Assembly: GCA_024693205.1 (NCBI GenBank)
Contig: JAILLJ010000169.1
Location: forward strand, 1-42,726
DNA: 42,726 bases
Origin: Clostridiales bacterium
GTDB lineage: Bacteria > Bacillota > Clostridia > Oscillospirales > Acutalibacteraceae
Reading direction: 5' to 3'
Shown: in pieces, positions 1-42,726 of the stretch
How the letters are laid out: every line of letters starts with the position of its first letter
How positions within the stretch are numbered: position 1 is the first letter of the stretch
Position numbers and translations under genes: made by a program
The notes under the pieces: generated by a model
Told to the model about the DNA's origin: nothing
What the model saw: the letters and a program-made list of their open reading frames with translations, nothing else
The model's database searches: none

Positions 1-141
1 GAAAACAGCCCTGTTTCGTTTTAATATAGAAAAATGTGTTTTGAATTATGATTCTTTTCTCGCCGTTTTTTCGCCCTCGACGTATCTTTATACGCCTATC
101 GGGCGAAGAAAACGGCGTCTTCATCTAAATGCGACAGCCCC
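1..141 (+). repeat. MITE-like dispersed repeat, copy A (left end outside window)
   Basis: Contains CGCCGTTTTTTCGCCC (61-76) / GGGCGAAGAAAACGGCG (101-117) hairpin and ends CTAAATGCGACAGCCCC (125-141); same sequence recurs inverted at 7292 and in direct orientation at 9770-10038. Confidence 0.85.
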
Positions 142-318
142 AGCTAAATTCGCCTTACGGCGAGCTGAATTGACCTGCGGTCAGCTGAATTTGCTTCGCA
201 AGCTAAATTCGCTTCGCGAGCTGTACGGCAAAATAAATTCAGCTGAAGCCGTAAGGCTTCAATTTAGCTATGAGCGCAGCGAACAATTTAGCTGCGAGCG
301 CAAGCGAGCAATTTAGCT
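142..318. repeat. Symmetric array of AGCTRAATT (x4) and its reverse complement AATTYAGCT (x4) separated by short, mostly palindromic cores
   Basis: AGCTRAATT at 142,163,183,201; AATTYAGCT at 236,261,285,310; cores CGCCTTACGGCG, GACCTGCGGTC, TGCTTCGCA, CGCTTCGCG, GAAGCCGTAAGGCTTC are each self-complementary. Confidence 0.9.
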
Positions 319-333
319 CAAAAAAGCATACAG

Positions 334-381
334 CCCACTGTGACGCTTTCAAATCATGAAAGCTTCAAGTGGGTCTTTTTT
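334..381 (+). terminator. Rho-independent terminator
   Basis: CCCACT...AGTGGG enclosing GCTTTC/GAAAGC, followed by TCTTTTTT. Confidence 0.7.
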
Positions 382-411
382 ATGGCTTTTTTTCGCAATT
401 ACATTTTTTAA

Positions 412-440
412 TTGACATTTTGCGAGAAAAAAAGTATCAT
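412..440 (+). promoter_or_regulatory. Sigma-A-type promoter TTGACA-N17-TATCAT
   Basis: TTGACA 412-417, TATCAT 435-440, 17-nt spacer, upstream of the CDS at 478. Confidence 0.75.
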
Positions 441-477
441 ATATATATGGATAATAATGGATTCGGAGCGTGAAGAG

Positions 478-1839
478 ATGCATCGCTGCGAGAGCTGCAT
501 GAACATGTATGACGAGAAGAGCGGCGCCTGTCCGGTATGCGAATACAGACAAAGCATGCGGACGGGAGCCGAAGGGGTTCCTGCGCCCTCTGAAGTTAAA
601 AAACGTAAAAAACTGTTTCATACAGAAAAAACCATAAAAAGGATCATCGCCGCGTTCCTCGTGTTTCTTGCCGTATGTTCGGGGCTTCTGTTCGTGTACA
701 ATGCGTTTGAGCCTCCCGAGGAGGTGTACAACGTAAATTCCGAACACCAGGGATACGCAAAGAGAGAGTCGGTGATAAAAAAGATAAAAAAGGGCAAGGA
801 CATCGACACGATCATCATCGAAAACAAATCCCTGATGAAAAACAACAGCGATCAGAGCGCGAAGATAATCCAGAGCGTAAACATCTCAAAATACTCTGTC
901 GGCAATATCGTCATGTTCGGAAAATATCCCCAAAGGCTTATCAAGGATAAGGAGCTGATAGAGGAGCTAAATAAACTGAAAAAGGATTGGAAGAGCCTCG
1001 GCTATTACAGCGGAGAAGATCTGAACGGCGACGGCTTCGGCGACCCCGGGACGATGAAGAGCAAGGATTATACGAAATATGCCGACGTTTCATATAAGGG
1101 AGATAAATACCGCGCGGTGATCTTTACGGACTACCGTCCGTTTTGTTCAAGCGGCGTATGCGATTCGGGAAATTCAAACCAGGAAAGCAACGAATATGTC
1201 GCAAATACCGTTTATTGGTTCAGATACGAACCGCTCGAGTGGCGTGTGCTCGATCCGTCAGAGGGGCTTGTCGTCTGTAGGGATATAATCGACGCGCAGC
1301 CGTTCAGCAACCTTTGTTATGAGGATATGAGCGGAAATTATTACAATGACGAAGAGCTGAGCGTATATGCCTGCGATTATGAGACGAGCTCGATAAGAAG
1401 CTGGCTTCACACCGATTTTTACGAGACGGCATTTACCGACAGCGAAAAAAGTCAGATAGCCGTATCGAAGCTTGAAAACAAGTCTTACAGCAAAAAATAT
1501 TCTAAATATGACGGCTCCGAAACGGAGGATCTTGTTTTCCTCCTCTCGTATTCCGATATATGCAGTAAGCTATACGGCTTCAATACCGAATCGGGAGCCG
1601 CGGACAGCGCGAGAAGAAGACGAGGCACGGATTACGCCGTATGTCAGGGACTTTTTGTCGATCCGAACGACGGATATTCGCATTGGTGGCTGCGTTCGCC
1701 CGGCAACGGAAGCAGGCGCGCCTGCCGCGTTTGGAGCGACGGAGTGGCGCACAGCGTCTGCCGCGTCGACTATACATATTTCGGCGTGTGTCCCGCATTC
1801 AGGTTCGTACCGGAATACGAATTATACGGAAGCAATTAA
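478..1839 (+). CDS. Zinc-ribbon, single-TM protein with C-terminal DUF6273-like domain
   Basis: N-term MHRCESCMNMYDEKSGACPVCEY (two CxxC), TM segment IIAAFLVFLAVCSGLLFVY, C-term WWLRSPG...VCPAFRF motif. Start chosen at 478 because of the GGAG spacing; ORF track starts at 412. Confidence 0.8.
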   Translation: MHRCESCMNMYDEKSGACPVCEYRQSMRTGAEGVPAPSEVKKRKKLFHTEKTIKRIIAAFLVFLAVCSGLLFVYNAFEPPEEVYNVNSEHQGYAKRESVIKKIKKGKDIDTIIIENKSLMKNNSDQSAKIIQSVNISKYSVGNIVMFGKYPQRLIKDKELIEELNKLKKDWKSLGYYSGEDLNGDGFGDPGTMKSKDYTKYADVSYKGDKYRAVIFTDYRPFCSSGVCDSGNSNQESNEYVANTVYWFRYEPLEWRVLDPSEGLVVCRDIIDAQPFSNLCYEDMSGNYYNDEELSVYACDYETSSIRSWLHTDFYETAFTDSEKSQIAVSKLENKSYSKKYSKYDGSETEDLVFLLSYSDICSKLYGFNTESGAADSARRRRGTDYAVCQGLFVDPNDGYSHWWLRSPGNGSRRACRVWSDGVAHSVCRVDYTYFGVCPAFRFVPEYELYGSN

Positions 1840-1885
1840 CGAAACGCCCGATAAAATCGAAGAAACCTTTGAATATGTATTTACC

Positions 1886-1930
1886 GACTGTCATTTTTTC
1901 CGAAAGGTCAGGAAATGGCAGTCATTTTTT
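1886..1930 (+). terminator. Rho-independent terminator
   Basis: GACTGTCATTTTTTCC/GGAAATGGCAGTC stem followed by ATTTTTTATT. Confidence 0.65.
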
Positions 1931-1939
1931 ATTCTTTGA

Positions 1940-1969
1940 TTGACAAACAAAACGCTTAAGTTATATAAT
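1940..1969 (+). promoter_or_regulatory. Sigma-A-type promoter TTGACA-N18-TATAAT
   Basis: TTGACA 1940-1945, TATAAT 1964-1969, upstream of kinase gene. Confidence 0.8.
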
Positions 1970-2001
1970 AATAGTTAATAATATTCGGAGTGTGAAAGTA
2001 T

Positions 2002-4332
2002 ATGCGGCGCTGCATGGGATGCATGAAGGAATATGACGGGACGACGGACGTCTGTCCCTTTTGCGGATATGTTTACGGCAGTCCTGCCGAAAAGATAAGT
2101 CAGCTTAAGCCTTCCACCGTCCTTGCCGAAAGATATATCGTCGGCAAGTCGATAGGTCACGGAGGGTTCGGTATCACATACATCGGCTGGGACAAAAAGC
2201 TCCAAAAGGAGATCGCAATAAAAGAATATATGCCCGATATGCTCGCCATAAGATCGGGCGAAGGAAACAACGTGAAGGGCTATAACGAGGAAGCCGAAAA
2301 GAAATTTGAGATCGGCGTCAAAAGAGTCCTCGACGAGAGCCGCCGCCTTGCGCGTCTTACGGGCGTTTCCGGGATCGTCAGGGTCTACGACTGCTTCGAG
2401 GCGAACAACACGGCATATATTATAATGGAGCTTCTGAACGGAATAACGCTCAAGGAAAGGCTCAGGGACGCGGGCAGTCTCTCGTTTGAGGAAACGGTCG
2501 CGATAATGCTTCCCGTTTTAAAGGCGCTTTCCGCGACGCATAAGGCAAATATAATACACCGCGACATAGCTCCGGACAATATCTTCCTCTGTAAGGGCGG
2601 AAAGGTAAAGCTTATCGACTTCGGAGCGGCGAGCACGGCGTCCGATATGGGAGATATGAACGGCGCCGTTGTCTTAAAGCCGGGCTACGCTCCCGTTGAG
2701 CAGTACTCGAACAGGGGCAGACAAGGCCCGTGCGTCGACATCTACGCCGTCTGCGCCACGATGTACAGAATGCTGACGGGAGCCGTTCCTCCCGAGAGCT
2801 TAATAAGAAGAACCGAAAACGACACGACATTTGACGTCCGTGACATCCCGGGCGTACCGGAGGAAGCGGGATTCGCTATAATGAAGGGCATGTCGGTCAA
2901 CGCCGAGGACAGATATCAGAGCGCCGACGAGCTTTATTATATCCTCGCCGAAAGCGTAAAAAAGAGCGGCGGCGATGAGGAAGCGGCCGATCCGACCGAT
3001 AAAACGGACGTGTCTTCCGATGAAAGCAAAAAAAGACCGGTCTTGTCCGTGATACTGTCCGTTTTCGCCGTTATCCTCATTTTTGTCGTCGTCATGCTGA
3101 TACTTATAAAAAAAGGAGCGATCTCTACCGTGTCGCCCGTAACGACGACGACCGAGGCCGCGTCCGAAATAAGCGGAGAGGCGTTGAGCGGCGACTGCGG
3201 AGTCAACCTTTATTGGAAATTTGAAGAAAATGCCGGAAGGCTCACGATAACCGGAAGAGGCGAAATGGATTATTCAAAGGACGGCGTCTACGACGTCGAC
3301 GCGCCGTGGTATCCGCTTCGTGAAAGGATAAGGGAAGTCGTCTTTTCTAAGGACATGGTGTCCGTTTGCGACGGAGCGTTCAAGGGCTGTAACAAGCTCA
3401 GCTCCGTTCTGATACCCGATTTTGTAAGAGAAGTCGGAAAAGATACGTTCAAAGACTGCCCGTCTCTTCGCGCCATTGACGTTTCAAAGGCAAACAACAG
3501 CTACGAGAGCGTGGACGGCGTCCTTTACGATAACGCCATGAAAACGCTTATCAAGTGTCCGGAGGGGTTGACCGCTGACAGCGTGACCGTTCCCGACGGG
3601 GTGACGGACATAGAAGAAGGAGCGTTTTGGGGCTGCGTCAATTTAAAGAGCGTGACGCTGTCTCAGGATCTTATAAACATAGGCGCCGACGCGTTCAAGG
3701 GCTGTGAGAACCTTAAAGAAATAATTATCCCGAAGGACGTTGCGCTTATCGGGAGCGGTGCCTTCGACGGCTGTGTCTCGCTCGAGAGGATAACGGTAAA
3801 AAGCAGTAATTCCGAATATAAGAGCATTGACGGAGTGCTGTTTGACCGCGACGGCAAGGAGCTTATCCTTTATCCGTCCGGAAGAAAAAATGAGCTTTAT
3901 ACAGTGCCCGACGGCGTTACGACGATAGACGACGGCGCATTCTCGGAGTGTGTTTACTTAAAATCGCTTATTATCCCCAAAAAGGTCGATACCATTAACG
4001 GCGAGATAATAAACGGCGAGGTCTGCACGATCTATTATTACAGCAGCGACGCCTACGCCAAAACATACGCCGAGGAAAAGGGATATGAACATAAGCTGAG
4101 AGAGACCGACAGATATATCGTCGCAACGGAAAGCGCCGCGCTCAATCTCAGAAAAACTCCGTCGACGACGGGCGAGATCTTGGGGACGGTCCCGAAGGGC
4201 GAAGAGGTCCGAGTTATCGAGTTCCGCCACACGGATGACGAGAACAATCCCGATTGGTGCAGGATAATCTACGACGGGACGGAAGGCTGGGTGAGCAGAT
4301 CGATGCTTACCAAAAAAACGGTAGACTATTGA
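2002..4332 (+). CDS. Zinc-ribbon Ser/Thr protein kinase, TM, BspA-type LRR_5 repeats, C-terminal SH3b domain
   Basis: MRRCMGCM...CPFCGY; G-loop GHGGFG, AIK, HRDIAPDN, DFG; TM; repeated GAFxGCxxLxxxxIP; C-term ALNLRKTPSTTGEILGTVPKGEEV...GWVSRSMLT. Confidence 0.92.
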   Translation: MRRCMGCMKEYDGTTDVCPFCGYVYGSPAEKISQLKPSTVLAERYIVGKSIGHGGFGITYIGWDKKLQKEIAIKEYMPDMLAIRSGEGNNVKGYNEEAEKKFEIGVKRVLDESRRLARLTGVSGIVRVYDCFEANNTAYIIMELLNGITLKERLRDAGSLSFEETVAIMLPVLKALSATHKANIIHRDIAPDNIFLCKGGKVKLIDFGAASTASDMGDMNGAVVLKPGYAPVEQYSNRGRQGPCVDIYAVCATMYRMLTGAVPPESLIRRTENDTTFDVRDIPGVPEEAGFAIMKGMSVNAEDRYQSADELYYILAESVKKSGGDEEAADPTDKTDVSSDESKKRPVLSVILSVFAVILIFVVVMLILIKKGAISTVSPVTTTTEAASEISGEALSGDCGVNLYWKFEENAGRLTITGRGEMDYSKDGVYDVDAPWYPLRERIREVVFSKDMVSVCDGAFKGCNKLSSVLIPDFVREVGKDTFKDCPSLRAIDVSKANNSYESVDGVLYDNAMKTLIKCPEGLTADSVTVPDGVTDIEEGAFWGCVNLKSVTLSQDLINIGADAFKGCENLKEIIIPKDVALIGSGAFDGCVSLERITVKSSNSEYKSIDGVLFDRDGKELILYPSGRKNELYTVPDGVTTIDDGAFSECVYLKSLIIPKKVDTINGEIINGEVCTIYYYSSDAYAKTYAEEKGYEHKLRETDRYIVATESAALNLRKTPSTTGEILGTVPKGEEVRVIEFRHTDDENNPDWCRIIYDGTEGWVSRSMLTKKTVDY

Positions 4333-4420
4333 TGCGCCGAAAGGGCGGCAGCCGACGTTTCTTCATGATAAACAGTATTTTTATACGCGCTGATAAATAA
4401 ATATTTACGGGGTGAAATAA

Positions 4421-7270
4421 ATGCGTCGTTGTATGGGCTGTATGGACGAATATGACTTTACCTACGACGTATGCCCCTATTGCGGATACGTCCACGGGAG
4501 CGGCCCCGGATCGCCGGATCAGCTCCCGCCAATGACCGTTATCTTAAACAGATACGTTCTCGGCAGGGCGATAAGCCGCAGTAAGTCTAAAATAATATAT
4601 ATCGCATGGGATTCAAAGCTTCAGACAAAGGTGGTCGTAAAGGAATATCTTCCCTCCGTCTTTGCGTCGCGTGCCGAAGGCGAGGAAAACGTCGTCTGCC
4701 ATAGTGACGAAACAAGGCTGTCTTTTCTCTCCGGGATCAAAAGGGTGCTTGAGGACGGCAAAAGGCTGGCGCGGCTGAGCGACATCGACGGTATCGCGCA
4801 GGTCTACGACTGCGGAGAAGCCAACGGCACGGCGTATGTCATAATGGAGCTTTTAGAGGGCGAGACGCTTTCCGAAAGGCTCGATTACGAAAACAGCTTC
4901 TCTTTTTCCGACACGGTCGGAATAATGCTTCCGGTGTTACAGACGCTTTCCGAGCTTCATAAAGCCGGACTTGTCCATGCCGATATCTCGCCGGACAGTA
5001 TTTTTATCTGCGACAGCGGCGAAGTCAAGCTGATCGATTTCGGCTCATTCGGAGCGGGAGCGCTGACAGACGAAAAGAGCAGGACTTACATGTTAAAGGC
5101 GGGATACGCGCCGCCGGAACGTTACGGTCATAGTGAAATACTAACGCCCGCTACCGATGTTTATTCGGTATGCGCCGTTATATACAGGATGCTGACGGGC
5201 GAGACGCCTCCGGAAAGCGTTGTGAGACGCTTAAGCAACAGCGGGATGATCGACCTCATGGGATACGGCGATATCCCCGATGACGCGGCAGAGGCCGTGA
5301 TGCGCGGAATGGCGGTCAGTGCCGGAGACAGGATATACGGAGCGGAGGAGCTTTACGAAATATTCCTGCCTTATTTAAAAACGGAAGAAAGCTATCCCGA
5401 CGAAAGCGTATCGGACGGCGGACCCGAAGAGAAGCCCGCCGAAAATATCGGCTTTATTAAAAAATATAAAACGGCGATAATTGCCGCCTGTCTTGTCTTA
5501 GTTGCGGTCGTCTCTCTTATATTCATCCTCAGCGGCGTACTCGGTAAAAGGGGAGACGATATATCGGATGAAACGGGCGAGGGCGGAAACATTGTCAGCG
5601 GCTCCTGCGGCGGATCGCTCAGGTGGCGCTTTGACGAAAGCACGAAGGCTCTCGACATCTCCGGCAGCGGAGACATGATAGATTTCAGCGAAAACGACGA
5701 GCGCCCGTGGGATCGGTATACAGGAAGGATAAAATCGGTCAATATCGGAAAGGAAGTCGGGAGCATCGGCGACCACGCGTTTGAGGGCTCCTCTCTCCGA
5801 AGCGTTTTTATCCCTTCGGACGTCGTGTCCGTCGGCAAATACGCATTTAACAAATGTCTTAAATTGGAGACGGTACAGTTTGAGGACGGCGGAAGGCTGA
5901 GAACGATCGGCGACAGCGCGTTCAGAGATTGTGAAAAGCTCGTCACGCTCGTATTCGGAAACGGCATATCGCTCGAAAAGGTGGGAGCGTACGCGTTTTA
6001 CGGGTGCGGGATAAAGGACGTTACGGTGCCGCCGAGCCTTCGGGAAATACCGATTTTCGCGTTTTCAAGCTGTAATGATCTTTCAAGGGTGAAATTCTCC
6101 GAAGACGGAAGTTTACTTAAAAAAATTGACGCGAACGCGTTTTCAAACTGCGCGATAGAGAGCATCACGCTCCCGTCCGGTCTTTATTCCATAGGAAGCG
6201 GCGCGTTTTCGGGAAATCCGGAGCTTGTTTCCGCATTTATTCCCGCGACCGTGACCGAAATAAACAGCGGCGCATTTTACGGCATAAATGATCTTTTGAT
6301 AAGCTCCGACAGCGCCGACGCCTACGCCATGAAATTCGCGGAGGAACAGGGCTACAGACATTCTCTTAAAAACGGAAGCGCGTGCGGCGAGACGCTCATA
6401 TATGAATTTGACGACGTCACGGGAACGCTGACGATAAGCGGCGAGGGCGAAATGTATGACTTTAAGGAAATGACGCTTCCGCCGTGGGAGGAATATGATA
6501 AATCCGTCGTAAACGTCGTCGTCGAAAACGGCGTAACAAAAATAGGCAGCTCGGCGTTCGAGGGCTGTACTGATCTTACGAACGTCACGATACCCGAAGG
6601 CGTTACGGCGATAGGCGAAAGAGCGTTTTACGGCTGTTCGGATCTTTCGTCCTTTTCCCTTCCCGAAAGCATTTTTAAGATAGGAACGGCGGCGTTCCAC
6701 GGAACGCGCTGGTTTGACGAACGGCAGGACGGGATCGTCTATATCGGAAACATCGTCTATTCATATAAGGGAACGGTCAAGGCGAACGAAAGCGTTCTTC
6801 GGAGCGACATAAAGGCGATAGCCGATAAAGCCTTTGAAGGCTGTACGGTGTCGAGCATCGAGATACCGGAAGGCGTTAATTATATAGGCGACAGGGCGTT
6901 TTTCGGCTGGAAAACGACGCAGACAGTATATCTGTTTAACGAGGAAGCCCAAAAAAGATATGATGAAAAGAATCCCGCATGGTCGGAAGGGAGCGAAGCG
7001 AGGATAAAATATATTTCGGCAGGGGATACGCTGATCGACCTTTTCGGACTTGACAGGAGCTTTATGCCGAACGTAGTCGGGATGTCGTATGACAGCGCCG
7101 TAAAGGCTCTTAATAACGCGGGATTTCACAACATCAAAAAACAGGAGATCAAAAAGAACGATCCCTCGCTCGATAAAAAGGTCTATTATCAGGATCCTCC
7201 GAGCAGGATACTTTTAAGATATCCGACAGATACAGAGGTAACCCTTTCGGTATATACTTATGTTGAATAA
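4421..7270 (+). CDS. Zinc-ribbon kinase-like protein (probable pseudokinase), TM, LRR_5 repeats, C-terminal PASTA domain
   Basis: MRRCMGCM...CPYCGY; G-loop degraded (ISRSKSKI), HADISPDS instead of HRDxxPxN, DFG kept; C-term PNVVGMSYDSAVKALNNAGF...DTEVTLSVY. Confidence 0.9.
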   Translation: MRRCMGCMDEYDFTYDVCPYCGYVHGSGPGSPDQLPPMTVILNRYVLGRAISRSKSKIIYIAWDSKLQTKVVVKEYLPSVFASRAEGEENVVCHSDETRLSFLSGIKRVLEDGKRLARLSDIDGIAQVYDCGEANGTAYVIMELLEGETLSERLDYENSFSFSDTVGIMLPVLQTLSELHKAGLVHADISPDSIFICDSGEVKLIDFGSFGAGALTDEKSRTYMLKAGYAPPERYGHSEILTPATDVYSVCAVIYRMLTGETPPESVVRRLSNSGMIDLMGYGDIPDDAAEAVMRGMAVSAGDRIYGAEELYEIFLPYLKTEESYPDESVSDGGPEEKPAENIGFIKKYKTAIIAACLVLVAVVSLIFILSGVLGKRGDDISDETGEGGNIVSGSCGGSLRWRFDESTKALDISGSGDMIDFSENDERPWDRYTGRIKSVNIGKEVGSIGDHAFEGSSLRSVFIPSDVVSVGKYAFNKCLKLETVQFEDGGRLRTIGDSAFRDCEKLVTLVFGNGISLEKVGAYAFYGCGIKDVTVPPSLREIPIFAFSSCNDLSRVKFSEDGSLLKKIDANAFSNCAIESITLPSGLYSIGSGAFSGNPELVSAFIPATVTEINSGAFYGINDLLISSDSADAYAMKFAEEQGYRHSLKNGSACGETLIYEFDDVTGTLTISGEGEMYDFKEMTLPPWEEYDKSVVNVVVENGVTKIGSSAFEGCTDLTNVTIPEGVTAIGERAFYGCSDLSSFSLPESIFKIGTAAFHGTRWFDERQDGIVYIGNIVYSYKGTVKANESVLRSDIKAIADKAFEGCTVSSIEIPEGVNYIGDRAFFGWKTTQTVYLFNEEAQKRYDEKNPAWSEGSEARIKYISAGDTLIDLFGLDRSFMPNVVGMSYDSAVKALNNAGFHNIKKQEIKKNDPSLDKKVYYQDPPSRILLRYPTDTEVTLSVYTYVE

Positions 7271-7291
7271 AAAACAATAAACAAATAACAA

Positions 7292-7455
7292 GGGGCTGTC
7301 GCATTTAGATGAAGACGCCGTTTTCTTCGCCCGATAGGCGTGTAAAGATACGTCGAGGGCGAAAAAACGGCGAGAAAAAGGCTCAAAATCAAAAACGGTT
7401 TTGATTTTATGTAAAGCAGAAAAGAGAAATTCTGTTTGTTAACAGCAAAACTTAA
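7292..7455 (-). repeat. MITE-like dispersed repeat, copy B (inverted relative to A; distal end missing at TTAA)
   Basis: Starts GGGGCTGTCGCATTTAG; matches reverse complement of 9871-10038 up to TTAAGTTTTGC. Confidence 0.85.
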
Positions 7456-7620
7456 GGCAACACCGCACAATCGGGGTGTGCGAATTGCGAAGCAAGATTT
7501 TTCGTCAGGTTGTACAAAAAGATCGAAGATTTGCTGTCGCAAGTCAAGAGATTTTTGTGCAGCATGACGGAATAAGATTCAAGCAAGGCGTGCGCCGCGA
7601 TTTGTGCGGTATTGCCTTAA
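7452..7620. mobile_element. 169-bp foldback MITE with 19-nt TIRs beginning TTAA
   Basis: TTAAGGCAACACCGCACAA (7452-7470) vs TTGTGCGGTATTGCCTTAA (7602-7620): 18/19 complementary; subterminal CGTCAGGTTGTACAAAAA also pairs imperfectly with TTTTTGTGCAGCATGACG. Confidence 0.85.
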
Positions 7621-7633
7621 ATATCGCAAACAT

Positions 7634-7676
7634 AAAAAAACACGGAACGGACATCACTTTTACATGTCCGTCCGTG
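7634..7676 (-). terminator. Terminator of infC-rpmI-rplT
   Basis: Minus strand CACGGACGGACATG...ATGTCCGTTCCGTG followed by TTTTTTT. Confidence 0.85.
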
Positions 7677-7696
7677 TATCAGACGTAAGTCTTTTA

Positions 7697-8053
7697 TCAG
7701 TTAAGAGCAGCCTTCGCCTTTTCGGCAAGATCCTTGAAGCCCTCCGGATTGCTGATAGCTATTTCGGAAAGCATTTTACGGTTGAGCGTGATGTCGGCCT
7801 TTTTAAGTCCGTTCATGAGCGTTGAATAATTCATTCCGTTCATCTTCGCGGCTGCCGAGATACGTGTGATCCAAAGGCGGCGGAAATCGCGCTTCTTCTG
7901 CTTGCGGCCGATATACGCATACTGGCCGGACTTCATAACTGCCTGCTTAGCTGTCTTGAAAAGCTTGCTCTTTGAGCCGTAATATCCCTTTGCAAGCTTT
8001 AAAACTTTATTTCTTCTTTTACGGGTCATTGTTGCGCCTTTTATACGAGCCAT
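7697..8053 (-). CDS. rplT: 50S ribosomal protein L20
   Basis: [65 protein letters not shown] is characteristic. Confidence 0.98.
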
Positions 8054-8089
8054 GGTAAATTACCTCCTGATCTGAATTGTTGTTCCTTA

Positions 8090-8287
8090 TTATTTGTAAG
8101 GGATGAGACGCTTGATCTGTCTTTGATTTGTCTTATCAGCAACAGACGCCTTGCGTAAATTTCTCTTGCGTTTTGTACTCTTTTTGGTCAGGATATGCGA
8201 TTTATAAGCATGACCGCGTATGGGCTTACCGTTTTTAGAAAGTTTAAAACGCTTTTTCGCACCGCTGTGAGTTTTGATCTTGGGCAT
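8090..8287 (-). CDS. rpmI: 50S ribosomal protein L35
   Basis: [46 protein letters not shown]. Confidence 0.98.
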
Positions 8288-8307
8288 TGGAATTTCCTCC
8301 TTGTTAT

Positions 8308-8826
8308 TTATTTGGAAGGCTTGGGAGCCATGAACATAAGCATTTGTCTTCCCTCGAGCTTAGCCGCCTTTTCGACGTTGCCGCTCTCGGCGCAGGCCTC
8401 CGCAAAACGTTCCATGATTTTAAGTCCGATCTCGGGATGCGCCATTTCACGGCCGCGGAAACGGATGGACACCTTGACCTTGTTTCCGTCTTTAAAGAAC
8501 CGTAAGGCATGGCCTACCTTAGTATCAAAATCGTGCGTATCAATTTTAAGCGAGAGACGGATCTCTTTCGTTTCGACAACGCGCTGATTTTTTCTTGCCT
8601 CTTTTTCTCTCTTTGCCTGATCGAAGCAATATTTTCCGTAATCAACGATTTTGCACACGGGCGGCTTCGCCTGCGGCGCAAACTTCACAAGGTCGAGATT
8701 GCGGCTTTCGGCAAGCTTCAACGCCTGTTCGGACGACATGATACCGAGCTGCTCGCCCGTATCGGAAATAACTCTTACTTCCTTGTCGCGGATTTCTTCA
8801 TTGATTTGCAATTCTTTGATACTGAT
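8308..8826 (-). CDS. infC: Translation initiation factor IF-3; start predicted at AUC codon 8826
   Basis: [24 protein letters not shown]...; GGAGGTG at 8840-8834 is 7 nt from ATC 8826, whereas the called TTG at 8811 is 22 nt away. Confidence 0.9.
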
Positions 8827-8842
8827 AAGAAAGCACCTCCCG

Positions 8843-8976
8843 AAAAATCAAAAGCACGGACAGAAACCTGCCCGTGCGATCGTTTAGTAAAACGGCAACA
8901 GCCGAAAACCGATTGACCGTGCGCCGGACAGAACCCCGCAGGTGAGAACGTTTCCGTTCTGCTTTATTGTGAAGCT
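8843..8976 (-). ncRNA. infC operon leader / attenuator (L20-leader-like position)
   Basis: AGAACG-GAAA-CGTTCT hairpin near the 5' end; GCACGGGCAG-GTTT-CTGTCCGTGC (8877-8854) then TTTTGATTTTT, just before the infC SD. Confidence 0.65.
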
Positions 8977-9005
8977 ATTATATCAGCCCGTTCGGCGCTT
9001 GTCAA
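8977..9005 (-). promoter_or_regulatory. Sigma-A-type promoter of infC operon
   Basis: Minus strand TTGACA (9005-9000), 17-nt spacer, TATAAT (8982-8977). Confidence 0.85.
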
Positions 9006-9038
9006 GTATTATTTTTATTTTTTCTTATTTATTTCTTA

Positions 9039-9686
9039 TTACTTTTTGCCGCCTCTTTCTTTCATATCGGAGCGCACCTCCTCGAGCGAGGACGCGTCGA
9101 AGCATCCCCTTCTCATCGCCGCCGCCGCTTTGCCGACCGCGTGGAAGTTCAGTCTCGTTCCCCTGCCGTCCGGCACATAGTCTACCGCCCTGTCTTCGGA
9201 GATCCCGAACCTTCCCGCCGTCTCGACAGCGTCGATATTGGAGCCGAGGAAGATAAATTCCCAGCCTTCCTCTTTTTTTGACTCGATAGTCTTTTTGACC
9301 TTGTCGGACGAATATTCGCGGCTCGAGTTTTCCTCTCCGTCCGTTATGATGACAAACATGACGTGCTCGGCGCGATAGTCCTCGGAGATGTGCTTCTGTG
9401 CCGACGCTATCTTGTCGATGGTCTTGCCTACCGCGTCAATAAGCGCCGTCGAGCCGCCGACCTGATATTCCTTTTCGGTTATCGGGCTTACCGCCCTTAT
9501 GTCGGCTCTGTCGTGTAAAAGCTCATATCCGTTGTTGAACAGCACCGTTGTGATGAGACATTCGCCGTCGACCTCTCTCTGCTTTTCGAGCATCGAGTTG
9601 TAGCCTCCGACAGTGTCGCGCTCAAGTCCGCCCATGGACCCGCTTTTGTCTAAGATAAATACAAGCTCCGTCAAACCTTTTTTCAT
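9039..9686 (-). CDS. vWA domain protein (TerY-like)
   Basis: TELVFILDKSGSMGGLERDTVGGYNSML (MIDAS DxSxS) and VIITDGEENSSREYS. Confidence 0.88.
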   Translation of the reverse strand: MKKGLTELVFILDKSGSMGGLERDTVGGYNSMLEKQREVDGECLITTVLFNNGYELLHDRADIRAVSPITEKEYQVGGSTALIDAVGKTIDKIASAQKHISEDYRAEHVMFVIITDGEENSSREYSSDKVKKTIESKKEEGWEFIFLGSNIDAVETAGRFGISEDRAVDYVPDGRGTRLNFHAVGKAAAAMRRGCFDASSLEEVRSDMKERGGKK

Positions 9687-9743
9687 GATCGTTACCTCCC
9701 TTTCTTTTGTGGCTTTATTATACGCCGCAAAACAGGAGGTATG

Positions 9744-9760
9744 GTCGCTTTGAAAGCGAC
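9744..9760. promoter_or_regulatory. Palindromic operator candidate GTCGCTTTGAAAGCGAC
   Basis: Perfect 8+1+8 palindrome overlapping the -35 position for minus-strand TATAAT at 9722-9717, upstream of the vWA gene. Confidence 0.5.
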
Positions 9761-9769
9761 ATATTTTAT

Positions 9770-10038
9770 GGCGCTGTCACATTCAGCGAAGAACGAAAAA
9801 GGCGGGCAGTGCCGACAGACAATTTGAGCAGACAGTGTGATATTTTATCAACGCTATCTGCCCGAATTTTTAGTTAAGTTTTGCTTTTGAAAAACAGAAT
9901 CTCTCTTTTCTGCTTTAAATAAAAATCAAAACAGCTTTTGAATTTGAGCCTTTTTCTCGCCGTTTTTTCGCCCTCAACGTATCTGTATACGCCTGTCGGG
10001 CGAAGAAAACGGCGTCTTCATCTGAATGTGACAGCCCC
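9770..10038 (+). mobile_element. MITE-like element, copy C, 269 bp, 17-bp TIRs
   Basis: GGCGCTGTCACATTCAG (9770-9786) vs CTGAATGTGACAGCCCC (10022-10038): 16/17 complementary; contains the same internal hairpin as copies A and B. Confidence 0.88.
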
Positions 10039-10049
10039 GGTTTACGCTG

Positions 10050-11141
10050 TCATCCGCCCAAAAGAGGTTCGTCAAATTTAAAGAGTGTCTCATTTATTTC
10101 AAAAATATCGTACATGCCGTTCACTATAAAATACTCGACGATGACGTCAAACCTGCGGCTGTGGGACAACGCGTATCCGCCGCATTTCAAAAGGTCGGCT
10201 GTTTCGTCGATATCGAGTTCGAGCGAAACGGCCAGCGCCAATATAGTGCGCTTTCCCGGCATATAGCCCTTGCCCGTCCTTATCTTTGAAAAAAGCTTGC
10301 GGTCGATGTTCGCCCTTTTGTAAACCTCGACGTCCGTCTTGCCCTTTTTGTCGATAAGCTTTAAAAGGATATCCGAAAACGGCTCGTCGAGATTGCTTAA
10401 AAGCCCGTCGACGGAAGGCCGGACGCTCCCCGCGCAAGGCTCCTCCGAAAAAACCGCATTTTCCGACCTTGACAGATCGACGCTTTCCTCGGCCTTTTTT
10501 GATTTGGCTCCCCTGTCGGCGGAAAACAAGCCCTTTTTCCGCGGCGCCGCAGACGCCTCCGGCATGTTGAAAAGCGGCATGAAAGACGCCCTTGGCGCCT
10601 CCTTTATCTCGACGCAGTTATTTCTTATATATCTCTCGACCGACAGCTCAAGTCCGCGCCTCAGGTCAATATCATTTCTGTTGAAAATAACGAGATAGAC
10701 GTCCATCTCGTTGTCTTTAAGAAAATCCCTTACGGCGTCGACCGCGACGGACAGCGCTTCGGCGCGCGGATAGCCGTATATCCCGCTCGATATGAGCGGG
10801 AACGCTATGCTTTCGCAGCCGTATTCCTTCGCCAGACTCAGCGACTCGGTATATGACGAACGGAGAAGTCTCTCGCTCTCACCGGCGCTTTGTTCTCCGT
10901 ATATCGGCCCCGGCGTATGGATGATGTATTTCGCCTTTAAACGAAAGCCGGGAGTTATCACCGCTTTTCCTGTTTCGACGGGAGCTGTTTTTTCACAAGC
11001 CTCGGTAAGCTCGCTGATCCCCGCCGCTCTGAAAACAGCTCCGCACACGCCTCCACCCATAAGAAGGCGCGTATTGGCGGCGTTTACGATAACGTCGACG
11101 TCGGCTTCGGTTATGTCTCCGGAGATGATCGAAAACGGCAT
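10050..11141 (-). CDS. Macro domain protein (ADP-ribose binding/hydrolysis) fused to a C-terminal HTH-like domain
   Basis: FSIISGDITEADVDVIVNAANTRLLMGGGVCGAVFRAAG...GYPRAEA (macro); C-term DVEVYKRANIDRKLFSKIRTGKGYMPGKRTILALAVSLELDIDETADLLK. Confidence 0.92.
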   Translation of the reverse strand: MPFSIISGDITEADVDVIVNAANTRLLMGGGVCGAVFRAAGISELTEACEKTAPVETGKAVITPGFRLKAKYIIHTPGPIYGEQSAGESERLLRSSYTESLSLAKEYGCESIAFPLISSGIYGYPRAEALSVAVDAVRDFLKDNEMDVYLVIFNRNDIDLRRGLELSVERYIRNNCVEIKEAPRASFMPLFNMPEASAAPRKKGLFSADRGAKSKKAEESVDLSRSENAVFSEEPCAGSVRPSVDGLLSNLDEPFSDILLKLIDKKGKTDVEVYKRANIDRKLFSKIRTGKGYMPGKRTILALAVSLELDIDETADLLKCGGYALSHSRRFDVIVEYFIVNGMYDIFEINETLFKFDEPLLGG

Positions 11142-11156
11142 ATCGTACTTCCTCTC

Positions 11157-12314
11157 TTACATACGTTCTCTTTTTATCAGCATCCATGTGGCGTCGATAA
11201 GATGTCTGAATTCCGGCTGTTCAAGCTGTTTACAGATAAATTTTTGTCTCGGCGAATTGATATCCTCGCCCGATATCTCGGTTATCCCACGAAGGCGGCA
11301 CATATCCTGTATCCTTTTAAGCTGTGCCGGGGTGTTGCGCGAGGGCATATATGTTACGGCGTCTATCCCCTCTTTTGTCAATGTATCGAAAAGAAGGTCG
11401 AGGTAATCGTCCTCGAATTTCTGCGCCCTTTTGTCGCCCGTCACGGAATCGGTCACGTCGCCGAGATATGCGTAGCATAAAAGTGCGCCGACCTCCTTCG
11501 CAAGGGATGACAGCTCGCTTATATGCATACATTCGTCGGTCGCGGGGACGTATATGCGGCCGACAAAATCAGCCTTTAAGACTCCGAGAAGATCGTATTC
11601 AAAATAGGGATTTTCCGGGTCGCTGAGCTGTGATCTCTGTTTTTCGGAGAGATTTATCTTAAGACCCTTTTCGACAAAATCAGCCGTGCCGTCCTTGCCC
11701 GCCGCCTCGATGACCTTCTGACATACGGCGTAAATAAGATGGCGCTCGGTAACGCTTCCGCCCTCAGAAAATCGCGACAGCGGCAAAACGTCATTGTCGA
11801 AGTCTATGTAAAGCCCGAATTCACCGATGACCGAATTTATGTTGTCGGTCATTTTCCTGTTTCTCACATTCCTTTTTTCGCGGCAAGGCGCAAAGGCGTT
11901 CTGAAGAATATCTATGTTTTTATGGGGCACGCTGTGAAGCGCCATATACGCAACGCTGTCCTGGTCGGGATTGTTGATGCGCCTGCCCTCAAGCGGCGTG
12001 CCTTTCATGCTGACCCTGCATTCAAGTCCGACAGTCGTTCCGACGTCGGCTATTTCGCCCGCCTTTATAAATTCCTTTGCTCCGGCTATTGAATCATGAT
12101 CCATTATCCCCGCCGTCATAAGCGTCGCCGCCCTCGCGAAATATACGGCGGCTGTCGGCGAATACGGAGAAAACGAATAGAAGGTATGGATATGGTTGTT
12201 TGCGTACTGCGGGGAACGCGCGGGATGCTCCTTTTCCGAGGATATTATATCGCTGAGCGCGTTCAGCCTGTCGTCCGCCGTCCCGCGGTTAAGTCTTTCA
12301 AGTATCTCGTTCAT
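11157..12314 (-). CDS. PHP domain protein
   Basis: NNHIHTFYSFSPYSPTAAVYFARAATLMTAGIMDHDSIAGAKEF (HxH and DHD motifs). Confidence 0.85.
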   Translation of the reverse strand: MNEILERLNRGTADDRLNALSDIISSEKEHPARSPQYANNHIHTFYSFSPYSPTAAVYFARAATLMTAGIMDHDSIAGAKEFIKAGEIADVGTTVGLECRVSMKGTPLEGRRINNPDQDSVAYMALHSVPHKNIDILQNAFAPCREKRNVRNRKMTDNINSVIGEFGLYIDFDNDVLPLSRFSEGGSVTERHLIYAVCQKVIEAAGKDGTADFVEKGLKINLSEKQRSQLSDPENPYFEYDLLGVLKADFVGRIYVPATDECMHISELSSLAKEVGALLCYAYLGDVTDSVTGDKRAQKFEDDYLDLLFDTLTKEGIDAVTYMPSRNTPAQLKRIQDMCRLRGITEISGEDINSPRQKFICKQLEQPEFRHLIDATWMLIKRERM

Positions 12315-12334
12315 TTTTTATCCGCCCTTCTTTT

Positions 12335-13216
12335 TTATGCGAGCATTACCTGGCCGCCCGTCACCGGTATGGCCTGTCCCGTCTCGAATTCCTGCTCGAC
12401 GCAGTAGAATATCGCCTTTGCGACGTCGGAGGGGAAGCATCCTCTCTTATCCATCGGTTGTTTTGAGAGGTAATAACGCTTTACGTCCTCGACAGTCTCG
12501 GCTCCCGGCACCTTGCCCGCTTTAAGGTACTGGATAAACAGTCCCCTTTCCGGGTCGGACCAAAGCGGCCCGTCGTAGTAGTTTCCGGGGCAAACGGCGT
12601 TCACCTTTATATTATAGGGCGCAAGCTCGAGCGCGAAGCTTTGGGTAAGTCCGATGCCGCCGAATTTGCTGCCCGAATAGGCGAAGTTGTTTTTTGAGCC
12701 GACTATGCCGGACTTTGAATTGATCTGGATTATGTCGGAATATCTCGTATTGTCCGCTTCAAACTCGGCCTTCATTATTTCGGACGCGTATTTTGCGCAG
12801 AGGAAATATCCCCTGTAGTTGATCTTTTCGACAAATTCAAATGTGTTTAGGTCCATGTCGTGGAGGCTGCCCGCCTTGGCGACGCCGGCGTTTGAGACGA
12901 TTATATCAAGCCCGCCGAATATCCTGACCGTTTCGCATATCATGTTTTCGACCGACGCTTCGTCCGAGACGTCTACGGAAACGAACGCAGCTCCGTCGCC
13001 GAATTCTTTTACGACCTCAAGCGCCTTTTCGCGCTGGAATTCGAGATCGGCGACCATGACGGACGCTCCGTTTTTATGCATCTCTCTTGCGATGCCGAGG
13101 CCGAAGCCCTGGGCGGAGCCTGTGACTACGGCTATCTTTCCGGAAAGCCGTCCGCTTTTATAGAGACGGTTTTTTACGTTTTGTTTAGCGTATTCTTTAG
13201 CTTCTTCGAGTGTCAT
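12335..13216 (-). CDS. SDR family oxidoreductase
   Basis: AVVTGSAQGFGLGIAREM, YSGSKFGG, NAVCPGN motifs. Confidence 0.93.
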   Translation of the reverse strand: MTLEEAKEYAKQNVKNRLYKSGRLSGKIAVVTGSAQGFGLGIAREMHKNGASVMVADLEFQREKALEVVKEFGDGAAFVSVDVSDEASVENMICETVRIFGGLDIIVSNAGVAKAGSLHDMDLNTFEFVEKINYRGYFLCAKYASEIMKAEFEADNTRYSDIIQINSKSGIVGSKNNFAYSGSKFGGIGLTQSFALELAPYNIKVNAVCPGNYYDGPLWSDPERGLFIQYLKAGKVPGAETVEDVKRYYLSKQPMDKRGCFPSDVAKAIFYCVEQEFETGQAIPVTGGQVMLA

Positions 13217-13230
13217 TATTTCATCTTCCT

Positions 13231-14343
13231 TCAGTTTTGTTTACTGCGGTACGATTCGACTTCCCAATTTATTATAAAATCGGTAAGCCCATCTGTCATC
13301 GGCAGTCTCCCGCCGAAGCTCCTCGAATATACCGCTATTTTCATGGCGTCGATAAAGAGCAGCCTTGCCGTCTCCGCCTTTTTTTCGCTTTCGCCGACGG
13401 CAAAAAAACCCATGCCCTTTACCATGACGATCTTCGGAGGGTAGCCGTATTTTGTTTTATAGCCTTCAAATCCGTCCCTGAGCGCGTCAAAGCTTTCTAC
13501 AAAGAGCGGGTTTGCCTTGCAGTATACTATATGGTCGGGCGTAAACGGCTTTAAAAGCTCGTCAGCGTCATTTAAAGAGCTTGAAAACTTCACAGCCTCC
13601 TTGTTTCCGCAGTAAACGGCAAACGAGTTTTCGCCGTAAAGGGAAACGAGAGCGGCCTTAAATTTATCAGTTTCGGCGTTTTCGGAAAGGCAGGGTGAAA
13701 AGTCCGGATGCTCGGTAAGAAGCGATCTTAATGTCGACATAACGAAATCGAGCTTTTCGGAAAGTCCGCCTTCCGTATCGTCGGCGATGAAAACTCCGTG
13801 GTTCTGGAGCAGCATCACCGAGACGTCTTTGCCCGTTCTCGCCTTATATTCCTTCATTTTTTTATTGCAGATGTTAGCTAAAATATATCCGGGCTTACAA
13901 ATATCTATCCAAAGGATATCGTCCTTAAAAAGCGTATCGGCGATATTTTTCCCGTCCGCGCCGCATGTAAGCCCGTTTATAAGAGCCGGGTGGAGATGAA
14001 GGACATATCTTTGGGGGAAGATCGCGTGAAGCAGCGTTTCGACGCTCGGACGCTTCATGCTCTCCGACGGAAGCCTCGCCGCCATAAGGTCATGAAGCGC
14101 CGCCGCCTCTCTTTCGCTGTCGCCCGACGGATATTTTTTATCGAGCATCACCATGAGCTTTTGAATGTCCATTTTTACAAAGCCGTCGGCAGTTATGTCG
14201 GAAAGGGACGTGCCGGAGCCTTTTACATAAAGTATACCGTTTTCCTTGGCGGAGGTGTTTCCGCCGCCGGCGAGGACAAGCTCGCTGTCGGAGCCGTATT
14301 TGTTTGAAAAATGTACGAGAGTATCGACGACCATGTTTTTCAC
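13231..14343 (-). CDS. Class II aldolase/adducin family protein
   Basis: LAGGGNTSAKENGILYVKGSGTSL, YVLHLHPALINGL, LQNHGVFIADD. Confidence 0.88.
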   Translation of the reverse strand: MKNMVVDTLVHFSNKYGSDSELVLAGGGNTSAKENGILYVKGSGTSLSDITADGFVKMDIQKLMVMLDKKYPSGDSEREAAALHDLMAARLPSESMKRPSVETLLHAIFPQRYVLHLHPALINGLTCGADGKNIADTLFKDDILWIDICKPGYILANICNKKMKEYKARTGKDVSVMLLQNHGVFIADDTEGGLSEKLDFVMSTLRSLLTEHPDFSPCLSENAETDKFKAALVSLYGENSFAVYCGNKEAVKFSSSLNDADELLKPFTPDHIVYCKANPLFVESFDALRDGFEGYKTKYGYPPKIVMVKGMGFFAVGESEKKAETARLLFIDAMKIAVYSRSFGGRLPMTDGLTDFIINWEVESYRSKQN

Positions 14344-14394
14344 CCTTTAATGAAATTTTGCGGTTTGATAATTACGCTATTGAAAACAGCGGCG

Positions 14395-14412
14395 CTATAA
14401 TATATATTATAG
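14395..14412. promoter_or_regulatory. 18-nt perfect palindrome CTATAATATATATTATAG between divergent genes
   Basis: Self-complementary; holds TATAAT on both strands between the aldolase operon and cdd. Confidence 0.45.
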
Positions 14413-14452
14413 TCGGTAATATAACAGTAAGTGACCGAAAGGCGATGTTGTT

Positions 14453-14854
14453 ATGAAAAATATATCCGATGAAGTCCTTTTTTCAAAGGCCGAAAAAGCG
14501 AGGGAAGCGTCTTACTGTCCGTATTCCGGCTACGCGGTAGGAGCGGCGCTCCTCTGTGCCGACGGAACGGTTTATACAGGCGCTAATATCGAAAACGCCT
14601 CGTTCCCCCTGACCGTCTGCGCAGAGAGGACGGCGTTTTTCAAGGCCGTTTCCGAGGGAAAGAGGGATTTTACCGCGATCGCCGTCAGCGGCGGCGAAAA
14701 AGATAAAAAATATTCCGCCTGCTCGCCCTGCGGCTCATGCCGCCAGGTTATGAGAGAATTTTGCGGGGACGATTTCAGGATCGTTCTTTTTGACGGCGAA
14801 AAGATAAAAGCGTTTACGCTCGGCGAGCTTTTGCCCTTCGGCTTCAGCCTTTAA
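14453..14854 (+). CDS. cdd: Cytidine deaminase
   Basis: YSGYAVGAALL, GANIENASFPLTVCAERTA, CSPCGSCRQVMREF. Confidence 0.96.
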   Translation: MKNISDEVLFSKAEKAREASYCPYSGYAVGAALLCADGTVYTGANIENASFPLTVCAERTAFFKAVSEGKRDFTAIAVSGGEKDKKYSACSPCGSCRQVMREFCGDDFRIVLFDGEKIKAFTLGELLPFGFSL

Positions 14855-15488
14855 CGGGAAGATCGGCGCTTTTCTGCCTTTGCCACATAACGGCGAGCAT
14901 ACCCTCGCCGACTCCTATAGCAGCCGCCTCTCCGATAAATTCGTTACTTACGCCGAGCGGGTAAGAGCATGTCATTTCGGCGCTTTCAACATTATATTTA
15001 AGTCCCTTTATCGTAACATCTTTTGCCCGGTCCCCAAGACAAAAGACAGAGACGACGCCGGAAAAGCTTTTGTCGAATTTTAACCTTCCGCTTTTTAAAA
15101 CTGTCATTACGAAGTCGTCGCCGAAAAGGAAGCCGCAGGCGCCCTTCTCTGCAAGATATGACAGCGTTTGGATATTTGCCAAGGTATGATCGAGCCTTCC
15201 GCCCATCCCGCCGTAAATATAAAAAGTCTTATATCCGCGTGAAAGCCCCTCGTCGACAGCTAAAACGGTATCTGTCTCATCCTTTATCGGCGAATGGCGG
15301 ACGACGTTTTTTTCGTCGGGCACATATCCGAGGGAGTCAAAATCCCCGACCGTAAGGTCGGGTTTTATTTTAAGCTCCCTTAAACAGGAATAACCCCCGT
15401 CGGCAGCTATTATGAAGCTGCCTTCGGGGATCTTTATATTGTTTGTATCCATCCGGCACGCGCCGAATATCACACAGCGATCTTCCAT
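14844..15488 (-). CDS. thiN: Thiamine pyrophosphokinase
   Basis: ADGGYSCLRELKIKPDLTVGDFDSLG, KDETDTVLAVDEGL, GGRLDHTLANIQTL. Confidence 0.93.
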   Translation of the reverse strand: MEDRCVIFGACRMDTNNIKIPEGSFIIAADGGYSCLRELKIKPDLTVGDFDSLGYVPDEKNVVRHSPIKDETDTVLAVDEGLSRGYKTFYIYGGMGGRLDHTLANIQTLSYLAEKGACGFLFGDDFVMTVLKSGRLKFDKSFSGVVSVFCLGDRAKDVTIKGLKYNVESAEMTCSYPLGVSNEFIGEAAAIGVGEGMLAVMWQRQKSADLPVKG

Positions 15489-17272
15489 TATTTCAGGTTG
15501 TTTTTAAGAGTATCGAGCTCGGCCGCAAGCTCCTTCGGGATCCTGTCGCCGAACTTGCCGTAAAATTCTTCGATGCCGTCGGTCTCTTCCTTCCAAAGAT
15601 CCTTGCTGACATCGAGCATGGCGTTGAGGTCGTCGATCGTGACCTTGTCCTCGATGCCCTCGAGGTTTATATCCTCCGCCTTGGGAACATATCCTATCGG
15701 AGTTTCGTCGGCGTCGACCTTGTCTTCACAGCGCTTCAGTATCCATTCGAGAACGCGGAGGTTGTCGCCGAAGCCCGGCCACATGAAGTTGCCTTCGTCG
15801 TCCTTACGGAACCAGTTTACGTTGAAAATCTTGGGAGCCTTGTCCTTTTCGAGCGTTTTACCGATGTCGATCCAATGCTGCCAGTAATCTGCCATGTTAT
15901 ATCCGCAGAACGGGAGCATGGCCATCGGGTCGCGGCGAACGACGCCAACGGCGCCCGCGGCGGCGGCCGTAGTCTCGGAGGCCATTACGGAGCCGACGAA
16001 TACGCCGTGGTTCCAATCTCTCGACTGATAAACGAGGGGAGCTAATTTCGCTCTGCGTCCGCCGAACACTATCGCCGAGATCGGTACGCCGTCGGGATTT
16101 TCAAATTCGCTGCTTATGCAGGGGCAGTTTACAGCGGGAGCCGTAAAGCGGCTGTTGGGATTGGCGCCCTTTTCGGTGCTCTCTTTTCCGTTCCAGGGCT
16201 TGCCCGTCCAGTCGATGGCGTTCGTCGGCGGGTTTTTGTCAAGTCCCTCCCACCAAACGGTGTTGGTGTCGAGGTCATGGGCGACATTCGTGAAGATAGT
16301 GCCCTGTCTCGTAGACGCGAGCGCGTTGGGATTTGATTTATCGTTTGTTCCGGGAGCTACGCCGAAGAAGCCGTTTTCGGGATTGATCGCGTAAAGCCTT
16401 CCGTCCGGTCCCTTTCTGATCCATGAGATGTCGTCGCCGACAGTCCATACCTTATAACCCTTTTTGCGGTAGCTCTCGGGAGGAATGAGCATGGCGAGAT
16501 TTGTCTTTCCGCAGGCGGACGGGAACGCGGCGCAGATATATCTGACCTTTCCTGTCGGATCCTCAACGCCTAAGATGAGCATATGCTCGGCCTGCCAACC
16601 CTCCATCTTGCCCTGGTAGGACGCGATACGGAGCGCGAAGCACTTTTTGCCGAGAAGAACGTTTCCGCCGTAACCGGAGTTTACGGAAATGATCGTGTTG
16701 TCCTGCGGGAACTGGCAGATATAGCGCTTTTCGGGATCTATCTGGCATTTGCAGTGAAGACCTCTTACCCAGTCGTCGCTGTCGCCGAGAGCCTCAAGCA
16801 CCTTAACGCCCGTTCTTGTCATTATCACCATGTTGAGCACAACGTAGATCGAGTCGGTAAGCTCGATGCCGATCTTTGAAAACGGCGAGCCTACAGGACC
16901 CATCGAATAAGGGATAACGTACATCGTGCGTCCCTTATATGAGTCGCGCGCGATATCATAAAGCATTTTGTAAGCCTCGTCCGGATCCATCCAGTTGTTG
17001 GTCGGTCCCGCCTCGTCCTTTGTCGGCGCGCAGATAAAGGTACGTCCCTCGACTCTGGCAACGTCGTTCACGGCTGTACGGTGAAGATAACACTCGGGAA
17101 GAAGCTCCTGATTGAGCTTTATCATTTCGCCGGTTTCACAGCCCTCTGCTCTGAGAGCCTCGACCTGTTCCTTTGATCCGTCGATCCAGACGATCTTGTC
17201 GGGCTTAACGAGATCAATTTTGTCCTCGATCCAATCGAGAACGGATTTGTTTTTTGTAAAAGAAGACGTCAT
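15488..17272 (-). CDS. pckG: Phosphoenolpyruvate carboxykinase (GTP)
   Basis: FPSACGKTNLAMLIPP, GDDISWI, PWNGKE motifs; ATG 17272 has SD GAAAGGGG. Confidence 0.97.
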   Translation of the reverse strand: MTSSFTKNKSVLDWIEDKIDLVKPDKIVWIDGSKEQVEALRAEGCETGEMIKLNQELLPECYLHRTAVNDVARVEGRTFICAPTKDEAGPTNNWMDPDEAYKMLYDIARDSYKGRTMYVIPYSMGPVGSPFSKIGIELTDSIYVVLNMVIMTRTGVKVLEALGDSDDWVRGLHCKCQIDPEKRYICQFPQDNTIISVNSGYGGNVLLGKKCFALRIASYQGKMEGWQAEHMLILGVEDPTGKVRYICAAFPSACGKTNLAMLIPPESYRKKGYKVWTVGDDISWIRKGPDGRLYAINPENGFFGVAPGTNDKSNPNALASTRQGTIFTNVAHDLDTNTVWWEGLDKNPPTNAIDWTGKPWNGKESTEKGANPNSRFTAPAVNCPCISSEFENPDGVPISAIVFGGRRAKLAPLVYQSRDWNHGVFVGSVMASETTAAAAGAVGVVRRDPMAMLPFCGYNMADYWQHWIDIGKTLEKDKAPKIFNVNWFRKDDEGNFMWPGFGDNLRVLEWILKRCEDKVDADETPIGYVPKAEDINLEGIEDKVTIDDLNAMLDVSKDLWKEETDGIEEFYGKFGDRIPKELAAELDTLKNNLK

Positions 17273-17459
17273 ATTTATACCCCTTTCAATCTGTTTCCAC
17301 CGTAAATAATACACTTAAATACAAAAAATTTCAAGTGTAAAAAAGCTTTTGAATTATTTTTGGATAAAGATATAGATAATGGGCGGCAGTCAAATAAATC
17401 TTTGAATATTTTTACAAAACTTTCGGCGTTTTTCTCTTTCCGCCGCCGCTTTCAAGTCC

Positions 17460-18509
17460 TTAAAGAGAAAGCTCGCGATACATGTCCTCAAAAAACTCCG
17501 ACATGTCGGGCGCGCTTAAATAATTTATCTCCTTCATTTTTTCCGCGGTCTCCCCGGCTTCGTGCAGGGATGAAGCGAGCGTTACCCCATTGTATCCCCC
17601 GAACCATTTTACGCCCTCGGTTATCTTATGATCGGCCGATCGGAGCGCTATACAGGGCGTTCCGGACAGGACGGAAAAGATGACGCCGTGAAGCCTGTCC
17701 GTTATTATCAGCTCCGCGCGGGAAAATTCGTCAAGCTTGGCTTTTATCTCAGTAAGCCTCTTGTCGGGATAAACTTCCCTGTAGACGTGCGTGTCGGAAA
17801 ATTTTACGGGATAAAGCTTTTCAAGACGCGCTTTAAGCGCCTTTTTTTCGCCGAGCGGAAAGTAAGACTCCGCATCGTTCCTGAAACAGAGCAAAATCCC
17901 GCTTCGCTCCGTGTTTTCTTTCGACAGCTTTCCGAAAAGAAACAAAGCCATATCGGGATAAAGCTTCACCTTTGAAAAAGGAAACATCTTTTCGGCGATC
18001 TCCCTGCTCTTTTCGTCTCGCGTCATGACGGTAAGGTCGGGATGTTCTCCGTAGATCCGCGACGTTTCGGCGGCTATCCTCTTTCCTTCGGGAGAATCGG
18101 AAAAATAAATCGACTGCGGAAAGATGATGATTTTATTATTTTTACACTTTGAAATGATCGTACGACGGATATTTTCGCAGTTCATGTATCGGTCGTTTAT
18201 GTTGCCGCCGCCCTGGATGAAAAGTATGTCGCCCTTTTTCACCCCCGATAAAAACAGCCTGCACCGTCTGTCCTTCAAAAGCTCGCTGTGGGTTATTTCG
18301 CGTATCTCCTCATTGATGAAATATTTTTTGAGCCACTCTTTTTCTCCTACGGCGATAAGCTGATCGCCGAGGTTCCCGTAGCACGGCGTGTCGATAAGAA
18401 ACAGCGTTCTGTTTTTTCTGAACGCTTTTTTAATAATGTTTATAAGTTTTTTCGGCTGTCTCACGGCAAAAACGAAGACAAGATAAATAAACGACTTTAT
18501 CTTATTCAT
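17460..18509 (-). CDS. Polysaccharide pyruvyl transferase family protein
   Basis: NLGDQLIAVGEKEWL, GGGNINDRY, ITDRLHGVIFSVLSGTPCIAL. Confidence 0.88.
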   Translation of the reverse strand: MNKIKSFIYLVFVFAVRQPKKLINIIKKAFRKNRTLFLIDTPCYGNLGDQLIAVGEKEWLKKYFINEEIREITHSELLKDRRCRLFLSGVKKGDILFIQGGGNINDRYMNCENIRRTIISKCKNNKIIIFPQSIYFSDSPEGKRIAAETSRIYGEHPDLTVMTRDEKSREIAEKMFPFSKVKLYPDMALFLFGKLSKENTERSGILLCFRNDAESYFPLGEKKALKARLEKLYPVKFSDTHVYREVYPDKRLTEIKAKLDEFSRAELIITDRLHGVIFSVLSGTPCIALRSADHKITEGVKWFGGYNGVTLASSLHEAGETAEKMKEINYLSAPDMSEFFEDMYRELSL

Positions 18510-18569
18510 TACTTATCACCCCGTGGGACGCCGCCGAAGCGGCGAGATTTCCATACATATTTAATATCC

Positions 18570-19481
18570 TTATATTATCTTTGCGATGATCTGTGAAAAA
18601 TAAACGGGATCGTCCATGGTGTCGGCGTCGGGTATACCTCCCGCTTCAAATACCGCCTTGTTCTTTATCGGCGCCTTGTTTTTCACTCCGCTCTTCATCC
18701 ATTCGTATTCTACGTCGATATGGCCGACGTCTACCGCCTGATATCCCGCTTTATGAAGATCGTACGCGAGAGCCGTGGCGCACGGCCCGAGCGCGAGAAG
18801 GAAAAGGACGTTTTTATCCTGCTTTTTCGCCTCTTGTAATATTTCATCGTATCTGTCAAACGCCTGCTTCGCGGGGCCGAGTATACGCCTAACAGACGAT
18901 ACATTGTCAAAAAGGTCGTTCCCGACGCCCATGCGCGTCTTTTCTCCCTCAATTAAAACAACGTCCCTGCCGTCCCATATCGCCTTTATCCTATTATATA
19001 TATCTTCGCTCTCGGAGCGGTCGACCAAGGTGATATACTGTCTTGTCACCGACGCGTTGTAATATTTCTTTCCTTTCCGCGTATACTTATACCAGACGCG
19101 GCGGAAACGCGCGAGATGCTTCTTCCAGTAGATGTTGACGTCGTCGTTGTAACGCGAACGGTCCAGAAACGCGTCCGGCAGACCTATCATCATCCCTTGA
19201 TCGTCGCTCGAAAGCACCTCGCGAAGCTTTTTGACAACGAACGGCGTCGCGTCCTGGAACGATATGTCTATCCCGGAGACGAGCTTTATCTCTCCGTCGC
19301 CGAAACGCGCGAAGGAGTTTTTATCCTTAACTATCGCGTCTATCGTCTCGTCGACTCCGGCGACGATCGGCGGCTTTGTAAAAGCGCGGTAAAAAAAGTC
19401 GAAGAACGCCCTCGATCCGTCCCTCAGCGCCACCTTCAGCTCATATAATTTTTGAAGCAAAAAAATGATAAGCTTTTTCAT
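18570..19481 (-). CDS. GT-D fold (DUF1792-type) glycosyltransferase
   Basis: NSFARFGDGEIKLVSGIDISFQ, LLALGPCATALAYDLHKAGYQAVDVGHIDVEYEW. Confidence 0.82.
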   Translation of the reverse strand: MKKLIIFLLQKLYELKVALRDGSRAFFDFFYRAFTKPPIVAGVDETIDAIVKDKNSFARFGDGEIKLVSGIDISFQDATPFVVKKLREVLSSDDQGMMIGLPDAFLDRSRYNDDVNIYWKKHLARFRRVWYKYTRKGKKYYNASVTRQYITLVDRSESEDIYNRIKAIWDGRDVVLIEGEKTRMGVGNDLFDNVSSVRRILGPAKQAFDRYDEILQEAKKQDKNVLFLLALGPCATALAYDLHKAGYQAVDVGHIDVEYEWMKSGVKNKAPIKNKAVFEAGGIPDADTMDDPVYFSQIIAKII

Positions 19482-19638
19482 TTTCGCTCTCCCGTGAGAA
19501 AAATATGTTCGCCGAAATTATAGCATAAGACAAAAAAGATTTCAATAAAAACGACAAAACGTGAAAAAATAACGTGAAAATAACAAAATAAACAAAAAAA
19601 TTTTTTGAAGAAAGTACTACAAATTGTGCTTTTGACTA

Positions 19639-19667
19639 TTGACAAGACTGATATATTGTGATATACT
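19639..19667 (+). promoter_or_regulatory. Promoter P1: TTGACA-N17-TATACT
   Basis: Upstream of small ORF at 19804. Confidence 0.65.
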
Positions 19668-19718
19668 CCATAGCGTAAGGAACAAAAGAAAATATTTGAG
19701 AAAAATCGAACATTTGTC

Positions 19719-19746
19719 TTGACATTTTCTAAAACTCTGCTATAAT
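19719..19746 (+). promoter_or_regulatory. Promoter P2: TTGACA-N16-TATAAT
   Basis: Upstream of small ORF at 19804. Confidence 0.75.
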
Positions 19747-19803
19747 ATAATCGTAACGAACAAACGTTCCGCGAAAATTTGTTCGTGCGAAGGAGGAGTT
19801 TTA

Positions 19804-20082
19804 ATGACAACAACATCACTTATTATTAAAAGCGCCGCAGAGCTCGCAGTTGTGGTTTTTCTCATTATCGGCTTTTTAAACGAAAATAAATTCGTTAAAT
19901 TCGAGCGTACCTGCGCAAGACTTATAAGAGCTTATATGCGTAAACGCCGCGCCGCAAAGGCTGCGGAAAGGCGTGTCGAGAGAGATCTTATTTCCGAATA
20001 CGAAACGGAACGCAGGTCTGCCGTAAGAGATACCGAACAGAGCGGCAGACAGCATAGGCAGCACAGCCGCAAGGTGGCTTAA
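19804..20082 (+). CDS. Small membrane protein, N-terminal TM and long charged tail
   Basis: SD AAGGAGGAG; AELAVVVFLIIGFL TM; R/E-rich tail; own promoters and terminator. Confidence 0.75.
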   Translation: MTTTSLIIKSAAELAVVVFLIIGFLNENKFVKFERTCARLIRAYMRKRRAAKAAERRVERDLISEYETERRSAVRDTEQSGRQHRQHSRKVA

Positions 20083-20131
20083 ATCCTTTAATTTAACTTG
20101 ATTTATACACTTAAAAACTTCTAAATAAAAC

Positions 20132-20170
20132 GGGACGGCGGACGATTTATTCGTCCGCTTTTCCGTTTTT
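20132..20170 (+). terminator. Rho-independent terminator
   Basis: GCGGACGA TTTA TTCGTCCGC followed by TTTTCCGTTTTTT. Confidence 0.7.
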
Positions 20171-20227
20171 TACACCGCGGCAAATAATCTGACGAAACAG
20201 CCGAAAACGGCTGATGAAAAACAACAG

Positions 20228-21283
20228 TTGAATTATATCTCCCGGTGTGTTATCATATTTCAAAATCCGATCGTTGGGAATGATATTACGGTTAAAAAAA
20301 TACTTACTTGGATAATGGTGCCTCTGATGATATCTGTTTTCGTTCTCGATATCGTCACCGTCGCTTTAAGCAACAAATACGCCGCAAGATATACCGTCAC
20401 CGCTGAGACGTTCGACGGAAGATTCGGCGACGATAAGATACATTTTCTCAATACCGCGAATTCCGACGCCATTCTTATCGAAAGCAACGGAAGATTTGCC
20501 GTTATCGATTCCGGCGAGGGAAACAGCAATCCGCGAAGGAAAAATCCCTATCACGGGTTTGAGGAGTATGTGATAAATTACCTGAATGGCGTCGCCGCCG
20601 ACGAAAACGGAAAGGTGCATCTCGATTTTGCCCTCGGGACGCATTGCCACTACGACCATATCGGCTGCTTCGACAGGATATTCACCGACAGCGACATAAC
20701 CGTCGGAACGGTTTATCTTAAAAAATACGATCCGTCGTTCGGAAAAGAATACGAATATGAGAGATGGCGTCTCGGCGACGTCTACGAAAAAATAGTCGAA
20801 GACGCCATTGACCGCGGCTTTAAAGTCGTCAGCGACCTTCCGACAGAGCCGTTCATGTTCGGCGATTTTAAGATCACTTTTTACAACACGGTCACTCCCG
20901 TCTCCTTAAAGGGACGCGGTGAAAACGCCCAAAGCGTCGGAGTCAAGCTCGAAAAAGGCGGTAAGTCGGCGTTCCTTGCGGCGGATATAACCTCCGTTTC
21001 CGGCTCGGAACAGCTCGTTGAGGACGAGGTCGGCGACGTCGACCTGCTTAAAATCGGCCATCACGGTTATTACGGCTCCTCGTCGATGCGCTTCCTTAAA
21101 AAACTGAAGCCCGAAATAGCCATAGTCACCAACCAGCTCGGAAAGATATATCCGAACGTAAAATGGAACCTTATCATGCAGGCTCACGCCTCCGTTTACG
21201 CGACTTATGACAACGACGGAGTGACGGCATATTTTACCGACGACGGAAAAATAATGCTGACAAACCACACTTCTCCCGCCTGA
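20228..21283 (+). CDS. Metallo-beta-lactamase fold, ComEC-like extracytoplasmic hydrolase
   Basis: N-term TM; DAILIESNGRFAVIDSGEG, GTHCHYDHIGCFD, KIGHHGYYGSS. True start may be slightly downstream. Confidence 0.85.
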   Translation: MNYISRCVIIFQNPIVGNDITVKKILTWIMVPLMISVFVLDIVTVALSNKYAARYTVTAETFDGRFGDDKIHFLNTANSDAILIESNGRFAVIDSGEGNSNPRRKNPYHGFEEYVINYLNGVAADENGKVHLDFALGTHCHYDHIGCFDRIFTDSDITVGTVYLKKYDPSFGKEYEYERWRLGDVYEKIVEDAIDRGFKVVSDLPTEPFMFGDFKITFYNTVTPVSLKGRGENAQSVGVKLEKGGKSAFLAADITSVSGSEQLVEDEVGDVDLLKIGHHGYYGSSSMRFLKKLKPEIAIVTNQLGKIYPNVKWNLIMQAHASVYATYDNDGVTAYFTDDGKIMLTNHTSPA

Positions 21284-21349
21284 TTTAAGCCGTATTTGCG
21301 TAAAATTTCGATTTATTTTACAAATATAAGGATAAATCAAAAATAATAC

Positions 21350-21378
21350 TTGATATTTAAGGCGCGATGTGTTAAAAT
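21350..21378 (+). promoter_or_regulatory. Promoter TTGATA-N17-TAAAAT for rimP-nusA operon
   Basis: 21350-21355 and 21373-21378. Confidence 0.65.
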
Positions 21379-21420
21379 AATGCGGATGTAAGATGATGAT
21401 TTAATTTTTGAAACGACGTG

Positions 21421-21464
21421 TCTCCTTTTTCGGAGATTTGTGAAGAGTGGGGCGACCCGCTCTT
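21421..21464 (+). promoter_or_regulatory. rimP/nusA operon leader with two hairpins
   Basis: TCTCC..GGAGA (21421-21436) and AAGAGUGGG-GCGA-CCCGCUCUU (21443-21464; 9 bp including one G-U, GNRA loop). Confidence 0.55.
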
Positions 21465-21513
21465 TAATTTGCTTTAATTGTTTTATTCATATTAAGAAAA
21501 ATGGGGCGATCAT

Positions 21514-21993
21514 TTGTCAAAGGGCGGAAAGGGCGGTTCGACCGCCGAGACGGTTGCGAAGATAGCGTTACCGATAGCCGAGAGTCTCGGACTTAAGATA
21601 TGGGACATCTCCTTTTTAAAGGAAGGCTCCTCGTGGTATCTGAGGATAATCATAGACAAGGACGGCGGAGTGAACATAAATGACTGCGAAAATTTCAGCA
21701 GGATGATCGACGGCCCTCTGGACGAAGCCGACCCGATCGAACAGAGCTACTGTCTCGAGGTCTCCTCCCCGGGTCTTGAGCGCGAGCTGAAAAAGCCCGC
21801 CCACTTCTTGTCATGTATCGGACAGCGCGTAAATGTAAAAACGATTCGCCCGATAGACGGCGAAAGAGATTTCTCGGGTATGCTCGAAAGCTACGACAAC
21901 GGAGACATATGCGTCCGTTTAGACGACGGAAGCGGCTTCTGCTTTAAAAAGAAGGAAGCCGCATATATAAAGCTTGACGATTTTAACGAATGA
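21514..21993 (+). CDS. rimP: Ribosome maturation factor RimP (TTG start)
   Basis: YCLEVSSPGLERELKKPAHF; first gene before nusA. Confidence 0.94.
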   Translation: MSKGGKGGSTAETVAKIALPIAESLGLKIWDISFLKEGSSWYLRIIIDKDGGVNINDCENFSRMIDGPLDEADPIEQSYCLEVSSPGLERELKKPAHFLSCIGQRVNVKTIRPIDGERDFSGMLESYDNGDICVRLDDGSGFCFKKKEAAYIKLDDFNE

Positions 21994-22038
21994 AAATAAT
22001 AATAAAATAATCAATAATTTGAGAGGATGACATAAAAA

Positions 22039-23115
22039 ATGAATGCGGAATTTTTCGAGGCCCTAAAGCTTTTGTCAAAGGAAAAGGGTATCAAAATCGA
22101 AGCCCTCTGCGAGGGTATTCAGAAAGCGATCGTTACGGCTGTCAAAAGAGATTACAACAACAAGGACATCGTTTTCTGTGAGATAGATCCCGAAAAAAAG
22201 GAGCTTAAAGTATACGTCAGAAAAAACGTCGTTTCCGAGATATCGGATATCGACTGCGATATACTTGAGGCGGACGCCCAGAAATACAAGTCCGGCGCGA
22301 TCCCGGGAGATATCATCGAGATCCCCCTCGAGACAAAGGACGTCAGCCGCATAGCCGCAGACAAGGGCAAGCATGTCCTCCGTCAGGGCATAAGAGAGGC
22401 GGAGCACGGTCAGCTTAAAGAGGAATTCCAGAACAAGAACCAGGAAATAATAACCGTTAAGGTACAAAAGATCGATCCCGTGACAGGCGACGCGATAATC
22501 GAGATCGGCAAGCTCGAAGAGGTTCTTCCGAAGTCGGAGCAGATGCCGGAGGAGACCTTCAAGGAAGGCGACATCATTAAAGTATATGTCGTCGACGTCA
22601 AGGAGCTCAACAAAAAATATCCGAGAGCGACGCTTTCGAGAACTCATCCGGGACTTGTAAAAAGGCTGTTTGAGACAGAGGTCCCCGAAATTTACGACGG
22701 TACCGTCGAGATCCGCGCCGTGTCGCGCGAAGCCGGCTCGAGAACAAAGATGGCTGTCTACAGCTCCGACGAAAACGTCGATCCCGTCGGCGCCTGCATA
22801 GGCCCGAGAGGCGCTCGCGTTGGCAAGATAGTCGATCTCCTCGGCGGAGAAAAAATAGATATAATCAAATACAGCGACGATCCCGCCGAATTCATCGCGT
22901 CATCGCTCGCTCCCGCCGACGTCCTGTCGGTCGATATCAGCGAAGAGACCGAAAGAGCCTGCACCGTCACCGTACCCGACAGTCAGCTCTCTCTCGCTAT
23001 CGGAAACAAAGGTCAGAACGCCCGTCTCGCCGCAAAGCTCACGGGCTGGAAAATAGATATCAAGCCCGAAAGCGGAACGGCGGAAGGCTCGATAAACTTT
23101 GATGAAATTCAGTAA
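22039..23115 (+). CDS. nusA: Transcription termination/antitermination protein NusA
   Basis: CIGPRGARVGKIVDLLGGEKIDII, LAIGNKGQNARLAAKLTGWKIDI. Confidence 0.98.
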   Translation: MNAEFFEALKLLSKEKGIKIEALCEGIQKAIVTAVKRDYNNKDIVFCEIDPEKKELKVYVRKNVVSEISDIDCDILEADAQKYKSGAIPGDIIEIPLETKDVSRIAADKGKHVLRQGIREAEHGQLKEEFQNKNQEIITVKVQKIDPVTGDAIIEIGKLEEVLPKSEQMPEETFKEGDIIKVYVVDVKELNKKYPRATLSRTHPGLVKRLFETEVPEIYDGTVEIRAVSREAGSRTKMAVYSSDENVDPVGACIGPRGARVGKIVDLLGGEKIDIIKYSDDPAEFIASSLAPADVLSVDISEETERACTVTVPDSQLSLAIGNKGQNARLAAKLTGWKIDIKPESGTAEGSINFDEIQ

Positions 23116-23127
23116 GGCGGTCAAAAA

Positions 23128-23397
23128 ATGCAGCAAAAGCGTATCCCGTTACGAAAATGCAACGGTTGCGGACAGATGAAGCCCAAAAGAGAGCTTGTCC
23201 GCGTGGTCAAGGATCCCGAAGGAAATATATCGCTCGACCTTACCGGAAAAAAATCCGGCAGGGGCGCGTATATCTGCCGGAACCTCGACTGCTTCAGGAT
23301 CGCGCGTAAGGCAAAGCGCTTTGAAAAGGAATTCGGCTGTCCCGTTCCCGAGGACGTCTATGACCTTATGGAAAGAGAGCTGAAGGAAAATGAATGA
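23128..23397 (+). CDS. ylxR: YlxR family RNA-binding protein
   Basis: PLRKCNGCGQMKPKRELVRVV, GRGAYICRNLDCF. Confidence 0.95.
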   Translation: MQQKRIPLRKCNGCGQMKPKRELVRVVKDPEGNISLDLTGKKSGRGAYICRNLDCFRIARKAKRFEKEFGCPVPEDVYDLMERELKENE

Positions 23398-23713
23398 CAG
23401 ATTTCTTTCGTTTCTCGGCATCTGCCGCAAGGCGCATAGGCTGAGCCTCGGACATGACGCATGTCTCGGCTCGATAATAAACGGGAACGCAAAGCTTTGT
23501 ATACTCACCTCCGACGCGTCCGACAGGCTCAAAAAAGAATTCATAAAGGCCTGCGGATATAACGGACGGGAGCTTAAATACATCGAGACCGACTACACAT
23601 CGGACGATATGAAAAAAGCCGTCGGCATGAGGGCGGCGGTACTTACGGCAGACGATGAGGGGTTCGCAAAAAAGACAGCGGAGCTTCATGAAGAAATGAC
23701 AGGGAGGAACTGA
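23390..23713 (+). CDS. ylxQ: L7Ae-family protein (YlxQ-like)
   Basis: [18 protein letters not shown]; position in operon. Confidence 0.87.
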
Positions 23714-23717
23714 ATAT

Positions 23718-26243
23718 ATGATAAATAAATACAGAGTGCACGAGGTTGCAAAAGATTTCAACATGAAGAGCAACGCCGTTATCGACCTCTTGGCGAAATA
23801 CTTCGGCGACACCAAAAAGCACATGACGGCTCTTGAGGAGATCGAGCTCGACGTTATTTTCGAGACGTTCACCCAGCAAAATCAGGTCGAGAGCTTTGAC
23901 GAATACTTTGCGGCCGGAGAGACCGAAAGAAAGAAAAAGCAGGCCGAAAAGGAAAAGGCAGCGGCCGAACAGGCCGAAAAAGAAGCTGCGGAAAAAGAAG
24001 CCGCCGCAAAAAAAGAGGCCGAAGCCGCCGCGGAAAAGGAGCAGAAGGCTCCCGCCAAAACGAAGCAGCCCGCAGAGGGCGCGAAGGCGACTTCCGGAGC
24101 GAAGACGCCTTCCGGCGCAAAAACGGCGCAGGGCGCAAAGCAGCCTAAGGCCGACGGAGCCGACGCAAAGCCGCATCAGCCCGCCGTAATAATCCCCCGT
24201 CAACAGCCCAAAAAGAAAAACAAGGATGCGAACCGCGCTCCTCAGGCTCGTACAAAGGGCGAGACGAGAACTGTCAACACGCGTTCCGATGAGGTCGATT
24301 TAGATAAATACAACGAAAGATACGAGAATTTCGCTCCCGTAAACAAGACGCTCCAGAGCGATACATCGACAAATAAACAGAAGCTCAAACAAAAATCACA
24401 GCAGTACCGCAGACAGGGCGGCATGCGCCAGTCCCGTAAGGAGACTGAGGCGGAAAGACTTAAGAGGATCGCCGCCGAGAGGGCCAAAAAGCCCCAGCTC
24501 GTTATCTCCGTACCCGATGAGATAACGGTCAGCGAGCTTGCCGCGATGCTTAAAAGAACGGCGTCCGAGGTCATCAAGGTACTCTTTGAGATAGGTCAGA
24601 TGGTCACGGTAAACGAGGTCATCGACTTCGATACAGCCGAATATGTCGCGACAGAGCTCGGCGCAAAGGTACAAAAGCAGGTCGTAGTGACGATCGAGGA
24701 CAGGATAATCGACGACAGCGAGGACGAAGAAAGCTCATTAAAGCCGCGCGATCCCATCGTTGTGGTCATGGGACACGTCGACCACGGCAAGACGTCCATC
24801 CTCGACGCGATCCGCCATACGTCCGTAACGACGACGGAGGCGGGCGGAATAACCCAGCATATCGGCGCATACAGGGTAAAATGCAACGGAGAGTACATCA
24901 CGTTCCTTGACACTCCCGGTCACGCGGCGTTCACCGCCATGCGCGCGAGAGGCGCCATGGCGACGGATATCGCCGTTCTCGTAGTGGCCGCCGACGACGG
25001 CATAATGCCCCAGACGATAGAGGCCATCAACCATGCCAAGGCGGCAAACGTCTCGATAATCGTCGCCATCAATAAGATGGATAAGGAGGGCGCTTCGCCC
25101 GACAGGATAATGCAGCAGCTCACTGAATATGAGCTCGTTCCCGAGGAATGGGGCGGCGACACGATATGCGTGCCCGTTTCCGCGGTAAAAAATATGAATA
25201 TCGACAAGCTGCTCGAATCGATCCTTCTCGTCGCCGAGATGAAGGAGCTTAAGGCCAATCCCAACAGAGCGGCAAAGGGTATCGTCATCGAGGCGAGGCT
25301 CGACAAGGGCAGAGGCCCCGTCGCAACGCTCCTTGTACAAAACGGCACCCTTAAAGAGGGAGACATCGTCGTCGCCGGCAGCAGCGTCGGACGTATCCGC
25401 GTCATGCTCGACGACAGAAAGAAAAAGGTCAAGCAGGCAGGCCCCAGCGTTCCCGTTGAGGTCACCGGTCTTTCGGACGTCCCGCAGGCAGGCGACGCGT
25501 TTGACGCCGTCTCCGACGAGCGCCTTGCGAGAGAGCTTGTCGAACAGAGAAAACAGCACGAAAAAGAGGAACAGTTCAAGGCGTTCCAGAAGGTCACGCT
25601 CGACAACCTCTTCGATTCCCTCCAGGCAGGCGAGCTGAAGGATCTCAATATCATCGTCAAGGCCGACGTCCAAGGCTCCGCCGAGGCTGTAAAGCAGAGC
25701 CTCGAAAAGCTCTCGAACGAAGAAGTAAAGGTAAAGATAATCCACGCCGGCGTCGGCGCTATCAGCGAATCGGACGTCATGCTCGCAAACGCTTCAAACG
25801 CCCTTATCGTCGGATTTAACGTACGTCCCGATCCGGTGGCGCAGCAAAACGCTGAGCGCGACGGAGTAGAGATCCGCACATACAGAATTATTTACGACTG
25901 CATCGAGGAGGTCCAGGCCGCCATCAAGGGAATGCTCGCTCCCAAATTCAAGGAGGAGGAGCTTGGCCGTGCAGAGGTCCGTCAGGTGGTCAAGATATCG
26001 TCTGTCGGCAACATCGCCGGATGCTACGTCTTGAACGGAAAGATAACGAGAAATTCAAAGATAAGAGTAGTCCGCGACGGCATCGTCGTCGCCGACACGG
26101 AAATCGCCTCTCTCCGCAGATTCAAGGACGACGTCAAAGAGGTCGCGTCCAACTACGAATGCGGCATAGGTCTCAGCAAGTTCAACGATATCAAAGAGGG
26201 AGATATCTTCGAGGCATATACGATAGTCGAATACAGAGACTGA
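23718..26243 (+). CDS. infB: Translation initiation factor IF-2
   Basis: [39 protein letters not shown]. Confidence 0.99.
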
Positions 26244-26275
26244 CGATCACTCGACTGCCGAAAGGAGCGGAAAGT

Positions 26276-26647
26276 ATGGCAGGATATAAAACGGACAGAG
26301 TCGCCGAGGATATAAAGCGCGAGATAACGGCCGTTATCCGCGAGCTTAAGGATCCGCGCGTCGCCGGCAGCTTCCTTACCGTCGTCCGCGTTGACGTCAG
26401 CTCAGACGCATCGTTCGCTAAGGTCTATATCAGCGCGCTCGAAGGTATTGAAACGGCTCAGAATGCCGTCAAGGGACTTAAAAACGCTACCGGATATATC
26501 CGCAGAGAGGTCGGCGGGAACCTGCATCTCCGCAAAACTCCGGAGCTTAAATTCATAGCGGACGATTCCGTGGCTCACGGTATCGGTATCGCTAAGATCA
26601 TAAACGATCTCAACATTGAAAAAACGGACGAAGACAAAAAAGAATAA
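26276..26647 (+). CDS. rbfA: Ribosome-binding factor A
   Basis: KTDRVAEDIKREITAVIRELKDPRV; ATG 26276 with SD AAAGGAG. Confidence 0.96.
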   Translation: MAGYKTDRVAEDIKREITAVIRELKDPRVAGSFLTVVRVDVSSDASFAKVYISALEGIETAQNAVKGLKNATGYIRREVGGNLHLRKTPELKFIADDSVAHGIGIAKIINDLNIEKTDEDKKE

Positions 26648-26698
26648 AAAGCAAACGACCCTTACCGTCCGATTTTTCACTTTGAAGGGATGAATATT

Positions 26699-27664
26699 AT
26701 GAAGGTCAATCCGGCTGAAGCTGTACAGCTTCTGAATGAACATGACAATATCCTTATAATCGCCCACGCCCACCCCGACGGAGATACGCTCGGGAGCAGC
26801 TACGCTCTCTGCCGCGTGCTTCTGTCGCGGGGAAAAAGAGCTGCGGTCATATGTGAGGACAATATCCCGAAAATGTTTTCATTCATGGCGGCGGGACTGA
26901 GTGAACTCGATTTTGAGCCGGAATTCATCGTCGCTGCCGACGTCGCCGGAACAAAGCTTATGGGCAGTCATGTCATGGAGCGCTACGGAGACGGCGTCGA
27001 CCTTTGTATAGACCACCACTTTACTAACGAGCTTTACGCAAAAAACACGCTGCTCGACGACACGGCGGCTGCGTGCGCGGAAATAATGCTGCGTCTCTTC
27101 AAGGAGATGCGCACGGACATTTCGCCCGTTGTCGCGGAATGTCTTTACGCCGGCATCTCGACCGACACCGGCTGTTTCAGATATCCCAATCTTACGTCCG
27201 GCACGCTTCGCGCGGCGGCGGAGCTTATTGACCTCGGCGCCGATTTCGCGAGGATTAACAAGGACTGCTTCGAGACAAAGAGCAAGTCGTTCGTCGCGCT
27301 CGAGAAGATGGCGCTGAACAATATAGAAACTTATTTCGGAGGCCTTTGCGCGTTTATCACGATCACCGCCGAAATGCTCAGGGAATGCGGCTCGAGCGCG
27401 GAGGAATTTGACAGGATAGCCGCCCTCCCGCGCCAGATTGAGGATGTGCTCGTCGGCGTTACGATAAGAGAACAGAGCAACGGGACCTTCAAGGCGTCGG
27501 TCAGGACAAATCCGCCGATGAACGCCGCGGATATCTGTAAAAGGATGAACGGCGGCGGCCATATCGGAGCCGCGGGATGTACCTTGACGGGCACAGCGGA
27601 GGACGTCAGAAACACTATCCTGAGAAACGTTGAAGACGCCCTCAAGGGAGAAAAAAAGCTTTAA
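26699..27664 (+). CDS. nrnA: DHH/DHHA1 phosphoesterase (NrnA-like)
   Basis: IIAHAHPDGDTLGSSYAL, DHHFTN, CKRMNGGGHIGAAGC; start 26699 gives a better SD spacing than 26690. Confidence 0.92.
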   Translation: MKVNPAEAVQLLNEHDNILIIAHAHPDGDTLGSSYALCRVLLSRGKRAAVICEDNIPKMFSFMAAGLSELDFEPEFIVAADVAGTKLMGSHVMERYGDGVDLCIDHHFTNELYAKNTLLDDTAAACAEIMLRLFKEMRTDISPVVAECLYAGISTDTGCFRYPNLTSGTLRAAAELIDLGADFARINKDCFETKSKSFVALEKMALNNIETYFGGLCAFITITAEMLRECGSSAEEFDRIAALPRQIEDVLVGVTIREQSNGTFKASVRTNPPMNAADICKRMNGGGHIGAAGCTLTGTAEDVRNTILRNVEDALKGEKKL

Positions 27665-27679
27665 CAGCGGAGAATAAAA

Positions 27680-29053
27680 ATGCTTGATATAGTAAACACA
27701 ATAGCCGCGATCTCGACTCCGCGTTCAGCCGGCGGGATAGGAATAATAAGGATATCCGGCCCCGAAAGCACGAAGATCGCCGACAAAGTCTTCGTATCGT
27801 CAAGCGGCGCGAAGCTGATAAATTCAAAGGGCTACAGGGCGCATTTCGGAAAAATAATATGTGACGGAAAAATTTTGGACGAGGCTGTATGCCTCGTCTT
27901 TCGCGCTCCGAAAAGCTATACGGGTGAGGACGTCGTCGAGATCTCGCTTCACGGCGGGATGTATGTCGTCACAAAGGCTCTTTCAGCCGTACTCTCTGCG
28001 GGAGCAAGACCTGCCGAAGCGGGAGAATTTACTAAACGCGCGTTTTTAAACGGCAAGCTTGACCTCTCCGAGGCCGAGGCGGTCATGAATATCATCTCAG
28101 CCGAGGGCGAACAGGCCGCTTTCGCGGCGGCAAACGCACTCGACGGCGCGCTCAGCCGAAAGATACGCGCCGAGGCGGATAAGCTTATCGCCGTTTCCGC
28201 AACGCTCGCGGCATGGGTCGATTACCCCGACGACGAGACGGAGGAGATGGCGCCGGAAAATATGCTTTCCGTTTTTATTTCCGTCAGAGACAGCCTCGAA
28301 AAGCTCCTCACCGAATTTGAGTCGGGACAGGCCGTGACCCAGGGAGTCAACGCCGCGATAGTCGGAAGACCCAACGTCGGCAAATCTACGCTCATGAATC
28401 TTCTTACGGGCTTCGAGCGCTCGATAGTCACCTCTTACGCCGGCACAACAAGGGACGTCGTCGAAGAAACGGTGCGTCTCGGAAACGTCGTACTGCGCCT
28501 TGCCGATACCGCCGGTATACGCGATACGGAAAATCCCGTCGAGAGCATAGGCGTCGGCATGGCTAAAAAGAAGCTCTCGGAAGCGTCGCTCGTGCTCGCT
28601 GTGTTTGACGGCTCGGAGGAGCTGTCGGACGAGGACAGAGAGCTTTTAAAAAGCTGTAAAAACAAACGCGCCGTCGCCGTTATCAACAAGACGGATCTCG
28701 AAAAGACGCTCGACAAAAACGAGATAAAACGATATATAAACGACGTCGTCGAGATATCGGCTTTTTCCGGCGAAGGACGCGACGAGCTGAGCGACACGGT
28801 CGAGAGGATATTGGGAACGGACAGGTTTGACTCGTCGTCCGCCATGCTCGGAAACGAGAGACAAAAAAGCTGCTGTGAAAAGGCGGTAAAATATCTAAGC
28901 GAAGCGATAGAAGCCGTTAAAAGCGGAGTTACCGCCGACGCCGTAAACGTCTGCGCCGACAGCTGTATCGAGGCGCTTTTGGAGATAACCGGCGAAAAAG
29001 CGGGAGAAGCAGTCGTAAACGAAATATTTTCAAGATTTTGCGTCGGAAAATAA
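27680..29053 (+). CDS. mnmE: tRNA modification GTPase MnmE
   Basis: DTIAAISTPRSAGGIGIIRISG-like N-term, GRPNVGKSTLMNLL, C-terminal FCVGK (CxGK). Confidence 0.98.
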   Translation: MLDIVNTIAAISTPRSAGGIGIIRISGPESTKIADKVFVSSSGAKLINSKGYRAHFGKIICDGKILDEAVCLVFRAPKSYTGEDVVEISLHGGMYVVTKALSAVLSAGARPAEAGEFTKRAFLNGKLDLSEAEAVMNIISAEGEQAAFAAANALDGALSRKIRAEADKLIAVSATLAAWVDYPDDETEEMAPENMLSVFISVRDSLEKLLTEFESGQAVTQGVNAAIVGRPNVGKSTLMNLLTGFERSIVTSYAGTTRDVVEETVRLGNVVLRLADTAGIRDTENPVESIGVGMAKKKLSEASLVLAVFDGSEELSDEDRELLKSCKNKRAVAVINKTDLEKTLDKNEIKRYINDVVEISAFSGEGRDELSDTVERILGTDRFDSSSAMLGNERQKSCCEKAVKYLSEAIEAVKSGVTADAVNVCADSCIEALLEITGEKAGEAVVNEIFSRFCVGK

Positions 29054-29100
29054 TGAGCCTCGGTATTTCAAACCGAGCCTGCGTAAAATAAATATAAATC

Positions 29101-29167
29101 AAAAAAGAGTTTTCCTTAACGTATCAAAGTCATCGCTGACAGATCCGAAAAGGAAAACTCTGTTTTT
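29101..29167. terminator. Bidirectional terminator
   Basis: AAAAAAGAGTTTTCCTT...AAGGAAAACTCTGTTTTTA between convergent mnmE and trmL. Confidence 0.75.
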
Positions 29168-29207
29168 ATTTGGTTTTAATTTGGTTTTATTTTGGTTATA
29201 TTTTATC

Positions 29208-29723
29208 CTATTTGTTGTTCGCGTCGCTCCACTTGAAGTTTCTCAGCTCGCCCTTACATAAAAGCTCCGGGAAGCCCCATTGGCGAAGCACCTCATAGAC
29301 GCCTATCGCGGCGCTGTTCGAGAGGTTCAGGCTCCTCGCCTCGTCCATCATCGGAAATCTTACGCACGACTCCGGATTGTTGAACAGAAGCTCCTCCGGA
29401 AGACCTGCCGTCTCCTTCCCGAAAACGAGGTATGAGCCGTCGGGATATTCGACGTCGGAATATATCTTTTGCGCCTTTGTCGAGAAGTAGAAGAAGCTGC
29501 CGCTGTTCTCTTTGAAAAAGCTGTCAAGCCCGTCGTAATATGTTATATCGAGCAGATGCCAATAATCAAGTCCCGCCCGTTTGAGCTTTGTATCGTCTAT
29601 TTCAAAGCCCATCGGGCCGACGAGATGAAGTCTCGCGCCCGTGACGGCGCATGTACGGGCGATGTTTCCCGTATTCTGCGGTATCTGAGGCTCGACAAGC
29701 ACGACGTTGAGCGTTTTTTTCAT
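29208..29723 (-). CDS. trmL: tRNA (cytidine(34)-2'-O)-methyltransferase
   Basis: LNVVLVEPQIPQNTGNIARTCA...FGKETAGLPEELL...NLSNSAAIGVYEVLRQ; ATG 29723 is the conserved start (ORF track runs to 29978). Confidence 0.95.
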   Translation of the reverse strand: MKKTLNVVLVEPQIPQNTGNIARTCAVTGARLHLVGPMGFEIDDTKLKRAGLDYWHLLDITYYDGLDSFFKENSGSFFYFSTKAQKIYSDVEYPDGSYLVFGKETAGLPEELLFNNPESCVRFPMMDEARSLNLSNSAAIGVYEVLRQWGFPELLCKGELRNFKWSDANNK

Positions 29724-29763
29724 TTTTAACACTTCCGTTTTTTGCAGGTATTTTTTCCGTTTT

Positions 29764-29784
29764 TTCGGGTAAAATATACCCGAA
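29764..29784. promoter_or_regulatory. Inverted repeat TTCGGGTA-AAATA-TACCCGAA
   Basis: Perfect 8-bp arms in the divergent trmL / small-ORF intergenic region. Confidence 0.5.
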
Positions 29785-29808
29785 CACAAAAAGAAAGGAC
29801 TGAACACA

Positions 29809-29997
29809 ATGCAGAAAAGCACAGGCAGCATCATGAAGGGCATGGGCATCGGCATGGCTGTCGGAGGCGTTTCCGGAGTCGTCGGAAGCTCGCTCCTTAA
29901 AAAGAAATCTCTCAAAAAAAGCGGTAAGAAAACTGCCGCCAAAGCCATTAAATCAATGACGGCAATGCTCGACAACATTCAGTATATGATGAAATGA
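29809..29997 (+). CDS. Small Gly/Lys-rich protein (YtxH-like)
   Basis: SD GAAAGGA; MKGMGIGMAVGGVSGVVGSSLLKKK. Confidence 0.7.
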   Translation: MQKSTGSIMKGMGIGMAVGGVSGVVGSSLLKKKSLKKSGKKTAAKAIKSMTAMLDNIQYMMK

Positions 29998-30690
29998 TCA
30001 GCCGTTGAAAAGTCCCATAGCCTTTTCTGTTTCGCCGCCGACGATAAGCTCTGCGGCGGAACAGACTTTTTCAGCCGTTTCCTTGAGCGTTAAAAGCTCA
30101 TCCTTTTTAAAATTTGACAGCACCCAATCGGCAAGCTCCCACTCGGGAGAGGGCTTCTCCCCTATCCCGACCTTTATCCGCGGGAAATTGTCGCTTTTAA
30201 GGTGATAAATAATGCTCTTTATCCCGTTATGGCCGCCGTCCGTCCCCTTTCGGCGTATACGCATTTTACCGCACGGCAGGGAGATATCGTCGAAGATGAC
30301 GATGATCTTTTCGGGAGGTATCTTATAAAACTCCGCGGCGTCGCGCACGGCCTCTCCGCTGTTGTTCATAAACGTCTGGGGCTTCATTAAAAGACAGCGA
30401 CGCCCGCCGAGAGAGACGTCGCAGTAAAGCGACTTGAACTTCAGCTTTTTTATTTTTACGTCGTTTTTCATCGCTAAATAATCGACGCAGAGAAATCCCG
30501 TGTTGTGCCTCGTGAATTCGTATTTTTCACCCGGATTTCCGAGCCCGACTATCATAAATTCGGGAGCGGACGACGTCCGCTCCGTTTTTGAAAAAATATC
30601 CGACCTGATCTTTCCGAACATATCCGATCTTTGCGGCGCCGTCCGGACGTAACCGACTCTTGCCCTTTTCACGGCGCCTTTACCTTTCAC
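29998..30690 (-). CDS. pth: Peptidyl-tRNA hydrolase (N-terminus uncertain)
   Basis: MIVGLGNPGEKYEFTRHNTGFLCVDYLA, LMKPQTFMNNSGEAV, RRKGTDGGHNGIKSI. Confidence 0.95.
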   Translation of the reverse strand: MKGKGAVKRARVGYVRTAPQRSDMFGKIRSDIFSKTERTSSAPEFMIVGLGNPGEKYEFTRHNTGFLCVDYLAMKNDVKIKKLKFKSLYCDVSLGGRRCLLMKPQTFMNNSGEAVRDAAEFYKIPPEKIIVIFDDISLPCGKMRIRRKGTDGGHNGIKSIIYHLKSDNFPRIKVGIGEKPSPEWELADWVLSNFKKDELLTLKETAEKVCSAAELIVGGETEKAMGLFNG

Positions 30691-30712
30691 TTTTGTATCG
30701 TCAAATTAAGCT

Positions 30713-31744
30713 TTATTTTATCGAAACGTACTTGTATCCCTTGCCGTTGTTTTCCATGCCGTAAACGTAGGAGAGCTTCGGAGATGCTTTTCTTATCGCT
30801 TCGACTACAGCCTGCTCGTCGTTATCGGCGCTTGAAATGACGTCAAAGCGCATCGTCGTCTTTCCCGTGTTTTTAGCCGAAAGACCTACGTCGCCGTCGC
30901 CGCGCGGATTTAGATAAACTCCGTCTCCCACGCTTCCGGGAACGGACATGCCGCATACGGTTATGTCCTTACCGGTGTCGTTGCTGAACTCGACGGCTAT
31001 CGTGTATTCCTTCCACTTCGATCTGTCCTTCAGATAGCTCTTTTTATCGCTCTCGGACATCGAAAATTTGCCGAGCTTCTTTTCGTCGGCATATCTTGTT
31101 TTAAAATCGGCATTGGTGAGATATGTAAACCTCGCGCCGAGGGCTTCCAGTTTATCGCTTGACGTAGGAGTCGTTCCCTTTGTCGTGCCTTCGGTCGGCT
31201 TTGAAGACGAAGCAGTCGTGCCCTTTCCCGAAGACGACGCGGAAGAGCCGGAGGACGCCGTCGTCTTTTTTTCGCCCGTCGAAGCGGTCTTGTCGTCCGA
31301 TTTTGACGGTTTTGTGTTGTCCGGATATTTTACATCATTTCCCTCGGGAAGCGTCGGATCCTTTAAGCTGAAGCCGGAATTATCCGACGCGAACGCGGCT
31401 CCGCCCATGGCGGTCGTTTTATCCCCCGCATTATCCTTCGCATTTTCAGCCGCATCCTGTTTTGTTTCGCCTTTGCCCGCCGTCGTACCCTTAACGTCTG
31501 ATTTATCCGCCTTGTTTTTTGACGAAGCGGAAGCGGCGACCGTCGTTTCTTTTGACTTTCTCGGCGCCTTAGACGACGTCTCGCTTTGTTCATCGGCGTA
31601 TTGGGAGTATGCGCCTTCGGTTATCCCCGATAAAGGCTCCAAAGGCTCCGGATCGTATGCCGACTTTCCGCCGCATCCCGAAACGGAAGCGAATACTATC
31701 GCAAGAACTGCCGCGGCGGCTGCATATTTTTTTAGATTTTTCAT
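30713..31744 (-). CDS. Lipoprotein with low-complexity linker and C-terminal FxxKNxT-type domain
   Basis: Signal LAIVFASVSGCGG lipobox; K/S/T-rich linker; C-term shares pattern with the neighbouring lipoprotein. Confidence 0.75.
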   Translation of the reverse strand: MKNLKKYAAAAAVLAIVFASVSGCGGKSAYDPEPLEPLSGITEGAYSQYADEQSETSSKAPRKSKETTVAASASSKNKADKSDVKGTTAGKGETKQDAAENAKDNAGDKTTAMGGAAFASDNSGFSLKDPTLPEGNDVKYPDNTKPSKSDDKTASTGEKKTTASSGSSASSSGKGTTASSSKPTEGTTKGTTPTSSDKLEALGARFTYLTNADFKTRYADEKKLGKFSMSESDKKSYLKDRSKWKEYTIAVEFSNDTGKDITVCGMSVPGSVGDGVYLNPRGDGDVGLSAKNTGKTTMRFDVISSADNDEQAVVEAIRKASPKLSYVYGMENNGKGYKYVSIK

Positions 31745-31768
31745 GTTATCGCCCGTGTCTTAAAATTT

Positions 31769-32524
31769 TTATCCGGCCTTTACCGGCTTTTTTGTCGAAG
31801 AAGCTTTTGACGACGCGGCGGCTGTGACGCCTTTGTCCTTCTTTGTCGATGATGTCGCGCCGCTGTCGGCCTTAGTTTCGGTAGCCGACGTAATGTCGTC
31901 GACCTTCTTCGTCGTCAGCGTCTGCGCCGTCGGAGCTGTCGTCTCCAAGGAAAAGTCCGATTTTTCCGCCATCCTTATCTTTTCGTAAATGAGATCAGAT
32001 TCGGCGGCGTTTTTAAGGTCGTCGATCTCGGTCGCGGAGTCGACGTATATCAGCTCGGCGTTTAGCTGTTTCAATCCGTCGTAGACGGTGCTCAGGGAAT
32101 ATTTTTCCGCGCTCGCAATAATGTTGAAGGTCATCGTGTAATATCCGTCGTATTTTTCCGGAAGTCCCATGACCGCGTCGCCGAATTTACAAATATAAAG
32201 CTTTTTGTCGCCGCCGTCGTCGGCAGTAAGCCCGAGAACGTTTATCCCGAAATCGTTTTTGTTTGTAAACAAAACGTCGACGGACGCGCCGAACCAGCGC
32301 TCGTCCCCGTTTACGAATTTGTTTTCAAACCCCTTCTCGGTAAACTCAAAGCCGGAGAGGACATGATCCCTTCCCGTCCCGTTGTCAATATAATCGGTCA
32401 GAAAATCCGACCCCCGAATACTGCCGAAATACGCGTCGGTAGTCGTCTTACCGCCGCATGAGGCGGCGGTGACGATAACTATGAACGCAAGAAAAAGCGG
32501 CAAAACCTTTTTTAACGCTTTCAT
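31769..32524 (-). CDS. Lipoprotein, paralogous domain with C-terminal low-complexity tail
   Basis: FLAFIVIVTAASCGG lipobox; VDVLFTNKNDFGINVLGL...YYTMTFNIIASAEKYSLSTVYDGLKQLNAELIYV. Confidence 0.75.
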   Translation of the reverse strand: MKALKKVLPLFLAFIVIVTAASCGGKTTTDAYFGSIRGSDFLTDYIDNGTGRDHVLSGFEFTEKGFENKFVNGDERWFGASVDVLFTNKNDFGINVLGLTADDGGDKKLYICKFGDAVMGLPEKYDGYYTMTFNIIASAEKYSLSTVYDGLKQLNAELIYVDSATEIDDLKNAAESDLIYEKIRMAEKSDFSLETTAPTAQTLTTKKVDDITSATETKADSGATSSTKKDKGVTAAASSKASSTKKPVKAG

Positions 32525-32541
32525 TTTTCCTCCGAGATCAC

Positions 32542-33951
32542 TCAGCCCTGTCTCTTATAGGGCTTTTTGACCTTTACCCAGTCTTTTTTGATTATCTGAC
32601 GTTCACGCGCCAACGCAAGAGCGTTTGCGGGGACGTCCTCCGTAATTGTCGAACCTGCCGCCGTATAGGCGTTTTCTCCGACCTTTACGGGAGCGACGAG
32701 GTTGGTATCGCATCCGATGAACGCGCCGTTTTCGATCACAGTGCGGTGTTTTTCTTTTCCGGAATAGTTTACCGTGGCGCATCCTGATCCGATATTGACG
32801 TTGCATCCGACGTCGGAGTCGCCGATATAGGAGAGATGGGATATCTTTGTCCCGCTTTCGACTATCGAATTCTTTACCTCGACAAAGTTACCGACTCTTA
32901 CGTTTTCGCCTATCCTCGAATCGGGACGAAGTCTTGCGAACGGGCCTATCTCCGCTCCCGACCAGACCTCGGCGTCATTGCAGTACGAGTTCATAAAGCT
33001 GACGTTGTTTCCGAATTTTCCGTTCTCGATAAAGCTCTGCGGGCCTATGGTGCAGTTGGAGCCTATCTCCGTCCTGCCCTTGATTATCGTTCCCGGAAGT
33101 ATCACTGTATCCGCGCCGATCTTGACGTCCGGCCCGATCATGATACCGTCGGCGCAGGGTATCGAAACGCCGCTTTTCATAAGCGATTCAAGAACGCCGC
33201 GTCTCGCGATATTGTTGAGATCTTCAAGCTGTATCCTGTCGTTTGCTCCCAAGACCACGTTGCTGTTTTTAGTGTTGAAGGTAGCTGTCTTCTGTCCCAT
33301 ATCGCGAAGTATCTCGATGGCGTCGGTCAGATAATATTCCTTGGCGGCGCTGCCGAGCCTGTATTTGGCGTCGGTGCCGAGCTTGTCGAGAGCTATCAGC
33401 AGAGCGCGGCAGGAGAACCAATATGCGCCGGAATTGACTTCGTTAATCTTTTTTATCTCTTCGTCCGCGTCGCGTTCCTCGACGATCTTTGAAAAGATAC
33501 CGCTCTTGTCCCTGACTATCCTTCCGTATCCGTAAGGATCGGCGACGTTTGCGGATATCACAGTGGCGGCGTTGCCCGTACGCTTATGGTACTCATATGC
33601 CGACAGCACCGTTCCGTCGTCGATAAGCGGAGCGTCGCCGCAAAGAATAAGAATATCCGCGTGTCCGTGCGCTTCGATAAAATCCTTTGCCTGCATAACG
33701 GCGTGACCCGTTCCGAGACGCTCTTCCTGATAGACGGTCGATATACCCTTTTCGAGATGCTCGGTCAGCATCTCTTTCATATGCCCGGTAACCACGCATA
33801 TGTTTTCTTTTTTGACGCCGCATCTTTGAACGCAGTCAGTCACCCAATCGATCATCGGCTTGAAAAGCACTTCTGCAAGCACCTTAGGCTTAGAAGATCT
33901 CATCCTTGTTCCTTCTCCGGCTGCAAGGATCAATGTACAATTTTCGTCCAT
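32542..33951 (-). CDS. glmU: Bifunctional UDP-GlcNAc pyrophosphorylase / GlcN-1-P acetyltransferase
   Basis: LILAAGEGTRMRSSKPKVL, hexapeptide repeats; ATG 33951 with SD AAGGAGG (ORF track start 34074 is upstream). Confidence 0.97.
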   Translation of the reverse strand: MDENCTLILAAGEGTRMRSSKPKVLAEVLFKPMIDWVTDCVQRCGVKKENICVVTGHMKEMLTEHLEKGISTVYQEERLGTGHAVMQAKDFIEAHGHADILILCGDAPLIDDGTVLSAYEYHKRTGNAATVISANVADPYGYGRIVRDKSGIFSKIVEERDADEEIKKINEVNSGAYWFSCRALLIALDKLGTDAKYRLGSAAKEYYLTDAIEILRDMGQKTATFNTKNSNVVLGANDRIQLEDLNNIARRGVLESLMKSGVSIPCADGIMIGPDVKIGADTVILPGTIIKGRTEIGSNCTIGPQSFIENGKFGNNVSFMNSYCNDAEVWSGAEIGPFARLRPDSRIGENVRVGNFVEVKNSIVESGTKISHLSYIGDSDVGCNVNIGSGCATVNYSGKEKHRTVIENGAFIGCDTNLVAPVKVGENAYTAAGSTITEDVPANALALARERQIIKKDWVKVKKPYKRQG

Positions 33952-34307
33952 AGCGTGTGCCTCCTTTAATATTTTTCGGCAGACCGTATCGTCCCGCCTA
34001 ACCAATATAATTATGACAGAAAACATGTAAAAATACAAGAGTAAATATAAAACATTTATATATAAAATCACCATTTCGGGAGCATTTTGTCCCGTTTTTT
34101 CGCCGATATCCCGAATGATAAAACAAAAATGAACATAATATACAAAATGTTTTATGTATGAGAAATATATTTATGATAAAAATGTATGGAATTTTTTTAA
34201 CGGGTATGTTAAAATATACTTTGAATTTTAACGTATCTTCTTTTGCGGCCGTTAAAATTTAACTGATTTTGTCAAATAAAAAATAATAAATCACGGAGGT
34301 ATTTTCA

Positions 34308-36950
34308 ATGGCGCACAAATATGTTTATCTCTTCAACGAAGGCAACGCCAACATGAGAGAGGTCCTCGGCGGCAAGGGCGCGAACCTTTGCGAAATGACC
34401 AATCTCGGAATGCCGGTACCGCAGGGCTTCATCGTTTCGACAGAGGCCTGCACGCGTTACTACGAAGACGGAAAGAAGCTTTCTCAGGATATCATCGACG
34501 AGATCGATGAGTATCTCGGAAAGATCGAAGAAATCAACGGCAAGAAGTTTGCCGATCCCGAGAAGCCCCTTCTCGTTTCGGTACGTTCGGGCGCCCGCGC
34601 TTCCATGCCCGGCATGATGGACACGATCCTCAACCTCGGCATCAACGACGAGGTCGCCGCTGCTCTTATCAAGGGCAATCCCGATCCCAAGTTTGAGCGC
34701 TTTGTTTATGACTCATACCGCCGTTTCGTCCAGATGTTCTCCGACGTCGTCATGGGCATCTCCAAAAAGCAGTTTGAAGTTATCATTGACGAGATCAAAG
34801 AGAAGAAGGGCGTTAAAAACGACATCGACCTCGACGTAAACGACATGAAAGAGCTTGTCGTTCGCTTCAAGGCCTACTATAAAGAGCAGCTCGGCACTGA
34901 CTTCCCGACCGATCCTCACGATCAGATGCTCGAGTCGGTCAAGGCAGTTTTCCGTTCATGGGACAACGAGCGCGCCCAGATCTACCGCATGAGAAACGAC
35001 ATCCCCTCCAGCTGGGGCACGGCAGTTACCGTAATGCCCATGGTATTCGGCAACCTCAACAACAAGTCCGGCACGGGCGTCGCCTTCACGCGTAACCCCT
35101 CGACCGGTGAAAAGGCGATCTACGGCGAATACCTCATCAACGCTCAGGGCGAAGACGTCGTCGCCGGCGTACGTACACCCTCCAAGATCTCCGAGCTTGA
35201 AAGAGAAATGCCCGAGGTTTACGCTCAGTTCATCAAGACTGCAAAGAAACTTGAAAATCACTACAAAGACATGCAGGACATGGAGTTCACCATCGAAGAC
35301 GGCAAGCTCTACATGCTCCAGTGCCGTAACGGCAAGCGTACCGCTTCCGCGGCTCTCCGCATAGCTCTTGACCTCGTTGACGAGAGAAAGATAACAAAGG
35401 AAGAGGCCGTCTGCCGCGTAGAACCCAAGCAGCTCGACGCTCTCCTTCACCCGACGTTTGACGCCGCGGCTCTTAAAAAGGCCAAGGTCGTCGCTCAGGG
35501 TCTTGCCGCTTCTCCCGGCGCAGCCTGCGGACGCGTTGTCTTCACGGCGGCCGAGTCCGAGGAGTGGGCAGCAAGAGGCGAAAAGGTCATCCTTGTACGT
35601 CTTGAGACTTCTCCCGACGATATCAAAGGCATGGTCACCGCTCAGGGTATCCTTACTGTCCGCGGCGGTATGACCTCGCACGCCGCTGTTGTCGCAAGAG
35701 GCATGGGCACATGCTGCGTATCCGGCTGCGGCGACATCGTTATGCATGCCGATAAGAAATATTTCACGATAGGCGACCTCAGATTCAACGAGGGCGACTA
35801 CATCTCGCTTGACGGCTCGACCGGAAACGTTTACGGCGAAGCTATCCCGACAGCTCCCGCCACCATCTCCGGCGACTTCAAGAAGTTCATGGAGTGGGCC
35901 GACGCTGCGCGCGGCGACTTCATGGTCCGCACAAATGCCGATAATCCCCGCGATACTGCTCAGGCAGTCAAGTTCGGCGCTCAGGGCATCGGCCTTTGCC
36001 GTACCGAGCACATGTTCTTCGAGGGCGACAGGATCATGGCTATCCGTGAGATGATCGTCTCCGATACAGTCGAACAGCGTAAAAAGGCTCTCGCAAAGAT
36101 CCTCCCGCTTCAGCAGGGCGACTTTGAAGAGATGTACAGAGTCCTTGAGGGCAGACCGATGACAGTCCGTTATCTTGATCCGCCTCTCCATGAGTTCATT
36201 CCCAAGACGGAAGCCGAGAAGGACGCTCTCGCCAAGGATATGGGCATAACGGTCGAAAAGATCGACGATATCTGCGTTAAGCTCGAAGAGTCCAACCCGA
36301 TGATGGGACACCGCGGATGCCGCCTTTGCGTGACATTCCCCGAGATCGCCGAGATGCAGACGACGGCTGTTATCAACGCCGCCATCAACGTCAACGCAGA
36401 GCATCCGGAATACAACATCGTTCCGGAGATCATGATCCCGCTCGTAGGCTCCGTAAAAGAGCTCAAGTTCGTTAAGGACATCGTTACGGCTACTGCCGAT
36501 AAGATCATCGCCGACAAGGGCGTTGCTCTTAAATATAAGGTCGGAACAATGATCGAGATCCCGCGCGCCGCCATCACGGCCGACGAGATCGCGCAGGAAG
36601 CTGAGTTCTTCAGCTTCGGCACGAACGACCTCACCCAGATGACATTCGGATTCTCACGCGACGACGCCGGCAAGTTCCTCGGCTCCTACTATGAGAACAA
36701 GATCTATGACTTCGATCCGTTTGCGAAGCTCGACCAGGAAGGCGTAGGCAAGCTCGTCAAGATGGCAGCCGATCTCGGCAAGAAGACTCGCCCCGACATC
36801 CATCTCGGAATCTGCGGCGAACACGGCGGAGATCCCTCCTCTGTTGAATTCTGCTACAACGCCGGCCTCAATTATGTTTCCTGCTCGCCGTTCCGCGTAC
36901 CGATCGCACGTCTCGCGGCAGCCCAGGCAGCTATCAAGGCTAAGAAATAA
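34308..36950 (+). CDS. ppdK: Pyruvate, phosphate dikinase
   Basis: GGKGANLCEMTNLGMPVPQGFIVSTE, GGMTSHAAVVARGMGTCCVSGCG, FGTNDLTQMTFGFSRDD. Confidence 0.99.
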   Translation: MAHKYVYLFNEGNANMREVLGGKGANLCEMTNLGMPVPQGFIVSTEACTRYYEDGKKLSQDIIDEIDEYLGKIEEINGKKFADPEKPLLVSVRSGARASMPGMMDTILNLGINDEVAAALIKGNPDPKFERFVYDSYRRFVQMFSDVVMGISKKQFEVIIDEIKEKKGVKNDIDLDVNDMKELVVRFKAYYKEQLGTDFPTDPHDQMLESVKAVFRSWDNERAQIYRMRNDIPSSWGTAVTVMPMVFGNLNNKSGTGVAFTRNPSTGEKAIYGEYLINAQGEDVVAGVRTPSKISELEREMPEVYAQFIKTAKKLENHYKDMQDMEFTIEDGKLYMLQCRNGKRTASAALRIALDLVDERKITKEEAVCRVEPKQLDALLHPTFDAAALKKAKVVAQGLAASPGAACGRVVFTAAESEEWAARGEKVILVRLETSPDDIKGMVTAQGILTVRGGMTSHAAVVARGMGTCCVSGCGDIVMHADKKYFTIGDLRFNEGDYISLDGSTGNVYGEAIPTAPATISGDFKKFMEWADAARGDFMVRTNADNPRDTAQAVKFGAQGIGLCRTEHMFFEGDRIMAIREMIVSDTVEQRKKALAKILPLQQGDFEEMYRVLEGRPMTVRYLDPPLHEFIPKTEAEKDALAKDMGITVEKIDDICVKLEESNPMMGHRGCRLCVTFPEIAEMQTTAVINAAINVNAEHPEYNIVPEIMIPLVGSVKELKFVKDIVTATADKIIADKGVALKYKVGTMIEIPRAAITADEIAQEAEFFSFGTNDLTQMTFGFSRDDAGKFLGSYYENKIYDFDPFAKLDQEGVGKLVKMAADLGKKTRPDIHLGICGEHGGDPSSVEFCYNAGLNYVSCSPFRVPIARLAAAQAAIKAKK

Positions 36951-36980
36951 TTAAACGCAGACCGTTTAGGTTATAAACCT

Positions 36981-37023
36981 AAAGCCCGACTCCTTCGGTT
37001 TTCCGTAAGAGTCGGGCTTTTTG
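36981..37023 (+). terminator. Terminator of ppdK
   Basis: AAAGCCCGACTC...GAGTCGGGCTTTTTG. Confidence 0.88.
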
Positions 37024-37041
37024 TATGATCGCACATTTTTA

Positions 37042-37085
37042 AAATCCCTCCTTTGCGGTACAATGAGATCGCAAAGGAGGGATTT
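37042..37085. promoter_or_regulatory. 16-bp perfect inverted repeat that contains an SD
   Basis: AAATCCCTCCTTTGCG-12 nt-CGCAAAGGAGGGATTT; right arm is the SD for GTG 37089. Confidence 0.7.
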
Positions 37086-37088
37086 GCT

Positions 37089-37145
37089 GTGAAAGATAAT
37101 TTAAAAAAATATGAATATGGGGACAATGGTACTATCTGTATCTGA
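37089..37145 (+). pseudogene. 18-codon ORF MKDNLKKYEYGDNGTICI*, likely gene remnant
   Basis: GTG start with SD GGAGGG; stop at 37143-37145; possible frameshifted continuation SEEKPSDNRQRYEISLL in +1 frame. Confidence 0.4.
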
Positions 37146-37246
37146 AGAAAAGCCGTCCGACAACCGCCAACGTTATGAAATATCGTTATTAACTATGCTT
37201 CGACTGATTTTGATTCTGCGAGCGTGTATTGTTACTTTCAATTCAA

Positions 37247-38356
37247 TTATTTCGTATCACCATACGACGCGGCAATGTTTTTGCCGACTTCGTCATCGGT
37301 TGTGATGGTTTGCTTATGCGTCTTTGAGTCCGCAAGAGTTTGCAGGTTTTTGATTCGGCGCTCCGTCAGCTCGGCAATAACGCGGATACGGTTTTCTTCC
37401 ATATAGTCCTTGGCATTATTGTCAGAGAAAATTCTCGTAATCATATCACCGACGCCGGCAAGCGCAGAGAAGTCGATCCGGTCAAAAGAGGAAACAAGCT
37501 TTAACTGCTCTTCATGGTGCTTTTTGAACGGTTTACAAACGACTTCCGATCCGTCTCGCAGCATCGGTACGCTTTTATCATAGCCGAGAGACGAACCGCT
37601 GTCATAGATCGGCGCCATGCCGAGCCATTCGAGCGTTTCGGCGTTGCGGATCGCGCCGAAGTTGTTGAGATGTCTGTCTTCGTTCGCAATAATATAATCA
37701 AGGACGATCATGCGGTCCAAAAAATCTCTGACGCCGGGGATCCCGAGCGAGTCCGCGCAGTCAACAAAATGCTGATACATCGACTTGTTGTTCGGCTGTT
37801 TTTTGGTCTGAATGATCCGCCGCGCCGGGACAAGCTCGGTATCTTCACTGACAAAATCCTCGCAAACGCTGTACGGAGCGCCCTTATTCCAGGTCACCGT
37901 GTACGGCACGTGAGGAATATTCAGCCGACGCATGATCTCTGAGGCGATCACCTCATTCAGCGGCTGCTGACGGTAAGGGTTTGAGCCGCCTTTGACAAGA
38001 CAGCGTTTACCGTCGATGATCTTCCACCGCTTTTTCAGATTGCCGTCGGAGGTATTATCGGGCGAAGAAAAATTCAAAGGGTCAGGTTTCTTATCCGCGC
38101 CAAAGAGAACATCGCCTATATCGTCGGAAAATTCGTTTTCAAAAAAGTTGATATTTTCCCAGGCAAGTTCGGAGTTTTCGGGACGGATCCAATACTGATC
38201 TGAAAGGGAAAGTCCGAAGCAGCGGATCAAAAGCATTTTGGTATCGGTGATCTGAAGCGTTTCCATCGCCTCGCGCACACCGGAACGGCTTGCAGGGATG
38301 GAGCGATCCGTCCACCAAGTGTTCAGCGCCGCACGATCAACGGCTCCTTTTTTCAC
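37247..38356 (-). CDS. HipA-like kinase domain protein, probably 5'-truncated
   Basis: DYIIANEDRHLNNFGAIRN (HipA-type catalytic motif); open frame continues upstream to stop at 38497-38495 with no ATG/GTG/TTG. Confidence 0.75.
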   Translation of the reverse strand: MKKGAVDRAALNTWWTDRSIPASRSGVREAMETLQITDTKMLLIRCFGLSLSDQYWIRPENSELAWENINFFENEFSDDIGDVLFGADKKPDPLNFSSPDNTSDGNLKKRWKIIDGKRCLVKGGSNPYRQQPLNEVIASEIMRRLNIPHVPYTVTWNKGAPYSVCEDFVSEDTELVPARRIIQTKKQPNNKSMYQHFVDCADSLGIPGVRDFLDRMIVLDYIIANEDRHLNNFGAIRNAETLEWLGMAPIYDSGSSLGYDKSVPMLRDGSEVVCKPFKKHHEEQLKLVSSFDRIDFSALAGVGDMITRIFSDNNAKDYMEENRIRVIAELTERRIKNLQTLADSKTHKQTITTDDEVGKNIAASYGDTK

Positions 38357-38446
38357 ACTGACGCCAACGGGCAGATGCTCGGGCGCAAAAACATCGCCGA
38401 TTTTCTGAATAAAACCGGTTTCGTTATCAAGGAGAACTTCATTAAA

Positions 38447-38483
38447 ACATCCGCAGGAAAAATCATTCCGGCGGATGTTTTTT
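38447..38483. terminator. Terminator-like hairpin
   Basis: CATCCGCAGGAA-AAATCA-TTCCGGCGGATG (11/12 pairs), TTTTTT on + side, TTTTAAT on - side; downstream of the MFS gene. Confidence 0.75.
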
Positions 38484-38504
38484 ATGTGAAGTTTTTAATT
38501 CGTT

Positions 38505-39818
38505 TTATTCCGTTTTTACGGCGTAACGGTCGTAGTCGCCCTTCATGCGTCCGACTGCACATTTGTTGTAAAGCATCGTTATCAAGAGAAGGATAAGGGC
38601 TATGAGGGCGAGCGTCTGCTGGCCGTGTATGCGGACGCCGAAGATCACGTTGCCTCTCGACTCGATATACGAAAACAGCGCTCCGGCGACGAGCGACGAA
38701 AGGAAGCCGGCTATGCCCATTATGCCCGAGCTTATAGCGTTCGCCTCCGCCATGTATTTTTCTTCGACATAGTCATACGGGATGTTGAGCATGTTCTCGG
38801 ATATGCCGGCGATCCCGACGTTAAACAGGACGGTGAACACGACAAGGAGCATCCTCGTTTTCGGCGTTGTGAACATCACGGCGGCAAACGACGCCGCGAC
38901 CATGGAAAACCCGAGTCGCATCCCCTGCGAATAGGAATGTCTGTCGGAATATATGCCTATCGGTCTTGAAAAAATAAATCGCAAAAAATATGCTGCGCCG
39001 TTTATCACCTGGACAGTCGACAGCGAAAACAGAAGGTTTTTATATGTTCCCATAAAACCGAGCAGAAAATATGAGGATATCCCCCACATCGCGCTGAGTG
39101 CTGTTATCTTTCTGAATTTTTTGTTGCCGAAGGTTTTTCCGAATACGACGCGAAGCTCCTCCGGCTCGCTCTTTTCCGTCACCCTGTTTTCGATGAACAG
39201 TATGCTGATAAGGTCGAGAAGCGTGAAAACAGCCATCGAAACGGCGGCGTAAATAAACCAGCTTTCGATCTTATCGAGCTTCTGACAGCGTTCCATAACG
39301 TATCCCAATCCGACGGTGACCATTATCCCGCCGACGAGCGATATCATTTCCTTTATCGCGGAAAACTCAGCCCTTTTATGCGGCTCGACAAATGAATTGC
39401 CCCAGCGGTAGATGACCGACGTCATGAAATATCTTCCGAAATATGCGATGAAAATACAGACGATCACCGCCTGAGAACGGTAATTCTTAAACGCCGGTAT
39501 GAGCGGGATAAGATATATAAAAAGGAAAAACAGATCGCTCGGCATGTGGTATAAAAGCGAAGAACGTCTGACGTTTTTTATCCGTCTCGCGAAAAACACG
39601 GTCAGGATCTGAAATAGAACGGCAAGCTGACTTATCGAGGAGATGATGCCTATATAAGCTTCCTTTATCCCGATCGACGACAGAAGAAACGCGAGGAACG
39701 AATCCGTCACGAGCAAGATGATAAAGTACTCGAACATGCATTGAAGCTGATATGAAACGCGCGAACGCCTGTATTCGTTCGACGCGAATTTATCCGCTGT
39801 TTTTATTTCTTCCGTCAT
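38505..39818 (-). CDS. MFS-type transporter
   Basis: Multiple TM segments; ATG 39818 (MTEEIKTADK) with SD GAGGGGG. Confidence 0.85.
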   Translation of the reverse strand: MTEEIKTADKFASNEYRRSRVSYQLQCMFEYFIILLVTDSFLAFLLSSIGIKEAYIGIISSISQLAVLFQILTVFFARRIKNVRRSSLLYHMPSDLFFLFIYLIPLIPAFKNYRSQAVIVCIFIAYFGRYFMTSVIYRWGNSFVEPHKRAEFSAIKEMISLVGGIMVTVGLGYVMERCQKLDKIESWFIYAAVSMAVFTLLDLISILFIENRVTEKSEPEELRVVFGKTFGNKKFRKITALSAMWGISSYFLLGFMGTYKNLLFSLSTVQVINGAAYFLRFIFSRPIGIYSDRHSYSQGMRLGFSMVAASFAAVMFTTPKTRMLLVVFTVLFNVGIAGISENMLNIPYDYVEEKYMAEANAISSGIMGIAGFLSSLVAGALFSYIESRGNVIFGVRIHGQQTLALIALILLLITMLYNKCAVGRMKGDYDRYAVKTE

Positions 39819-39859
39819 TGACGCCCCCTCTCTCGCTAAATCAGACTGAGTCTGCACGC

Positions 39860-39905
39860 AATTCGAGCAGACAGAACGTAAGAAACCTTACGCTGTCTGC
39901 CCGAA
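39860..39905. repeat. 46-nt palindrome, second copy of the 9821-9866 arm family
   Basis: AATTCGAGCAGACAG-AACGTAAGAAACCTTACG-CTGTCTGCCCGAA; outer parts match 9821-9866. Confidence 0.75.
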
Positions 39906-39963
39906 AACGACATATATTTATATGATCGCCGCTATGCCCTTCGTCTTAAATCAATGTTTTGTT

Positions 39964-40896
39964 TTATTTCGTCCTTACGGGATAGTTCTCGTTGACGACA
40001 AGCTGTTTGCCCTGCTCCGAGCATATCCAGTTATATAAAATCCTTTCCGGCGAATCCTCCGGAGCTTTTTTTGAGATAACGACATAGAAGTCGTTTGAAA
40101 GCGGATATTCGCCGCTGCCTATCGTCTCGTTTGAGGGAACGACGCCGTCAACAGACAGGATCTTGCTCGTCTCGAGCTTTGAAGCTTCCATGTTCGTCAG
40201 GTAGTAATAAACCGTATATCCGAGCGAGCCCTCCGCTCCGTCGTAGTCCGCGATGGCTTCGAGAAGACCTATCATCGACTCGACTATCTGTTCCTTCGGC
40301 GGAGTCATAAGGTCGTCGCCGAGGTTTATAAGCTTATCAAACAGCGTCTGACTGCCGCTGTCCTTGTTTCTCTGATAAGGAACGATCTCCATATCGCTGC
40401 CGCCGACGTCCTTCCAGTTCGTCGTCTTTCCCGTATAGATGTCCTTGATCTGATCCACCGTCAGCGAGGATATCTTATTTTTGATGCTGCAGATAAATAC
40501 GAGCGCGTCGACGCCTATCGGCGTCATTTCATACTCAAAATTTTTGTTCTTTGCGTATTCCTTCGCTTCCTCCGACGGCTCATACGCCAAAAGGATATCG
40601 AATTTCCCGTCAGCGAGCGCGACATAGTTGTCGGTAGTCGAGCCTTCAAAGGTTATCATCGAGGACGCCGTATCGCGGTCAAGCCCGAGAACGGTCGCTG
40701 TTACCGCTTCACCGAGCGGAAGAGCGGCGAGCGAGCCTCCCATCTTCGGGTAAGTGTCCTTTGTAAAGTTGAAATTGCCTATCGAAGATGCCGTCGGGGT
40801 ATCGGACGATGAAGCTCCGCCGCCCGCGCTTTTTCCGCACGCCGCGGCGGAAAGGATAAAAGCTGCCAGAATGAGAAGCGCCGTGATTTTTTTCAT
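39964..40896 (-). CDS. PstS-like substrate-binding lipoprotein
   Basis: LILAAFILSAAACGKS lipobox; IKDIYTGKTTNWKDVGGSDMEIVPYQRNKDSGSQTLF. Confidence 0.85.
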   Translation of the reverse strand: MKKITALLILAAFILSAAACGKSAGGGASSSDTPTASSIGNFNFTKDTYPKMGGSLAALPLGEAVTATVLGLDRDTASSMITFEGSTTDNYVALADGKFDILLAYEPSEEAKEYAKNKNFEYEMTPIGVDALVFICSIKNKISSLTVDQIKDIYTGKTTNWKDVGGSDMEIVPYQRNKDSGSQTLFDKLINLGDDLMTPPKEQIVESMIGLLEAIADYDGAEGSLGYTVYYYLTNMEASKLETSKILSVDGVVPSNETIGSGEYPLSNDFYVVISKKAPEDSPERILYNWICSEQGKQLVVNENYPVRTK

Positions 40897-40937
40897 TTTA
40901 CATATACTCCTTTTAAATATATTTGTCCGATCTGCCG

Positions 40938-42584
40938 TCAGTCCGTCTCGGTATAATGTAAACGCATTATCTCTTTGAATTCCCCGTCGCAGAGATACGA
41001 CACTCCGCCGCGAAGGATGTTTATATAAACCTTTTCTCCCGTATCAAACGCGTTCACATATGCGAGCTCACGATCGTCCGGCATGAATTTTTCGCTTACC
41101 GTATCGTAAAGCAAACATGTGCGCTCGCCGTTCATTTCGTCCGTAGCGTAATCGTAAAAATTGATCTGCGCAAAGCGGTTCGACGGCTCGTCATATAAAA
41201 GCGAATTGATATAAGTGTCTTTGCCTTTACTTTCGTTCTTATATTTCAGAATCGTCTTACCGGTCTTGACGTTATAAAGGAACGTCGTGCGCACGTTGTC
41301 GTCTGTTTCGTAGTCGTTGTCCGGATCGTAATATGTGTCGGCGCACACCACGTTTTCGGAGATCCGATCGAGGCCGGTAAGATCCTTGATCTTTAAGACC
41401 GTTTCGCCGTTTTCATCAAAGACGATATACGTCCTGCCGTCCTCATCCTCAGCGGAGAAAAGCATCTGTTCCTTTGTCGGTCCGAAATAAATATCACTTG
41501 CCGGCTTTCCCGTCTCTTTAGAGACGATCTTTTTCCCGCCCGGAAGCGAATAATACAACGTCTCGCCGGAATCGTTGGTGCATAAATATTCTCCGTCGCC
41601 GTCATAGCCGCCCGGAAATGAAAATGACGTGCCGTTATCATAGTTTATCGGGATCGTCGCCAGAAGATTTATGTCAAAGTCGTAAACATAAACCTTTTCT
41701 CTGTCCATAAGCCCTATATAACCTTTTTCGGCGACTGTTACGCTTTCATATACCGGCTCAAAGACCCAGTTCCCTTTTTTATCGATAAGGCCTTCCTTAC
41801 CGCCTTTTTTACATGCCCTCGCAAAGCCTCCGTAAAAGCTGTTGGCCCATGTGTAGCCCGAAAGTACCGTCTTACCGTAGATGTCGGTAAAATAGGCTTC
41901 CTCTTTTCCCTCCGAATAAACGCTGCATAAGACAAGTCCTTCGGAAACGATACTCATTGATATGGGCTGGGGCTTTGAAAACGACGAGATAAGCTTTCCG
42001 TTTTTGTCGTAATAGCTCATCTTTGCCTCGTCTGCATCATATTCTTCGACGACTATCATGTCGTCCCCTACGGTGCAGTACGAGTCTCCGTTAAAGTCGA
42101 GCGCCCATGAGCCGTCCGCGGCGGCAACAGTAAAGTCTTCGCCATACTCTTCTTCGTTTGTTCCGTAATACGGGAGCCTCAAGACGTAACTGCCGTCTTT
42201 AAATTCTATCTTCCCTACATAGGCGTAAACGGGATCGACGACTATCCGTCCGTCCTCTGTCGCAAGGCCGTATAACGCCGTTTCGGATGAGTACGACGCC
42301 TCATTGGATGAATATTTTTTATATTTCCCGACATACGGCACGAGCGTTCCGTAATTTTTACCGGGCTTTAATTTATCGGTATATTCATTATTTACCCTTT
42401 TTACCGCCTTATTATTATAAGGCTCGAGCTTCGGGAGCTTATCAAGCTCAAAATAAAGCGATCCATCGCCCTTGTCGGTTTTCGAGGTCTTTTTCGCCGG
42501 GTCGTCAACATTTCCGACGCACCCCGCAAGAAGCAGTAAGATAAGCGCCGTGATAAAAGCCGTAACTGTCCTCAGATGCTTCAT
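40938..42584 (-). CDS. WG-repeat lipoprotein
   Basis: ALILLLLAGCVG lipobox; GLATEDGRIVVDPVY, GLIDKKGNWVFEPVYESV. Confidence 0.82.
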   Translation of the reverse strand: MKHLRTVTAFITALILLLLAGCVGNVDDPAKKTSKTDKGDGSLYFELDKLPKLEPYNNKAVKRVNNEYTDKLKPGKNYGTLVPYVGKYKKYSSNEASYSSETALYGLATEDGRIVVDPVYAYVGKIEFKDGSYVLRLPYYGTNEEEYGEDFTVAAADGSWALDFNGDSYCTVGDDMIVVEEYDADEAKMSYYDKNGKLISSFSKPQPISMSIVSEGLVLCSVYSEGKEEAYFTDIYGKTVLSGYTWANSFYGGFARACKKGGKEGLIDKKGNWVFEPVYESVTVAEKGYIGLMDREKVYVYDFDINLLATIPINYDNGTSFSFPGGYDGDGEYLCTNDSGETLYYSLPGGKKIVSKETGKPASDIYFGPTKEQMLFSAEDEDGRTYIVFDENGETVLKIKDLTGLDRISENVVCADTYYDPDNDYETDDNVRTTFLYNVKTGKTILKYKNESKGKDTYINSLLYDEPSNRFAQINFYDYATDEMNGERTCLLYDTVSEKFMPDDRELAYVNAFDTGEKVYINILRGGVSYLCDGEFKEIMRLHYTETD

Positions 42585-42696
42585 GATATCGCCTCCTTAT
42601 GATAATAATAACATGCGTAAAATTCAAAAGCAAGTGACAAAACAGACGGCAGAAAATTTATTTTTCCTTATCCCGCGCCGCAGCGTTCGGTTTTTA

Positions 42697-42725
42697 TTGA
42701 CAATGCGGCGCAATACGGGTATAAT
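42697..42725 (+). promoter_or_regulatory. Sigma-A-type promoter TTGACA-N17-TATAAT pointing out of the window
   Basis: TTGACA 42697-42702, TATAAT 42720-42725. Confidence 0.7.
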
Positions 42726-42726
42726 A

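Follow-up and report, generated by a model that had tools for sequence, protein, structure and literature searches.

The window analyzed here is contig G000:C81 in full (42.7 kb), from a genome assembly of 188 contigs (G000) that is 84% complete. It carries an array of mini-hairpins near its start, with 141 bases of contig upstream. Re-reading places the eight repeated motifs of an earlier note on this DNA at the positions given there: four copies of AGCTRAATT, followed by four copies of its reverse complement AATTYAGCT. These motifs, which we call linkers, are separated by short cores whose sequences also match the earlier description, and the first five cores are hairpins flush with the linkers. 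The note regarded the last two cores as not clear palindromes. Both are hairpin-like. GCGAGC-GCAA-GCGAGC has GC/GC pairs outside and inside with two G.A mismatches between them; an equivalent core in another copy is perfect, and ATTCGCTGACGCGAAC and GCTCGCTGACGCGAAC are almost fully paired. Directly behind the array lies a symmetric terminator-like hairpin that the earlier note missed (-24.3 kcal/mol, z -5.1), common to other AGCT copies of the genome and to the right end of the rumen elements described below. The arm with the long cores is the terminator side in those copies of G000 that share the window's flank. The window copy contains no PF05635 gene. Elsewhere in the window, a long hairpin, CGCCGTTTTTTCGCCC..GGGCGAAGAAAACGGCG, is found 5' of the array at positions 60-118, with the contig start just before it, and positions 2002-7270 hold two adjacent protein kinase genes with BspA-type leucine-rich repeats, one with an SH3 and one with a PASTA domain. 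The coordinates are given in Table 1.

Table 1. Features of the hairpin array and its surroundings in the window.
Feature	Position	Strand	Details
Gut-1 (RF01706) match	141..214	+	Rfam, full-length, sub-threshold; 28.5 bits, gathering score 50
Forward arm	142..209	+	Four AGCTRAATT linkers: 142-150, 163-171, 183-191, 201-209; sequence reading
Forward-arm cores	151-162; 172-182; 192-200	+	CGCC-TTAC-GGCG; GACC-TGC-GGTC; TGC-TTC-GCA; core types in similar order at other G000 loci
Fourth forward hairpin and centre	210..235	+	CGC-TTC-GCG 210-218; centre 219-235; sequence
Reverse arm	236..318	-	Four AATTYAGCT linkers: 236-244, 261-269, 285-293, 310-318
Longer reverse-arm cores	245-260; 270-284; 294-309	-	GAAGCC-GTAA-GGCTTC; ATGAGCGCAGCGAAC; GCGAGC-GCAA-GCGAGC; sequence
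Symmetric terminator-like hairpin	320-381		AAAAAAG..CCCACTGTGACGCTTTC..GAAAGCTTCAAGTGGG..CTTTTTT; directly behind array
Sigma-70-like promoter of next gene	412..440	+	TTGACA-17-TATCAT; host sequence, outside element
DUF6273 protein gene	478..1839	+	Downstream host gene, outside element

The search of the genome and its relatives that the earlier note had proposed shows that the array is not unique and recurs in both. A pattern search found 41 linker-core-linker units on nine contigs of G000 and none in the reversed control, so the window array is real and more than chance. The G000 copies have common core types in similar order (CGCC-TTAC-GGCG, GACC-TGC-GGTC, TGC-TTC-GCA and CGC-TTC-GCG), long cores such as GAAGCC-TTAC-GGCTTC in the other arm and a common flanking hairpin, CCCACT..AGTGGG. 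Two near-identical loci, G000:C77 and G000:C115 (L025 and L027), carry arrays that are two hairpin units apart in length, which shows that arrays change by whole units, and the difference is as expected from recombination between linkers. Across 85,462 species, scanned as one genome per species, at least 117 stretches show the pattern, mostly in rumen or gut Clostridia; the genomes are single representatives, mostly metagenome-assembled, and the genome counts for G000 come from searches. Triple AGCTRAATT matches were also seen outside Clostridia (L221, L236, L289 and L330, in Oceanobacillus, Methanosarcina, Bacteroidales and Shewanella), and the one-directional runs at L221, L236 and L289 resemble plain repeats. 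In sampled stretches of three genomes of other families, 27 two-armed clusters were found de novo, a few of which resemble chance chains, and none in twice as much shuffled sequence. Among viral contigs, two of the 87 pattern matches examined look like real arrays, and the viral search confirmed no relative of PF05635; carriage of the arrays by phages was rejected on these grounds.

Arrays of other genomes support the earlier suggestion that constant flanks and covarying palindromic cores reflect selection for structure. Of the 277 distinct cores, 67% form perfect hairpins that reach directly to the linkers, compared with 1.3% (maximum 3.6%) after shuffling, and self-complementarity is kept while the cores vary. 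With the cores grouped by length, standard pairs occupy 76-100% of the pair cells, compared with 47-66% when the 3' arms are permuted, and each core position shows 2-6 pair types. The stems vary but remain paired, so it is the shape that is kept rather than the stem sequence. Most loops read TNC or TNNC with a closing C-G pair, corresponding to GNA or GNNA on the opposite strand. GNA loops are stable in single-stranded DNA and GNRA loops in RNA, thus the type of loop favors neither molecule. The order of the arms is forward-then-reverse in 72 two-armed arrays and reverse-then-forward in three. Furthermore, the centre is usually the complement of the first linker and first hairpin arm (TTATATTCGCC/GGCGAATATAA, GATGTTTGCCC/GGGCAAACATC), allowing the forward arm to close on itself and giving the first hairpin an alternative partner. 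The median is 10.5 matching bases against 6 for other loci; however, some cross-locus pairs are as long (maximum 15), probably through a common linker class, and the complementarity of the centre is therefore support and not proof.

The same cores bear on a mutational origin, in which template switching would make or repair perfect mini-hairpins with no selection. The earlier note had named such a palindrome-generating process as an alternative, and the strikingly perfect stems and the whole-unit length change between C77 and C115 agree with it. Nevertheless, core types and their order are common to loci and species, which indicates that the palindromes were inherited and not made anew at the window locus; in addition, the linkers are uniform, the order of the arms is fixed, a gene is linked to the arrays, and the choice of sites is left unexplained. 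A mere by-product of mutation is thus very unlikely, while template switching may help to keep the palindromes perfect.

The insertion signature is best resolved in a rumen subfamily that has the linker of the window and sharp ends: GCGGTGTACTTC-GTAA-GGAAGTACACCGC on the left and CCCACT..AGTGGGT..GCCTCTCCC on the right. The left host flank is the A-rich half of a terminator and the right host flank the T-rich half. Both ends are present in 26 elements, and in 22 of these the same dinucleotide (TT, TA, TG or TC, hence TN) stands on either side, whereas permutation of the right flanks gave a mean of 8.1 and a maximum of 16 in 20,000 rounds; three identical bases were found in none of the 26. When the flanks of 18 elements were joined, they formed hairpins with a mean of -16.6 kcal/mol, and -11 kcal/mol or lower was reached by 89% of own pairs and 9.5% of pairs swapped between elements. 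Identical dinucleotides and joined flanks that refold a terminator indicate that the rumen elements entered existing terminator loops with a 2-bp duplication. A short, subterminal inverted end motif, CRTAARGAAG, lies at equal offset from both ends of the rumen elements, and this end pattern was not found in the genome of the window. The 2-bp duplication is shown for the rumen subfamily, and two copies of a GTGAAAT family in genome G108 look similar, with AT on either side, inside a terminator stem. In the same genome, three near-identical GTGAAAT elements (L103, L108 and L115) have ends resembling GTGTCCTTAAGGAC and one additional terminator-like hairpin, and two of them lie, with AT on both sides, between halves of a host terminator. 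Orthologous sites within the genus share 66-71% identity and are too diverged for an empty-site comparison.

Several other candidates were considered for these ends. A role of the array in the folding of the split terminator is unsupported (equilibrium base-pair probabilities 0.86, and 0.81 with a shuffled interior). A transposase-bearing version was sought and discarded, since all left-end copies examined run into arrays; a solo right end behind a host gene (L421) looks like a truncated copy, and a known transposase was found inside none of the copies. IS110-like targeting was set aside because the flanking dinucleotide varies and the ends are constant. Separately, elements that start with GGGAGAGGCTRCGTAAGGAAGTAGC form a second family at terminators, with an end resembling that of the arrays' own elements; they lie beside terminator-like A-runs (L559:1550-1732, L560:2491-2972 and L566:1890-1912). 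In L559 and L560 a TnpV gene follows (in L560 with a PF14198 match, E 7e-39).

Terminators behind tRNA genes are the other main site. In 15 of about 22 tRNA transcription units of G000, a symmetric terminator ends the unit and an array lies immediately behind it; seven or eight units do not show this arrangement, and one more is interrupted by the contig end. Other families likewise show terminators followed by arrays after tRNA or tmRNA genes. Elements of this kind often occupy the ends of tRNA operons in this group of gut bacteria. No proven target duplication is seen for arrays that directly follow tRNA terminators. Four tRNA ends of G000 that have no array (C82, C96, C143 and C148; L148, L155, L422 and L424) share a motif near GTTGATATATAAC, placed in or just behind the tRNA terminator and resembling an integration site; at C82 the next reading frame is like the start of a tyrosine integrase. 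We found no terminator-loop miniature elements (MITEs) with arrays in the open-access literature.

The forward arm of the window aligns over its full length with the Rfam model Gut-1 (model positions 1-77 of 77), below the cut-off (Table 1). Other AGCT copies of G000 score up to 39.0 bits, still under 50, and ten Gut-1 matches in G000 exceed the cut-off. The arrays of G000 also show the linkers GTGAAAT, TGATAT, GTGATGT, AATGATGT and AATGAAG, each largely uniform inside its array and with both orientations present, so that Gut-1 covers a single arm from one linker class in a wider family. Gut-1 was listed as a likely noncoding RNA from the human gut by Weinberg et al. 2010 (PMC2864571), and no follow-up after that description was found in the open-access literature. 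Together with the full-length alignment and the strong covariation, this listing agrees with a functional structured noncoding RNA, in which case the arrays would be transcribed and act as RNAs and the copies would be ordinary paralogues. However, arrays lie just behind terminators or within their loops with 2-bp duplications, their layout is two-armed and inverted, and the copies number 20-30 per genome with changing linkers. We consider this reading improbable; an RNA role would be compatible with mobility.

The earlier note proposed looking for a linked reverse transcriptase or TnpA-REP-like gene; the linked gene instead encodes a PF05635 protein. A search with the end motifs retrieved a 1,212-bp element, G122:C31:8165-9376 (L558:566-1777), flanked by TA on both sides and consisting of a left end, an AGCT array, a PF05635 protein (125 aa, E 1.5e-28), a second ORF and a right end. 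A second long copy (L562), from another metagenome-assembled genome, is convergent with a gene that reads like an RNA polymerase beta' subunit. In both, a 148-aa protein with no Pfam match overlaps the end of the PF05635 gene (L558:1251-1697 and L562:436-882) and is a possible second component of the element. PF05635 genes are present in 54 of 118 relatives, and G000 has two, both behind arrays. Gut-1 matches within 600 bp of PF05635 genes number 13 against 0.3 expected, all on the same strand and mostly 121-174 bp upstream. By reading, an array immediately precedes the gene on its 5' side at 16 of 30 fetched loci, and the strict two-armed test was passed at 10 of the 30 and by none of 90 shuffles. 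The linkers at these loci include AGCTAAAT, AATGATGT, AATGAAG, GTGATGT, GTTATATT and GTGATATT, among others. Eleven of the 30 loci follow a tRNA or tmRNA gene at a distance of about 200-330 nt; in the window's genus (G006, L581), a AGCTAAAT array is found between a tRNA-Tyr terminator and the PF05635 gene. Gut-1 and PF05635 co-occur in genomes (43 of 53 against 11 of 65; 43/10/11/54), with an odds ratio of 21 and a p of 1e-12 that is inflated by relatedness.

In many cases (8 of 12, loose pattern) a sigma-70-like promoter starts at the far array end, so transcription of the PF05635 gene does not have to cross the array. This position, 5' of the gene and with the promoter right at the far end, is what would be seen if the tRNA-linked arrays were a fixed 5' control element or insulator that blocks tRNA transcription from entering the PF05635 gene, and the rumen subfamily alone were mobile. 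Most arrays have no adjacent PF05635 gene, however, and the window-type linker is found with and without the gene, which makes such an insulator unlikely.

A short conserved linker with hairpins next to it, an arrangement in inverted pairs, intergenic location and multiple copies would also suit elements of the REP/BIME type, mobilized by a Y1 (RAYT) transposase, which the earlier note thought a poor fit. Y1_Tnp was found neither in G000 nor in several genomes that carry 12-33 copies of Gut-1, and Gut-1 and Y1 transposases are not associated across the 118 genomes (odds ratio 0.78, p 0.58). Y1 enzymes are also not known to leave a 2-bp duplication, and this explanation is scarcely credible.

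The family is common in gut Clostridia and essentially undescribed, and the window array is probably a gene-less copy of such a small mobile DNA element, living at intrinsic terminators. As we read it, the unit comprises a terminator hairpin, a two-armed array and, in complete copies, a promoter and the gene of the four-helix-bundle PF05635 protein. The array is built of about four linkers and mini-hairpins forward, a centre and about four reversed, with a linker uniform within each element and different among linker classes. Most copies lack the gene and resemble MITEs, and in the best-resolved subfamily insertion takes place in a terminator hairpin's loop, with 2 bp duplicated. We infer that the array is the cis-acting part and folds in the single strand, and that its linkers may be what the PF05635 protein or a partner enzyme recognizes; that protein or enzyme would move gene-less copies in trans. 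Terminator loops could be a safe site because the stem halves would still be able to pair. The PF05635 protein is a candidate mobilizer; it would bind the array and help to move it, and window-type copies would move, or have moved, in trans.

Compared with known systems, the array is not a CRISPR, in agreement with the earlier note, since half of the repeats are inverted and the cores are self-complementary and common to loci. REP/BIME elements share hairpins beside a short conserved motif and an inverted organization, but the array elements have no Y1 link, several linker classes and four-plus-four arrays. Like MITEs (BOX, RUP, SPRITE and others), the array elements are short, multi-copy and intergenic, with target duplication and an inverted end motif (here the 2-bp TN and the short subterminal CRTAARGAAG of the rumen subfamily) and no transposase. 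A possible counterpart of an autonomous relative is the long (1.2-kb) element that carries PF05635 and a second ORF, without a known transposase. The array elements differ from MITEs in their hairpin-array body, uniform linkers, insertion into terminator loops and link to PF05635. Group IIC introns also insert at intrinsic terminators, but the array elements are about 330 bp long, duplicate 2 bp and have no reverse transcriptase in the copies read.

Gut-1 resembles the window array in having three mini-hairpins with a repeated single-stranded linker between them and in that its whole model aligns to one arm, and both types of array are found in G000. The window array differs in its linker (AGCUAAAUU, GUGAAAU in Gut-1) and in its score under the cut-off, and the Rfam model covers one arm, without the reverse arm, terminator and gene. 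Gut-1 thereby gains an anatomy, a target and a linked gene.

PF05635 (S23/IVP) proteins are known chiefly from intervening sequences (IVS) of 23S rRNA, which lie in helix loops (sites in helices 9, 25 and 45); mobility has been proposed for these sequences, and their ORF might contribute to it (PMC4990558). They also resemble Avd of diversity-generating retroelements, which is needed for retrohoming (PMC10053308). Complete array elements likewise have a PF05635 protein, absent from the window copy, and both kinds can occupy the loop of a pre-existing RNA hairpin, on the IVS side by published description (PMC4990558). In contrast, the examined array copies lie in or at terminators and tRNA operon ends and not in rRNA helix loops, and an array stands between site and gene. 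Terminator loops and rRNA helix loops are alike as targets, a parallel that is suggestive only, and the IVS may be kin of the array elements. Tentatively, and with less than even confidence, hairpin arrays and PF05635 genes could form a separate class of mobile element, in which an S23/IVP/Avd-like protein helps to move the array into RNA-type hairpin loops (terminators, and elsewhere 23S rRNA helices), and Gut-1, terminator MITEs and 23S IVS would be one system. S23/IVP proteins gain a concrete setting, a hairpin-loop element with target duplication, and their presence in an inserted element makes the old proposal of a role for them in mobility directly testable.
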